NCBI GenBank assembly: GCA_937625935.1
Contig: OW569347.1
Span: 124,001-188,000, forward strand
Direction of reading: 5' to 3'
Origin: Tetramitus jugosus
Lineage: Eukaryota > Heterolobosea > Eutetramitea > Acrasida > Vahlkampfiidae
DNA length: 64,000 nt
Position 1 is the stretch's first letter; each line of letters opens with the position of its first letter. The notes beneath the pieces were generated by a model that had not been told where the DNA came from, did no database searches, and was given only the letters and a program-made list of their open reading frames with translations. The position numbers and the translations under genes were made by a program. This document shows positions 1 through 64,000 of this stretch, piece by piece.

Positions 1-297
1 AAAGATGATTATTGTGTGTCGTTGGTGTCCTTGTTTTTTTGAGTGTGACAGTGACGCGTTGTGTGCTCTCCACCATTAACATTACAATTTCCAGTCCTTG
101 AATATGTGGGGAGAGGATATGATCGCAAGTTCAATTCCCGGGAACAGCAAGCCATTTCGGTGAATTACCACCATCACGCCCAAAACAAACAAAATTGCCT
201 TTCAAACAACTATATCTCTAAATATCAAGCATAAACTGATCACCTTCTCTCTCCGGCAGTTTCCCCACCACTGTGAAAACAACAACAACAACGAATA
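1..297. other. Upstream non-coding stretch
   Basis: No convincing gene is visible on either strand. The last 60 bases are rich in CAA/AAC and lead into the ATG at 298, as expected of a 5' untranslated leader. The gene to the left, if any, lies outside the window. Confidence 0.5.
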
Positions 298-2175
298 ATG
301 ATGATCATACAACACATTCATCGAATCTTACAAATCATTCGCACATTTTTCAAGCTCAATTATTTCATTCGGCTCATCATCTATCTATTGCTCTATGCCA
401 TTTATCTCATTATTATTACACCACTTCCTCCTCCCATCTACTCTTCCTATCCATCATCCTATCATCAACCACAACAACAACAACAACAACATGATGAAAA
501 TTTGGGAGTGATACTCTCATTGGCCAAACAAACGAAAATCAAGTATAAAAAAGCGATACAGGAACCAATTTTTGATCGATTGATTTCTAATGTGAGGAAC
601 ATGAATGAGATGCCTGATTTTTGGACGGATTACCCTGGTTTGAGAGGTTATGAGATGATTGTTGGTTATTTGATGTTTGGACGATTGTATCTCTTTGCAG
701 AGAATTATCACTTTTTTTCAAAATTGAATGCTCAACATGCTCAGCAACAACAACAACAACAACAACAACAACGACAGAATTCATATTCTCCGAGTAAGAA
801 CAATCACTACATGTTCAACAAATCGCAAATCAATAACAATACTAATAGCAATTCGAAGAAACAACCATCATCACCGTCACCGTCATCGCAACAGCAACCT
901 GTTGAAGAGACACGCCATCCGACATTCTCTCAGTTGCTTCACTCTGTCTTCTGGTTCCTCATCAATGTTACATTTGTTCCCGATTATTACTTTATCTTTT
1001 TTAGTGCATGGTACAAGGGCTATCTGTTCACAAACGTGTTCCTGTGCTCCTATCACACAGCCATCTCTGTCTTCATGATCTGGTTCAATATTCTGTGCTT
1101 GTTGTCTGGTGATTGGTTCTGGGAACATAGTCGAAGTCAGACACATGAACGAAATCGCAGACAACAGCGCGTTCAAGAAGATAGACAATTGACCATTCTG
1201 GTGAGAGACATGTTGTTGCCAGAGTTGAACAATTTGCATGCATCGATCAATCAGTTGCGTTCCCCTGCAGATTACACTCGAATGAATGTCAATCAATTGG
1301 TGAGCAATGAATTGGAATTGCAAGATCAGTTGGATATGATACGGTATGAGTTGGTGAATCGATCCACGACGGGAGATGCCAATTCGGATACGAGTAACAA
1401 TCAGGGCAATAGTGCTGGTAGTGCTGATGGATCAAATGAGAGCAACAGTAGCATTTGGACAATGATGAACAATTATCGTCGCAATAACAATGGTCACAAC
1501 AGCTCCAGTGTTATTCATAGTAGTCCTTCTTCCATTGTGGGACGAGAGAGAAGAAATTCTCTTCGGTTTCATACGTGCGATCGTTGTGTCATATGCCTCG
1601 ATCGCAAACCTGACATTTATTTGAAAACGTGTTATCATGCATGCATGTGTCGATTCTGTGCTCTGAATCATAACCTCAATGGTCGCACAAGTCTCAGCAG
1701 TCAAGGTGAATTGAGTAGTCGATTCTCGTTCAACACCATTGGTCAAACACAAGTGAAAGAAGAAGAAGGTGGAGATCAAGGTGGAGGAGAAGCAGAGGAA
1801 ATGGATGCTTATTGGCGACAAATGATTGACTCTTACGAGGATGAATCAGATGAGAATAATAACAATATCGATACCAACAACGGTTTGCTTGCTGTTAATA
1901 GCGACAATGAAGACACTCATGAGGATGATAGTGATGATGCAATACGCTTCTATAATCCTCATGCAAAATTGAAGCCAGATCTCACGAAATGTCCCATGTG
2001 CAACACGACGATCCGTGGATGGGGATACTGCTACAAGCGTGCTTCACCTCTCATCTCGTCATCCAATCCCTATGAGACAACAACAACTGCAATCGAGCTC
2101 TCAAAGCTCACCAAGTACATTACATCGAATCCAACCATCATACGGAGACTCAGATATTGGTCCACCACTCAATAA
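298..2175 (+). CDS. Multi-pass membrane RING-finger protein (putative E3 ubiquitin ligase)
   Basis: 625 aa from the first of two adjacent ATGs (298 and 301). A hydrophobic segment lies at about residues 18-40. More membrane-like segments lie at about 210-265, next to a W/F/Y-rich stretch. Between them are poly-Q and N/S-rich spacers. The C-terminal part has a RING-like cysteine pattern: CxxCxxC with a following CYHxCMCxxC at about 427-457, then CPMC at about 565-568. The two halves are separated by about 105 mostly acidic residues, which is unusual for a RING. By family logic it would be a membrane-anchored E3 ligase. The substrate and compartment are unknown. It is followed 86 bases later by the methyltransferase gene on the same strand. 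Confidence 0.75.
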   Translation: MMIIQHIHRILQIIRTFFKLNYFIRLIIYLLLYAIYLIIITPLPPPIYSSYPSSYHQPQQQQQQHDENLGVILSLAKQTKIKYKKAIQEPIFDRLISNVRNMNEMPDFWTDYPGLRGYEMIVGYLMFGRLYLFAENYHFFSKLNAQHAQQQQQQQQQQRQNSYSPSKNNHYMFNKSQINNNTNSNSKKQPSSPSPSSQQQPVEETRHPTFSQLLHSVFWFLINVTFVPDYYFIFFSAWYKGYLFTNVFLCSYHTAISVFMIWFNILCLLSGDWFWEHSRSQTHERNRRQQRVQEDRQLTILVRDMLLPELNNLHASINQLRSPADYTRMNVNQLVSNELELQDQLDMIRYELVNRSTTGDANSDTSNNQGNSAGSADGSNESNSSIWTMMNNYRRNNNGHNSSSVIHSSPSSIVGRERRNSLRFHTCDRCVICLDRKPDIYLKTCYHACMCRFCALNHNLNGRTSLSSQGELSSRFSFNTIGQTQVKEEEGGDQGGGEAEEMDAYWRQMIDSYEDESDENNNNIDTNNGLLAVNSDNEDTHEDDSDDAIRFYNPHAKLKPDLTKCPMCNTTIRGWGYCYKRASPLISSSNPYETTTTAIELSKLTKYITSNPTIIRRLRYWSTTQ

Positions 2176-2261
2176 AACTCCCAATCCATGGAACCAAACA
2201 TATGCTTCATGCTTTTTTAACACATCTTGAACTTTTTTCACAAAGAAAAACAACAACAAAA

Positions 2262-3554
2262 ATGACAACAACAAAACAACAACAAAAAAGATCAAGTGAC
2301 GCTCCCACCACACGACAAGAACAAGCATCCCCCATCTCCACCCTCTTCCATGCCTTCTTCGCCACCTTCCAACGAAGTCTCATTATTCAACCCATTGTCT
2401 TTGTGCAGCAATACGTGTTGAACGGTGCCAAAGTCGTTGAAACCATGGATCAGTATGGAACACTGACCATCAAGGATCGAAAGATTGCATGGCTCAAACC
2501 AATCATTCAAACCACACTTCTCGCTCTTCAATTCTTCTTGCCCAATGCACTCTTGAGTAGTAGTAGTAGTAAATCATCATCATCAAATACTAAGAATAAT
2601 AATGAGAAGAAGAATAGTGATGATACTATTAGTAGTAATGATGAAAAGGTGATTGATAGTCAAACTACTAATGATGAGAGTAATAATAACAATGAAAATA
2701 CGGAAAAAGAGGAAGAAGAGCAGGAACAACACAATAATGAAGATGAGAATGAAAATCAAAATGACAAAAAGGATGATGATAGTGAGGATGAGGAAGATGA
2801 AGATGATATTGGTGAAAGTCTATTTTCTCTCTATATTGATGAAGACTATCAATTGTATGGTTTCGAGTGGAACAATGTGTCATTTGATCTCTATCACTTG
2901 AACACAGCATCTACTCAGTATGACATGACTGGTCAAGTCATTTGGCCCGCTTCAGAAGTATTGGCACGATACTTGATTGATCACTCTGAGTCTCTTGAAC
3001 TATCAAGCAAGAAAATGTTAGAATTTGGAGCAGGTGTGGGTCTCAGTGGATTCGCAGCTGCATTTGCCGGTTGTGCCACTACTGTCATGACTGATGATTC
3101 TCAGAACAGTGTTGTTGAGCGATTGTTAATCAAGAATGTGCAACTAGCACAGGAACAATTGAAGAATCGACCAGAGTCATCCGCTACAGGAGAGCTGCCT
3201 GTTGTGTCCTATGAGCCATTGCACTGGGGAGATGAAACAGATTTGAAGAAGATTACGGATGTGTATGGAACGTTTGATATTTTGATTGGTGCTGATACAG
3301 TATATTGGCCAGATAGTGTCATTCCACTCTTGACATCGATTGATGTCCTGTTGAGTCATGATCCAGCTGCTGTGTGCTTCCTTGTCTATGTGGAAAGATC
3401 CAGACAGACATGCAATCTGCTGTTGGACACTGCGCGTGAACAATTCAACTTCCACGTCGAATACATGCCTGATGAGCAAGTGGACCACAAGTACAACTTG
3501 AATCATGTCACTGGCGAGAAAGTGAAAACCATTATCGTCAAGAGAAAAGTATAA
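2262..3554 (+). CDS. METTL21-type lysine methyltransferase-like protein
   Basis: I start at the ATG at 2262 (430 aa), which follows a CAA-rich leader. The frame is open upstream to 2157, but an earlier start would overlap the RING gene. The first 110 residues hold a hydrophobic region ending in LALQFFLPNALL. A very acidic, Ser/Asn-rich linker follows. The C-terminal half is a seven-beta-strand SAM methyltransferase: motif I LEFGAGVGLSG, then TDD, and a post-II motif GADTVYW. This carries the DxxY signature of the METTL21/EFM group, which methylates lysines on chaperones and translation factors. A W-x-A-S segment (IWPASEVLARYL) before motif I is also typical. The substrate cannot be told. The membrane-like N-terminus is uncommon for this family. 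Confidence 0.75.
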   Translation: MTTTKQQQKRSSDAPTTRQEQASPISTLFHAFFATFQRSLIIQPIVFVQQYVLNGAKVVETMDQYGTLTIKDRKIAWLKPIIQTTLLALQFFLPNALLSSSSSKSSSSNTKNNNEKKNSDDTISSNDEKVIDSQTTNDESNNNNENTEKEEEEQEQHNNEDENENQNDKKDDDSEDEEDEDDIGESLFSLYIDEDYQLYGFEWNNVSFDLYHLNTASTQYDMTGQVIWPASEVLARYLIDHSESLELSSKKMLEFGAGVGLSGFAAAFAGCATTVMTDDSQNSVVERLLIKNVQLAQEQLKNRPESSATGELPVVSYEPLHWGDETDLKKITDVYGTFDILIGADTVYWPDSVIPLLTSIDVLLSHDPAAVCFLVYVERSRQTCNLLLDTAREQFNFHVEYMPDEQVDHKYNLNHVTGEKVKTIIVKRKV

Positions 3555-3625
3555 ATTTTATTCCAAATCGATATTCCATAGTTTCAATCTATCATCATGC
3601 AAGTTTTTATAAATATGCACAACAT

Positions 3626-4509
3626 TTAGAATGCCTTCTCGTCCATTTGAACAAACAAAGTGGTTCCATCGAGCTCAGACAACTCACCAAGAGCATTGTT
3701 GGCTTCTTCCTCAGAAGCAAAGCAAACAAAGCCAAATCCTCTGGATTCACCAGACTCTCTGTCCTTGACAATCTTGACGTTTTGGACGGTACCGACTTGT
3801 TCCATGTGGTTTCTCAAAGTGTCTTCGTCAATGTGTCTTGGTATCCTTCCAACAAACACTTGTCTTCCCTTGACAGACTCTCTTGGAGCTCTTGGCTCTC
3901 TTGGTTCTCTTTGTTCACGTGGCTCTCTTGGTGCATCATCATCAATAGCAATCATTGAGATGGTTCTGCCTTCAAAGTCAGAATTGTTCAATTGTTCAAG
4001 TGCCTTTTGTCTGTCTTCTTCAGTAGCAAAGTGAACAAAGGCTCTTCCTCTGGATCTGCCAGTCTCACGGTCCTTCAACACCTTGGCAAAGACAACGTGG
4101 GAAACTGGAGCGAAAAAGTCCTTGATTTGTGGCCATTCAGCACTCCATGGAAGGTTTCTGACGAGAACCTTGAACATTGGAGTGTTGTTGTTGTTATTGT
4201 TGAGAAAGTCGCTTCTTTGCTTCATGACTGGTTCTTGGTCGCCAAAAAAGTTGTCGGCAATTGTTTCTTGTTGTTGGAAAACAGGGACTGCATATGATCA
4301 TTATCAAAAAAAGAAAGAAAGAAGAATGTAAGTCATCATTGTTGTTGTTATTGTTGCCTGTTCACACAAAAAAAGAGAGACATACATTGAGCATGATAAG
4401 CTCTAAAGTTTGGAGCAAACAAGGTGGATCTTGGAGCGACAAGGCGTTGAATAACACGGTTGTTGTTTCTGCGAGAAATGAGTTGTGCAAAGGAGGCAAT
4501 CTTGGACAT
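3626..4509 (-). CDS. Mitochondrion-targeted protein with two RRM domains (two exons)
   Basis: Exon 1 is 4386-4509, intron 4288-4385 (98 nt, GTATGT...CAG), exon 2 is 3626-4287. The splice joins in phase 1 and keeps the frame open: exon 2 contributes about 20 residues before the first in-exon Met, and using the nearer AG leads to a stop. Exon 1 encodes 41 residues that look like a mitochondrial presequence: start MSKIASFAQLISRR, many Arg, no acidic residues. Two RNA-recognition motifs follow, with RNP2 KVLVRNLPW and RNP1 RGRAFVHFA in the first, QVFVGRIPR and RGFGFVCFA in the second. They are joined by a linker of PREPRE repeats. A role in mitochondrial RNA processing or stability is inferred from targeting plus RRMs. 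The total is about 261 aa. Confidence 0.8.
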
Positions 4510-4683
4510 GATTATTATGCGAATAGGTGAGTTGTTGTTGCTTGTTTGATTATTTTTTGGTTTTTTGTGTGTGAAACAAAAATCAAATCTCCGATTACAA
4601 TTTTATGCGCAACCTTTTCTGTTGACGGCAAAATACGTAGCAAGTTTTAGCGAGAATCTGGCAACACAACATTGAGGCTTCCT

Positions 4684-4977
4684 TCATTGTTGAGATGCCA
4701 TGTCGTCCTGAATCTTCTTGGTGTGATTGCTGTCGTTGTTGTGAGTTTTGGTTGTGGGTGAGAGTGCATATTTCTTGTATTCGAAGTGTATTACTCTGGT
4801 TGACCTGGCTCCTTATCTTGAGCAAAGAACAGTCAACTTTTCTCTGCAAAACCAGTCGTTCATCGAGGTATATTCCTTGAAATTTCACAAATTCTTCTCC
4901 ATACTACATTGTGAAATTTCACTTTTTCTGTGTCCTCTGAGTTGAATTTCTTTGTTTCCACTGCATTTGTGATTCAT
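4684..4977 (-). CDS. Possible small spliced gene, unassigned
   Basis: Weak candidate. An ATG at 4977 directly follows the stop of the Rpp14/Pop5-like gene. The frame runs through MEKNL, where a GTGAAA donor occurs. Joining to a CAG just before TCAACCAG gives a hydrophilic end containing HFEYKKYALSP and stopping at 4684. The product would be about 69 aa with an intron of about 84 nt. Composition is protein-like, but I recognise no family and other splice choices exist. The stretch may instead be the promoter and leader of the downstream RRM gene. Confidence 0.2.
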
Positions 4978-5556
4978 TCACTGCACATCCAACAACAAAA
5001 ATTGTTGCTTCTGGAAGAAGGAACGAGAGTTTGTTGAGCTCATGGAGTGCAGATAGGGCGATTTTCGAATGGTTCTCATGGCCAAAATACCACAGTCATT
5101 CTTGTTGGGCATAAAGAATGTCATTGCATTCACTAAGAGTGCCACTTTACTGCGATCGACACACAATATCGCCTCATATATCTGTCCCTGTTGTTGTGCA
5201 TGCACATTAAATGACAATACTTGAACATCAAATGTCCCTGCGAGTCCATAGTAGAATTGCAGTTGATCCTGGAGCACTTGAAGCAAGTAGTCATCAGTCA
5301 GCATGGATCCAGCGAATTCGTCTGACACTTGACTATTTGAGCGTGAAAGAGTTTGAAAATGTTGTCAAGTCAAGTTGCACACATTCAAGAACGAGTGCAT
5401 CGTAATAGTGAGAGAGAAGAAGGTTATACGTGTCAGTTCTTCAGGAGTTTATTGTTGCAACAAAGACGTTAAAAAGCTTTAGAGTGAGACTCACATTTGT
5501 ACAGAAAGAAAATAGAGTTGTGACTCGATGGTCGTTCTTTGTGATTGCTTTTGCAT
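4978..5556 (-). CDS. Rpp14/Pop5-family RNase P/MRP subunit (three exons)
   Basis: Exon 1 is 5495-5556, intron 1 is 5439-5494 (56 nt, GTGAGT), exon 2 is 5383-5438, intron 2 is 5322-5382 (61 nt, GTGTGC), exon 3 is 4978-5321. The product is 153 aa. Frames match at both junctions (phases 2 and 1). The joined protein follows the family layout: a beta strand (ALVLEYEF), a helix (LTDDYLLQVLQDQ), then FYYG, then the core GTFDVQVLSFN...IYEAILCVDRSKVALLVNAMTF and IRKSPYL ending near the C-terminus. Family members are protein subunits of nuclear RNase P and RNase MRP, which mature tRNA and rRNA. Exons 1 and 2 were found by similarity and splice logic, so their ends are less sure than exon 3. The start lies 53 bases after the SDR stop. 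Confidence 0.7.
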
Positions 5557-5608
5557 TTTTACTTTGAATTTTGTTTTTTGGACCAGAGCGGAGAAAAAGT
5601 AGCAAAGC

Positions 5609-6520
5609 TTAGTGACCCTTGAGCTTGACTGCTGACTTTGAAGTCTTGTTGGCCATCTTGTCCTTGAATGACCATGGCAAAAAGCCACCAAACATCTGTC
5701 CCAAATAACCGAGTCTCGTCATCAACAATTCTGGCTCAGCCACTAGAATTGCCTTTTCGATCATATCGGCAGCCTTTGCAGGACTGATATACTTGCTCTT
5801 ATCTCTCTGGACACCTTCAGAGCCAATAGAATTCATTTGAAAGTTCGATAGAACATAACCTGGACAAGCGATAGTCACTCTCACATTAGTGTCTGACAAG
5901 TCATTTCTAAGTGAGTGCATAAAGCCTTGCAACGCAAACTTTGATGCACAGTAGGCTGTTCGGTCCATGATGCCATACTTCCCACTGAGTGACGAAATGG
6001 CAGCAATATTCTTGTTGGTGGCATCTGGTGAGCTGCTAATCATGTGAGGCAGTGCATACATGACACATCGAGCAACACCATAATAATTCACGTCCATCAA
6101 CTGCGTGTGAGTGCTCAAATCATGACAGTCTTGGAATTTTCCATACGCACCCACACCTGCATTCAACAACAAGATATCAATGGTTCCAAACTTTTCCACT
6201 GCCTTCTCAATAAAATGTTTGCAGCTTTCTTCGCTTTGAACATCGAGAGAAAGTGCAAGTGCATCTGTGGCACCGACAGACAGGCACTCTTGTTTCACTT
6301 TGTCGAGCGCATTCACATTTCTGGCTCCAATGACCACTCTAGCACCCATCTTGGCATAGTGAAGGGCCAAAGCTTCACCAATACCTGAGCTAGCTCCGGT
6401 GATCACAACTACGAGTCCTTTGTAGGACTTGAAGATGGGTTTCTTCGATCGTGATAGAATGTTTTTAAGAATATAGATGGCCAATGACAAGACACCAATT
6501 GCTGCGATAAATGTTTTCAT
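5609..6520 (-). CDS. Membrane-anchored short-chain dehydrogenase/reductase
   Basis: 303 aa. An N-terminal hydrophobic anchor (about residues 4-20) precedes a complete classical SDR fold: cofactor motif TGASSGIG at 41-48, NAG at 120-122, ISSLSG with the catalytic Ser near 177, and catalytic YCASK at 190-194. The arrangement resembles DHRS7/11-beta-HSD-like and 3-ketosphinganine reductase-like enzymes of the ER or lipid droplets. RN near 67-68 hints at NADP(H) preference. The substrate cannot be assigned. The C-terminus (KLKGH) is not a peroxisomal signal. Confidence 0.88.
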   Translation of the reverse strand: MKTFIAAIGVLSLAIYILKNILSRSKKPIFKSYKGLVVVITGASSGIGEALALHYAKMGARVVIGARNVNALDKVKQECLSVGATDALALSLDVQSEESCKHFIEKAVEKFGTIDILLLNAGVGAYGKFQDCHDLSTHTQLMDVNYYGVARCVMYALPHMISSSPDATNKNIAAISSLSGKYGIMDRTAYCASKFALQGFMHSLRNDLSDTNVRVTIACPGYVLSNFQMNSIGSEGVQRDKSKYISPAKAADMIEKAILVAEPELLMTRLGYLGQMFGGFLPWSFKDKMANKTSKSAVKLKGH

Positions 6521-6738
6521 TTCCAGTTCTGAGTCTTCGCTTTTGATTGAGTTGTGTGTATTTTCCGATTGAAGTATTGAAAAACTCCGTGTTTGTCAAC
6601 ATTTACAATCATCCATCAAATCCAAATGTCCTTGTGTGGGGATCGTTCGCACACTCCCCCTTAACTTCCAACCCGTTTCTCTCACTGAAAAAAAAACCAT
6701 CATCCATATATTACTATACTGTACAACATATCAAAACT

Positions 6739-7728
6739 ATGAGAAATATTATTATTGCTGTTCTCGTTGCTTTGTTTTTGGTTGCTTTTGTAGCAGCTGC
6801 TGATAACTCTGCTTGCTTGAATGCTTGTGTCTCCTCTGGCTCTAGCAAGAGTACCTGCAGAAAGCTCTGTACTTTGGTTGCCAAGAGTGAAGAAGAAGAA
6901 GAGGAAGACTGGAAGGTCTATGGTAACGCAAGCAACGGTGGTCAATGGAACGCTGGCTTTGAATGGACATCCAAGGACGACCAAGAAGAGATTGATGAAG
7001 AGCGCTGGAAGGTTCACGGAAACGTTGCCAACGGTGGAAAGTGGAATGCTGGTTTTGAATACAACTCCAATGATGACGAGGAGGAAATTGAAGACTGGAA
7101 GGTTCACGGTAACGTTGCCAATGGTGGTCAATGGAACGCAGGTTTCGAATGGACCTCCAAGGACGACCAAGAAGAGATTGATGAAGAAGACTGGAAGGTC
7201 TATGGCAATGCCGCAAACGGTGGCCAATGGCAAGCAGGTTTCGAATGGACCTCAAAGGACGATGCTGAAGAGATTGACGAAGAAGACTGGAAGGTTTACG
7301 GAAATGCTGCAAATGGTGGCCAATGGCAAGCAGGTTTCGAATGGACTTCCAAGGACGATGAAGAAGACTGGGTGACTGCTCAAGACGACGACGAAGAAGA
7401 AGACTGGAAGGTCTATGGAAATGCAAGCAACGGTGGCCAATGGAATGCTGGCTTTGAATGGACATCCAAGGATGACGAGGAAGAAGTTGAAGACTGGAAG
7501 GTTCACGGAAACGTTGCCAATGGTGGAAAGTGGAATGCTGGTTTCGAATGGACTTCCAAGGACGACCAAGAAGAGATTGATGAAGAAGACTGGTATGTCA
7601 ACGGAAACGTAGGCAACAATGGCTTCAATGCTGGTGCTGGTTACCAAAACGGTGGCTTCAAGGCAGGAGGTAACGTTGACAACAGAGGCAACTGGGGTGT
7701 CGGTGCTTCATACTCTGTTCGCTTCTAA
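6739..7728 (+). CDS. Secreted acidic tandem-repeat protein
   Basis: I start at ATG 6739 (329 aa) because a clean signal peptide begins there (MRNIIIAVLVALFLVAFVAAA). The frame is open upstream to 6547 without one. A short four-Cys segment (ACLNAC...STCRKLC) follows. Then come seven near-identical units of about 28-33 residues, each WKV[YH]GN, then NGG[QK]W[NQ]AGFEW and an acidic tail. One divergent unit and a Gly/Asn-rich end (GVGASYSVRF) finish the protein. The aromatic-Gly strand pattern suggests repeating beta structure on the cell surface or in a secreted coat, which is inference. An AATAAA lies at 7734, just after the stop. I recognise no named family. Confidence 0.85.
   Translation: MRNIIIAVLVALFLVAFVAAADNSACLNACVSSGSSKSTCRKLCTLVAKSEEEEEEDWKVYGNASNGGQWNAGFEWTSKDDQEEIDEERWKVHGNVANGGKWNAGFEYNSNDDEEEIEDWKVHGNVANGGQWNAGFEWTSKDDQEEIDEEDWKVYGNAANGGQWQAGFEWTSKDDAEEIDEEDWKVYGNAANGGQWQAGFEWTSKDDEEDWVTAQDDDEEEDWKVYGNASNGGQWNAGFEWTSKDDEEEVEDWKVHGNVANGGKWNAGFEWTSKDDQEEIDEEDWYVNGNVGNNGFNAGAGYQNGGFKAGGNVDNRGNWGVGASYSVRF
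6907..7587 (+). repeat. In-frame tandem repeat within the secreted protein gene
   Basis: Seven units of roughly 84-99 bases, opening with GACTGGAAGGT or a close variant and joined by GA-rich acidic linkers. Several units are nearly identical at the DNA level, which suggests recent duplication or gene-conversion-like exchange. One linker (near 7369-7402) is longer and reads WVTAQDDD. Confidence 0.9.
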
Positions 7729-8509
7729 AGAGCAATAAACAACGATTCTAAGCTGTACCAAAATACTCGCACTTGCTCTTGTTACACCATTCCTCTTGGT
7801 CAGGTTTCCATTGCGTAGTGTCATCTTCCTTCCAACACAAGGACATGTTTCGTGTAATTTTTTTTTTCATACAACCTGTGTTGCCCCTTTATTCTATACA
7901 CTACAGTGAGACATGATTCCGCTCAGCACCGCTAGGTGATGAGCAGTGTTTCATCTCTCTTCACAACAGAATTGATATACACCTTGTGTTGTGCCTTGAT
8001 GCAGGCACGTTTGGTAGAGTCTACGACTCCTTTAATCCTTTTCTCTGCCTCCCTCTTCTTGCGTCCTTTAAGCTTCAGTTCCTCCAGAAGTTCCTCCCTA
8101 AAGTCTTCCTCTTTACCCATCAGACCTTCAAGAAGCCTGTCCAGTCCAAAAGGACATTTCAAGAAATAATTCCACTCCTTCGGTGGCCGAATGTTTTTTT
8201 AATACAACAAATGGTGCTCACGCACCACGTTGCGGAACTTTTATTTTTCTTTTGCGTGAGAGAAGGCTTGCCTGCTCTCAATTGCCAAACATGATGAGGT
8301 GCTTGCCCAGTGGAGTGGCAGGCCTACGCAACAGGATTCATTCTCTTCTTGGAATGTTGTTTTGTTCCCTTCTTCAGGGATTCGTTGCGAGGGCCTCCAC
8401 TACCATCTGGAGCACCACTGGTGAGATCAGATGGCTCCGTAGTCCTAGTACTGCCTTCGGTGGCCGAATGTTTCGTGTAATTTGTTTTTTCTGAGAGCGG
8501 AGAATATCG
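7729..8509. other. Gene-poor stretch with short dispersed repeats and coding-like fragments
   Basis: No complete gene is supported. A 20-base word, CCTTCGGTGGCCGAATGTTT, occurs at 8177-8196 and 8454-8473. The second copy continues into a 16-base segment that recurs at 7845-7860. On the minus strand a frame at 7932-8198 lacks an ATG but is strongly charged and helix-like (EELLEELKLKGRKKREAEKRIKG). A 32-codon frame at 7748-7846 contains WKPDQEEWCNKSKCEYF. These look like remnants or exons of an unrecognised gene or element next to tRNA-Leu. Confidence 0.5.
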
Positions 8510-8590
8510 GCAAGCGTTCCCGAGTGGTCAAAGGGGCTGGACTTAAGACCCAGTGCATCAGCTTCGTGAGTTCGAACCTCACCGCTTGCA
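8510..8590 (+). tRNA. tRNA-Leu (anticodon TAA)
   Basis: Acceptor arms GCAAGCG (8510-8516) and CGCTTGC (8583-8589) pair fully, with discriminator A. The anticodon loop is CTTAAGA, giving TAA. The T-arm is GTGAG-TTCGAAC-CTCAC. The length of 81 nt reflects a longer variable arm, as expected for a type II leucine tRNA. The anticodon stem has one A-C mismatch next to the loop. There is no intron. A T run follows at 8594-8597. Confidence 0.93.
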
Positions 8591-8777
8591 TACCTTTTGT
8601 CTTTCCTTGCATCTCTCTTGTGCTTTTTTTTGTGGGGGTTTTTGTTTGTCCCATTTTTTGTGAAGCTTTTCGAAGGGGTATTTGTTTGCGCCATTCCGCC
8701 TCGTGTGTTCTGGTTGAGTATTTTGATTTAATTCAATCTACTTGTGGAGCAGCCAACACACAAACACAAATATTAAC

Positions 8778-9455
8778 ATGTCAGACAGCATTGTTCTAAG
8801 ATACTTTGAGTTGAGAGGAAAGGCCGAAGCCATCCGTCTCTTGTTCGAAATGGCTGGTGTCGAGTACACTGAGGAGAGATTCACTGCCACTGAATGGAGA
8901 CAGGGAGGAAAGAAGCAAGAGTACATGGAGAAGGGCATCAGCTCTTATGGTCAAGTACCAGTTGTCTCGGTCAATGATAAGCACATGAGTCAAACATTGT
9001 CAATCATGAGATACTTTGCCAAGCTCAAGGGTGTCTATGGAGATGATGCTGAGCAACAGTACACATGCGACATGTTGGTCGATGGTGTCGAAGATTGGAG
9101 AAATGGTCATGTCAGACTTGTCTACAACCCTGATTTCCAAAATTTGGTTGGTGACTACATTGCCAATTCAATCCCTGCTTCTTTGACTCACTTTGAGACC
9201 TACTTGAGCAAGAAGTACTCTGCAAGCACTGACGTTCCAGAGAAGGTGTTCCTCGTTGGAGAAAAGTGGAGCTGGGCTGACATTATGCTATTGGACATGT
9301 TGGAGAACATTGTTCGTCTCGATGCTCAAGTCATGCCTGCAAGATTCCCTCTGTTGAACAAGTTCCATGAACAGTTCAAGAATGAGCCTGCAATCAAGAA
9401 GTACTTTGAGAGTGGAAGAAGACCAATCCTTGCCAACAACAGTGGCAATGCTTAA
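8778..9455 (+). CDS. Glutathione S-transferase (sigma/mu-like)
   Basis: 225 aa from ATG 8778, which gives the normal GST N-terminus; the frame is open a further 36 bases upstream. The thioredoxin-like domain begins IVLRYFELRGKAEAIRLLFEMAGVEY, with the catalytic Tyr in LRYF. The cis-Pro glutathione-binding motif is QVPVV, followed by MSQTLSIMRYFAKLKG, where the usual QS pair is QT. The helical C-terminal domain has the conserved WSWADIMLLDML. It probably conjugates glutathione to electrophiles in the cytosol, with prostaglandin-synthase-type chemistry as an alternative. AATAAA follows at about 9491. Confidence 0.93.
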   Translation: MSDSIVLRYFELRGKAEAIRLLFEMAGVEYTEERFTATEWRQGGKKQEYMEKGISSYGQVPVVSVNDKHMSQTLSIMRYFAKLKGVYGDDAEQQYTCDMLVDGVEDWRNGHVRLVYNPDFQNLVGDYIANSIPASLTHFETYLSKKYSASTDVPEKVFLVGEKWSWADIMLLDMLENIVRLDAQVMPARFPLLNKFHEQFKNEPAIKKYFESGRRPILANNSGNA

Positions 9456-9582
9456 TTCCATCTTTCAGACAGACACACCTTGTTTCGTGTGAATAAAACA
9501 CACAACAACTCACGAAGAGTTATTTTTGAATTTGGCTGTCTGACACTTCTTTGATCTCAAAAAACAAACAACATTCACAAAA

Positions 9583-10623
9583 ATGAGTTTTTCAGGATCA
9601 CCCTCCAACACCAACAATAATCAACTTGCTCCTCCATCCAACACCATGATGGATCAAGACAGATACTCAACATCATCTCAACAACCCTCTTCATTCTCTA
9701 CGACTACTACGAGTGGCCACAACGATCATGGTGGTCCACCGCCACACGTGAATTCACCACCCATGACACCTAATGTGCAAGTACTCACAAGGACGATGAA
9801 ATGGGCAGAGGAGCACAAGGATGAGATCACAGAAGAGGACATTACTGTTAGAAAGCAACTCGCAAAGCAATTCATGAATACGACTTTTAAACAATTTGGT
9901 GCAATGATTCTGAGCTCACTCTTCTTGACTGTGCGTTACCGATATGGTAAGGGTCAGTTTTATTCACCCATTTCTGCATCGTTTGCCAAAGTATTGAGCA
10001 CTGTGAGACCGTTTCAACCACCAGACAGTTTCCTGTACAGGTTGGGCATTTATTATCTGATGGGAAGAATCATGTTTCACAATTCGGGAAAGAAACAAGA
10101 AGAATTGGCTTTTGAAAGGTTTTCAAAGCTACAGACACCGTTTGGTTATCACTTTAGATCCTAGTATGTATATTGTTATTGTTGGTTGTGCATTAATGTT
10201 TATTGTGAGCACACGGGTGAACTGATTCATTGGTTGACGTCAAAAATGCATGATGATGATGATGATGATGATATCTATAGTTTGAGAGAACTCAATCCAT
10301 CGAGCAAATTCTTGGAAACCAATCTTGACATATCAGAGTATGACGCTGCAATGAGAGAACGTGAAATGTTTCAAGCAGTCAGTGGTTCAAATGTAAATGA
10401 AGGTTCAAGATTGCAGCAACAGAGACAAGATCAAGGAGGATTGAGCGATCTGTTTACTGACCATGAGCAATCATCTAGAGAAGGTGCGTTATCTGATGAT
10501 TTTGCAGAGAGAAGGCGAGAGAGAAGAAGAACGAGAAGAGATGTCTCGCATGGATCCATCCACGCAAGCGACAACGAATATGAAGACTATGACCAAACAA
10601 ACAGAAACGGCAGGGGCTATTGA
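9583..10623 (+). CDS. Unknown membrane-associated protein (two exons)
   Basis: Exon 1 is 9583-10163 and ends two bases into a codon at GTATGT. The intron is 10164-10280 (117 nt, ending CTATAG). Exon 2 is 10281-10623. The join keeps the frame and gives 307 aa; without it the protein stops at 10164. The N-terminus is Ser/Asn/Pro-rich. The middle (about 65-193) has one or two hydrophobic helices (FGAMILSSLFLTV, FLYRLGIYYLMGRIMF). The C-terminus is Arg/Asp/Glu-rich. An alternative is two separate genes with the second starting near 10186, but the Asp-run there (GAT repeats) then lies just before the CTATAG acceptor. Function unknown. Confidence 0.6.
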
Positions 10624-11021
10624 AATCAAATGTACAAAGTGTAGTTTTGAAATATCAAGACAAAGATATATGGGAGGGTGCACGGAATCACCACACCTCT
10701 CGTTGACTTCAGCAATCTTTTGAAGGAACATGAGAGTTCCTTACAAACAACCCAAAACAAAAATAAAAAAAACTGTAAGGAAACAACCTGATGAAAGATA
10801 ATTCCCCTCTTCCTTCCATGCGAACGTTCCAACAACGGAGCAGAACATTTTTAGCTTTTTCTGCTGAAACCACAGCAGCACAACAGACAAACAAAACCAA
10901 AGCATAGAGATTCTCATCCTCACATTATTAATCCAGAGTAGTAGTAGTTCCCCCATATCACTCACACAGACAAACCCCTAAGCACAAAGATACATATCTA
11001 TCACACTAACTTTAAAAAAAC
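10624..11021. other. Intergenic region
   Basis: About 400 bases between two same-strand genes. I see no frame with protein-like composition. The last 60 bases are A/C-rich and form a likely leader for the CHMP2 gene. Confidence 0.5.
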
Positions 11022-11681
11022 ATGGACAAGATATTTGGCAAACAAAAGACAGTCAAGGAACACGTGAGAGAGAACAAGCGCGAGTTGACTCGATCGACGC
11101 GTGACATGGATCGTGAGATTGTCAATCTACAGAGACAAGAAAAGTTGATTCAAGCAGATATAAAGAAGGCATTGAAGCGGAATGATGAACGCACGGCAAG
11201 AACTCTTGCAAAGCAAATTGTTCAAATCAGGAAACAACAGGAACGAATGATGGCCACCAAGGGCAACATGACTGCACTGGGTCACAAACAGTCAACCATG
11301 GGAGCCAATCAGGCAATGGTGGGAGCTATTGGAAAGAGTGCAAACATTATGGGCAAGATGAATGCTCAGATGGACATGAAGCAGATGAGTAGTACTATGG
11401 CAGAGTTCCAGAAACAGAACCAGATGGCATCAATGAGTGAGGAGATGATGGACGATGTGATTGATGGCATGTTTGATGATGATGATATGGAGAGTGAGAC
11501 TGATCAGGCAATGAACGAAATTTTGGACAGTATTGGCATAGATTTGGGCAATCAGTTGGGTGGTATTCAAACATCACAGAACAAGCTTTCGTCGTCATCG
11601 ATGCAAAGTAGGATGAAGGCATTGGAGAATGATGATGACCAGGAACTAGAGTCCATGCTTGCTAAACTGCGACAACAATAA
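11022..11681 (+). CDS. CHMP2: ESCRT-III subunit CHMP2/Vps2
   Basis: 219 aa. Opens MDKIFGKQKTVKEHVRENKR, as in CHMP2/Vps2. The basic Snf7 core (IVNLQRQEKLIQADIKKALKRND) is followed by the Met/Gln-rich helices and an acidic C-terminal half. It ends ELESMLAKLRQQ, a MIT-interacting motif (MIM1) of the type bound by Vps4. It forms part of the ESCRT-III polymer that drives membrane scission at endosomes, in cytokinesis and in membrane repair. Length matches the family (about 210-225 aa). Confidence 0.93.
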   Translation: MDKIFGKQKTVKEHVRENKRELTRSTRDMDREIVNLQRQEKLIQADIKKALKRNDERTARTLAKQIVQIRKQQERMMATKGNMTALGHKQSTMGANQAMVGAIGKSANIMGKMNAQMDMKQMSSTMAEFQKQNQMASMSEEMMDDVIDGMFDDDDMESETDQAMNEILDSIGIDLGNQLGGIQTSQNKLSSSSMQSRMKALENDDDQELESMLAKLRQQ

Positions 11682-11781
11682 GTTGTGCTGCATTCTAAAC
11701 TGTCATTGTATATAGAAAGATTAAATCATTTGTCATTGTGTACATCGAGTTGAATGATATCCTTGTTTTATTTCGTAGTAC

Positions 11782-13890
11782 TTAGTTGGATGCTAGTGTC
11801 GTTGTCTCTGTCTCGGTTGTCTCTAATGTTGGCTTGTTCGTGTTGTGATTGTGGCTCTGGCGTTTCAGGTGCAAAAGTTTGTTCAGCGTGGTCGATGTGC
11901 GATTACCACCTCTTACAGCATGATCCTCTTCGTCGTCACTCAAATCCGTTATTTCGTCCGACTCAACATTGTCATCCTTGTGCTTTTCTTCATCGGCGTC
12001 TCCCTTCCTCCTATTCTCATCACCGTCTTCATCATCACTGAGCATCAGATCCTCCACTAGTTGTTTCTCTTTCTTGTTCTCTGTTTCTGTCACAGTAGGC
12101 GCAGTCATGGGTTCAGCCGTAGGTGTAGTCGGTGTAGTAGCAGTGCTTCTCTTGCTTCGACGATTACCGTTTGGAGTTTGTTGATTCACAGTGGATGATG
12201 TTCCCAGCTCCAACAATTTTCCAATCAAATCTTCGTCGACAGACTGCCGCACCGATTTTCTCTTCTCCTCCTCGTCCACTTCGGCAATCAACATGTGCAG
12301 AGCATCCAGCGATTGCAATGAATCAAGAACACTGACACTGACTCCACTAATTCTCTGTTCGCTCTTATTGACAGTACCATTGTTGGCCGGTTCCATTGAC
12401 TTTCTCTTCTCTCGCTCCTCTCTCTCCCTTCTTTCCTCCTCTAGATAGTATTGTTCTACGAGAGACAATGGCTTTTGAGAGGACAATGGATTGGAAGCGT
12501 GTTCATTGCCTACGATTGCATCATGAATCTTTAGCATGACACTCTTTCTCCTGTTTGTCCTGGGTGACTGTGGCTTGATTGCTTCATGATGTTCACTCAC
12601 ATTACCATTTCCATTGCTATTACTATTATTATTATTACTATTCCTACTAGTGTTGTTATTGTTATTGTTGTTCGTTTGGTGATAGTTATGTACATTGAGA
12701 CTCATACGATTCGACAAAAACACGGACAGTCTCCTTAGTGGATTACCCCTCTTTTGAGATACCTCTGCATTGTTGTTGTTGTTGTTATTATTGTTGTTGT
12801 TGAGTCGATTGGGTGAAGAAGGTGGAGTGAACGATGTGGCTGATGAAGAAGGCGACGAAGGGGAGGAAAAATGGTCTTTTCGGAGAGAAAATCGTCTAAT
12901 TGCCCGATTCAACAAAGTGCCCGCACCGCTGCCACTGCCACTGTGATTGTTGCTTCTGGGTGAGGTCCTCTCGCTAGCGAGTGATGAATTGACAGAAAGG
13001 TGATGTTGAATGGCTCCATTTGTTGATGCTGTAGTGAATGAAGGAGAAACAGTAGTAGTGGATGATGGTGATGATGATGATGATGATTGTGCGTGTTCCT
13101 TGTCTGGTGTCGACTCATTGGAAATTTGAAGGTGCTTTGCGTAGAGAAGAGCCTTGTCCAACATTTGAGTCCACTCGTTCCAATCCTTGACATCCAGTGC
13201 CTTGAGTGTTATGGATGAGGATGACGCATATTCGATTCGAAATTCAGTCTCTTCCCAAATATAATCATTGTTGTTATTATTGTTGTTGCTGCTTTCCATG
13301 CTCGTAGTAGGAGTACTACTACTCGTATTGTCCAACAAATCCAAATTGTCCAGTGAAATGGAAGAAGTGGACGTTGCGGATGTCAAATGACTGGAAGAAT
13401 GATTCATATTGTTGTTGTTGTTGTTATTCGCGTTGGTAGTGGTAGTGGTTGCCGTTGTAGAGTGAACCGTTGCATATTTCAATGGAATTCTCAACTTTAT
13501 CAACGGAAACATCACTTGTCTCTCATGCTCCCATCTCATAATGTCCATTGGTGTAATTTCATGCAAATGTGACGGTTGTTCGACATCGGGCGACAGAGAA
13601 AGAGCCGTAATATCATTTGTTTGCTGTTGTTGTTGAATAGTAGTAGGAGAATTATTATTTTGTTGTTGTCTGTTGTGCAGAGAATTCGTGTCGCAAGAGT
13701 TGAGCGCAGAGTACACATCAATGTTCATTGGCGGTTGATGCTTCAACAAGACAAATTCATGTGCGTGAATCACTGCGAATCGTTTCTTCCACTTGTGAGG
13801 CCATGTGCTTGTGCGACAGTAGAGTGGGCCATGCTTTCTGGGGCATTCAAAGATGGAGAAACTGTCTCTGAAGAGTCTATGGGGGTCCAT
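11782..13890 (-). CDS. PH-domain protein with long low-complexity tail
   Basis: 702 aa. The N-terminal 235 residues look like a pleckstrin-homology domain interrupted by N/S/T-rich inserts: strands CPRKHGPLYCRT...WKKRFAVIHAHEFVLLKH come first. The closing strand and helix follow after a gap (FRIEYASSSSITLKALDVKDWNEWTQMLDKAL). The rest is disordered, with poly-N and Ser/Thr runs and acidic patches. It may bind phosphoinositides or act as a scaffold. No catalytic domain is visible. The stop lies about 100 bases from the convergent CHMP2 gene. Confidence 0.75.
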   Translation of the reverse strand: MDPHRLFRDSFSIFECPRKHGPLYCRTSTWPHKWKKRFAVIHAHEFVLLKHQPPMNIDVYSALNSCDTNSLHNRQQQNNNSPTTIQQQQQTNDITALSLSPDVEQPSHLHEITPMDIMRWEHERQVMFPLIKLRIPLKYATVHSTTATTTTTNANNNNNNNMNHSSSHLTSATSTSSISLDNLDLLDNTSSSTPTTSMESSNNNNNNNDYIWEETEFRIEYASSSSITLKALDVKDWNEWTQMLDKALLYAKHLQISNESTPDKEHAQSSSSSSPSSTTTVSPSFTTASTNGAIQHHLSVNSSLASERTSPRSNNHSGSGSGAGTLLNRAIRRFSLRKDHFSSPSSPSSSATSFTPPSSPNRLNNNNNNNNNNNAEVSQKRGNPLRRLSVFLSNRMSLNVHNYHQTNNNNNNNTSRNSNNNNSNSNGNGNVSEHHEAIKPQSPRTNRRKSVMLKIHDAIVGNEHASNPLSSQKPLSLVEQYYLEEERREREEREKRKSMEPANNGTVNKSEQRISGVSVSVLDSLQSLDALHMLIAEVDEEEKRKSVRQSVDEDLIGKLLELGTSSTVNQQTPNGNRRSKRSTATTPTTPTAEPMTAPTVTETENKKEKQLVEDLMLSDDEDGDENRRKGDADEEKHKDDNVESDEITDLSDDEEDHAVRGGNRTSTTLNKLLHLKRQSHNHNTNKPTLETTETETTTLASN

Positions 13891-14335
13891 CGTTTATCGT
13901 CTTGTGTATATTTTGTGTATTTTGTGGATTGTGTGTTTTTGTGGTGTGTTGGTTGGTAGTTGGTTGATGGTATGTGAGAGAGGTGGTTGTGATGGTGGCA
14001 GTTGTGATTGGTGGAGGTGTGGATGGACACAAATAAAAACAATTCAATGTTAATTGGGGCTGCGTGAAAGGAAGAGTGGGATGGTCGTTTGTTTTTCGGT
14101 ACTTTTGGTCGTTGAGAAAATGTCGTTTTGACAACGGACATCAACTGTCTCGGATATCAGAATCCTTTTTTCTCCGAGTCAGACTGTTCAATGGAACTCA
14201 TCTACAATTGAAGTTCTTGGTATGATGGTCGCTGGAACCGAAAATTGTGCACCAACAAAAACTCGTACGCACGGAAGAATTTGGCAACAACGCTTCGAAG
14301 TCATTGTCCTTAAAACTACCCAGGACTTCAAAAAG
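13891..14335. other. Promoter-side intergenic region
   Basis: Upstream of the PH-domain gene. A GT/TG-rich stretch (about 13900-14020) reads as a CA-rich leader on the minus strand. I see no gene here. A T run on the minus strand at 14331-14334 terminates the neighbouring tRNA-Gln. Confidence 0.5.
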
Positions 14336-14406
14336 TTCTCCTAGGTGGAATCGAACCACCGTCAACGGATTCAAAGTCCGCTATCATACCACTAGACCAT
14401 AGGAGA
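14336..14406 (-). tRNA. tRNA-Gln (anticodon TTG)
   Basis: On the minus strand the acceptor arms are TCTCCTA and TAGGAGA with discriminator A. The anticodon stem-loop is GCGGA-CTTTGAA-TCCGT, giving TTG. The T-arm is GGTGG-TTCGATT-CCACC. Length 71 nt, no intron. A T run follows the 3' end. Confidence 0.93.
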
Positions 14407-15689
14407 GTTATAGTTCATATTTTTTCGTAAATTATCACGAAATTTCGTGGCGACATCGAGAAGTACACGTTCTGTGCGTGGACATTAGATGTCAGCTAGG
14501 TCTCTCAAACTGCTCAGCAGTGCTGGACTGTATCAAAAACAACAGCTGCTTAAGGGAAGAATCAAGAGCTTCGAGTCACTCAAGACCGAGGTTGGCAAGG
14601 GGTCCTAAAACCTACCAAGAGGTGGCACTCGCGGTGAGAGCAACGCCAGAGTGTATGAATATGGAGTTGCATCAAACAAAGGGATTCATACATACCATCA
14701 GATTCAATGGTAAGTACGCGAGAGGAAACGAATTGTTCCTCCAGGAACGTAAAGCGTTCATCTGTCGGGATTTGCACCAGAAGTAGTGCAGCGAAAGGCC
14801 CGTAGTTTTATGTGCTGGTTGAAGAGTCGCTGCATCACAACGCTGCACAGACTTTAACAGCAATCAAAGGACTGCAAACAGTAGTAACGCTCGCAGTTCA
14901 GAATCGACAGGAAGATGGAGTGATTTGTGGCAGATCAAGAGCCATACGCTGCATACCAAAGGGGTCATGGAGTACCTCTAGGTGAAGAATATGGACACGT
15001 CATGCCCAAGATGCGGCTTTAGGCAAGAGACAGTGTTGCTTTGTCTGATTATATGTCCGATACCTATGATAGCTAGGCGTCTGCTAGTCAAAGAAGTTTC
15101 GGAGGGTAAATTGGTAAACAAAGAACTAAATCTGTGGATTTCTGGTTCGACAATCAGAAGTCTACCAAGCAAGTAACGAGGATTAATGGAGAATGGATTG
15201 ACGAAGGAGGTCGCAGAGAGAAAAGCCAAACTACTTGTACACAACACCAAGAGGAGGTGTCTTGAGTTGATGCATCGCCACTTCATTAACTCCAAAGAAC
15301 TTGACCCGTGGCGGTCACGAAGCAAACAAGTACTGCAAGTACAGAGAGCAACAAAGAAATAAAAGCGCAACCAATTGATTGTATTAAAAAAAAGTGCCAA
15401 CGGAGATTGGCAGTCATTGACTTTTTCATCCCATTGAGTCCACCAGTTACTTCTTCGATCGCATCGACCTCTATTCCCATCATTCCTACCAGGTAGTCTC
15501 GGCTCGTCTCCTCTTCAATATGACACCGCACACAGGTAATGCCACTTCACGTCTGCGCGTGGACCATACTCGAGCTTCCGACCACATGAAGACACCCTTG
15601 TTTCTAAAGATTTTTTTTATTTTTACTTTTTTAAAAATGGTTCTAAAAATAGGTTTTTGCTTCTGTCGTGCATGTTTATGGAACAAGAA
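14407..15689 (+). pseudogene. Decayed coding region between two tRNA genes (possible mobile-element relic)
   Basis: About 1.3 kb with higher G+C than its surroundings and no intact long gene. Protein-like pieces occur on the + strand in different frames, broken by stops or shifts: a stretch around 14500-14610 reading LLKGRIKSFESLKTEVGK; one near 14770-14850 reading VVQRKARSFMCWLKSRC; a CxxC motif in SCPRCGF at 15000-15017; and a 58-aa open frame at 15186-15362 rich in Lys/Arg (VAERKAKLLVHNTKRRC). The pattern suggests an old protein-coding insert that has lost its frame. I cannot name the family. Confidence 0.45.
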
Positions 15690-15762
15690 GGTCGTTTAGC
15701 TCAGTCGGTAGAGCGTTGGTCTAATAAGCCATTGGTCGCAGGTTCGATCCCTGCAACGACCA
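15690..15762 (+). tRNA. tRNA-Ile (anticodon AAT), copy 1
   Basis: Acceptor arms GGTCGTT and AACGACC with discriminator A. The anticodon loop CTAATAA gives AAT (read as inosine-AT). The T-arm is GCAGG-TTCGATC-CCTGC. 73 nt, no intron. Identical in sequence to the minus-strand copy at 49739-49811. Confidence 0.94.
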
Positions 15763-16248
15763 CTCATTTTCTTTGTTCTGGCGCCAAGTATTTTATTCTG
15801 TTCAGATCACTTAATAGTCTTAAACATCGAATTGGTGGTTTGATTAGCTTATTGGTATTTGCATGTATTGAGACTTGACTAGTGGAACTAGGGAAGGGCA
15901 GTCAAGTGTACTTGACCAATAGCACTGACCAATTTTATAGAACAAATTCATCACTTATCCTCGAAAAAAATTCAAGATTCTCCTAATTCTTTGCACTTGA
16001 CCTGTAATTCACAGCTTTCTCATGTTTCCATGGAATAGGTGTTGTATCGAAACAATGTTCTACTTTTCCCCGCAGTCAATAGTCCGACGGTTGGTCAACT
16101 AAAATTATTTCTTTGTTGAACCTTCTATGTTTTAGTAAAGTGACTAATTAGTTTTGTGCACTTAGTTTTTGTCAACCAGAACAAACGGAATTGATTGGCG
16201 GTAATTTCATAATCGACAGACCACCAGCACAACAAAAATCTGGAAGAG
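15763..16248. other. Intergenic region
   Basis: About 490 AT-rich bases with no supported gene. A near-palindrome, TGGCGCCAAG, lies at 15779-15788. The sequence just before 16249 is A/C-rich, typical of leaders in this window. Confidence 0.5.
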
Positions 16249-17520
16249 ATGAAGAGGGGAAGCACATTGCTTCGCGACAAACTTCGCACCTTGCAGGACG
16301 ACAAACTGTTCCACGAAGCAAGCATGAAGCGCCTGGAAGAAGAAATTAAACACATTCGTGCCACACTACCGATATTGCAGGCTCTGGAACAAGGTGAACC
16401 ATCGCCATCACCATCTCCACCCAATATAGGTGTTTTGCTGTTGGCTGCTGAAACTACGACTCCACCGACTCCTCTGTCCACAGCAACAGGCACCACGAAA
16501 GATCACCATCATCAGCATACTCTCTCTGTTCCAACATCAGCTCGACAACAACAACAGCATAACAAACAAACAACTCACAGATCACCAACAACACATCTCA
16601 ACAGTCTTCCTTCTCCTGTATCTCCCAACACTATTTATCGTCCAGTGATGCCCACTCATCACATTCCACCACCACCGACTCGACTCTTCAAAACAACAGG
16701 TGCATCACCAATGACACCAGTCACACCACTCACCACTACTTCCTCATCATCAGGAGGAGCTTCTGTACAATCATCATCATCATCAGACACAACAACAACA
16801 GTTGATGGATCATCAGAGGAAGAATTGAGTCGAATGCAAATGAAGTTTACAATGGCTAATCAACAACCATCTACACCACCAATCAAGGTGTCTTCTCCTG
16901 CTACTGCAACAACAACAACATCGATACCAACACCAACAACGAGCGCCACAATTACAGCTGCCCCAAGCAGTAGTAGTAGTAGTAATGCAGCTATAGCTAT
17001 GACAACGAGTGAACAGCTTCAACAACCTCAACAGCCACCGACATCACCAACCATCACTACGACACCAACCACAAGCATGACGACGACGACTCCATCACCG
17101 ATCACAACACCATCACAAACCTATGGCAAAAAGAGATCATTTGCCGCTGCTATTGCAGGTTCTTCACCCGTTTCATCTTCTCCGCCAACTAGTTTTGGCG
17201 CCAAAAAATCCAGGAGAACACCTGTGATGATCGAATGGCAGGGCGCAAAATATTTGACAAAGCAGGATTTGGAGCTCAGTACAGGCGTATCAGATCCGAC
17301 ACACAAGTCAAAAATTAAAAAGTACAAGGATGTGCGCAACACACAGGAGAATCCATTCACTTGTGTAGGCGAGGAACATTATGCAGAGTTGCATCGACAA
17401 CAACCTGACTTGAAGCTAAACCAGTTCACGAGTCTATATGCTGATAGCTCCTCTCGGATCATACGACTATTCACTGTAGATTACATGGACTTTTTGATAA
17501 AATTCTACACGAATAACTAA
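16249..17520 (+). CDS. Unknown Ser/Thr/Pro-rich protein with N-terminal coiled coil
   Basis: 423 aa. Residues 1-45 form a charged heptad-like helix (LRDKLRTLQDDKLFHEASMKRLEEEIKHIRATL, given here only as its span). Residues about 55-320 are disordered Ser/Thr/Pro/Gln sequence. A conserved-looking basic globular end (about 325-423) starts VMIEWQGAKYLTKQDLELSTG and contains HKSKIKKYKDVRN. The architecture would suit a nuclear regulator or adaptor, but I recognise no family. Confidence 0.65.
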   Translation: MKRGSTLLRDKLRTLQDDKLFHEASMKRLEEEIKHIRATLPILQALEQGEPSPSPSPPNIGVLLLAAETTTPPTPLSTATGTTKDHHHQHTLSVPTSARQQQQHNKQTTHRSPTTHLNSLPSPVSPNTIYRPVMPTHHIPPPPTRLFKTTGASPMTPVTPLTTTSSSSGGASVQSSSSSDTTTTVDGSSEEELSRMQMKFTMANQQPSTPPIKVSSPATATTTTSIPTPTTSATITAAPSSSSSSNAAIAMTTSEQLQQPQQPPTSPTITTTPTTSMTTTTPSPITTPSQTYGKKRSFAAAIAGSSPVSSSPPTSFGAKKSRRTPVMIEWQGAKYLTKQDLELSTGVSDPTHKSKIKKYKDVRNTQENPFTCVGEEHYAELHRQQPDLKLNQFTSLYADSSSRIIRLFTVDYMDFLIKFYTNN

Positions 17521-17594
17521 ACTCTATGAAACAAAATATAAATATTTATAACCTAAGGTGTGTGTGTTGTGGTTGTGTGATGATTGATGACAAC

Positions 17595-19712
17595 TTAATC
17601 AACATCCAATGTAATCACAAAGCGTTCTCGATCAATAAAACTATTGGGCATTGCGGTTTCGGGTGTGATTATCTCTTCGACCACCAAATTAAAAAGATCT
17701 TTCTGAACTCTTGCAATTCTTTTGATGACAACTTCGGAGCCGTACTCTTGTTGCACTATTCTGATCATTCTTGATTTCAAATCAGAGTAGGTTATCGTTG
17801 GTGGAACAATCTGTCGAAGCACCATTTCAAACTTGCAGCCTCGAAAATCGAAAAAGATGGAAATGGTTGGTTCTTGTGCTGCTGGGCTCGCTTCAACAGA
17901 AATCGCTTCTTCTGTTGGTTGCTGTGGTAGTTCGTTGACTGATGTTGATGTGGAAGGTGATGAAATAGGCAGTGGCAGAGTAACTGATAATGATGGCAAT
18001 AGTAGTGGTGGTTCTATCACTGCATTGATAGTCGAGTCTACCACAACGGGTAGTGTGATTGATTCTTCTTCGACTTGGACCCGCAAGCTACTCGATGATT
18101 CAGTTGGGGTTGAGTGTATCTGATTTGATGACGATGCTGATGCTGATGATGACGACGACGACATGGATGATCTATTCTTCTTTGCCCTGCGGAAACACCG
18201 ATGACACACTCGATTGTTGTCATTTATAGGCGAATTGGGAAACGTGTTTTGAAAATGCTCTGGATAGTACAGGAAATGAAAAGCTTCACTTCCACAGCAA
18301 CAACACATTCCATATCCGTTCGAGGATGGTGCTAGTGATTGACTCGCTTTTCGAGAACAAGCCGAACAAACATGTCCGGAATCATTCATTGGTGAACCAG
18401 GGAATAATTTTTTGTATGTCTCACTGTGTGTATCATACCTGTGATTTAGCGCTTTCACAACTTGTCCACAGCAAGAACATGCCATTGGTTTGCTTTTGAT
18501 ACCTGTGGACATTAGATACACCACTCTATAGCACTTTCCACATACGTGCTCGCGATTATTAATTGGAGATTGAGGAAATTCAATGCGATACTTGCTTTCC
18601 AACGTCTTATATATGTATCTCGGTTTAGTAAACCACATGTCACAACAAGCACAAAATTGACCACCACCACTGCCACTACCACCACCATCTCTCTCTTTAT
18701 CTGCAGTAGTAGTGATATCACTGTCTCCATGAGTGCTGGTACTCGTGATAGAAGCTTTCTTGTCGTTATTAGATAATCGAAGTCTCTTTCTCTGAGACGT
18801 ACAAGTTCGACTCTCCCTCGTGTTCGTTTCGTTGATCGTTGTTTCACTCGTCGTATCATGTTTCGTCTCTATGACTCCTTGTTCTTCTTCCTGTTCCATT
18901 TTTACATTGAATGTGTCGACATTTGTTGTTATTGTTGTGACATGTGGTGAACGTCGATGATCACTCAGCTGAGTCAAAGTGGAGAACAAGTTGTGGTGAA
19001 GGTGAGTTTCACTACTACTATTGTTACGAACTTCGCGATGATTATCCATATTCATCTTGTAATCATGATCAATACTCTCGTTACTCGTCTGATTACTACT
19101 ACTATTGTTACTACTATTACTACTACTACTAATATTACTACTACTATTATTAATAATATTCTTATTCGTATTCACATTTTGATCTTCCTCTTCATCATTC
19201 TCATTGTTACTATCATTGTCATTGTTTTCTAATTGTAAATCTTTCCAACTCTGACCTCTCTTACGACTCGTGAATCGATTCGGTACATCAAACATTGGTA
19301 CACTCCTGTACGCTGTTTTTGGTTTGGGTGTCGATGCGAATGATGGTGATTGTATCACTAGGCTTGGACTACTATTTCGTATTGATCTACTGCCTGTTCT
19401 CCTTGCATAATACTTGACCTTGTTGTCCTCTCCTAATGGTTCACTTACTAGGGAAGATGATGATGAAGATGCATTTTCCACATGATGATTGAGACTCCTA
19501 TGATTATGGTTATTATGAGTGTGACTACTACTGGTGCTTTTAGACCCGTGACGAGTGGTCAGCTGGGGTTGCATGGACCGTGATCCACCAGTGATTGGTC
19601 TGTTACTATTGTTACTCCTGTTGGTATTACTATTATTGGTGTTGGTGCTACTCGTGTGTTGTTCATCCGTTTTACGAGCAGCTGCAATCGATCTTCGTGT
19701 GGTGGTGACCAT
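17595..19712 (-). CDS. Cysteine protein with three tandem CxxC...CxxC repeats
   Basis: 705 aa. The first 350 residues are disordered (Ser/Asn runs, acidic patches). Three repeats follow at about 352-398, 408-453 and 466-505. Each has CxxC, an aromatic-rich segment of about 25-30 residues, then F-P-x-S-P-[IM]-N and VCxxC. The spacing and the two CxxC pairs suggest one zinc ion per repeat. A second disordered stretch leads to a C-terminal domain at about 617-705 with alternating strands and helices (FFDFRGCKFEMVL...LKSRMIRIVQQEYG). A nuclear or chromatin role is a guess. Two GGCGC elements lie 90-140 bases upstream. Confidence 0.72.
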   Translation of the reverse strand: MVTTTRRSIAAARKTDEQHTSSTNTNNSNTNRSNNSNRPITGGSRSMQPQLTTRHGSKSTSSSHTHNNHNHRSLNHHVENASSSSSSLVSEPLGEDNKVKYYARRTGSRSIRNSSPSLVIQSPSFASTPKPKTAYRSVPMFDVPNRFTSRKRGQSWKDLQLENNDNDSNNENDEEEDQNVNTNKNIINNSSSNISSSSNSSNNSSSNQTSNESIDHDYKMNMDNHREVRNNSSSETHLHHNLFSTLTQLSDHRRSPHVTTITTNVDTFNVKMEQEEEQGVIETKHDTTSETTINETNTRESRTCTSQRKRLRLSNNDKKASITSTSTHGDSDITTTADKERDGGGSGSGGGQFCACCDMWFTKPRYIYKTLESKYRIEFPQSPINNREHVCGKCYRVVYLMSTGIKSKPMACSCCGQVVKALNHRYDTHSETYKKLFPGSPMNDSGHVCSACSRKASQSLAPSSNGYGMCCCCGSEAFHFLYYPEHFQNTFPNSPINDNNRVCHRCFRRAKKNRSSMSSSSSSASASSSNQIHSTPTESSSSLRVQVEEESITLPVVVDSTINAVIEPPLLLPSLSVTLPLPISSPSTSTSVNELPQQPTEEAISVEASPAAQEPTISIFFDFRGCKFEMVLRQIVPPTITYSDLKSRMIRIVQQEYGSEVVIKRIARVQKDLFNLVVEEIITPETAMPNSFIDRERFVITLDVD

Positions 19713-19800
19713 GTTATGGGTCTGATGATGATGAATGCGTTATGAATAATAATATTGCTGCGTGATGAGTTCCTCTGCTCAGAATCTATTGCAGATCTGA

Positions 19801-19850
19801 TTGGCGCCAATTGTGGTTGTTTGTGTGAGTTTTTCGAGGTTTTTTGGCGC
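19801..19850. promoter_or_regulatory. Paired E2F-like GGCGC elements
   Basis: A perfect palindrome TTGGCGCCAA at 19801-19810 and TTTTTGGCGC followed by GAC at 19841-19853 both match the core of the E2F/DP site (TTTSGCGC). They lie 89-140 bases upstream of the cysteine-repeat gene and close to the end of the PP2C gene. Function is inferred from motif and position. Confidence 0.4.
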
Positions 19851-19913
19851 GACGGAGTTTTTAACACGATGAGTGTATTGAGTGTGATTTTACAACTAAT
19901 GAATTTGAGGTGG

Positions 19914-20930
19914 TTATGGGAGAGTACCTGCACGATTATTCTGTTTCTCGTGAGGTGATACGATAATGACGATTGCTGTCACGTTGTCTCGACTCCCTTT
20001 CTTGATTGCATGCTCGGCCAGGTGCTTTGCAATCATTCCTGGATGTTGTTTGGGTAGCCTCTTCTTGATAAATTCACACACTTCTATTCCGTCCAAGCTT
20101 TCAAACAGTCCATCACAAGCAACGACAATAAATTGTTCCTCATTCGTTTCTGAAGATTTTTCTTGTGATGACACTTTTTCCAACGAAAGAGGTCGTAGAT
20201 CTGGAGTAACAATCAGAGGTTGTTGTTGAGGTGAAAATCCATGCACTTGCTTGTCTTCAAAATCTCCGAATGCTCTACTCATTGCTAAATGACCATCAAG
20301 TCTGCTCCGACGAACAAAGCCACCATGAGTCTCTATTCTCTTCTTTTCCAATGGATCGGTCGGTTTGTGATCCTTTGACAGTGCGAACACTCTTCCTCGA
20401 TCATACACTAAGCATCGCGAGTCTCCCACATTGGCACAAGTGAGCTCAATTGAAGAGCTACAATTCTCTATAAACAACACGTTGGCTGTTGATCCAGAAG
20501 TCTTGTTCGTGGTTGGATTGACAAGACTCTTGTTTTGGTCAGACTCAAAACTCCCTCGAAATTCATCATCAATTTTGAAAAATGTGTCTCGTATAATGGT
20601 GGTAGATCGTAAGATATCAGTAACTGTTTTCTTGTACTTTACATCTTTTAAGATGTTCGATTGGACAATATCAATAAAGTGAGTTTCTAGGAACTTGGAG
20701 CATCGAGAGCCACCATGCCCATCAAAAACTGCAAAAACAGCCAGAGAATTCTCGATCAATCCTCCTTCTGCAATGTGAGAATCTTCGTGTGTTGGTCTCA
20801 ACCCCTGGGTTGACCAAATCCCCCACTGTAAAAATGTATTACTTCCCTTACCGTTGACCACAATTTTTGGAGTCGTATCCTTCGATTCAACTGTGGCAAC
20901 CTCTCCCTGTTTTTCTTGTTTTTCGCTCAT
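19914..20930 (-). CDS. PP2C-family protein phosphatase
   Basis: 338 aa, complete. The metal-binding motifs are present: ED at 49-50, AVFDGHGG at 67-74, ANVGDSRCL, SRAFGD, VACDGLFE and GSRDNVTAIVI. These place the two Mn/Mg ions needed for Ser/Thr dephosphorylation. A short insert at about 120-150 holds N/T/S residues. There is no signal peptide or membrane segment, so it is probably cytosolic or nuclear. Regulation is not evident from the sequence. Confidence 0.94.
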   Translation of the reverse strand: MSEKQEKQGEVATVESKDTTPKIVVNGKGSNTFLQWGIWSTQGLRPTHEDSHIAEGGLIENSLAVFAVFDGHGGSRCSKFLETHFIDIVQSNILKDVKYKKTVTDILRSTTIIRDTFFKIDDEFRGSFESDQNKSLVNPTTNKTSGSTANVLFIENCSSSIELTCANVGDSRCLVYDRGRVFALSKDHKPTDPLEKKRIETHGGFVRRSRLDGHLAMSRAFGDFEDKQVHGFSPQQQPLIVTPDLRPLSLEKVSSQEKSSETNEEQFIVVACDGLFESLDGIEVCEFIKKRLPKQHPGMIAKHLAEHAIKKGSRDNVTAIVIIVSPHEKQNNRAGTLP

Positions 20931-21400
20931 TGTTTCTGAAACTGTTGTATTACTTTGGATAAGAGTCGTGAAAAATTACATGTTTTTTGTTGCACACATC
21001 AGGTCACCGAACGAAACAGGCTTTTTTTAGAATTAAGTGGCAGTTTATGATCTACGACAACAGAACAGTTGCTCAATGATAATCAAGCTTCTAGTTTTGT
21101 GGCCCTTGCTCATATGTCTCTAAAAATGATGATTGTTTGGTGATGAACAAGATCACTGCCAAGGTTTTTGACAAAGGACGATTTTGTTCATTTGACACAC
21201 CAAGACACAAAACAGGTCAATCCCTTGCTGTCGGTATCTTATTTTCTCCGCTGTCAGCAAACATTGACAGTTGAAGTCACCAGCGACATTTGTCACTCAA
21301 CAAAGAAAACACAACCATCATCATTTCATAAACACACCCACACCACACCCACGCACCCACACAACCAAACACACAAACACCATACACACCAAACACACAA
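20931..21400. other. Divergent promoter region
   Basis: 470 bases between the PP2C gene (minus) and the RGS-START gene (plus). The right end is a CA-rich leader (CACACC and CACCCAC words, about 21330-21400). No gene is seen. Confidence 0.5.
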
Positions 21401-24010
21401 ATGAAAAAATCATTTTCATTCTCTTCTCGACTCAAGCATCGAGGAAGCACACTCATTGGTTCTCCCGGTGATCACCACCTCATTGATTCACCCACTTCTT
21501 CACTATCGTCTTCACCTTCAGCATCATCCATGTCACCATCATCAACAATAGCATCATTAGAGCCCATTGACTTTGCTCAATTGTTCACACAGTATCGATT
21601 CCCGTTCGAAGACGTGTTCGACAATGAAGAATGCAGAAAACAGTTCAAGGATCACTTGATTGAGATGAGCAACGAAGAAAGTATCATTTTTTATGAAGTG
21701 TGTGAAGAGTATAGAAGAATGAAGAGTGATAGGAATCGATTCTATACGGCCATTCATCTCATTATGAGATTTATTGAACCGGGCAGTGATTTTGAATTGA
21801 ATTTACCACAACGAGTACGCAATGATTGTCTCGTCCAATTCAAACAACACTCCAATATCAACTCTTGTCCCGAATCATTGTTTGACAAGGTTTCGAGCAC
21901 CATTTTTCTTCAAATGAAATTGGATGCGTACCCGAGATGGAATCACTCTTCCGACTTTAAATCATTCATTACACTGTTGATCAAGAGAGATAGGCACGTA
22001 CTGGACACGATTGCCGTTCGAAATCAAAGCAACAAGTCATCATCATCATCATCATCAAATACGAATCACAGTAATAACAATAACAATACAAGTGATCAAG
22101 ATGACAATCACAACAACAACAACAACAACAACAATAACAATGATAATTCACTGAGTTTCCGCCCTCGATGGATGAGCGACATTGATCGCATGACACAAAA
22201 CAAGAAACAAAACGCAGCCAACAGCAACAACACAATGACCAAAATCAGAGACATGTTCATGATGCATCACAGACAGGAGAGAAGACCGTCGAACCCTACG
22301 GCACCTACACTGGCACAATTGAATTCATCTCTGTTTGATGACGATGATGATCATCACAAGAGAAGGAGAAACGGAGGAGGAATAGGAGGCGAGTACGATT
22401 CGGATGATGAGTACGAAGATGATGATGATGATGTGAGTGTTGTTGTGATTCATGGTGCATCCATGTTGAGTGAAAATAGTTGCAACATTAACAGTACGAG
22501 TAGTATCAGCAGCAACAACAACCACAACAGTAGTAATAGCAGTAGTCCAATGGTACCAGCAATGGACAAGCATCGGTCCATGGTTGTGCCTCAATTGTCA
22601 TCTCCATTGTCGTCACCATTGTCTGCTGCGTCTTCCTCTGCATCGCCACTCTCTTCCTACTCGAATAATGCTTCTCCGGTCGTTGGTCATGGCGGAAAGA
22701 TGAATGGTAAGAATATTGTTCATCACACGTACAATGCATCGTATGACACGGTGGATATCTGGGGCACACTCGTTGAAGAACAATTGAGAGAAGAGCAGGA
22801 GAACAGTGCAGATGGCGATGGATCAATGGATCACATGGATGACAACACTGGCTCATCATCCAACAACTATCATAACAATGGTGGTGGTGGTGGTAGTGGT
22901 AGTGGTCACAACAACAATGGTAGCAACAATACAAACAATTCGAATACGTCTCTCAGGAGAATGATTAAGAAATTGGGAGAATTACCAAATGAATTGTCAT
23001 TGGCTGACTTCAATGACCCATATGTGTACGGTCGTGATTTTGATCGTGTGAGAGAGGATGGTGCATCGTTGGACGGTTGGGAAAAGTTGGATCTAGGCAG
23101 CTCTACAAGTGTGCCTGCTCATTTAACGGCCTACATTGGCAATGAAAAGTTTAATATTGTGGATCAGGAGTCATTCGAGTGCATTCGACGGTTTCGATTC
23201 AGTGGACGCTTACCCATCTCTGCTCGCAGAGCAGTGGAATACTTTTGTGCACCAGAAAATAGTATTAAATTGGATCCAACATTGACATCTGCACCTACCT
23301 TTTTAGTCATGGTGAAGAATTTGGATGGTGAAACAGGACATTCATCGTCAAATCACTCGCAAGACTCGAGAACTCATGGATCACCTCGACTAACACCGAG
23401 GGATTTCTCACATGCCTATGCGGGATTCATTTCCCATCATACGCACAAGTATTCCTGGCCAATTAAGAATCGTTCCTTCTTGACGGTGCAATCTGTCATC
23501 TATGAAGAACCATCAGATGATGAAGAGGACAATGCAGGACAATACCTGATTTATAAGAAGAGTGTGAACATTGAGGATGCTGTGATATCTTCAGTTGAAA
23601 AACTTCGTGGCCACATGACAGAAAGTGTTATTTTTAAGCAAGAAGCGAAGGGATGTAGCTTCACTGTCATCACGTGGTATGATATGAAGAAGCAATTCAG
23701 TAACTCTACATTCCAAAAAATCATGAAGAAGAGTGCGATCAGTTTTGCTGAACCAGCCTCATGGGTTGAATGGGATCAGAGGCAACCAATCTCCAAGCGA
23801 GTATCAACAATACTCAGCAGCAAACCAACTCTTTATGATACTCTAGAGTATTATCTTTTGGTGAAGGAGTTGAGTACGAAGGAGTCTGTTCAAAAGAAGA
23901 TTCGACGAACGATGAAGACATTGAACACGTTGGTTAATTTTGAATTGAACCCATATGCCGCGGTCGAGACAATTTCCAAGTATAACAATCAACAAGAAGC
24001 AACAGATTAA
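21401..24010 (+). CDS. RGS-domain protein with C-terminal START-like lipid-binding domain
   Basis: 869 aa. An RGS-like helical domain spans about residues 55-195 (PIDFAQLFTQYRFPFEDVF...IIFYEVCEEYRR...LDAYPRWNHSSDF), including the typical LDxYPRW-like end. A 370-residue low-complexity middle follows (N, D, S, G, H runs). A START-like domain occupies about 590-830: FRFSGRLPISARRAVEYFCAP, then WPIKNRSFLTVQSVIYEEP and the final VSSVEKLRGHMTESVIF-type strands with a long helix. RGS domains speed GTP hydrolysis by G-alpha proteins, and START domains bind lipids, so the protein may couple membrane lipid to G-protein signalling. Confidence 0.78.
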   Translation: MKKSFSFSSRLKHRGSTLIGSPGDHHLIDSPTSSLSSSPSASSMSPSSTIASLEPIDFAQLFTQYRFPFEDVFDNEECRKQFKDHLIEMSNEESIIFYEVCEEYRRMKSDRNRFYTAIHLIMRFIEPGSDFELNLPQRVRNDCLVQFKQHSNINSCPESLFDKVSSTIFLQMKLDAYPRWNHSSDFKSFITLLIKRDRHVLDTIAVRNQSNKSSSSSSSNTNHSNNNNNTSDQDDNHNNNNNNNNNNDNSLSFRPRWMSDIDRMTQNKKQNAANSNNTMTKIRDMFMMHHRQERRPSNPTAPTLAQLNSSLFDDDDDHHKRRRNGGGIGGEYDSDDEYEDDDDDVSVVVIHGASMLSENSCNINSTSSISSNNNHNSSNSSSPMVPAMDKHRSMVVPQLSSPLSSPLSAASSSASPLSSYSNNASPVVGHGGKMNGKNIVHHTYNASYDTVDIWGTLVEEQLREEQENSADGDGSMDHMDDNTGSSSNNYHNNGGGGGSGSGHNNNGSNNTNNSNTSLRRMIKKLGELPNELSLADFNDPYVYGRDFDRVREDGASLDGWEKLDLGSSTSVPAHLTAYIGNEKFNIVDQESFECIRRFRFSGRLPISARRAVEYFCAPENSIKLDPTLTSAPTFLVMVKNLDGETGHSSSNHSQDSRTHGSPRLTPRDFSHAYAGFISHHTHKYSWPIKNRSFLTVQSVIYEEPSDDEEDNAGQYLIYKKSVNIEDAVISSVEKLRGHMTESVIFKQEAKGCSFTVITWYDMKKQFSNSTFQKIMKKSAISFAEPASWVEWDQRQPISKRVSTILSSKPTLYDTLEYYLLVKELSTKESVQKKIRRTMKTLNTLVNFELNPYAAVETISKYNNQQEATD

Positions 24011-24105
24011 GGTGGCCTGCATTCGGGACCTATCCGGCCTTAAGTGGGTTAACGAATAGATACACCTAGCCACTGTGCAATAAAGTTTTCCAACAAGAAT
24101 TTGCT

Positions 24106-27100
24106 TTATTCGACTGGAGATAGCTGCACAATTTTCACACGACTGTGGAGCGTGTATTTTTGTCGATTAAACTCGTCTTGCGACACAACATTGGCTTGAA
24201 CTGGTAGGTAGATAATATGTGTCTCAGTATGAACTTCAACCGTCTGATTCATCTTTTGAGGTCTAAATGCATGAATTTCGAACTCTATTTTCACACTGAT
24301 ACCTGGAGCCAGAGGACCGCTCTTACAAAATACTTTAAGGATATTTTCTGTTGGAATTTCACAAGCAGAGTTATCTGACTGTGCTCTCCTGATGTATGAA
24401 GATGTCCAAGAGCTCTTATTAAAGTGTTTGATGAAAAATCTCCCAGGAAGATGTCCAGAATTTGTTAACATTGCAGAACACCGGTAGACTTCTCCAACCA
24501 TCAAGTTGCCAAACGTGATGGATGCTGGATATATTTTTAAAAGTGCAGTATCTGTTGAGGTCTCTTGGGGAAGGGTTCCTGTCTTGAGCTTGTTTTTTAA
24601 GGCAATCTTACTTTGAGTGATGGAGACTGTTCGAAGGCTTCTCGTATTGTTTTGGAATTGATTAAAGTTTGGAACAGCTTTTGCAGAAGGTTCGAACAGT
24701 TTCTTTAGGACCGTTTTTCTCTGCTTGCCTGATTCCAATAATTTTGTGGAAGAGAGGGAGTTACTTTCTTCCTGTTGTTGATCATCGGCCTCGACTTGAG
24801 AGAGGTGATGAACAGGGAAATTTTCCTCAGACAGTTCTTCTTGGATTAAGATTGTGTCTGTGGTACTACTCAGTTGAGTTTCTGATTGATGAACAATGTC
24901 ACTGACAGGTGATTCAGAAATGGTTGCAAAGTTCGTATGAGATCTCGTTGTTTCAATAGGAATTGTAGTTATAATACGTTCTAATGCTCTTCTTCCTCGT
25001 GGGAGATTCCAATACAAAGGACGTGGAGGAATATCTGAAGGCGGTACAATGCTAGGTGGACAAGTTGAATTCTCTTCACCCAAGAAATGAGGTTCAGTCC
25101 TTTCCAAAGAGGTCAACCTTGCTTGGTTCTCATCTTGGGCGTTTGCCTGCTGATGTATTATCACAGAGGCATCATCTGTGCTGCATGTACTGCTTTCGTC
25201 TGACTCGTCGTTGGCAAGCTGTTGTGAGAGTTCATTCAATCGAGTTTGAATATTCTTTTCTATTTCGATCTCCTCTTCGGTTCTCTCAAGTGAGGTTTCA
25301 TATTGCAATTCCTGCTCCCTTCTCGTGCGGTTTTGTACCCATTTAGTCCAGTTCTGGAGTCCGGATCGTATTATCTGGTGATCTCTCTCTAATAAAATAG
25401 GATATTGAATCAATTTTCTAACCCGCAAGATATTGACTTCAGCATTTTGTTTCCTGTTCATTTGTCTCACACATTTTGGCAGTTTATACTTCAGAACCTC
25501 TCCACTTAATACTCGACTTAAACTCGAAGATTTGTATTTAGTCAAGTATGTTTGAGTTGCCATACTTTTGTCCTCATCATAGTAATCCACTTCAACAGAG
25601 GTGTGAGGATCCTCCTCACTTGCTCTCATAAAAGGACGAACCGCTTGTTCGTAGAAGTATTCTGATCCACTATTCTCTGCAATATTCAACACGAACAATC
25701 TTGGAGGAAAGCAGAAGCGAATATCCTGTTGGTGAACAAGCGACTCTCCATCCCTAAGCACAGGTGCAAGACCGTACGTCTCTTCCCTAACCAAATTCAA
25801 TTCGTCGAAAAAGATATCCTTGAACAGAGTTCTTTTGCGCTCTTTTTCATTGTAGTACCGAATCATTGAGCGTCCATCGTCTGAAAACATAAATTCATTT
25901 CCAAACAAATCAACGATTTTTGTTCGACCAAGGGAGTAGTTGAAACCATATGTACCATAGTAGTACTTCGGATTGAGCTTCGCTTTTCTTTTGTCAGCTT
26001 GTAGAAGTGACCGAGGTTCTATCATAATTGATGAATTGGCTTCCTCGATTATTATTTGGTGCCCTTCTCTCACTATTCTCATATTTTTAGATGATTCTGG
26101 TTTGTGTGAGATAAGGGTTCCGTCAGGAAGTTCTGAGTGTATTATTTTTTCATTGTCTAATTGATCTATCCTCACTGTTGCGTAATTAATTTGTTCCACC
26201 AGTATAGTATTATTTACTGGTCGAGTATCGTCTCGTTTTTCATTTCTCTTCTCATAGTAACTCCATATTTTCGTTCCATCAGGGAATTGAGTAACAATTG
26301 TGGAATCAGGATATTGTATTTTCATCACAAGATCCTCTCTTGAAAAAATTACAGCTTGGAATTCTGGGTCTACATTCTTGGAAGCATGAATTGGTGTCAA
26401 TTGTATAATTCCTGTAACAGTTTCAGCTATCCTCTGTCCCAAAGAGTTTGTTTTAATCCAAGTTCCTGCAGAGTTACGTACTTGAGTTTCACCATTGGGC
26501 AACAATACTTGGATAATATCGTCATCATAGAATACTTGAACCTCTCCAGAAATGGTGACTAATCTAGATATCTCGCGACATAGTTTGCTTACAGTTTCTC
26601 CTGTGGTATCATCAAAGATGAGCAACGGTAACTCTTCAAAATGAAGTTTGACATTCATATCTTTAGTTTTGTTTAAGAAACGTCCATGAAATCCACTCCC
26701 AAAGTTCGCCTTGTTTTCTGTCAATCTCTTGGGATACACTTGAAAAACATCCCCATTGGATGACACTTTTGTAAATAATCCATCAATCGTACCTAGAGAT
26801 AGTTCAGTTTCTTCAATACCTGACTTTGATATGAAGAGAGTTGAATCATCACTGAAATTGGTTGTGAAGAGAGGTTTTGACAATCCAGCAGATGTTTTTA
26901 AGCTGAATATCGAACCATCCTTCTCAACGCTACAAACAATATTTTGTGATGTTGTGTAGCAACTTGATAAATGAACAATAGATCCATCTAACGGATAGAA
27001 ATCGATACAATCATGGATCAAATTGGACCCCTTTCCTTCAAAAATGTAATTCTCTGATGGATTGGGGGCAGTACAAAGTCGCTTTCTCACACCAGGATTT

Positions 27101-29439
27101 TTTGCTTGTTCCAAGTTTTCTATCATAATTGAATCCGCCAGTGGTTCTTCCAACTCTTGAGCATCAGATGGTTCTTCTTCTTCGTCAAATCCTCTTCTCG
27201 ATAGTTTTTTCAGCTTTTCTAATGTATCACGATGTTCTCTGAGATGTTCCTCATGAGATGTTAGAACAAAATTATTTTGACTTTCCTGCAGACGCTCCAT
27301 CACATATGGTAAGACAGAAAAGCTTCTTACTTGGGAAAATTCTCGGAACAGACTTGCCGGGACATTCAAGTCCAATGACAAAAGGATGGAATCATCCACA
27401 TCATAAGAACAAGAACGCTGTTCATTTAAGTTGAGGAGATTCATATCCCGCAAAACTTGCACAAAAGTTTCTGAATCAAAATCCTCCCTGAAATTGACTG
27501 TTCTCAGGTCAAAGTAACTAGTTTCTTCTCTTCCCTTGTTCAGCATTTCTTCAAATTTTGTCAATAGCAGTTCCTTAGCTACAATCTCAGGTAATGGCTT
27601 ATTCACCATGGTCCTCGTTGCAAAATAATATTGTTCGGTCTGACGAACTCCCCGTGACTCAATCGAGTCCACCTTAGGGATGAGTGGGTCTGATTCCTCA
27701 TTGTTAACTAAACTTGCAGAAAATGCAGGAAACATTCGAGAATATCTGCTTTCGATATCTGATGCCTTCTCTTTTTGAATCATAAGTTGATCAATAAAAT
27801 GAGAAACTCGCTTATGAAAATATGGAATTATGGTGTTGTGTCCGATACAACTGACAGGGCCTAAATTTTCTCCTAATGGGTCATCGAATGAAACTGACTC
27901 ATTCACTCTCGAAAATATATTATCAAAAATAGCAGATATATTTTCGTTAAACTCAATTAACTTCTTATCATCTCGGTTAATCGTTGTTGGATTTTCAACA
28001 TTTCTAACTACTTGCTCAATTAAGCAATGTAACAATATTGGTACAGTCATACTTTCGTCAGGAATATCTTTTAGCAACTGTGTGTATAGTGTATCGAGAG
28101 TATTCATTCTATCACTTTTCTTTATGAACTTGGAGCATATATTGGATGATGCCTCCTTGTCCAACCATGTTTGAAGAGAAATGACATTGTGAGAGAAGAT
28201 GTTCACTATTCGATTGACCTCAGTTTCAAGATCACCTCCATCATTGAACTTTTGATTTTGATCATCATACTCATAATCATAAACTGTGTGCTCCATATAT
28301 AAAACATTGCGTATAATGGATGCAAGGTTATTCTGGCGGATATCATGTTGAACTTGTTGTACGAGCGAATATAATCGTGGTAGAGGTCTTGTAATCCCTA
28401 TTGTTGCTTCTTTCTTTTTCTCTGTTTTCTTTGCTGGTTGAGTCTTGGGAGCTTGTTTCTTCTTATCATCTGTTGGTTTTCTCTTCCTATTTCCTTCTTC
28501 AGAGAAGTAGTTAGCTGGAGGTCCTCGAATTCGATCCTTGTTGACTAACAGGAAAGCATCAAAATTTGTTTCCATCATTAAGCACTCAGTCTCTTCGGTA
28601 GTTCTAGGGTAATCTTTCAGTAGAAAGAAAACACCAGGACGTGATCCAATTATTTCCGTTCTAGTAGTTGTAGGTGTTGACGGTTTAGAACCGACTCGAT
28701 CACTGTTGCGACTGGCCCCTCTTGAGAGAGGCTTCTTTGACTTTTCCATCTTTTCTTTCTCTTTTTGTAGTCTGAGTTCTTCTGCTTTCTCTCGTTCGAT
28801 CTTCTCCTTCTTTTCCTTTTCGCGCTCATTCGACACTGTCAATATCATATGTTCGTAGTAATATTTGTACATTTTGCCCACGAGAAGTGCTTTGTTTCTA
28901 CTAGTTTCTCGTAATCTGATGTTCAATTTTTGCTCTTCTTGTTCCATTCTTTTCTCGCACTCGAACTGTGCCTGTTGAGGATCTTTCTTGTCCTTTCCAT
29001 TCAGAGTTTTTTGGATCTCCTTTATCGCTTGGTCATATGATTTTCGAGCTGCATCCTCCTGCTTCTGAGCTTCTTCATAAGCTGGATACTCCACCTTTGA
29101 ACTATCCTTACAGTATTTTAACACCTGTTCCAAAGTAATCACCCTGAACAAAGGGTACGAGGAAACCCTCAGAACAAACTTATCAATGAATGACTGAACA
29201 AACTCTCGATCCTTTTCTATACTCTCTAATTTGTTTTGTTGTGCCAACGCTTCTTCACTCTCAAGGTTTTCAAATTCTTGAATTTCAAAGTCAATCATGT
29301 CAGCCAAGTACTTAGAATCAACCGAGAAGGCAAAGTATCGATCATCTTTCATAGTCTTTGACTCCACTATTTGTTTTCTCTCATCATCACTCTGAGACAA
29401 ATGATACTCGATCAATAGGGAGCTGAAATCTTTCATCAT
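24106..29439 (-). CDS. SPAG17: SPAG17/PF6-like ciliary central-pair protein
   Basis: 1777 aa, single exon, starting at the first of two Met codons. The N-terminal third is helical and charged with a Lys/Glu-rich region (about 215-245), and includes FDAFLLVNKDRIRGPP. The middle carries repeated strand motifs of the type LPDGT or FPDGT (VTQFPDGTKIW, HSELPDGTLISHKP, QVLLPNGETQVRN), characteristic of SPAG17/PF6. The C-terminus (about 1660-1770) is an ASH/MSP-like beta domain (ITFGNLMVGEVYRCSAMLTNSG). SPAG17 is part of the C1a projection of the central microtubule pair and is needed for flagellar beating. This points to a flagellate stage. Length is somewhat below the human protein (about 2200 aa). 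Confidence 0.85.
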   Translation of the reverse strand: MMKDFSSLLIEYHLSQSDDERKQIVESKTMKDDRYFAFSVDSKYLADMIDFEIQEFENLESEEALAQQNKLESIEKDREFVQSFIDKFVLRVSSYPLFRVITLEQVLKYCKDSSKVEYPAYEEAQKQEDAARKSYDQAIKEIQKTLNGKDKKDPQQAQFECEKRMEQEEQKLNIRLRETSRNKALLVGKMYKYYYEHMILTVSNEREKEKKEKIEREKAEELRLQKEKEKMEKSKKPLSRGASRNSDRVGSKPSTPTTTRTEIIGSRPGVFFLLKDYPRTTEETECLMMETNFDAFLLVNKDRIRGPPANYFSEEGNRKRKPTDDKKKQAPKTQPAKKTEKKKEATIGITRPLPRLYSLVQQVQHDIRQNNLASIIRNVLYMEHTVYDYEYDDQNQKFNDGGDLETEVNRIVNIFSHNVISLQTWLDKEASSNICSKFIKKSDRMNTLDTLYTQLLKDIPDESMTVPILLHCLIEQVVRNVENPTTINRDDKKLIEFNENISAIFDNIFSRVNESVSFDDPLGENLGPVSCIGHNTIIPYFHKRVSHFIDQLMIQKEKASDIESRYSRMFPAFSASLVNNEESDPLIPKVDSIESRGVRQTEQYYFATRTMVNKPLPEIVAKELLLTKFEEMLNKGREETSYFDLRTVNFREDFDSETFVQVLRDMNLLNLNEQRSCSYDVDDSILLSLDLNVPASLFREFSQVRSFSVLPYVMERLQESQNNFVLTSHEEHLREHRDTLEKLKKLSRRGFDEEEEPSDAQELEEPLADSIMIENLEQAKNPGVRKRLCTAPNPSENYIFEGKGSNLIHDCIDFYPLDGSIVHLSSCYTTSQNIVCSVEKDGSIFSLKTSAGLSKPLFTTNFSDDSTLFISKSGIEETELSLGTIDGLFTKVSSNGDVFQVYPKRLTENKANFGSGFHGRFLNKTKDMNVKLHFEELPLLIFDDTTGETVSKLCREISRLVTISGEVQVFYDDDIIQVLLPNGETQVRNSAGTWIKTNSLGQRIAETVTGIIQLTPIHASKNVDPEFQAVIFSREDLVMKIQYPDSTIVTQFPDGTKIWSYYEKRNEKRDDTRPVNNTILVEQINYATVRIDQLDNEKIIHSELPDGTLISHKPESSKNMRIVREGHQIIIEEANSSIMIEPRSLLQADKRKAKLNPKYYYGTYGFNYSLGRTKIVDLFGNEFMFSDDGRSMIRYYNEKERKRTLFKDIFFDELNLVREETYGLAPVLRDGESLVHQQDIRFCFPPRLFVLNIAENSGSEYFYEQAVRPFMRASEEDPHTSVEVDYYDEDKSMATQTYLTKYKSSSLSRVLSGEVLKYKLPKCVRQMNRKQNAEVNILRVRKLIQYPILLERDHQIIRSGLQNWTKWVQNRTRREQELQYETSLERTEEEIEIEKNIQTRLNELSQQLANDESDESSTCSTDDASVIIHQQANAQDENQARLTSLERTEPHFLGEENSTCPPSIVPPSDIPPRPLYWNLPRGRRALERIITTIPIETTRSHTNFATISESPVSDIVHQSETQLSSTTDTILIQEELSEENFPVHHLSQVEADDQQQEESNSLSSTKLLESGKQRKTVLKKLFEPSAKAVPNFNQFQNNTRSLRTVSITQSKIALKNKLKTGTLPQETSTDTALLKIYPASITFGNLMVGEVYRCSAMLTNSGHLPGRFFIKHFNKSSWTSSYIRRAQSDNSACEIPTENILKVFCKSGPLAPGISVKIEFEIHAFRPQKMNQTVEVHTETHIIYLPVQANVVSQDEFNRQKYTLHSRVKIVQLSPVE

Positions 29440-29524
29440 CGACAGTTTTTTCGTAATGAATACCGGTCGTCGATCGAAAACTCAAAAATGGCGGCAAAAG
29501 GTCATTGTAAGTGAGCAGATGCGT

Positions 29525-32136
29525 TCATAGCCTGTTTACTAAGGGAAAGAAGGTTGGAAGAGTAAAGGGACTAAAAGAATTTTGAACCAAATGCTGATCA
29601 TTGTGCGCATCATTCGAGGATCTTAACTCATATCCAATGGGAGGAATGCTATAGTTTCCGTAATCGTTTGATCGTGGAGTCATATACGAATCATTCAACA
29701 TAGAATCAATATCCTCAAAGAACAAACTATCATTCAGCCTGACGTCAGTAAAAGCCTTAAATTGTTCGGTAAAACTTGGCTCTTCCTTGATCGGGGACTT
29801 TGTGTCGAAATTAATCTGCTTGGTCACCTCGTTTGATGCACGATTCTTCTTCTTTTTCTTTTGTGAGGTGTTGGTTCCAGAGGTACTACTGTTGGTGCTC
29901 ACAGCACTTATTGTACTTGCCGTTGACAGAGTTGGAGAAACGCTTCGTGATGGAGGCTCCAAGCTCTGCAATACAGACTCATCTCGAGGAGAGCATTCAT
30001 CCTGTGGTGAATACTTTGACTGCTTCTGTACCTTTGCTTTCGCTTGCACGACATTCCATTCATCCTCCACCATCTCTTCACTCATAATGACCGATGACGC
30101 TTCTTTTAAGATATCGAGTGGAGGAATAGCTTCCCTTTCTTGTTTTGTTGGAGTGATCTTTGATGTAGTTTTAGCAGCAGCACTAGCGGGTACTTTCTTT
30201 TGTTTTGACTTCTTTTGTTTGCTTTGTTTCTTAGTGTTCTTGCTCTGCTTATTGCTTTTCATTTTCTCATCAATCTCGCACTCTTCCAACAACTCTCTCT
30301 GTGCTTGCAATGCAACTATATCTCGGAATGCAACATTGACATTGTGCGCAAATATTCTCGCCAAGTAGATTTGAAAGAGTAAACGACTTTCCTGTGTATT
30401 GCTGCGTACTATTCCATTAATATTAATCGAATCATCCTTGGGCAATACTTCATCACATTCTTCGCCTGATATGTAACCATCGCTCGTTGATTCATCGGAA
30501 TCAGCATCAGAATCCGAGGTATATTCATCATCGTCTTCATCATCTCCTTCGTCTTCATCATCTTCATCATCATCATCGCCGTCCTCGCTGCCACTGAGCT
30601 CTTCGTCAGAAGATTCATCACTACTGTGTCTAAACAAACAACAACAATAACAAAGAACGTTTGAGTGAGTACACAGATCGGACTAATCAACAAAATCATA
30701 CACAACAACCAACACTGCTAATTCATACATTTCGTTCATCAAGGCATTTTTCTTCGCCTTTAGCATAATATTCTTAATATTTAATTCGCTATTCATTGTG
30801 CAATAGTTGATGAGCATATGAATGTTTTCAGGCGGCGGAGACTGATGAGGCTGAAGCTTTAAATCATCTGGAAATATCTCTGAACACTTCTTCATGATAT
30901 CATAAAAATGCGCGCCTCCATCCTTGAGATATGCCTCACTCACCGTCAACTTATCGTTTTTAATAATCAAACAATCGCCAAATGGAAGTTGATTGACTCC
31001 AGGCATTCTCGATGATAGAGATGTAGAGATACTTCCTAACGAAATGCTTTGTATCTGTGGACTGGGTCTCACTGGCATCGCCTTTCCGCATGATTTGCAC
31101 TCCAATTCCTCAATATAGTCCTCAAACACTGTAACCACATGAATTAACAAAGAAAATGTGAGGTTAATCAACCTGATAAAAACAACAATAGAAGCAGATT
31201 CTACTTACCCTTCACAACCACATTGAATATCGCCTTTCGCTTCTTGCATGCAGGACACAAACAAGTCTCCTTTCCGCCAAACAATGGTTTTCTACCTGAT
31301 ATACTCTTGGGTAGCATCATTTTGTTGGGCTGAGTATTGTTGTTCACATTCGGAATATTCGTATTGACACTCCCGCTGCTGCCGCTATTATTCATATTGG
31401 TCGTAGTCGCATTGTTATTTGCGACACTATTCGTATTATTTGATAGAACAGAACCATGGTGATGACTAGGGCTATTCATCGATTGTTGTTGCTGTAGTTG
31501 CGATAGTGCTGTTGATGGTTGCGATAACGATGATGATATGACAACAGAAGTCGAATTGTTAGAGTGTTGATGATGATGATGATGAGAAGATACATTGGCT
31601 GGTGTTGCTAACACTGGAGCACTAATGGTTGGTTGTGTCGACGATGCCGCCATTCGTTGCTGATTCGCGTGCATGCTGCTCGATGCCAAAGCATCAACAG
31701 TGCTTGAACTCGTTGTTGAACTGTTGTCATTGTTACTGGCATTGACTGAATTGGCAGTTGATACAGATGATGAAACAGTGGTCGTAGTAGGCCTGGTCGA
31801 CATTGTCGATGATGATGATGATGATAGAGAAGATGATAGTGTGGTTGATTTCTTGAGACTAAAGTTTGGATTATACAAATTGGAAGAACGAATCTGTTTC
31901 AAAACAAAACCCTTGTCTACTTGAAGCAACGACAACTTTTGTTTCATGCTTGTGCCATGAAACCAGAAATCTTGCACAGAATGAAATGTTCTATTGCGCT
32001 TGTTGCTCCCTATGCTTGAATCTGATGAGGAAGAATATTTTTCGCATAGTGCACAAACATTGGGTGATGATTGATTGCACTGATCAGATGAAGAGGAAGA
32101 TTTTCTCTTTTTGTTGTTTGATTTGCTTTTGCCCAT
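29525..32136 (-). CDS. NST1-like protein (three exons)
   Basis: Exon 1 is 31209-32136, intron 1 is 31129-31208 (80 nt, GTAAGT...TTACAG), exon 2 is 30729-31128, intron 2 is 30630-30728 (99 nt, GTATGA...TTTAG), exon 3 is 29525-30629. Phases 1 and 2 match and the joined protein is 810 aa. Intron 1 splits a diagnostic segment: CLCPACKKRK before it and FEDYIEELECKSCGK after it. This resembles the cysteine and EELE region of fungal and plant stress-response NST1-like proteins. An N-terminal CALCEKY motif, Ser/Thr/Asn runs, a very acidic stretch and a Lys-rich segment also occur. Function in protists is unknown. Only 85 bases separate it from SPAG17. Confidence 0.72.
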
Positions 32137-32255
32137 TGTTGTTGAAGAAATGCTCTCAAAGCTTGTTATTTTATGATTGGTAAAGTCTCAGGGTTGATTT
32201 TCAATTTGGAGAATGGTCGACGCACAAAGTATTTTTTTGCGGTCGCAACATAAAA

Positions 32256-32265
32256 TTGGCGCCAA
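32256..32265. promoter_or_regulatory. E2F-like palindrome TTGGCGCCAA in a divergent promoter
   Basis: A perfect 10-base palindrome with an E2F/DP core. It sits between the NST1-like gene (start 32136, minus) and the unknown gene (start 32400, plus), about 120-135 bases from each start. Confidence 0.45.
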
Positions 32266-32399
32266 CAGTACATTTGAGCGCTTGAATTGATTCTCCGAAA
32301 GACCGACACTGATCGAAAAAACACGAAAACCACAATTCGTGTTTCATTGCTGCAAAGATAAGACCACAAAGAAGAGAGAGATAGTGCCTCTGTGTGCGT

Positions 32400-33578
32400 A
32401 TGACTCGAAAGAAAAGAACAAGTAAAACACACAACTCTAACAATGTGAATTGCCTGTGCATCACCCTCTCTCTGTTCTTTGCTCGAATGAACTCACAATC
32501 TCAGAGGAAGGATCACCATCAACATTCTCAATCACAACAAGACAATAGCACTAGTACTTCAAAATTATCCAATGTTGATGATGATGAAAAACATGGAAAA
32601 GATGAAAGCTTTTTCTATTCAAGAATCATGTCCATCATTTCGGCGGCCAAGCAACTTCACAAATCACATTGGAATCGATACTCTTGTGAATTTGAATCCT
32701 CTACGACTCATGATAGTAATAATATTAGTAGTAGTAGTAGTAGTAGTAGTAACAATAGCAGTATTCACCGATCTCGTATCATCATTCATATTGAAGTATC
32801 ATCCAAGGGTGATCCGTTTGGAAAAACTGTGTTGAATCATATTTGCGATGATTGCGTGTATGACAAGATGGACTACTCTTGGATGTTTTTTGACTTTCTC
32901 CATTGTAGTTGCTATCCACACAATGATCACAGTAATAGTAATACGAATGCGACGCACACTGCAGAATTCAATCAAAGAACATATTCCGATGATAATACCT
33001 ATAGTAATACTAGTTCAACAAAGAATCATACTCCTTTGCCATCGGATGGTGATCACATGAACACTGACAGTGAAGAAGTATTGTGTGAAACGTTGACTCA
33101 TGCATGTCAAACACAACAACAAGTCATCAATTATTCCTATCCGATGACTGCCACTACTACTCTTCATGATACTCAAACATCAGGTAGTTTGAGTGGAGGT
33201 GGAATGTACTCCACATCTACAATGGTGGTTGAAAATTCAAATAGAAAGAGAATGAGAGCATTGTCATATGATCAACATTCGGACGAGCAAGAGAATGAAG
33301 ATCACGACAATGACGAGTACAGTCAGAATAGTAATCATAGTTACTTCAGTCCAAGCAAGAAAGCTAAACTATCGACAGTCGCTGCCACAACAGCAACCAT
33401 CGACTCGGAAACTAGCGATCATCGTTTCCATTCAACACTGATCGGTGGTGGAGTTCATTCACCACTTTCAGACACTCAACGAACAATGAAGCGCATTGAA
33501 TCTGAATTTGACTCCATGTGTAATTTGCCCAGTAGTTCAACCTCTTCAGAGTATGACGATAGCAGCTGTAGTAGCTAG
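32400..33578 (+). CDS. Unknown low-complexity protein with conserved-looking N-terminal block
   Basis: 392 aa from ATG 32400; ATG 32487 is a good alternative, because a short hydrophobic stretch (CLCITLSLFF) lies between them and could be a signal segment or leader. A more ordered block at about 75-180 (AAKQLHKSHWNRYSCEF...RIIIHIEVSS...ICDDCVYDKMDYSWMFFDFLHCSC) contains four Cys in CDDC and CSC. The rest is Ser/Asn/Thr/Asp-rich with a possible basic nuclear signal (RKRMR and SKKAKL). No family recognised. Confidence 0.6.
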   Translation: MTRKKRTSKTHNSNNVNCLCITLSLFFARMNSQSQRKDHHQHSQSQQDNSTSTSKLSNVDDDEKHGKDESFFYSRIMSIISAAKQLHKSHWNRYSCEFESSTTHDSNNISSSSSSSSNNSSIHRSRIIIHIEVSSKGDPFGKTVLNHICDDCVYDKMDYSWMFFDFLHCSCYPHNDHSNSNTNATHTAEFNQRTYSDDNTYSNTSSTKNHTPLPSDGDHMNTDSEEVLCETLTHACQTQQQVINYSYPMTATTTLHDTQTSGSLSGGGMYSTSTMVVENSNRKRMRALSYDQHSDEQENEDHDNDEYSQNSNHSYFSPSKKAKLSTVAATTATIDSETSDHRFHSTLIGGGVHSPLSDTQRTMKRIESEFDSMCNLPSSSTSSEYDDSSCSS

Positions 33579-33746
33579 ACCTACTTGCCTTGCCAGGATG
33601 CATTAGGAAGCACACCCGAAAGAACCAAAGAATTTCTTTGGAACGCGCAGACTGGAAGGTCCCTCTCAGTCAATCTCAACCACATCATCAAGACCCCGCG
33701 AAAAGCAAGGACCCATCAACCGCACACACCAAAAAAACAAAAAATC

Positions 33747-34355
33747 ATGAAAGTTACTGCTTTGGCACTTTTGATTGTGGTCTTTGCTGCCACTCTGCTC
33801 CTCTGCAATGCTGCTTCCTCTGTTGAGCTCATCCAAAGATCTCTCTCAAAGAAACAACAACAACAACAACAACAACCAAACAAATTCTCCTCTCCAACCA
33901 GAGCTGATTACATTGCCTTCATTGAGGGATTTGCCCTTGGTGTTGAGAGTGACTTTGGTAATGTAACCGAGTGTGTTCAAGATGGAAAGGAAGCTTTCAC
34001 TTACTTGTCGAGAGCTGTTCAAGAATTGAAGGACGGTATCCACAGAAAGAGCGTCTCTGCCATCACTGCTGGTATTATTGACCTTGGTTTCGGTATCAAG
34101 GAACTGGGTGAGGACATTAAGGCATGTGACATCAAGGAAATTATTGATGATATCATGAACATTGCTCACCAATTGTCTTCTGGACCAAGTGGCATTGTTG
34201 AAGTGATTGTCAAGGAAGTTGTCAACATTTTCCATCACGGAAAGGACATTACCAATGACTTTAAGAACTTGATTAGCTTCTGGGAACAACAAAAGTACGA
34301 ATTGGCAGGTGTTCAACTCGGAAAGATTGTTGGTATCTTGATCAAGGAACAATAA
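33747..34355 (+). CDS. Secreted alpha-helical protein of unknown function
   Basis: 202 aa from ATG 33747, chosen because it starts a strong signal peptide (MKVTALALLIVVFAATLLLCNA). A poly-Q tract follows, then a compact helical domain: DYIAFIEGFALGVESDFGNVTECVQDG, ITAGIIDLGFGIKELGEDIKAC, and a C-terminal helix ending LGKIVGILIKEQ. Two Cys (TECVQ and KACD) could pair. Small secreted or vacuolar proteins of this layout (signal peptide, EGF/EGFxxG start, two Cys, amphipathic helices) occur widely in protists, but no role is established to my knowledge. Confidence 0.7.
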   Translation: MKVTALALLIVVFAATLLLCNAASSVELIQRSLSKKQQQQQQQPNKFSSPTRADYIAFIEGFALGVESDFGNVTECVQDGKEAFTYLSRAVQELKDGIHRKSVSAITAGIIDLGFGIKELGEDIKACDIKEIIDDIMNIAHQLSSGPSGIVEVIVKEVVNIFHHGKDITNDFKNLISFWEQQKYELAGVQLGKIVGILIKEQ

Positions 34356-34524
34356 GTCAATCCAACACGATTTGTGTCCATCTGGAATAAACGATTTCGA
34401 AACAAATGATGACCCGCTCCTCCGCAATTCTGAATTCGCATGCATTTGTTGCGCAAATCCAAGCTCAACATTGTTACACACGAAACAAACAACAACAAGC
34501 AACAACTCAAAAAACCAATCGAAC

Positions 34525-36423
34525 ATGGAGATGACATCAACACAACAACCATCATCATCGTCACTCACCAATCATGGTGTGGTAATCATAGGAGGTGGCT
34601 ATGCCGGATTGAGCTGTGCACAGCGTGTCAGAGAACTTGATCCCAATGTCCATATTACTGTTTTGAATCGGGAGCCATTCTGCAGCAGACCAAACCTCTT
34701 CTTTCGATTCAAATTTCCACAGTGGCACGAGAGACACTTTGATTACAACTGTGGTATCATTACTGATGATTTAGAATCTGAAAAGTCGTTTCCAAAGAAG
34801 CACAATATTCATTTTTTGAATGATTGTACGGTATTGAAGGTTCACTTGGATCAAAATATGTTGACTGTGCAAAACAAGGTGACACAAGAGACGAGTCAAG
34901 TGCTGTATGATCGATTGTGCTTGGCAACGGGAGGACAACCGAATTTGGTGCCTTTTACGATTGAACACAATGGAGCAGATGGAAATTTGTTGTTACCAGA
35001 GAGTGCACAGTCAGTTTCATTTGTGAACGATGCGATCCAATATGATAAATATGTGCAAAATGTGGAGAATATGTTTGCAGTGAGAAATGTGGAAGAGATT
35101 CGATTGTTGTATAGGGCAATCAGACATTTGCATGATGCTCCAGACACTGGCGTGTCAAAGAATATTGTTATTGTGGGAAGTGGTGCTCTCTCAATTGATA
35201 TTGTGACACATATCTTGGAAGGATATGAAAATATTTTCAAGTACAAGACGAGTGATAAGACAAAGATTGAAAATTCTGCCTCTAAAATCGAAAAGGAAGT
35301 GATTTGGAACATGGATGAGATTGATATGGACCAATTGCCAAAGTTGACCATCCTTGCGCGAAAGCCAACCATGGCTCGTCCATTGTTGCAGGATGAAGTT
35401 GCCTCCAAGATGATCACAGCCATGGTATTAAAGAAGGATGATTCTACAGACAAGTTCCAAGTGTCCAAGTACCTCGACTTTGTGAGTGAGGATGCCGTAG
35501 AGTCGATTATTGTTTCTCAACAGACCAACGATGACGGCAAGTCTGCATGTATCGGTGTACGTGCCAAATCTGGCCAAATTATTCCATGCTCTGTTGTCAT
35601 TCAAGCAGTTGGTGTCAACAGTAACACTGAACTTGCATCAGATTGTGGACTCCAGATTGGTTCAAAAGGAGGTATCATTGTGAATGAGAACTTCCAGTGT
35701 TTATCCTCTGATAACGCCACAGTGATTAACAATGTGTTCGCCGCTGGTGATTGCGTTGAGTTAAGTACCAAGTACGTCGGTGGTGGTTTGAGTGACGAAC
35801 AGTCTGTTGTTTGGAAGAATTGGACCAGTGCTAGAGAGCAAGCTGTCGAGTGTGCCAATTCCATGCTGGATTCCACTCATTTGAAATCGAGCCTGTGGTT
35901 CAATCAAACACTGCGCATGTTTGGTCTTTATGTGGCATGTTTAGGCATGTACCATCACGAATCAACTGATGAATCTCAATCTATACATGTCTTCAAGAGT
36001 GTGAATGCCGATGTGAATCGGTTCTTCAAGCTTGTCTGCCATCGAAACAGCACTGGTCAAATGAAGCTTATTGGTTCACTGGTGATTGGACCTGACATGT
36101 CTGACTTCAGATTAGGATCACTTGTACTGGATACTTTGCGTAGTGAAGTGCTCTTTAGTCAGGACTTTGCAGGTCATACAATCAACTTCACTCCAGCTCA
36201 ATGGACTGCACTCGTCAAAGTTGTCAAGTCTAACCACAAGGAAAAGATTGAATGTCTGAGCCAGGAACAAGAGAAGCAAATCTTGGAAGCAGCATCCGAA
36301 GCACCCAAGAAGAGAGTGAATCCTCTATTGGCAAAGAAGGCTGTTCGCAAGAACCCTCTCGAAGCCAAGAAGCTCAAATCGACATCCACAGCTGCCACTG
36401 AGAAAATTGAACATCCCCGATAG
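34525..36423 (+). CDS. PYROXD1-like FAD/NAD(P)H oxidoreductase
   Basis: 632 aa from ATG 34525, preceded by an A/C-rich leader; the frame is open upstream to 34372. The FAD-binding motif GVVIIGGGYAGLSCAQR is near the N-terminus. LCLATGGQPN is the second FAD motif, IVIVGSGALSIDIV the NAD(P)H-binding motif, and NVFAAGDC the final FAD contact. This matches the pyridine nucleotide-disulfide oxidoreductase fold. The family lacks the redox CxxC pair of thioredoxin reductase, and PYROXD1 is the closest group I recognise. The C-terminal 120 residues, with a Lys-rich tail, are longer than in animal PYROXD1 (about 500 aa). Confidence 0.82.
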   Translation: MEMTSTQQPSSSSLTNHGVVIIGGGYAGLSCAQRVRELDPNVHITVLNREPFCSRPNLFFRFKFPQWHERHFDYNCGIITDDLESEKSFPKKHNIHFLNDCTVLKVHLDQNMLTVQNKVTQETSQVLYDRLCLATGGQPNLVPFTIEHNGADGNLLLPESAQSVSFVNDAIQYDKYVQNVENMFAVRNVEEIRLLYRAIRHLHDAPDTGVSKNIVIVGSGALSIDIVTHILEGYENIFKYKTSDKTKIENSASKIEKEVIWNMDEIDMDQLPKLTILARKPTMARPLLQDEVASKMITAMVLKKDDSTDKFQVSKYLDFVSEDAVESIIVSQQTNDDGKSACIGVRAKSGQIIPCSVVIQAVGVNSNTELASDCGLQIGSKGGIIVNENFQCLSSDNATVINNVFAAGDCVELSTKYVGGGLSDEQSVVWKNWTSAREQAVECANSMLDSTHLKSSLWFNQTLRMFGLYVACLGMYHHESTDESQSIHVFKSVNADVNRFFKLVCHRNSTGQMKLIGSLVIGPDMSDFRLGSLVLDTLRSEVLFSQDFAGHTINFTPAQWTALVKVVKSNHKEKIECLSQEQEKQILEAASEAPKKRVNPLLAKKAVRKNPLEAKKLKSTSTAATEKIEHPR

Positions 36424-36619
36424 TTCTTCCTGCAGAAATTTTACAACGCGTGTTCAAAAAAGAATTCAAAAGCAGCCTCCAAAAAAAAGCAAACCACACA
36501 AAAAAACCAACAAAGAAAAAAAAGCCATAAACAACTCCCAACCCATTTAACTATTCCAACCACCACTTCCATAACCCATCAACATCAATCCCAAAGAGCA
36601 ACCTCCACAAACAACAACA

Positions 36620-38062
36620 ATGATCGCTCAAATTGAATTTGGAAAGTCTGTCCTGTTTCGCAAGAGAGAACTCTATCCGAACCACAATTACATTTTTTTC
36701 AAGAGAGATGCCGATACACGTACCAGAAAACGTGATCACCTCCCAACAACTGACTCCTCTTCTCTGTTGACAGTTGACATTTGTGCTCCAAGGTTCATTG
36801 GTCATCATGTAACAACATTAGAGTCTCAGTTATCACTCTTGCTCATTTGTCATCAATATGACATTAATGACCAATCATTGGGTCGAATGGCATCCACTCA
36901 AATCTTTAAAGCATCAGATCACATGTATCTCAACGGAGAGATGAACCGTATGACTAGGAATGTACCGTTCAATGTTCAGTTGGCACGTGGAAAAATCAAG
37001 CTGAGAGAATTTGTGTTTGTGCTGTTGGATCATGACAAAAAACAAGTGTACAGAGTACAGTGGAAGGAAATGGAGGAACAAGAGTTTACTGACTCATTCT
37101 TTAAGATTCTGTCAAGAAACACAAAGGACAGTGGCGTTCAGAAGCAAATCCAGAACGGTATCACTCTGATGAATGATGACTTGTGGCAGAGAATTGAGAG
37201 AGTGGCACTAGAGTCCATTCATTGCACCCCAACAGCAACTGAACACCACTCAAAGAGAAAGAGATTGGAATATGATCAAATAACATGTGGTATGGAGAAT
37301 GAAGAGACTGAACTTTTATCCAATAGTGCTAAACGCATGCGTTATAGTGCAGTGATGGAAGTTGCAACATCACCTCAACAGTCTTTTTTGATGACCCCTG
37401 CTAAGCAGCAGCAACAGCAGCCCCTGTTCTATGGTCATCAATTGATGACTTCGTCATCACCTTCACCTCCTCCACCACCACAACCATATTGCATCAATGA
37501 GACTGCACTGTTGCAAATGTATCAAATCATGATTATGCAACAACAACAGCAATCAATGCACATGCCACCACAGGAGACAACCATGCCTTATTATCAGACG
37601 GATCCACTTGACCTCGGTAATCATTCCATTATTGCCACTACAAATATGGATCCAGCTTACCCACAGGATGTCAAGAGCAAGATGGATCCATTGGAGTTCT
37701 CCTGGAATGTCATTGATGATATTTACAGTAATTTGCCATTCTTGAACGATTCTGAACACGTCAAGATGAATACTACACCATCTCCGACAAACAATGAAAT
37801 TGTGAATCACAGCTCTGTACTTGACTGTGATCACAATGCCGCAGCAGCATACTGCTATGCTCGTCCAAGTTCCGCCGAAAATACTATGAAGGATTCCCTG
37901 TCCCATGGTTTCGCATGTAATCATGCAAACTTCATGGATGGCACAGTCCGTGTCTCAGCAATGAGACCAAGTATTGGAAGTGAAGTCAATCAAATGACCC
38001 CTATTGAACTGACAGAGGATGTGAATGATTTGAATTGGATTCCATCCTTGTTGTTCGATTGA
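36620..38062 (+). CDS. Unknown Gln/Met/Pro-rich protein
   Basis: 480 aa. The N-terminal 200 residues look folded: IEFGKSVLFRKRELYPNHNYIFF, SSLLTVDICAPRFIGHH, QVYRVQWKEMEEQEFTDSFFKIL, DDLWQRIERVALE. A possible nuclear localisation signal (HSKRKRLEYD) follows at about 212. The C-terminal half has Gln runs and Pro/Ser/His tracts and ends in a short acidic hydrophobic segment (ELTEDVNDLNWIPSLLFD). That last part resembles an activation domain, so a transcription factor is possible. I cannot assign a DNA-binding family. Confidence 0.6.
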   Translation: MIAQIEFGKSVLFRKRELYPNHNYIFFKRDADTRTRKRDHLPTTDSSSLLTVDICAPRFIGHHVTTLESQLSLLLICHQYDINDQSLGRMASTQIFKASDHMYLNGEMNRMTRNVPFNVQLARGKIKLREFVFVLLDHDKKQVYRVQWKEMEEQEFTDSFFKILSRNTKDSGVQKQIQNGITLMNDDLWQRIERVALESIHCTPTATEHHSKRKRLEYDQITCGMENEETELLSNSAKRMRYSAVMEVATSPQQSFLMTPAKQQQQQPLFYGHQLMTSSSPSPPPPPQPYCINETALLQMYQIMIMQQQQQSMHMPPQETTMPYYQTDPLDLGNHSIIATTNMDPAYPQDVKSKMDPLEFSWNVIDDIYSNLPFLNDSEHVKMNTTPSPTNNEIVNHSSVLDCDHNAAAAYCYARPSSAENTMKDSLSHGFACNHANFMDGTVRVSAMRPSIGSEVNQMTPIELTEDVNDLNWIPSLLFD

Positions 38063-38235
38063 ATGATTGCGAACTTGACACGATATGGCACTATGCCGTT
38101 TTAACCTTTGTACAAGTAAACAAACAATCACAATATACGTCTTGCCTTTTCTATGATCACTCTTACCTCTCTCTTAACAATAGTTTAGTTTGCCAAGTTC
38201 AACCAAACAAAACGAAAAAAAACAGATCAGAGAAA

Positions 38236-39411
38236 ATGCTTCGAGCCTTGTTCATTATGTTTGCCCTGGGCGTCGTATTGGTTGCCATCTTTGTTCATTC
38301 AGTGCATCAATCGCATCATCGATTGTACGAGTCTTACATTTTCCATGCTGTTCAATACTGTGATCAGAGTGTCATACGGAAGAGCATTCCCATCATGCAT
38401 CACGCGTTGAATGCAAATGGAACATTGAGCAAGTTTGGTACGATTGAGTCGACTTTAGACATGACACCAAAGCATCATCATCGAGTCGAGATTGATCTGA
38501 TGCATACAACCATGGAAAAGTTGTCTTCCATGAGAAAGGCCAGTGCTTACACTGGAGAAAACAAGAGAAATCGAATGTTTTCATCGTACGATGTAATCAT
38601 GGCACGAATGATTGGTGTCATCAATGATGACAACTTCTCGGACAAGAATAGAGCTCGTGAGTTGTACCATCGGTTGTTTTCAGTGGTCAAATCTGTGCAT
38701 TATCCAGGAAACATGAACATTTCGCAGTTGGCGCACGAGGCATTTGCTGTCAAGTGGTACAATGAGTTGGCTAGTTTACCAGAGTATTGTGGAGCGAATC
38801 AAACCAAGAATTCTCATCCAGCAATCAATAGTCTTTTGGGAATTGGGACGTATGATCTGGGTGCACCATTTGCGACTCGATACTCGAATCTATTGACATC
38901 GACTGTGAATCTCACTGAATTGAATATGACGAGCCGTGTCTCAAGGATCAATCAAATCCTAACGACCTCCGAAGAACCGTCATCTTCATCATCAGAAGAG
39001 GATTCGGATCTCTATTCTGTCGAGTTGCAGAGCATGATACTGTACAATGAGTTCAAGGGAGACACTGGTATCCACAGTCAGATTGTGAGAGCATGGTGCC
39101 CTGGCTGCGTTCACTCGATTCAATTCCCTGCCTGTGACAGATTCACTTTGCTGAAATCTGGGCATGTCATCTGGGAACGACTCATGAATGCACATGTCGG
39201 TGGCTTCTTTCCAATGACGCTGCTGTATCTGAATCCGTTCAAGAGCAAGCTGATTGACACTTACCATCTCGAGTTTCAAAATGTGAGATCAATTGTTCAC
39301 AATGACAAGCTCAATCATCACCAATGGTCATCACCAGCGATCGCTGCAACACCATCCACCAACAAGGAAAACAACCTGGAAGAACAAGAATCCCAGACAA
39401 CAGTAGAATAA
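38236..39411 (+). CDS. Single-pass membrane or secreted protein, unknown
   Basis: 391 aa from ATG 38236, which starts a signal anchor (MLRALFIMFALGVVLVAIFVHSV). The luminal part has potential N-glycosylation sites (NGTL, NMTS and others). A Cys-containing segment, RAWCPGCVHSIQFPACDRF, sits near residue 285. A hydrophobic W/F stretch follows (GGFFPMTLLYLNPF). The frame is open upstream to 38035, overlapping the previous gene, so the later start is preferred. No family recognised. Confidence 0.62.
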   Translation: MLRALFIMFALGVVLVAIFVHSVHQSHHRLYESYIFHAVQYCDQSVIRKSIPIMHHALNANGTLSKFGTIESTLDMTPKHHHRVEIDLMHTTMEKLSSMRKASAYTGENKRNRMFSSYDVIMARMIGVINDDNFSDKNRARELYHRLFSVVKSVHYPGNMNISQLAHEAFAVKWYNELASLPEYCGANQTKNSHPAINSLLGIGTYDLGAPFATRYSNLLTSTVNLTELNMTSRVSRINQILTTSEEPSSSSSEEDSDLYSVELQSMILYNEFKGDTGIHSQIVRAWCPGCVHSIQFPACDRFTLLKSGHVIWERLMNAHVGGFFPMTLLYLNPFKSKLIDTYHLEFQNVRSIVHNDKLNHHQWSSPAIAATPSTNKENNLEEQESQTTVE

Positions 39412-39773
39412 AAGATGTTATAATTCTTGTATTTACTTTTTGTTTTGTACAGCAAGTCAGCCATCATCATAATGGAGGAACTGGATCGATTCATCTGACA
39501 CGAGGAAAGAACACGACATGGATGAAAGAAAATGGGATGAATATAGGATTGAAAAGCCATGCATGTCTGGAGAGAATAGAGTGGAAATAAGTAAGATGCG
39601 CATTCCTGGGAGGACAAGTCTCACGCATGATTCCTCCTCTTGTGTCACCAATTCCAATTCATTTAGCTGTCACATATGTGTGACACTTTTCATATAATTA
39701 TAGTAGTAGTAGTGTGTCTGTTGACAACAACAACAACAACAAAACCAGAACGAGAACAACAATGATATGCATC
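39412..39773. other. Convergent intergenic region
   Basis: 3' ends of the membrane-protein gene and the ARF gene face each other. The sequence contains short runs (TAGTAG and CAA repeats at about 39702-39740). I see nothing coding. Confidence 0.5.
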
Positions 39774-40331
39774 TCAAATATTTCGCGACAACCATTCCAA
39801 TCCTTCGTACAGTCCTTCACCAGTCACTGCAGCACACGGCTGCACAAACCAATTCATATTCTTGACTTCGTACAGTCCCAACTGCTCAGTCATCTCCTGC
39901 ACACCCAACGCTCCATCCAAATCTTGCTTGTTGGCCAACACCAACAACACTACATCACTCTGTCTGTCCATCAACTGTTCATCATTGATCAATTTTTGTA
40001 ATTCTTCTGTTGCTTCCTGTAATCGATCCACATCTGCACTGTCCACCACAAAAATGACTGCATTGACATTCAAATAATAGTTGCGCCAACTGGGTCTCAT
40101 TCGCTCCTGTCCTCCCACGTCCCGTATCGTAAAATTGACCTTGTTGTAGGAGATGGTCTCAACGTTGAATCCAATGGTGGGTACGGTGGGTGGTACGTCT
40201 GCACCCTTGTTTTTGAGTTTGAGAGCGTAGAGAATGGTGGTTTTGCCTGATGCGTCCAATCCACACATGAGAATGGATGATTGTTTGTTTTTGAAGAGAT
40301 TACGAAATAGATTGGATAGTCTGTTTCCCAT
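39774..40331 (-). CDS. ARF: ARF-family small GTPase
   Basis: 185 aa. MGN at the N-terminus gives Gly2 for myristoylation and is followed by an amphipathic helix (RLSNLFRNLF). The P-loop is GLDASGKT at 24-31 (ARF1 has GLDAAGKT), switch I PTIGFNVET, switch II DVGGQE at 71-76, NKQD and CAAVTGEGL. The segment before switch I (NKGADVPP) is about two residues longer than in ARF1. ARFs recruit coats and lipid enzymes to Golgi and endosomal membranes. Divergence in switch II (MRPSWRNYY) suggests a lineage-specific paralogue rather than the main ARF1. Confidence 0.92.
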   Translation of the reverse strand: MGNRLSNLFRNLFKNKQSSILMCGLDASGKTTILYALKLKNKGADVPPTVPTIGFNVETISYNKVNFTIRDVGGQERMRPSWRNYYLNVNAVIFVVDSADVDRLQEATEELQKLINDEQLMDRQSDVVLLVLANKQDLDGALGVQEMTEQLGLYEVKNMNWFVQPCAAVTGEGLYEGLEWLSRNI

Positions 40332-40681
40332 TATGTGTCCTTTTTGTTTTTTTATTCGATATTTATTTTACAAAAGACGTCTATTATTTGTGTTTGTTGG
40401 TTTGCTGCGTGCACGGACAATGATGATGTGTGGTGCTGTCGTGTTTTTTATTTTGCCTTCTTCTGGTGGTTGTTTTCTTGATAGGAGTTGTCGAAAAAAG
40501 ATATTTGGAAGATTTCGCGACGACCCAGAAGACAAGTCCTTATTTTTTGCCAATGGAAGATTCACAAATCGAGAGTTGCATTGTGTGGTTTGGGACAAAA
40601 AGAGAGAGGACTCGTGCGTTTATTGTTCTTTCTTTTCCCTTTCATTCGTTCATCAATGGGTTTTCTTCTCCATTATTATTG
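40332..40681. other. Intergenic region
   Basis: 350 bases between the ARF start and the end of the kinase gene. It serves as the ARF promoter. T-rich patches and no protein-like frame in either direction. Confidence 0.5.
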
Positions 40682-43600
40682 TCAGTCACTCGTTTCAGGT
40701 TTGAGAGCCAACTCTTTGACTGATCCCAGATCCTTCATTTGAATGGGTCCTCTAAAGGTGGCATAGCTAGGAAGTGCTTGATTCAACCGTACAGCAGGTG
40801 ATTTGTCTCCAACAGAGGAGTTTGACATCACTCCCAGAGACGACTCGAATCCCAGGCTCAACTCTATATCCATCAGCGATCTCATCATTCGTCTGTTAAT
40901 TTGAATGATCGGTCTCTTGTCCTTGACATATTTAAAGGCTCTGGACAATGCCCACTGCTTACGCCTCATCATATATGCGACAATGAATGCGGCACTCCTG
41001 CCCACACCCAAGTGAGAATGAACGAGTACTGTATGACCCTTCTCAAAACAATTTTCGACATGCTGGTACAATTCATCAAAGCACTTGACCAGTGTAAAAG
41101 ATGGATCCAATCTTTGGAATCTGACATTCTTGTATTCGAACTTGCTCTGGTGGTAGTTTGGAGATTCCGCAGATAAGTTGACAATGTGCGTGATTCCAAA
41201 CGATTGTAGTTCCTTTACATTGGAGCTATTCCACTCGCTGCCGAGGAAAAGACGACGTGTTATTCTCGATGGAGGTTCCATTTGTCCCACAATCTTATCA
41301 ATCTGCAAATAGGTGAGATTCTGCTTCTCCGTCATTTTCATAGTGAGCTCTTTCTTTAGAACCTCCTTGATAGATGTTGTATCGACCCTGTTCAGATCTT
41401 TCTGTTCCTTCAATAGCTCCCACAAGCGGACGACAATCTCAGTTTCTTCAGGTTGCGAGATCATAGGACCATCAGAGTTTGTTGAATTATCCAAAATACT
41501 CAATAACTTATCTCTTGCCTTGTTGAAGCTAAAACTGACATACTTCATCACATCCTCACTATCTTCCAGAGATTTTCCTCTTCGATGATTTTGAGGCAGT
41601 ACTCTTTGAGATCTACTCTGAAAAATATTGGGCTTGTTTAACATTTCATTCTCTTGATGTTTTCTAACTAAAGCTCCCAAGTAAGCTCTGGAGGCCATCT
41701 GGATGGGATTGATTCCTTTCTGTTCAATGTACTTGGCAAAATCAGGATGTCGAACAGCAATATCCGCTAGTGTTTGCAATGCTAAAAATACGGAATCCTT
41801 ATTACTGTTGTTTATGAAGTGAATTAAGATATCTGGTCCTCCATCTCTCACAAAATTATCCAAGAGTTCCTTGTTATCAATGTTTGCAATTTGCTTTAAC
41901 AAAGAACAGCAATTAAGATGCAGCTCTATTCTATGACGAGAAGGTTGATCACATATAATCTTAAATAAACATTGGATCAATCCTTCGGAAACAAATTTCA
42001 ACGCTACTTCCTCATTCTTTGTCACTTCAATCAAAATTGAGAAAACTTGGTTTTTGTCTTGAACATATGGTGAGTTCAACAATATGTCGAAGTATTTGAA
42101 CTCTCCAATCCTAGATATTACAAGAGTGAGTGATGTCTTCTCATTTTTGTCTCCTATCATTTGAAGAAGTCTATTGAGAGCTATTTGAATCATGCTGTGC
42201 TTGTTCTCCAAATTGTAGTTACTTAAATCAATCATCGCGCAGAGTGAGTAAAACAACGAAGCATCATCCGTGTAGTTCTCGATGAAAAATGTTAATGTAT
42301 CCCACACTTTGTGCTTTTCCAGAAGAACATGATTTCCAGGATCAGAAGCTAGCTCCTTGATTTTTCTTGAACTTTCCCTCAAAATATACCATGGATTATC
42401 TTCCTTGACCCTTCTTTCAAATGCATGTAGTATTGTTTCAAAGGTAGGTCGATTTTTTGGATCATTACACGTGCATATCACTATTAGGTCTGTGAAAATC
42501 TGAGGCCACCAAGGAGGTAAGATGACATTCTCACCATTCAAAAGAGGTTCGCGTAACAGCTCGTATCCAATTGTATCATCTACTACAAAGTTAGTATCTG
42601 GATGTTCTCTCATATACAACAGCTCGAACAGCATAACACCGAACGAGAACACATCATATGTATAGTCGTAGTAAGTGATGTCCTCGTCAGTCATGCCTCC
42701 CATGATAATCTCTGTTGGCATGTAAAGTACAGTTCCATATCCCTGGGGTCCTTTAATTTTCTTCTCCAGTCCTTGTGTTATTCTGCTAATACCAAAGTCA
42801 GCCACTTTAATTGTTAGTTTATCGTCCACAAGCAAATTAAGGGGTTTCAAGTCCAAGTGCAAAATCGATCGATTGTGAAGGTAATTCATTCCGCAACATA
42901 TATCTTCTATCATTCGGGTAAATTGATTATCAGTTATGTTCATATTTTGCATAACATCATGTAAGCTCCCGTTGTCCATGTACTCAGTGACGAGACAAAT
43001 ATTGGGTAAACTCGTGCTCAATCCCATAAATAACAACACATTTGGATGTCGAAGACTCGACATTATGGAAGCCTCTTCTTTCAGTTTTCCGACAATCCTA
43101 TCCTTCTCTGTTTCATCCTCAACTATGGAAGCACTAAACTTCAATCTTTTGATAGCAACAAGTTTTCCCCACAACAAACCCTTGTACACTTCTCCAAAGA
43201 AACCCTCTGCTACTTTCTTCCCAAGTGTTAAATTTTCGTAAGGCACTTGCCATGGTTCAGTTCTATCTTCTATCTCCAGTTGTTGAGCATTGTTATCATC
43301 TCCATTCTTGTCCCTTGATCGTTTCACTGAGTGTTGTAGCGAACGCCTCACATCAGTTGTGAAAATTTGAATGTTGTCCCAATTAGGAACAACCCTTCTC
43401 ATACATGTGAAAACTTCTTCACAGAACTTTATCTGGTCGTCTTCCAAGGCGGTCAGTAAATGGCTAAAACTAGTCTGTAATCCTTGTGCTGCACAATTCT
43501 TGACCGAGCTAGAAATGTGATCAATCCATTGTTGCAACAGATCCTCTGTTTCAACAGAACATACTATAGTCCTTCCATAAGACTTAACCGTAAAACAATT

Positions 43601-43990
43601 TTCTCTTTTTTTGTGCCATTTCTGAACCTTTTGAACTTGATAGATTGAGCCGCTCTCAATGGTCATCATAGTCTTTTTATCCTTTGATGACTTGAATATC
43701 AATAACGCGTCTCCACTGAGAACCATATAACGCTTTACCCATGGCCTCAGTTGTGAAGTTGTAAGAAGTTGAAGGTTACCTTCAAAACTCTCTCTATCCA
43801 TCATGAGATTTCCTCTTGGAGTAGCAGATGGACTCAGCTTGAAATTCGCGGTAGAACACATATTGAGAAGAGAACTATTGGAGTAACTTCTTCTCTTGTT
43901 CACAATAGGTCGAAAAGATATAGAATCTACTGCATTTGGAATATTGTTACTCACAACAGGAGAGGATATCTCACTAGAAAACTCATCCAT
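40682..43990 (-). CDS. PH domain, TKL protein kinase and catalytically dead dual-specificity phosphatase in one protein
   Basis: 1102 aa, single exon. PH domain at about 69-160 (EGNLQLLT...WVKRYMVLSGDALLIF ... LLQQWIDHI). TKL-type kinase at about 254-530: glycine loop VAEGFFGEVYKG, VAIK with Lys281, HPNVLLFMG, HLDLKPLNLL with Asp380 (non-RD because Arg is Leu), DFG at 398-400. The usual APE reads PTE. Armadillo-like helices fill about 550-790. The C-terminal domain (about 930-1065) is a dual-specificity phosphatase fold, but the signature reads H-S-x5-R: Ser992 (codon TCT, 41015-41017) replaces the nucleophilic Cys. It should bind but not hydrolyse phosphoresidues, as in STYX. The kinase looks active. 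Confidence 0.88.
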   Translation of the reverse strand: MDEFSSEISSPVVSNNIPNAVDSISFRPIVNKRRSYSNSSLLNMCSTANFKLSPSATPRGNLMMDRESFEGNLQLLTTSQLRPWVKRYMVLSGDALLIFKSSKDKKTMMTIESGSIYQVQKVQKWHKKRENCFTVKSYGRTIVCSVETEDLLQQWIDHISSSVKNCAAQGLQTSFSHLLTALEDDQIKFCEEVFTCMRRVVPNWDNIQIFTTDVRRSLQHSVKRSRDKNGDDNNAQQLEIEDRTEPWQVPYENLTLGKKVAEGFFGEVYKGLLWGKLVAIKRLKFSASIVEDETEKDRIVGKLKEEASIMSSLRHPNVLLFMGLSTSLPNICLVTEYMDNGSLHDVMQNMNITDNQFTRMIEDICCGMNYLHNRSILHLDLKPLNLLVDDKLTIKVADFGISRITQGLEKKIKGPQGYGTVLYMPTEIIMGGMTDEDITYYDYTYDVFSFGVMLFELLYMREHPDTNFVVDDTIGYELLREPLLNGENVILPPWWPQIFTDLIVICTCNDPKNRPTFETILHAFERRVKEDNPWYILRESSRKIKELASDPGNHVLLEKHKVWDTLTFFIENYTDDASLFYSLCAMIDLSNYNLENKHSMIQIALNRLLQMIGDKNEKTSLTLVISRIGEFKYFDILLNSPYVQDKNQVFSILIEVTKNEEVALKFVSEGLIQCLFKIICDQPSRHRIELHLNCCSLLKQIANIDNKELLDNFVRDGGPDILIHFINNSNKDSVFLALQTLADIAVRHPDFAKYIEQKGINPIQMASRAYLGALVRKHQENEMLNKPNIFQSRSQRVLPQNHRRGKSLEDSEDVMKYVSFSFNKARDKLLSILDNSTNSDGPMISQPEETEIVVRLWELLKEQKDLNRVDTTSIKEVLKKELTMKMTEKQNLTYLQIDKIVGQMEPPSRITRRLFLGSEWNSSNVKELQSFGITHIVNLSAESPNYHQSKFEYKNVRFQRLDPSFTLVKCFDELYQHVENCFEKGHTVLVHSHLGVGRSAAFIVAYMMRRKQWALSRAFKYVKDKRPIIQINRRMMRSLMDIELSLGFESSLGVMSNSSVGDKSPAVRLNQALPSYATFRGPIQMKDLGSVKELALKPETSD

Positions 43991-44101
43991 CTTGTTGGTT
44001 TCTTGCTGTGAAGAAATTTTTCAGCGCTTGGATATCTGTAGTTCGAGTTCCTTGTCATTGTTCGATTAGATGAATCCGTAAGTCGTTCAATCAAGAAGAT
44101 C

Positions 44102-44111
44102 TTGGCGCCAA
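44102..44111. promoter_or_regulatory. E2F-like palindrome TTGGCGCCAA in a divergent promoter
   Basis: The same 10-base palindrome lies between the kinase-pseudophosphatase gene (start 43990, minus) and the LRR gene (start 44151, plus). The whole shared promoter is only 160 bases. Confidence 0.45.
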
Positions 44112-44150
44112 GTTTCAATTACCCGAATATTGACTTCAATTCCATAAAAC

Positions 44151-45718
44151 ATGGAATCATTCTTGAGCAACTACAAGCAGAAGTGCGAGGAATATTCTAT
44201 TCAACCGAAACAGAGATTAGTGAATGAAGTAGAAAAAGGAATTGAGAGCAAGTAAGTATTTTGAACAATAGCTTGTGAATCTTGGCTTCAAAAGCTAAAT
44301 CTAATCAATCCCAATCAAAAGAGAGATATTTTATCATGTTGTCCTGAATGGTAACTGTGACATGATGAGAAAGGATAGAATGTCAGATTTAGAGATATTT
44401 CCACTGTGTGAAGTTTTAGAGACGGATTCTCTGTTCTTGAGTCTCGATCTAAGCTACAATCATATTAGTGATCAGGGAACAAATGCGATAGCTCGGTTCA
44501 TAACATCAAACATTAAAATGAGGCATCTATCGCTCAGGGGAAATTCAATTGGTGAAAAGGGAGCAATTGAACTTGCTGAAGCTCTTTCATCCAATACAAC
44601 GCTCACATCTTTCGATCTCAGTGAAAATGAGATTGGTGATTCAGGTGGTTTATCCATTATCCAAATGTTAACTGTAAGTAGTTTCAATCATGATTCTGAA
44701 GAGATAGGCGCAACAACACTATCTAACACGACGGTTTTGTGAAGTCCAACCGTACTCTCCAAAGACTGAATCTGAATAATACTGGGATAAAAACTGTGTC
44801 TCTCACGCATCTGGCTCTCATCCTTCGAAAACACCCATCACTTTCTGAATTGGGTATTGCTAAACCCTACCTTCATAGTGTTGAGGAGACTTGTATTCAT
44901 ATCGCTGAAATGTTGAAGCAGAACGAAGTTATGCACACGATTGATTTAAGTTACGTTGGTATCCATGCAGAGGCGATGAAACTCTTATCTCGAGGAATGG
45001 TTCAGAACAAGATACTAACGAATCTTAACTTGTGTGGGTAAGTTAATTCAATTTCACCACTTCCTTCATTGTAGGATTTTCTTACCATTCGATTCAGAAA
45101 TGAGATATCGATAGATGGAGCAATCGAACTCGCGAGATACGTAGCTTCTAGTAACTGTGTGTTGCGATACCTAAATTTAAGTGGAAATAAAATTCGAGAT
45201 AAGGGCTGCACAGTACTATCGAGAGCCATAAAGGTCAACAAAACTTTAGAAAGGTAAACTTACAACAACACTGTAACAAGTTTGGTGGATCTTTCTAACT
45301 AGTCATCTATTTGTATCACAGTATTGATATCTCGAGGAACAGTATCTTTGACGAAGGATTAACAGAAATTGGTTCAGTCGTTCTGAACAAGATGGATACA
45401 GCCATAGGATCAGTTCCCCACCTCAGAAAACTACTCGTTCTTCATAATAACTTTGGCCAGGAGTCCATGCAGATCTTTCAAGAAATACAACATAGAAATG
45501 AAAAGTTCCTGGAAGAGAACACAAAGAAATACAAGAGAAAGAGGAAGAAGCTTCTATCGGAACTTATCGAGGTAGATGTCGTCATATACAAGGTTGGTGA
45601 TCTGTTCTACAGTGCTGAGAAAAAGGAATGCATCAAAGTCACAACTAATGTTGGAACCACACCCGAACAAGTCAACCACCTTGACAACATTGTTGGTATT
45701 CAAAAAGAATTACTGTAA
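44151..45718 (+). CDS. Leucine-rich-repeat protein, ribonuclease-inhibitor type (five exons)
   Basis: Exons 44151-44251, 44322-44673, 44745-45037, 45098-45253, 45322-45718. Introns of 70, 71, 60 and 68 nt start GTAAGT (three times) and GTAAAC. All phases agree and the product is 432 aa. Repeats of the RI type follow one another across the junctions: LDLSYNHISDQGTNAIARFI, LSLRGNSIGEKGAIELAEAL, FDLSENEIGDSGG, LNLNNTGI, IDLSYVGIHAEAMKLL, LNLSGNKIRDKGC, IDISRNSIFDEGL. The C-terminal Lys-rich coiled segment is followed by a small domain (VGDLFYSAEKKECIKVTT). Such proteins are protein-binding scaffolds, some ciliary (TCTE1/LRRC34-like), but the partner is unknown. It is the most intron-rich gene here. 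Confidence 0.85.
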
Positions 45719-45925
45719 CGATTTGAATAAATAAATTTACATGCTGTTGTCATCAATGAGTCCACTCATCGAAAAATGGACTGACTTCTGCTTGTTGTTC
45801 GTCACGAGGTAAATCTTGGTAGTACAGAGTATTGCATATAAAAAATGACAGTGCCAATCAACATCAAGGTTGCTTGGTTGGCAAACCACTCAATGTACAC
45901 ACATTGGCCATCATCCTTAACAACT

Positions 45926-47338
45926 TTACATCTTGTGAGTTTGGAGGAGACGCAATCCAACCTCGTCATAATCCTTCTTCTTCATCCAGAACTCTTCCTT
46001 GTCCTTCATGATATCAGCCAAGACAGCACCACCCAAGAAGACCATGTGCTTTCTTCTTGGAGGATCTTCAATCTTGAGCTTAAAGTTCTTCAAACGAGAC
46101 TCATCACCTCTCAACACCTTTTGCAAGTACAAATCCTTGATTTCCTTCTCCAATCTGGATGGGAGACCTGGATACATGGTTGTACCACCGGACAAGACAA
46201 TGTGCTTGTAGAACTCGGATCTCAAATCGATATCAGCACCCTGGATGGTATCAAACACCAACTCGTGCATACCCTTGCCTTCCTTATCGGCCAAAATAGG
46301 TTGGAAGAGAGCTTCAGCAGCCTCGAATCTCTCTGCACCAATCTTGATCTCTCTGCCATCAGGAAGAGTGTATGACTCAACAAGGACAGTAGTCTCCAAT
46401 GCCAACTTCTTCTCTAGTTGAATATCGTAGCCAACATAGCAAAACTTTTCCTTGATTAGTCTCACGGTTTCAAAATCAGCAGTACGGTTGAATGCATAAC
46501 CACGCAACAACATGAGCTTAATCAACAGGTTGGTAATGTCACGACCGGCCAAATCCAATCTCTGAACCAAGTGAGGCAGAGAATAACCATCGTACACTGG
46601 AACAACGTGAGTCACACCATCACCAGAGTCAACCACAACACCAGTCAATAGACCTTGTGCGTACAGGGTCAAAACAGCTTGAATGGAAACGTAGAGTCCT
46701 TGGAATCCATACTTTTCAAACATGGTCTCAATCATTTTTTCACGATTCTTCACAGGGTTCATTGGTGCTTCAGTCAACATGATTTGGCACTCCTTTGGAT
46801 CAACTTTCAATTTGTCCCAAGTGTAGTCCCACAAATGATACATGTCTTCCCAACTACGAATGACACCATTGGCCAATGGATAGGTAATTTCGAGGGCGTG
46901 TCTCAACTTTGCGCACTCATCACCAACCATAATGTCCTGCAATTGAACATCACCAATGCTTTCCTCATATCTGAGGATGGGTCTACCGACCATGGCTGGA
47001 AAGACGGCGGTAGGGAAATTGTCACCGGCAAATCCGCATTTTACAAACTATTTATTGTTGATGATGTAGTTGATTTGTGCGTATCATTGTTTTTTTTGTC
47101 AATAGTAGTAGTAGTCGTTATTGTTGTGGTGTGCATTGATGTGAAAATAGTGAAAAAAAAGATGAGTGATTGGTTAGCTTCTGATTGAAAGAATAGAGAC
47201 ACAGCTGAGTGATGGATGAAAATCATGTGATAGAGATCCATGATCTATGATTTGATCAACGCATCAATCAACTGAAAAAAAAGTGCAAGTACTTACACCA
47301 GTACCGTTATCACAAACGACAGTTCTTGCAGCTGGCAT
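45926..47338 (-). CDS. ARP2: Actin-related protein 2 (Arp2), two exons
   Basis: Exon 1 is 47297-47338 (14 codons, [14 protein letters not shown]), intron 47048-47296 (249 nt, GTAAGT...AATAG), exon 2 is 45926-47047. The 387-aa product has the Arp2 start [18 protein letters not shown], which crosses the splice. It then has [65 protein letters not shown] and [14 protein letters not shown]. Arp2 with Arp3 and five other subunits nucleates branched actin filaments for amoeboid crawling and endocytosis. Length matches the family (about 390 aa). Confidence 0.95.
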
Positions 47339-47618
47339 TCTTCTACTTTATTTTAGTTGTTGTTTTTTTTTCGTTTGGGGGAAAAAGTGTACGAATGAAC
47401 GACGAAGCCTTTTTTTGTCGTAGTAAAGAGAAAAAGTGATTCTTCTCAGCGAGCATGACAGATGTGAGGGGTTTCATTTTACTCCGACTTACGCCGGTGA
47501 CGATCAAAATTGTAACCTTCGTGGTCAACTGGACATGTCAATCAACGTCATGTGAGTAGGAGAATTAGCGCGGATCTACAGTAAACAAACAAAAATTGTC
47601 AGAACAGGATGTGGTTGA

Positions 47619-49658
47619 TTATCTTTTATATCGATATCTTCTGAATCGGAAGTACAGATGCAAGATGCCTCTTTCGAATGTGCATTTGAATCCTCTTCGA
47701 TGAGACTTTTCCCACTCTCTGTTCACAATCTTGAACGCAACATCCTCATAAGGTGGTCCTGCATGGAAACGAATGATACAGGTATCTTTCGTATTTCCAG
47801 GCTCAATAAAGTATTGAGGTGCCTTTGTTTTGTCGATGAGATCCGGATAGAAGATATTGAACTTGTATCCCTGAATCGTCTTTGGAGGAGGATTGTCAAA
47901 GTCATAATGGACTTGATTGTACTTGTTCCATTCGTAACCAGTGTGCACTCTATTAAAGTATTTTGGTTTTCGAGGACGGTACTTGTCGTTCCATGCGTAG
48001 TACTGGCGCTTCAATTGCACTTCATCAGTAAAGTCATCATCACCTTCCTCATAGTCGGTTTGTGCAGTGCGTAGCATCTCATCTTCAGTGTAGGCTGCCT
48101 TTCCATCAGCCAATTGTCTTTTGGATTCTTCTGCAGCCAACAGCTCGTTAAATGTATTGGACAATGCAGCTTCTTCTCCATCCACAACTGCTTCATCAAC
48201 CATGTAACTTTCTTCATGTGCAACACTTTCAGATACTGACGACTGAGCCTGCAGGAGAGTTTTTTCTTTCTGTACCTGATCACGGTACTCAGTCAATAAG
48301 GTTTTATGGAACTCACGAAGAAAGGCCTTTGATTTAAATATCTTCAGTTCCTTCATTAGATACTGCCAATATTCAGCATCATCATATGGGCCTGGATTCA
48401 CAGTTTTTTGATAAATCTCTGTTTCTATATTCTCCAATTCTGTCAATGTTTTTGACAAGAGTAAGTCATCAATATCCTTCCGAACAGAAGGATGGATATG
48501 ACTGGATGGTAGTTGGGCTCCATCAGACATTTCTTTGGTTTTTGTCTTGAGAATCTCATCATCAGCGACAAGCAACAAGGCATTCCAGAATGGCTTCATA
48601 GTCTTATCAAGTTCCATATGAGTCAAGATATCTTTGCGCAGATCCTCCAACTCTGATAATGTCAGGTTCTTGAAGATAATACTGGGTTCTCTAGTCTCAA
48701 TGCCAATGTCATCTATTGATAACACTGGTTCTTCAATCAATGAGCCACTCTGTTCTCTGCCTGCGATTCGATCCAACAACTTTAAATTTTTAGCAATTAA
48801 ATCAATTGGTTTCGCTCTGCCCTCCTTCAAACGAATATCACTCTTCAGCTTTGCTTGCTTCAAATGAAATTCCTCTTCCTTCTTCTCCCATTCGATATAT
48901 GTGGATCGTTCTCTCTCACGTGCCAATCGATCACGCTCCTCCTCTGCCTCTCTGAGCTCTCTTTCTCTATTGAGACGATTTTCTTTTGCTCTCAAGAGCT
49001 CTGATCGTAAATCACTGGACTTTTTTGTTGCCACATCATCCGTTTTTTTCACCTGTTCTCTCTTTTTCCAAATAAACTTGTCGGCCAAGTTGGCATCACC
49101 AAACGGATTCTCCTCATTGGTGTAACCCAACACCTCTTTCATGCTCTTCTCTCGTTCTCTTCTCTCTCTTTCTCTCTGCTCTTGCTCTCTCTGTTTTCTT
49201 AGATCATAATCATAGTACGATTCACCAATTGGACTGCTCGGTTGTTGTTGTGTCGATGATGGTGGTGGTGGTGCAAGTGATGATGACGATGACGATGAAG
49301 AGTGATCCTCTCTTCTGTTTTCGCGTCTATGATGATGCTGTGTTGAATGCTGATAATCATCTTCTCTTTTGTAGTCGCCGCGTCGATTGTAGTGGTGATC
49401 GTTTCCTCGTCGTTGATCATCATCATGATATCGTTTGTTTACGGAATGGTCGTTGCGTTTTTCTTCATGACGCGACTTTTTATAGACCACTTCTGATGAT
49501 GATTGGCCATGGTGGTGATGAGATGATCGATTGGATCGATTGTGGTGATCATTGTCGTCAGAATCGTGTGGTGAGTATTCTCGGCTACGTTTGTGACCAC
49601 GAGATGTGGTGGATGAGTCTGGTTTGTCTCTTCGGTCTGATCGACTTGTATGGTACAT
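47619..49658 (-). CDS. CACTIN: Cactin, spliceosome-associated protein
   Basis: 679 aa. The N-terminal 190 residues are Arg/Asp/Ser/His-rich with RS-like and poly-Ser stretches. NPFGDANLADKFIWKKR and a long charged helix lead into the cactin middle domain (about 290-430). The C-terminal cactin domain is very well preserved: YRPRKPKYFNRVHTGYEWNKYNQ, FNIFYPDLIDKTKAPQYF, FHAGPPYEDVAFKIVNREWE and a final LHLYFRFRRYRYKR. Cactin binds late spliceosomes and is needed for accurate splicing, chromatid cohesion and immune signalling in animals. The role here is presumably splicing. Confidence 0.94.
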   Translation of the reverse strand: MYHTSRSDRRDKPDSSTTSRGHKRSREYSPHDSDDNDHHNRSNRSSHHHHGQSSSEVVYKKSRHEEKRNDHSVNKRYHDDDQRRGNDHHYNRRGDYKREDDYQHSTQHHHRRENRREDHSSSSSSSSLAPPPPSSTQQQPSSPIGESYYDYDLRKQREQEQRERERREREKSMKEVLGYTNEENPFGDANLADKFIWKKREQVKKTDDVATKKSSDLRSELLRAKENRLNRERELREAEEERDRLARERERSTYIEWEKKEEEFHLKQAKLKSDIRLKEGRAKPIDLIAKNLKLLDRIAGREQSGSLIEEPVLSIDDIGIETREPSIIFKNLTLSELEDLRKDILTHMELDKTMKPFWNALLLVADDEILKTKTKEMSDGAQLPSSHIHPSVRKDIDDLLLSKTLTELENIETEIYQKTVNPGPYDDAEYWQYLMKELKIFKSKAFLREFHKTLLTEYRDQVQKEKTLLQAQSSVSESVAHEESYMVDEAVVDGEEAALSNTFNELLAAEESKRQLADGKAAYTEDEMLRTAQTDYEEGDDDFTDEVQLKRQYYAWNDKYRPRKPKYFNRVHTGYEWNKYNQVHYDFDNPPPKTIQGYKFNIFYPDLIDKTKAPQYFIEPGNTKDTCIIRFHAGPPYEDVAFKIVNREWEKSHRRGFKCTFERGILHLYFRFRRYRYKR

Positions 49659-49738
49659 TGATTATGTTTCGTTTTTGTTTTTTGTTGTTGTGAATGCTTC
49701 CTGTTCTTGGTTGAAGTCATGGGCAAAAGCAAAATGGA

Positions 49739-49811
49739 TGGTCGTTGCAGGGATCGAACCTGCGACCAATGGCTTATTAGACCAACGCTCTACCGACTGA
49801 GCTAAACGACC
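49739..49811 (-). tRNA. tRNA-Ile (anticodon AAT), copy 2
   Basis: Reverse complement of 73 nt identical to the copy at 15690-15762: acceptor GGTCGTT/AACGACC, anticodon loop CTAATAA, T-arm GCAGG-TTCGATC-CCTGC, discriminator A. A short T run follows the 3' end. Confidence 0.94.
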
Positions 49812-50107
49812 TTCTTGTGTTACTTATAGTCACGACAGACGCGACAGTCTATGTTTAGAAAAATGTGGGTAGCAGAATTCTAGAGGAACCAATGGCATGG
49901 GGTGGGTCCTTTCAATATGAGGTATTTGCAACAATAATCAAATCGTCGTCTTTGAGTCACTTTGGTCATTGCGTTGTCTTGGCAAGAGAAGAATTTGCCT
50001 GTTGAAGAGACCACAGGCCGGAGCGGGAGAGAAAATTGTAAGGGGATTAAGTTTGGTCAAAGCTAAAAACAAAATCACAAAAACCAATACGAATATCGAC
50101 GTCAAAC

Positions 50108-50461
50108 ATGTTGAACAGAATCCCAAGAGTTTTCGCTGCTGCCAAGAACACCAGAGCTTTCCACACCTGTGCTCCAGTTCGTGCTATCCATGAGTCTCTC
50201 GACACTGCTGAGCGTTCTCGTGAAGAAGAAGCAGCAAGAAAGCACGATTTGGAGTTGATCAGAAAGATGATGAACCAAACTGCTGAACAACAAGCCCAAA
50301 ACACTACCATTCACATCAAGAGATCCTCTGATGAATTGAAGAAAGAGGTCAAGGACGTCCTTGTTGCTCAACAAAAGGAAGATGAGAAGAAGATTCAAGA
50401 ATTGCAATCCAAGATGGAAGAAATGAAGAAGATGTTGGAACAATTGGTTCAAAAGAAGTAA
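50108..50461 (+). CDS. Small mitochondrial coiled-coil protein, possibly IF1-like
   Basis: 117 aa. The N-terminus is a likely mitochondrial presequence (MLNRIPRVFAAAKNTRAFHT). The rest is one long charged helix: ERSREEEAARKHDLELIRKMM at about 35-56 and heptads KEDEKKIQELQSKMEEMKKMLEQ near the end. Size, targeting and layout resemble the F1-ATPase inhibitor IF1 (short basic/acidic inhibitory segment, then a dimerising coiled coil), but the IF1 signature is not clear. A generic mitochondrial coiled-coil protein is an equal possibility. AT-rich sequence with GTATTAAAC follows the stop. Confidence 0.65.
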   Translation: MLNRIPRVFAAAKNTRAFHTCAPVRAIHESLDTAERSREEEAARKHDLELIRKMMNQTAEQQAQNTTIHIKRSSDELKKEVKDVLVAQQKEDEKKIQELQSKMEEMKKMLEQLVQKK

Positions 50462-50582
50462 ATTTTTGTAAATGTATTAAACAACAACAAATGATCGTGG
50501 GTGAAGTTTTTTCTTTAGCTTTACGAATTTGATTGCAAGCACTGATTTTCTGCCTCGCGATGCATGTGATTGTGTTGTCTCA

Positions 50583-51602
50583 TCACGAAGAATTCCTAAA
50601 CAGGACATCTTTGCTCGACGTCCGTACCTTGAGTCTCAAAAAGTACTGCTGCCGTAAGTAATTATCCTTGGGTGATATTCGATAAGCTTCTGTCACATGC
50701 TTGTACGCATGGATGTACCGCTCGAGATAGCAACAACACAAGGACAGATTAAAGTGTGCATTGCAGTAGTTTGAATCAACGTTCAGTGCCATCTGACAAT
50801 CCTTGATTGCATTTGGCATCTGTCGTGCCTCATAGTACATGACACCTCTGTTGTTGTATGGGAAGGGATATGTTGGATCTAGGCGTATTGCTTCTGAATA
50901 ATCTCTCATGATCGAATCTGGTGTCGGCTTCAATGATGCATGGTGTGGCTGTGTTGAAGTTGTCGTTGTGGTCATTGTGGTCAGTGTAGCATCTGGTTCG
51001 AGGAGCGCTGCCGATGTGACTGCTCTATTGAAATAACACATGGCATAGCTTGGTTCAATCAAGATTGCTTCATTGTAGTCCTCGATCGCTTTCCCATGAT
51101 TCTTATAATCCGCATACACGAGCGCACGATTATTGTAAATGAGCGCGGCAAATTTACTCCGACTTAACCCCATATTCGCGAGCTGGTGCAGTAGATGAGT
51201 GAACTGATCGAGCGCTTCAAACGATTCATTCTTTGAAGTTTTGAACTCGTTTGTTCTCAGATAGAGAATTCCAAAATCAAGCAACAGATCCACAATCAAA
51301 TCATTCTTGTGAGGCCTTGCGTCATCATTCTCACCATGATCGCTCTCATCATTCTCATTCATATTTGCTTTTCCAACTGGAGTGCTCTTTGCTTTCCGCA
51401 ATTGCTCTATAATGACACTTCTCTTGTCAAATGGCAAGTGAGCTGTCGGTGAGAGATGAGAGCGATTGACCATGTGCAAATCTGTGTGTGGTTTCAAGAT
51501 GGATAGCAGAGTCGTCCAGAATGCATATGCGGGACTATCGCGGTCAATCAGTAAACTGCTTGGTATTGTTATTGTGGTTGTTGTTGGTGCAGGTGGTTTC
51601 AT
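50583..51602 (-). CDS. Tetratricopeptide-repeat protein
   Basis: 339 aa from ATG 51602; the frame is open to 51647 but without an earlier ATG. After a Thr/Pro-rich start there is a helical region (DRDSPAYAFWTTLLSIL) and an acidic linker. At least four TPR units then follow: AALIYNNRALVYADYKNHGKAIEDYNEAI-type, SYAMCYFNRAVTSAAL, YPFPYNNRGVMYYEARQMPNAIKDCQMAL and YCNAHFNLSLCCCYLERYIHAYK. Inserts of Thr repeats interrupt one unit. It is a protein-interaction scaffold. No partner can be inferred. Confidence 0.8.
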   Translation of the reverse strand: MKPPAPTTTTITIPSSLLIDRDSPAYAFWTTLLSILKPHTDLHMVNRSHLSPTAHLPFDKRSVIIEQLRKAKSTPVGKANMNENDESDHGENDDARPHKNDLIVDLLLDFGILYLRTNEFKTSKNESFEALDQFTHLLHQLANMGLSRSKFAALIYNNRALVYADYKNHGKAIEDYNEAILIEPSYAMCYFNRAVTSAALLEPDATLTTMTTTTTSTQPHHASLKPTPDSIMRDYSEAIRLDPTYPFPYNNRGVMYYEARQMPNAIKDCQMALNVDSNYCNAHFNLSLCCCYLERYIHAYKHVTEAYRISPKDNYLRQQYFLRLKVRTSSKDVLFRNSS

Positions 51603-51823
51603 TTCGTTTGGGTTCGTTTTTTTTGGTTTTTTGGTTTCCAGCTTCAAATTTCAGCTCAAATTACAGCGAGTGACAGGTTGCATGAAACAGCAGTCAGTTT
51701 GTGGAACAATAGAGATGACGATGGCAGACGTTTTACTTGTTGGAGGAATACATTACCCTACTTGCTTTGATCTGACAGCTTCTTCAACTAGAATAAATAA
51801 GGTTGTACTAGTGAGTGAAAAGC

Positions 51824-53515
51824 CTATTTGTGGTTCCATACGATAAAAGTCATTGCAGCAACAGCTAATAATCCAAAGCCTGTGGTTATTCTCCATGCCT
51901 TTTTCACTTCTTGCTCGAGGTGTGCTTGGTTCTGCTTCGCTGCCACCTGTTCATCGCATAGCAACTTTACGAGTTGAACTGGATCAGTTGTTTCCTTTGC
52001 GATGGTTGGATTGCTCTCTTGAATCACTTGCTTAATCTCCTCTCCGCTAACTTGGTCCTTGGATGGGAAAGCCTCCACTTTTGATGGTGCTGGTAGTTCT
52101 CGCAGAGGTGAGGACGGCACTGTCATACTTGCTCGATTTTTAAACACATCAATCACAGTTCCATCCACACGGATACATTGTCCCAGCACGGATGATACGA
52201 GCGAGAGGTTGTTTTCTCTCTTATCAAACGACCGAAGTGCATTCATCAAGTGATTCAACACACTGTTCATCACAAAGTAGGAGTTTGCATTCGGTAACTG
52301 CACAACAACCTGATTAAACAGTGCATGTACGCTGGTCGTTTGACTTTGTTCCACTTCTTGCTCATCCACTTTATCCATCTGATCTTCAATAAATTCGATA
52401 TGTCCACTCAAGTGCTCCTCTGATCTCAATTGCTCAATCATCTCCAACAGTCCGCACTCCACCATTTCATCAATGAGATAACGCTTCAGATTGATATCAT
52501 CTGGCTTATTAATTAACGTATTCAACAGTGCTAGTATCGATTTTTGAAGTGACTGGTATTCATCTTCATCATCGTCATCGTTAGACTCATCATGACTCGT
52601 CAACAATTGAATCAACACATTGAATCGTAAACCTGTTTTCTGAACATGCGATATCACGTCTAATGCGATCCAAAATCCTCGCTGATCAAACGCCGTATGA
52701 CAAATGATTGTCAATAATTGAATCACTCGACTCATTAGCTCTACATGCATATTCGTATGTGCTCTTTGCAAAATTTGTCTCAACACCAGTGCAGCCAACG
52801 AATCCCAACAAATCACACGCTCCAACGCTTCTTCATACTCGTGAGACAACATGTTCAATACAATCATTGCATCTACATAGAGTTCCATTGTACTTGCATC
52901 ATCATGATGACTCACAACCACAGCCAATAGCAATTGAAGCATAAAAGGTGTTCCACCATGTTTCACAAAATGATAGGAAAACAATTGTCCTACAGTGTCC
53001 TCGTCGTCGTCATCTTCATCATCACTATCCTGTTTGTTGCGCTGTTGTCTCTCTCCTTCGTCCAACTCATCCAAAAACACATTTAAAATTTCTCTCAACA
53101 ATTGCTCATTGGACAATGAAGATTTAAAATCACTGCCGCCACACTTGACATGATACTGAATGCACTGATCCAACGAAGAGAATTGCAACCCTCGAACTTG
53201 TTCAATACCAATACTACCAACACTACTACTACCACCATCCATGAGATTCAATCTTCTTGTTACAGTTGATTGAGATTGTTGTTCACTTTGATCACTATCA
53301 CTGGCCTCATCAAAATCATCTTCTTGATCAAAGTTCAATGACGAACGATAGAATGGATGATCCATTTGAGGTTTCGACTCTAGTAGCTCTTGTTGTTGTT
53401 GTTGTTTCTGTTGTTGTTCTTCTTTTTGGCGACGATAGGCCTGGTAGGAAGATGACTCGTCGTCTGAATCCTCTGAAAAGTCTTCCCTGTTGAGAATGGA
53501 GTGTTGTTGATTCAT
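51824..53515 (-). CDS. Tail-anchored helical-repeat protein, unknown
   Basis: 563 aa from ATG 53515 (the frame is open to 53629 without an ATG). The N-terminus is acidic with Gln and Ser runs. The middle (about 130-430) is all-helical and armadillo-like: YVDAMIVLNMLSHEYEEAL, LAALVLRQILQRAH, VIQLLTIICH, and an insert of Asp/Glu. The extreme C-terminus is a single hydrophobic segment ending in WNHK (TGFGLLAVAAMTFIVWNHK), typical of a tail anchor in ER or mitochondrial outer membrane. The helical part faintly recalls SAPS/PP6 regulatory subunits, but I would not assign it. Confidence 0.7.
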   Translation of the reverse strand: MNQQHSILNREDFSEDSDDESSSYQAYRRQKEEQQQKQQQQQELLESKPQMDHPFYRSSLNFDQEDDFDEASDSDQSEQQSQSTVTRRLNLMDGGSSSVGSIGIEQVRGLQFSSLDQCIQYHVKCGGSDFKSSLSNEQLLREILNVFLDELDEGERQQRNKQDSDDEDDDDEDTVGQLFSYHFVKHGGTPFMLQLLLAVVVSHHDDASTMELYVDAMIVLNMLSHEYEEALERVICWDSLAALVLRQILQRAHTNMHVELMSRVIQLLTIICHTAFDQRGFWIALDVISHVQKTGLRFNVLIQLLTSHDESNDDDDEDEYQSLQKSILALLNTLINKPDDINLKRYLIDEMVECGLLEMIEQLRSEEHLSGHIEFIEDQMDKVDEQEVEQSQTTSVHALFNQVVVQLPNANSYFVMNSVLNHLMNALRSFDKRENNLSLVSSVLGQCIRVDGTVIDVFKNRASMTVPSSPLRELPAPSKVEAFPSKDQVSGEEIKQVIQESNPTIAKETTDPVQLVKLLCDEQVAAKQNQAHLEQEVKKAWRITTGFGLLAVAAMTFIVWNHK

Positions 53516-53837
53516 TTTTGCGTTCCTGTCCTGGGAAAGTTGTGTTTTGTACTGAAAGCTATGGAGAATTGCTGTTGTTGTTGGCGAATCGAGAGAAGAT
53601 TGGTGGGAGTAGTTTTTACAAACGTCCAAAAGATTTTATTCGTCTGTTTGACTGCTTGATGAAAGGGTCATCATGATGTAGGCTTTGATGGCATCAAAGC
53701 ACTGAGATCCTGACTCATCAAGAGCGTCACGAACAGTTTAACTATGATACAAAATATAGATATATACAATAGACAAAAGCTTGTTGTGTCCTAAGAATTC
53801 TTAGTGTTTAACTCTTACTACCCTCTGTACTTTAGCT

Positions 53838-54218
53838 CTAGAGCTCACACCTGTTCTGGTATTGACTGTCATCAGCCTTAGAGAAACCTCTCCACTCACT
53901 GTTCATCTCCGAGGTGTACCTGTCAAAAACGCTGCCCTCCTGCTCTCTCATGCGGTCGACAATGAATGAAGACTCGCGTTCAATTGATGGAAACTCGTCC
54001 ACAAAGAAGCCATCTCCTCGTTCTTTGATAAACTTGCCTCTCGATCCACTCTTAGAATCTACGGATGACTGTGAGAAACTGGCACTATTGTCCACGTTTG
54101 TCCATCGGGGATTGGTGGAGAAACCTCTTGCACTGATAATAGGCAGGGAGTTCACGAGAGAGGCCTTGGCGTTTGATGAAGAAGATTGGAGTACAATGGA
54201 AAGTCTTCGTTGTAACAT
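53838..54218 (-). CDS. Short mitochondrial protein, unknown
   Basis: 126 aa. The N-terminal 36 residues form an Arg/Ser-rich amphipathic presequence ending ARGFST, a likely cleavage region. The mature part is polar (GSRGKFIKERGDGFFVDEFPS, then SSFIVDRMREQEGSVFDRYTSEMNSEWRGF). No family recognised. The weakly structured composition resembles small subunits or assembly factors of respiratory complexes. Confidence 0.6.
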   Translation of the reverse strand: MLQRRLSIVLQSSSSNAKASLVNSLPIISARGFSTNPRWTNVDNSASFSQSSVDSKSGSRGKFIKERGDGFFVDEFPSIERESSFIVDRMREQEGSVFDRYTSEMNSEWRGFSKADDSQYQNRCEL

Positions 54219-54985
54219 TGTTGATTGATATAGATAGATAGTGATGTATAGAAATTATATGATTGCTGTCAATACTGGGAAGCAATGGGAATATAGAAGC
54301 TGTGAGGGGGAAGAGCAGCCGAAGACGTTTGTAAATATATAGACTATATAATAGATAGATTATACAGATGAAGAGAACAACAAGCTATGAGGTAGTATTG
54401 TAGAGTTATTGTGTTTTGTCTGATGTGAAAGACGAGACGTCTGGATGTTGTTGTCAACTCCATTTTATAGATCAGAGACACCCCCTTCATTATTTTTACA
54501 ACATTTTCAGCAGTTTACAATCATTGAATAGATCAAAAGAATATTTTACAATGAATAAATTGTTCGTTCAGTATAACTTTAGAAAACAGACTTCACTAAA
54601 CATAGGAGAGATCTCATTTCTGTACACAGAACAAATCATAATCTTGACCTGTTCTGGAGTTTCGGCTCCGTTCAGGAAGTCAACTCCTTTTGACACAAAA
54701 ATAAAGTACTGAACGTGCCCGAGATGCCCGGTTTACAGTACAGCTCACAAGGAAGACAAAAGTCTTCACATGCGCAGAAATTCGAATAACATCGCTGACA
54801 GACCAATCCACTCAACCTTCTTACATCTGAAACATTCGACAGCGTTTCCACAATTCAGTCAACTTTCGATTCATGTAAAAACAAAAACAATCACGCGTAG
54901 TCTGATAAATTACAGTTTAATGTAAAAATTAATGAGAGTTCATTGGTCAACCACCCACCAGTGATGATTCCTTTCGTTGACAAAC
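54219..54985. other. Intergenic region without supported gene
   Basis: About 770 bases, AT-rich, with TAGATA and ATAGAT words near 54225-54370. Short frames occur on both strands (for example 54416-54712 on plus). One minus-strand piece around 54720-54790 is unusually Cys-rich (FCACEDFCLPCELYC), but none has a start, splice context and composition that together convince me. Confidence 0.45.
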
Positions 54986-55257
54986 TTAGTCTTGTGTGAC
55001 AATGTACAAGGCATGCTGAAGTGAAGGAAGTAGTGTTATTGAAAACAATTCTCTCTTGTACTACAATCACAAAAAGAAACACAAGAAGAAGGCAACGAAC
55101 TGTCAGTGATACATACAATGATAGCACCAATGTCAAAAGTGAAAATGAGCAGCAGAATGTTGATGAGCAAGTGAATGGAGCATCCTCTGGCCAACAAGAC
55201 GGAAATTGGTGGCAAGAAAATGGCCAAAATGATGAGCAGAATCTTATTGATATCCAT
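54986..55257 (-). CDS. PMP3: PMP3/UPF0057 plasma-membrane proteolipid (two exons)
   Basis: Exon 1 is 55117-55257 (47 codons), intron 55016-55116 (101 nt, GTATGT...TTCAG), exon 2 is 54986-55015. The product is 56 aa. Two membrane helices match the family: ILLIILAIFLPPISVLLARGC and LLINILLLIFTFDIGAII, with the conserved PP and RGC. The splice joins GAII to HALYIV, restoring the family end (PGIIHALYVI-type). Reading through the intron gives an unrelated Cys-rich tail, which supports the splice. PMP3 proteins control membrane potential and cation tolerance under stress. Confidence 0.9.
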
Positions 55258-55455
55258 GTTGTCTGATTAGTCTAGTGTATAGAATGGTGGTTTCTTTTTT
55301 TCGTTGTTGTAGTTGTTGGAATTGTGTTATTGTTATTGGCACACATGAAGGTATTGGGAGACAGCCCTCAAGATTCGAAGACGGATATTTCCGGGTTGCC
55401 CAATCTGGGCTCAAAATCCCGATACTGGAGAACGGGAATACGGGAGGAGGCCAAA

Positions 55456-56136
55456 TTATGATGATAGCTCTCTTCGTTGAATTCGCTCAAGCTGTGCAGG
55501 TAATAGGGGTTGTTTGCCATAGAGCCACATGGACACAGCATATCTCTTGTGGAATGTAGGTCTGACTTCATGTGGCGTGTCTCGACTTGAAAACAAGACA
55601 AGTCTGTCCTTCACTGGTGCTACATCCACATGATGGGAATCTCCAGAGACGGCCGAAGGGAATAACCTCAAGTGACCTCCGAGATTCCCTTCTTCAATCT
55701 CTTGATCTGATACATGATCAGATACATAGTAAACGCATGTGATAATACGATCGAAAACACCCCTTGCATCATCAATATGTCTGTCATAGTGTGCTGAATT
55801 GGATGGATAACAACTCACCATGACCTCCATCTTTTTCATTTCATGCATTTCACTGATTTGAAGCTCTTGTTGCGATTGAATTTGATTCATTGCTTCAAAC
55901 AACTCATGTTGCAATTGTGTCATGATGGCCATGTACTCGTCAAAACAACTACCACTGGCACTACTATTGTTCTTCTCAATCCATTTGACTCGATCAGTTC
56001 GAAATGCCACCTGATTCAACACAAATTTCAATTCATTGTTCGCATCCATCTCTCGCACTCGATTCGTCAGTGCATCCATCAACGGTTTTTGATTCATGCT
56101 CTCCAGGAAGTGATCCCACACGTGATACTGAATCAT
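55456..56136 (-). CDS. EGLN/PHD-type prolyl 4-hydroxylase-like dioxygenase
   Basis: 226 aa from ATG 56136. The 2-oxoglutarate/Fe(II) core is complete: VMVSCYPSNSAHYDRHIDDARG supplies the H-x-D, TCVYYVSD, GGHLRLFPSA, DRLVLFSSRDTPHEVRPTFHKRYAVSMWLYG supplies the distal His and the 2-OG-binding Arg. AFRTDRVKWIEKN matches the EGLN segment before the core. The frame stays open to 56442 with a basic, presequence-like stretch (FLWNRRAIPSVVRITHQLNRPT) but no ATG, so an upstream start or exon may be missing. In amoebae such enzymes hydroxylate Skp1 and act in oxygen sensing. The target here is unknown. Confidence 0.82.
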   Translation of the reverse strand: MIQYHVWDHFLESMNQKPLMDALTNRVREMDANNELKFVLNQVAFRTDRVKWIEKNNSSASGSCFDEYMAIMTQLQHELFEAMNQIQSQQELQISEMHEMKKMEVMVSCYPSNSAHYDRHIDDARGVFDRIITCVYYVSDHVSDQEIEEGNLGGHLRLFPSAVSGDSHHVDVAPVKDRLVLFSSRDTPHEVRPTFHKRYAVSMWLYGKQPLLPAQLERIQRRELSS

Positions 56137-56438
56137 GTCATCATTGTCGCAACTGTTATTGGATGATATCGTCGTACGAGGAGCTTTGACTCCCTTCAGC
56201 AGATGAGTGGCAATATCCTGAATGGATTCTTGTAATGTTTGGATATGACGTCGACTGTGGTGGTATGTGGGACGATTGAGTTGGTGAGTTATGCGGACGA
56301 CAGATGGAATGGCTCTCCTGTTCCACAAGAAAACATGTTTTGTGAGTAAAAGAAATATTGGAATTTTGTTGTTTTGTTCGTGGAAGAACTTGAGCTTCTT
56401 TTGGTCGCCTGAAGAAATCTGGGTTGGTATTGCTAAAA

Positions 56439-57725
56439 TCAACTGGCAGGAACAGTGTTGCCCAAGGGAGGAAATATGGTGCTCAAAACTTCTTGAATGG
56501 CACCGTACGAGTCATATGCGTGCTCTGATAGTCTGTTCACTGTACCTTCCTTGTCAATGATGAAGATCTTTTCTGGTGCGATACCTATCGATAGATAGGC
56601 TTGATGGTCAGATACTTTGTTTCCGAATCCAGCAACTATGGGGTTAGCTCCATCTGGGAACAAATCTTTAATCATTTTGACGGCACCAATTTTGAAAGAG
56701 TCACTTCGGCCGAACAAGTACTCTCTAATCGCTGAATGAGAGAACGTATTGTATGAGGTAATGATTGGACCTTGTGGCATTTTAGAGAGCTTCTCCTGCT
56801 CAATGTGCTGAATGAATCTTCTCGTCTTATCACCTTGGGTGATAGCTCTGGCTGTCAAATACACAAGCTTGTAACCTTGATCAGTCACTGCAGTCAATAG
56901 GCTGGCTATGCCTGGATGAGTATACCGATAATTCTTGAGTACATTGACACAGAATATTCCCCTGAGATCAGTTTTTGTAATTGTTCCATCGACATCACAC
57001 AACACAAGCTTCTCATAACTATTCCAGAGAAACAGATTGCACGTTGCTACTTCTTCGATGCACTCATAATTCTCGGGACTCCTCTTCACAAAATGAACAG
57101 TATTAAATCCTTTTTGCAACTTCATTCCCTGAATCTCTTCATTCGTTGGTGTTAGTAAACTTGGATGATAGACCATGTCTAGTTTCATCTTGTTCAAGTG
57201 TTCCTCAGCATGCAACAAAACGTTTCGCCTGGAATGAACATTGTCGTTAGCCGCAGCAACTCTTTGCATGACTTCTTCATTTGAAACATTTCCTTGATTT
57301 TCATTCTCCACATGGTTCTTTCCCAACCTCTTTCGGATTTGCCTCTTCACTGACTTCTTTCCTTTGTAGTTCTTAGTCAGTTTATGTCCCTTCAATTCAT
57401 CATCAATATGCAAAAACATTCCTGTTGGAGGTAGTTGTGCACGAGGAAAGTAAGCATTCGACATTCGGTGATCCAGAAACATTCTTGTTTGACTCATTGT
57501 ATAAAATTCTATAGTCTTCTTCTCGTCTTGGTCGCTCAACTCTTTGCGAAGACGATAAAAATCCAAGTTCCTTCTCTCTTCTAAGGTTACTGTGGCGTCG
57601 TTGACCACATGAATTTCGATAGGAATCGGTCCACGATTATTCTCTTCTGAAAACTTGACAAAGAATGGCGAGCTCTTGAACTGACCATTTCCATGGTCTA
57701 TGATTACTATATCACAACAACTCAT
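56439..57725 (-). CDS. Compact lipin-like phosphatidate phosphatase
   Basis: 428 aa, about half the length of animal lipins. The N-lip segment is short: DIVIIDHGNGQFKSSPFFVKF at about 5-25. The C-terminal LNS2/HAD domain carries LCDVDGTITKTD (DxDGT at 244-248) plus YLTARAITQGDKTR, SFKIGAVKMIKDLF, AGFGNKVSDHQAYLSIG and a final IIDKEGTVNRL. These residues place the Mg-dependent dephosphorylation of phosphatidic acid to diacylglycerol. The basic linker (KGKKSVKRQIRKRLGK) may be a nuclear or membrane-binding signal. The stop overlaps the 5' open frame of the dioxygenase gene. Confidence 0.88.
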   Translation of the reverse strand: MSCCDIVIIDHGNGQFKSSPFFVKFSEENNRGPIPIEIHVVNDATVTLEERRNLDFYRLRKELSDQDEKKTIEFYTMSQTRMFLDHRMSNAYFPRAQLPPTGMFLHIDDELKGHKLTKNYKGKKSVKRQIRKRLGKNHVENENQGNVSNEEVMQRVAAANDNVHSRRNVLLHAEEHLNKMKLDMVYHPSLLTPTNEEIQGMKLQKGFNTVHFVKRSPENYECIEEVATCNLFLWNSYEKLVLCDVDGTITKTDLRGIFCVNVLKNYRYTHPGIASLLTAVTDQGYKLVYLTARAITQGDKTRRFIQHIEQEKLSKMPQGPIITSYNTFSHSAIREYLFGRSDSFKIGAVKMIKDLFPDGANPIVAGFGNKVSDHQAYLSIGIAPEKIFIIDKEGTVNRLSEHAYDSYGAIQEVLSTIFPPLGNTVPAS

Positions 57726-57896
57726 GCTTGAAACACTTGATTATGTTTTTTGAATCACCATGTTGTATGCCTTATACTCTGTTGCAAAGGTATACACTCC
57801 TATTATTAACCAGCCAGTCAACTTGAAAATCATTTTTGGATAATTTCGGAGTAAATATTTAATGGCAGGTTGTTTTACAGAAAACTCTAGAGGATT

Positions 57897-59297
57897 TTAC
57901 TTTTGTTCGTTGGCCTTGATGGTTTGGCACAACTTCTTCAAAGCGTCAGTGGTCATGGACTTTGGTCTTTCAATTGGTTGACCCAAAGCTCTGTCCCAAA
58001 CGAGAGAAGACAAGACACCAATAGCACGACTGACACCGAACATGACAGTGTAGTAGTCTTCTTCGACCAATCCGTAGTGTTGCAACAAGCATCCAGAGTG
58101 AGCATCAACGTTTGGATATGGGTTCTTAGTCTTTCCGTGTTGAGTCAAGATATCTGGAATAATTTCGTACAGGTTGCTGACAAGCTTGAACAACTCGTCG
58201 TTTGGCATATACTTTTGAGCAAACTCACGTTGGCAAGTATATCGAGGATCAGTCTTTCTCAACACAGCGTGACCATAGCCAGGAACGACTCTTCCAGCGT
58301 TCAAAGTATCCCAAATGACTTGAGTCAAGTTCTCCTTGTTGGCTTCCTTTCCGTTCAAAGCAGCCTTCACTTCCTTCAACCATCTCAAGACTTCTTGATT
58401 GGCCAAACCGTGCAATGGACCAGCCAAACCGTTCATACCAGCACTCAATGACAAGTATGGATCGGAGAGAGCGGAACCAACCAAGTGAGTAGCGTGAGCA
58501 GAGACGTTACCACCTTCGTGATCAGTGTGAATAGTCAAGTACAGTCTGAACAATTCATATACTTCCTTGTTGCCAGAGAAGCCCATCATGTGAGCAAAGT
58601 TGGCAGCCCAATCCAAATCAGTGTTTGGTGCGATATAGTTGGAATTGTGGTATTGCTTTCTGTAGATCATGGAAGCAACAGCTGGCAATCTAGCGATACA
58701 GTTCAATGTGTCTTCATAGGTAGTCTTCCAGTATTCCTTCTTGTGGACACCGTCTTGATATGCCTTGGCGAACAGAGAATCGCCTTGCAAGGCCAAGATG
58801 GCCATGGAGAATTGAGTCATTGGATGCAAATTGTTTGGCAGAGACTTGACAACAGCTTCGACTCTCGAGTCAACCTTGGCAGCACGCTCGTGCAAATCCT
58901 TTCTCAGTCCTTCGACTTGTTGGCTGGTTGGAACTTCACCAGTCAACAACAACCATAGCATAGCTTCAGGAAGTGGTTCACTGCAGCCTGGTGCAGATGG
59001 AAGCTTTGCTTGGCATTCTGGAATGGTCATTCCTCTGAAGCGGATACCTTCTTCAGCGTCCAAGAGAGATGTTTCAGTGACGAGGCCCTTGATTCCTCTC
59101 ATACCTTGATATGCCATGTTGACAGTACATTGAGTGATGACAGTCTCACCAAACTCCTTCTTGACAGCAGCAACTTCAGCTTGCTTGACTGGGATCTGTT
59201 TCTCGATGACAGATCTCAATTCAGCAGAGTAGAATCTCTTTTGGGAGGAGGATGCAACAGATCTCAAGACGTTTCTTCTCACGGTGTTGGTGAACAT
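57897..59297 (-). CDS. CS: Mitochondrial citrate synthase
   Basis: 466 aa. The presequence [24 protein letters not shown] is Arg/Ser-rich. Family motifs: [33 protein letters not shown] (catalytic His), [17 protein letters not shown] (second catalytic His and nearby Asp) and [29 protein letters not shown]. It condenses acetyl-CoA with oxaloacetate in the TCA cycle. Length and sequence are typical of the eukaryotic mitochondrial form. Confidence 0.96.
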
Positions 59298-60042
59298 TGT
59301 GTGTTTGTGTGGTGGAGCGTTAAAAAAACTAACTGTTCAGGATAGGTGTGTTTGTTTGTTGTTGTCGAGTTTGTTGGGAGTTGCAAGCTCTGTCCCTGCT
59401 CGGTTTTGATTTGTTTTTTCCCAGAGAGAGACCCAAACCCGCGGTGGGGTTTGCGGTGCAGTGCGGGTGGGATTCCGGATTTAGATCTCTCATAATACTC
59501 CGTGATCAAGTAGCCGATTACAATCAATCGGCTAAACATGAGAGAGCGAAAAAAATCCTCCCTTAGAGGAGTAGGAGTCAAAGTGGAGATTTCACACAGT
59601 CCGTGCTCAGAATCCATGCGCTCCTTTGAACAGATCGTGCGTGAAGCGAGAGATAATATGCGATCTCAAAGTTGTCGCCTGAAGATTCTCCTTGCTGGAG
59701 CACAAGCGTATGTTTGAGCGATCTTATCGTTTTTCATTGCAACATGTTTCGGATAAGCGGAGTAATGTTTATCGGAGATTTTTTATTGTAACTCTTGTGC
59801 ATTGTTCAACACTTTTCGTGAAGAGCGGGCTTGAATGAAAAATGTGAAGTTTTCACACAGACAAAGAACTTTGCTTCTTTTTCTTGCTTTGCATCACTCA
59901 CAGACAACCTCTGTGCATGGTTGAAATTTTTCTGCCCAACAAAAAAGCCGCACACTCAATAAAAAAACATAACATTCAATTCTTTTCAAGTAGTTCTTCT
60001 TCACCAACCACAACCACAAACAACAAAAAACACATTCACACA
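59298..60042. other. Divergent promoter between citrate synthase and dyskerin, with a hairpin
   Basis: 745 bases with no supported gene. A perfect 9-bp inverted repeat with a 6-base loop occurs at 59511-59534 (TAGCCGATT ... AATCGGCTA), inside a wider complementary pair (TCTCTCAT at about 59486 and ATGAGAGA at about 59538). The left flank is locally G-rich (about 59440-59470). The right end is a CA-rich leader. It could encode a structured RNA or be regulatory. Confidence 0.45.
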
Positions 60043-61626
60043 ATGGGAAAAAAGACATCATCAAAGACATCATCCTCCTCTTCATCATCTGTTGCTGACA
60101 AGCAACACAATGGAGATTTCCGCGTTGAAGAAAAGTCTGCCGTCACCGCACTCGACACGAGCAACTGGCCACTCTTGCTCAAGAATTATGACAAATTGCA
60201 CGTGAGAACAGGTCATTACACACCTATTCCAAGCGGACACTCCCCATTGAAGAGACCTATTGCTGAATATATCAAGTATGGTGTCATCAATCTAGATAAG
60301 CCTGCCAACCCAAGTTCTCACGAAGTTGTCGCATGGATTCGTAAGATTTTAAAGGTTGAAAAGACTGGTCACAGTGGTACATTGGATCCAAAGGTCACTG
60401 GTTGCCTCATTGTTTGCATTGACCGTGCCACTAGACTTGTCAAGTCACAACAAGCTGCCGGTAAGGAGTACGTTGCCATCTTGAAATTGCACTCCCCATT
60501 CAGTGACACACAAAAGGTGGAAGAAGCCATTCAGACATTGACTGGTGCACTCTTCCAGAGACCTCCATTGATCTCTGCTGTCAAGAGACAATTGAGAGTG
60601 AGAAGCATCTACAAGAGCAAGCTCTTTGAGTTTGACCCTGAGAAGGGAATGGCTGTTTTCTGGGTCAGTTGTCAAGCAGGTACCTACATTCGTACATTGT
60701 GCGAGCACTTGGGTCTCTTGTTGGGCACTGGTGGAAAAATGCAAGAATTGAGAAGAGTGAGATCAGGTGCCATGACCGAAGGCAAGTACATGTACACAAT
60801 GCACGATGTTCTCGATGCTCAATACGTGTTGGACAAGGAAGGTGACGAGACATATATTCGCCGCGTTGTCAAGCCACTCGAAATTTTGTTGACCGGATTC
60901 AAGCGTATCGTTGTCAAGGACACTGCAATCACTGCTGTGACCTATGGCGCTCAATTGATGGTTTCTGGTGTGTTGAGATTCGAGAATGGTATCGAAGTTG
61001 GTGAGGAAGTTGTTCTCATTACCACCAAGGGTGAGGCCATTGGTGTCGCATATGCCGCCATGACCAGCATTCAAATCTTGACCGCTTCTCACGGTGTTGT
61101 CTGTAAGACCAAGAGAGTCATCATGGACAGAACCACCTATCCAAAGAAGTGGGGCTGTGGACCAGTTTCCAAGCTCAAGAAGGAATTGAAGGCTCAAGAC
61201 AAGTTGGACAAGTTTGGTCTACCAAATGAGAAGACACCTGAGATTTGGCTCAAGAACTACACTGATTGCTCTGCCAACAAGTGGTACTATAACCAAAAGT
61301 CTGAGATTGAGAAGGAGTTGGGCAAGAAGTTGGAGCCTGCTGCTGTCAAGGAGAACATGTTGAAGTTTAACAAGAAGCCTGAGGAGACGACAGTTCCTGA
61401 GGTTAAGAAGGAAGAACCTGAAATCAAGAAGGAAGTCAAGAAGGAGGAAGAAGTCGTACCTAAGAAGGACAAGAAGGAGAAGAAGGAAAAGAAGGACAAG
61501 AAGAGAAAGCGTGAAGACTCTGATTCCGAAGACCAAAAGGACAAGAAAGAAAAGAAGGATAAGAAGAAGAAGGACAAGAAGGAAAAGAAGGAGAAGAAGG
61601 ACAAGAAAAAGGCCAAGAAGGAGTAA
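60043..61626 (+). CDS. DKC1: Dyskerin/Cbf5 pseudouridine synthase
   Basis: 527 aa from ATG 60043, after a CA-rich leader. TruB-family catalytic domain: [25 protein letters not shown] and [16 protein letters not shown] with the catalytic Asp, then [15 protein letters not shown] and [16 protein letters not shown] domain follows ([21 protein letters not shown]...). The tail is an extreme Lys/Glu run ([16 protein letters not shown]-type, about 470-527), as in dyskerin. With Nop10, Nhp2 and Gar1 it forms H/ACA snoRNPs that modify rRNA and snRNA and support telomerase RNA. Confidence 0.96.
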
Positions 61627-61646
61627 ATAATACATCTAGTTCGTTC

Positions 61647-63659
61647 TTATAATTTACTGTTAATGTGTGGTGCGTCTTCTGGTTGACTTGTAATTCGTTC
61701 TCTGGATCTGGTGATTGGTGTTGTTGGTTTGCGAAGTGACCGAATATTGGGTGTCGTTGGCTGGATTCTGGAGCTCTTCTTGAGAGCCCATATGGAGGAC
61801 AGTTCTTCATTTGGTTGATTCATGACCTGGTTGAGTGTATGAAGAGAGGAAGGAGTTGGATTGAGTATGTAGGCAGATAAAGGTTCGAGCCGAGTCGTTG
61901 GTAGAGCAAAATTGAGAGAAGGTATGAGTCTGGAGGTTCCAGATAATCGATCTGTCACATGTCTTACATTGCTAGTCACCAAACCGATGAGTGCACCACT
62001 ACTATCAAATATTCCACCTCCACTATTTCCATTGTGAATGAGCACACTCGATTGAAGCAATACAGGAACAGTGTTGTGTCGAACAATTTTTGAGAGAACA
62101 CCCTTAGTTATTGTTGATGTTCTTATGGACGTTCCGACTGTCATTGGATGATACAGTGGATATCCTATGCCATACACTGTTTGACCTTGTTTCATGGGTT
62201 GCGTTGCATTGAGAGATACAAAGTGCTTGGGACGAACGCTAGTATCATTGAGCTGAATAACAGCAACATCAAACGGTCCAGTTTTGTTAGTAAATTTGAG
62301 AGACGCCGAATAGAATCGATTGTTTCTGTTCAAATTACTTGTATCCTCATCGAATTGCACCGTAATACTCACATCTGTCTTCAGGGCTGTCTTGTCACTG
62401 TTCAAAAATGGAGCAAACAGGTGAGCATTTGTCAATATGAATCCCTGTTGACTAATCACAATTCCAGATGACCAAGAATTTGCAATATTGATCAGCACTA
62501 CCGATTTCTTCGCATTGTCCATAGAGGGAGATAGTGATTCAAATGGTGAATTACTCGCAAAGCATTGCAATGGTTCAACAATGGGCACGTTCTTTACCAC
62601 CTTTTCATTACTAGTTTTGGCAACATCCAATCGTATAACATTATCTACCTCTCTGTATATTGCATTCAGAGTAATCACCAGATTAAAGTCAATGTTGCTG
62701 CTCTTGGAACGAATCGGTATCGTACATATGCCTATACAACTGGAATCGGACTTGTAAAACACGCCTCCTCCCTCGGATCCAGGCAACATTCTCGCATCTG
62801 TCAAGAAGGCTAAGCATTGATACTTTGAATCACAAATAACATTACTAACGATACCCTTGGAAACCGAATTGGAGAAGCAATCAGGACTAAGTAGCCCAAA
62901 CGGCGAAGACACCACATAAACGCTCTTCATCTGCTGAATGACACTCGATGTTCGAAATTCGCCCTGTACACACTGAATCCTGCGCCTATGCTTCTCCGAT
63001 TTAATATCACTCTTTAACAGTTTTAGTACAGCGAAAGAACTAGGAATTAATGATGGTGACGATGTATCAGCAGTAGTGCTACTGTTCCACCCCAGACAAA
63101 AATCATCACAATTCTGATTCAACAACTGATAAATATACTTGTCTGCATTCACATTGTTGACCATATCCAAGAAATGCACGGGAAAGCACGTTTGGGAGAC
63201 ACCATGAATCATCACTGAGAGAGACACAAAGGGAACAAGCTCTTGTTGTTGCTGTTGTGCATCAAACACATGAAACGAGCTACTTTGATGTCGCACCTTT
63301 CTCATAAATGGTTGAATGACACTGGAGCTCGTGAGCATGTAAAAGCTCTTGTCAGTCTCTTGAAAGACGATGCCAGATGCGGAGAAGGTGGACTTGCCGC
63401 AGCCATCAGTTTCATAGAATGGTGCGTTTTTAATCTTGAGTTCTTTGGGATCCTGTGTGGATTCAATTGAAACGCCAAGAATGAAAGATGTGAGTGTTAG
63501 CTTGCATGTGTGAGTGAATCAAGGAGATCAAGAAATCACAACACATACAGGTCCCTCTACAATTATGAGAACGACGGATGACGTAAGCTTATTGTTGTTG
63601 CTTCCATTGGCAAGTGTTATGGTCGCGCTGGTGGTCTCATTGATGTGGGCTGATACCAT
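61647..63659 (-). CDS. Peroxisomal DEG15/TYSND1-type serine protease (two exons)
   Basis: Exon 1 is 63549-63659 (37 codons), intron 63453-63548 (96 nt, GTATGT...CACAG), exon 2 is 61647-63452. Frames join in phase 0, giving 638 aa. The junction reads VEGP-DPKELKIKN, like the plant DEG15 start (VEGPDPKGLK), followed by STFSASGIVF. The protease core has ILTNAHLF (His), FDVAVIQL (Asp) and HNGNSGGGIFDSSGALIGLV (Ser). The C-terminus is SKL, a classic PTS1 peroxisomal signal. Members cleave the presequences of imported peroxisomal enzymes such as thiolase. No signal peptide is present, consistent with peroxisomal import from the cytosol. Confidence 0.9.
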
Positions 63660-63902
63660 TTTGCATCTTTTTTGTCCAATGTTTCTCCGCAAGTTCATTA
63701 GCTTTCAACTTAAAAATAGACCAGCATTACAAGACAAACCCTTGGGCGGAACTTGAAAGCATCAAGCTTGCGATTCAAAGACAGTCAAACAAATCAAGTT
63801 TGAAGAAAAAAAAAACACAAAACAACAACCAACAACAGGGCTCAAAGCAGCACACAAAACAATATCAACAACAACAACCTTATAAATCAAACAACAATAA
63901 TC

Positions 63903-64000
63903 ATGTCCACATCTCCAGTAGATTCCAACTATGACGAAGACGATGTATATATAGGTGATGAAGAAGACATTGATTTGAATGACGATGACTTGAATGATGA
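63903..64000 (+). CDS. Start of an acidic protein (cut by window end)
   Basis: An ATG at 63903 follows a long CAA/AAC-rich leader and opens 32 codons of a strongly acidic N-terminus (MSTSPVDSNYDEDDVYIGDE, then more Asp/Glu). The frame is open to the window edge. Function cannot be judged. The Asp/Tyr-rich start is compatible with Ariadne-type RBR ligases among others. Confidence 0.6.
   Translation, partial: MSTSPVDSNYDEDDVYIGDEEDIDLNDDDLND

Follow-up and report, generated by a model that had tools for sequence, protein, structure and literature searches.

What does a dual-specificity phosphatase (DSP) domain do at the C-terminus of a protein kinase when its catalytic Cys has been replaced by Ser? 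This question is raised by one gene in a 64,000-nucleotide stretch of the Tetramitus jugosus genome (contig OW569347.1, positions 124,001 to 188,000; hereafter, the window). The gene is an uninterrupted frame of 1102 codons from ATG to stop, and its product (P0001, the window protein) is organized as follows:

40682..43990, minus strand: open reading frame of the kinase-pseudophosphatase fusion, 1102 aa, with co-linear homologues P0002–P0005 and the paralogue L002
43502..43783, minus strand: PH domain, residues 70–163 (Pfam PF00169, 45.2 bits; cut-off 25.1)
42425..43231, minus strand: TKL-type protein kinase domain, residues 254–522 (Pfam PF07714, 159.1 bits)
41642..42385, minus strand: armadillo-like helical stretch, residues 536–783 (AlphaFold2 helices; weak profile and PDB matches)
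41285..41443, minus strand: DEK_C-like module, about residues 850–902 (profile-profile alignment with Slingshots; DEK_C in relatives)
40862..41251, minus strand: Slingshot-type dual-specificity phosphatase domain, residues 914–1043 (DSPc, 98.8 bits; cut-off 33.5)
41111..41113, minus strand: Arg960, aligned with the general-acid Asp of Slingshots (alignment; local model confidence lower, block mean 75)
40994..41020, minus strand: phosphate-binding loop HSHLGVGRS, residues 991–999 (sequence)
41015..41017, minus strand: Ser992 codon TCT, at the catalytic Cys position (sequence)

The union of a PH domain, a kinase, armadillo-like helices and a DSP domain in one protein, proposed in a preliminary description of the window, is borne out by three Pfam domains above cut-off and by the modelled helices, and the H-S-x5-R signature with Ser992 encoded by TCT reads as it had been claimed. 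In the AlphaFold2 model, the PH region forms beta strands between residues 69 and 145, followed by a helix, and the row of helices at 536–783 has a block pLDDT of mostly 85–94 up to about residue 740 and lower values beyond. This helical stretch matches PF25598 (ARM_PUB) at residues 542–744 with 24.5 bits, under the Pfam cut-off of 33, and weakly matches designed armadillo repeats in the PDB (E = 2.3e-4). A fold search with the whole model listed kinases in all of its best 50 rows. Among the neighboring minus-strand frames, those at 45926–46993 and 39774–40331 resemble, by eye, an Arp2-like actin-related protein and an ARF-like small GTPase, respectively, and a plus-strand frame at 6547–7728 of the window encodes a protein of repeated units (WKVYGNASNGGQWNAGFEWTSKDD) that looks secreted by eye.

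A search of the genome (26.3 Mb, 56 contigs) identified a paralogue, L002, on another contig, which is 49% identical to the window protein over residues 148–1054; its loop is identical, and its Ser is likewise encoded by TCT. The family considered here comprises 11 rows, namely the window protein, L002, P0002–P0005, P0044–P0047 and P0051. P0005 is AKO1_006924 of Acrasis kona, the nearest named relative, and P0051 bears the EukProt label “Rmarinus,” which we take to be perhaps Rhodelphis marinus. The sequences of P0044 and P0045 stop within the DSP domain, past the loop. A further protein, P0066, has a PH domain and a kinase, matches DEK_C with a score under the cut-off, and ends before any DSP, so that its Cys/Ser state is not scorable. 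Since three domains score above curated cut-offs and co-linear homologues show up to 58% alignment identity, the fusion is more than chance, and it is conserved in the relatives, in which its absence would have counted against the preliminary description. The expectation that orthologues would share the Ser held only in part: the nucleophile column contains Ser in 8 of the 11 rows (7 distinct DSP sequences), including A. kona, but Cys in P0044, P0045 and P0051. Both Cys and the general-acid Asp are kept in these three, which share the build of the window protein; thus, an active-type fusion exists, and a design that writes and binds a mark does not hold for the family as a whole.

The DSP domain had been likened to STYX, a comparison that gives way to kinship with Slingshot phosphatases. 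An hhalign comparison with Slingshots extended over residues 825–1045 (E = 2e-38), through the DEK_C-like module, and the stretch GQM-x-x-P-x-x-I ... LGSEWN is common to the window protein and Slingshots. The best PDB match of the domain is Slingshot-2 (2nt2; 103.4 bits), a chain that also has Ser at the nucleophile position; the STYX chain 2r0b reaches 49.9 bits, and membership in STYX was rejected. At the domain level, both Slingshot features were found, that is, a DSP closest to Slingshot and a DEK_C-like module directly before it. The Pfam cut-off for DEK_C (24.8 bits) is exceeded by P0044 (42.9 bits) and P0045 (42.5 bits), and lower scores were obtained for P0046 (24.5 bits), P0005 (20.4 bits), P0004 and L002 (20.3 bits) and P0051 (17 bits); the 8.4 bits in P0003 are not significant, and Pfam DEK_C gave no match for P0001, P0002 and P0047. 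The SSH N-terminal family (PF23040), which is listed for P0009 and P0016, is absent from the Pfam lists of all 11 family rows; thus, the domain is of Slingshot type and the protein is not a Slingshot proper.

The inactivity of this phosphatase, claimed in the preliminary description, is reinforced by a second loss that had been overlooked there. The column that we take to contain the Slingshot general acid is Asp in all seven Slingshots used (7 of 38 non-fusion matches) and in the three Cys rows. The same Asp is gone in six of the seven distinct Ser rows (Arg, Pro, Arg, Arg, Asn and Pro; L002, identical to P0004 there, was counted once) and kept in P0046. The phosphate-binding loop, described previously as intact in its GVGRS portion, does retain His, Gly and Arg in 11 of 11 rows, but one residue is Gly where all seven Slingshots (G-V/I-S-R-S) have Ser. 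In this fold, the loop Arg and Gly mainly serve phosphate binding. The predicted DSP fold superimposes on 2nt2 with an rmsd of 1.6 over 142 residues. The HCX5R signature and general-acid Asp of catalytic Slingshots are represented in the window protein by HSX5R and Arg960, and, as in a pseudophosphatase, catalytic residues are lost and the fold, as predicted by the model, is kept. With two catalytic residues gone and the phosphate cradle retained, the domain appears to be a pseudophosphatase, which may have retained the ability to bind phosphoresidues.

Altered DSP domains also occur elsewhere in this genome. When 30 of the 47 DSPc matches were taken as loci, the nucleophile position was Cys in 24, Ser in three (the window protein, its paralogue and L029) and Asp in two, and one was not read; among the 24 Cys loci, L026 is without the loop Arg and L011 without the His. 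L029 belongs to a second kinase and DSP fusion (G000:C49:88001-95600; L052:147-7154:-), with a length of 2335 aa if the first start listed is used, in which a PF00069 kinase is combined with DSPc and the loop (YSGKGLSRG) again has Ser for Cys. The loops of L025 (HDTFGVTHS), L033 (VDSSGISMS) and L026 (YCKNGTSLA, in a protein with an additional calponin-homology domain) are unusual, and the three are likely further pseudophosphatases. L011:292-2115:+ encodes a Slingshot-like DSP with the loop ACFMGMSRS, which keeps Cys and Asp; it is the top Cys-bearing match to the Slingshot profile among the 30 loci (147.5 bits), and its Pfam list is without DEK_C.

The kinase, by comparison with its relatives, is likely to be active, since Lys281, Glu306, Asp380, Asn385, Asp398-Phe-Gly (398–400) and Glu427 are invariant across the 11 family rows. 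The earlier statement that its key residues are intact stands for these positions but not throughout: the HRD motif is HLD in ten family rows (HRD is kept in P0051), Ala261 stands in place of the first G-loop glycine, and the APE motif is PTE in the window protein. The HLD and PTE motifs could indicate a dampened kinase. In the best 60 of 416 PDB matches, a chain named EGFR comes first and most others are B-Raf and CTR1. When the Acrasis kinase was used as the query, the named non-fusion proteins among the matches listed included plant STY/Raf-like, amoebozoan and Marseillevirus kinases. The Marseillevirus-type viral kinases (P0052, P0054, P0055, P0057 and P0058) were among the closer matches listed to the Acrasis kinase-armadillo query.

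As read from the sequences, the family is characterized by its architecture, the exchange of Cys for Ser, the loss of the general acid, the invariant loop His, Gly and Arg, and the existence of active-type fusions of the same build. A feasible model, towards which we lean on balance, is that a TKL-type kinase carries a C-terminal Slingshot-type phosphatase that has lost catalysis and kept its phosphate cradle, and that binds a phosphorylated partner unhydrolysed, tethering the kinase and shielding the mark. The PH and armadillo-like parts would probably position the kinase, which would phosphorylate a partner; the dead domain would then hold the phosphorylated partner without hydrolysis, like engineered Cys-to-Ser substrate traps. 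Such holding would tether the kinase to its phosphorylated product or substrate, and the held mark would be shielded from true phosphatases. In the consulted excerpts of PMC10211241, STYX is described as a competitor of an active phosphatase, and mutations that turn active enzymes into traps are reported as well. If writing and holding in cis is true, it would represent a compact way to prolong a phosphorylation mark and a natural counterpart of laboratory substrate-trapping mutants.

Alternatively, the dead DSP domain may be a fold-level scaffold or an autoinhibitory module for the kinase, which binds no phosphoresidue and keeps its loop for stability, a reading that we consider rather unlikely but in need of weighing. 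The loop is conserved above the domain mean (0.70 against 0.49), but values as high occur in 17 of the 127 nine-column windows when those that overlap are counted, for example at LGSEWNSSN and KYVKDKRP; thus, loop conservation alone is no proof of selection on the pocket. In addition, P0046 (RG) and P0047 (RA) differ at the position that follows the loop Arg, a change that agrees with decay as well as with selected binding. Against the scaffold stands the invariance of the loop Arg and Gly in all 11 rows, even though Cys has been lost in eight of them and Asp in most of these.

It is also tempting to see in the protein a single-chain cofilin switch of the LIMK-Slingshot kind, with ADF/cofilin as the substrate of the kinase and its phospho-form retained by the dead Slingshot-type domain. 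Cofilin is a target of Slingshot, and LIMK belongs to the TKL kinases. The link is attractive because of this action of Slingshots and because the genomic ADF/cofilin L039 begins MATGIKIND; another, L040, has ATGVKVND with no adjacent start codon in its open frame. Moreover, a six-frame search of the genome for DEK_C gave its sole match in the paralogue, so that no separate canonical Slingshot was seen. However, this search ignores introns, position 3 of L039 is Thr and not Ser, and the names LIMK and TESK are absent among the 120 matches listed (many of them unnamed) and among the best 60 of 416 PDB rows. A LIMK1 chain ranked 37th in a fold-search list populated by varied kinases, and the kinase tree described below had no LIMK row. 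Taken together, a cofilin switch seems improbable. Six further short ADF-homology proteins (L044, L045, L046, L048, L049 and L050), encoded at six genome sites, are very alike by eye, and most begin MTQTGI.

It is very doubtful that the DSP domain is still an enzyme, with Ser or another residue as the nucleophile or with an unusual substrate such as a lipid or other phosphates. The predicted preservation of the fold and pocket and the Asp retained in P0046 would be in keeping with activity, but Cys-to-Ser is the usual route to inactivating this fold, and Asp is lost in nearly all of the distinct Ser rows; the trapping mutations cited above point the same way. An error in sequencing or assembly, or a pseudogene in decay, readings for which no supporting evidence was found, has a negligible probability, because the Ser is shared with a paralogue on another contig and with relatives from other sources, a check set beforehand that contradicts an error, and because 1102 codons are open and the kinase residues are invariant.

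A kinase tree, constructed by a quick method from 46 rows (9 of the 11 family members, 31 of 111 other listed proteins including P0066, and 6 loci of the same genome; P0045 and L002 were dropped as near-duplicates), placed the kinases of the nine fusions and P0066 in one group (SH-aLRT 100). Holding the nine fusions together without P0066 gave a better score than the free tree search (AU p 0.80). A stretch of the C-lobe is 76 residues long in all ten of these proteins, and in the 36 other rows it measures 62–73 residues in 28 and 78–85 in 3, and is incomplete in 5. The grouping and the shared length favor, but do not prove, a single origin of the fusion in which P0051 has a share. A search with the DSP region of P0051 returned only itself and one Slingshot; therefore, P0051 and P0066 are the two proteins on which a wider spread of the fusion depends.

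The number of Cys-to-Ser events is compatible with several histories. In a full-length tree from which the nucleophile column had been removed, the Cys rows P0044 and P0045 grouped with Acrasis (61/85; 92/91 without P0051), and on the first full-length tree the minimum number of Cys/Ser changes is two. In a DSP-only tree that included the nucleophile column (10 fusions, 7 Slingshots and 12 DSPs of the same genome picked by score and length), the seven distinct Ser rows came together (90/85), with P0044 and P0045 adjoining. A constraint joining the Ser rows was not rejected (AU p 0.31); in the DSP tree, a clade of fusions and Slingshots (AU p 0.29) and one of the 10 fusion rows alone (AU p 0.31) were neither rejected nor shown. 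P0051 has a long branch in both trees. One loss of Cys, several losses, or loss followed by regain would all agree with these trees. The ancestral protein, we infer, most likely united a kinase with a Slingshot-type phosphatase that opposed it, and this eraser later became a holder; the Ser kept in several relatives suggests that a write-and-erase enzyme has turned into a write-and-hold one. Only tentatively can this be extended to an old eukaryotic family of TKL-kinase and Slingshot-type write/erase proteins, in which the eraser of heterolobosean-like lineages became a natural substrate trap, on one or more occasions, through the same Cys-to-Ser exchange that is engineered in the laboratory; the outcome would be a kinase that retains and protects what it has phosphorylated.

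Several known systems share parts of this design. The window protein resembles Slingshots (SSH) in its DSP, the preceding DEK_C-like module, the GQM...LGSEWN stretch and the match to 2nt2; unlike them, it is without the catalytic Cys, the general acid and PF23040, and has a TKL-type kinase and armadillo-like helices. With STYX, MK-STYX (STYXL1) and STYXL2, it shares a DSP fold in which the catalytic Cys is replaced, by Gly in STYX and by Ser in MK-STYX and STYXL2 according to the consulted excerpts of PMC8269279 and PMC10211241; those proteins, however, belong to another DSP subfamily, and the excerpts describe no kinase fusion for them. The kinase domain is akin by sequence to RAF/CTR1-type TKL kinases, from which the fusions differ in the longer C-lobe stretch (76 residues in the nine fusions used), the HLD motif and the fused DSP. 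The closest parallel in combining a kinase with a DSP in one chain is provided by the trypanosomatid “kinatases,” for which the consulted portion of PMC2175518 describes two pseudokinase domains, LRRs, an active DSP and CaMKK-like kinases; the same paper also mentions proteins with kinase-phosphatase architectures from Giardia, Tetrahymena and Dictyostelium. A Leishmania protein with one Pfam kinase domain, DSPc and LRR_8 appears in the consulted portion of PMC13210143. By contrast, the window protein has one intact-looking TKL-type kinase, a DSP whose catalytic residues are lost, and no LRR in its Pfam list, and none of the LRRs, pseudokinase domains and active DSP that define the trypanosomatid proteins was found in it. 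The fusion is not mentioned in the consulted portions of a review of bifunctional kinases (PMC9138534) and of the Acrasis genome paper (PMC11589745), and no kinase fused to a Slingshot-type pseudophosphatase was found among the open-access papers listed. Kinase-DSP fusions and Ser pseudophosphatases are already known, and in the window protein the pairing is reversed, with an intact-looking kinase and an apparently dead phosphatase. The fusion equips a kinase of a distant eukaryote with a module of Slingshot type, familiar from the control of cofilin, and offers a defined, testable case of an eraser becoming a reader, for which the Cys-bearing relatives of the same build are ready-made active controls.
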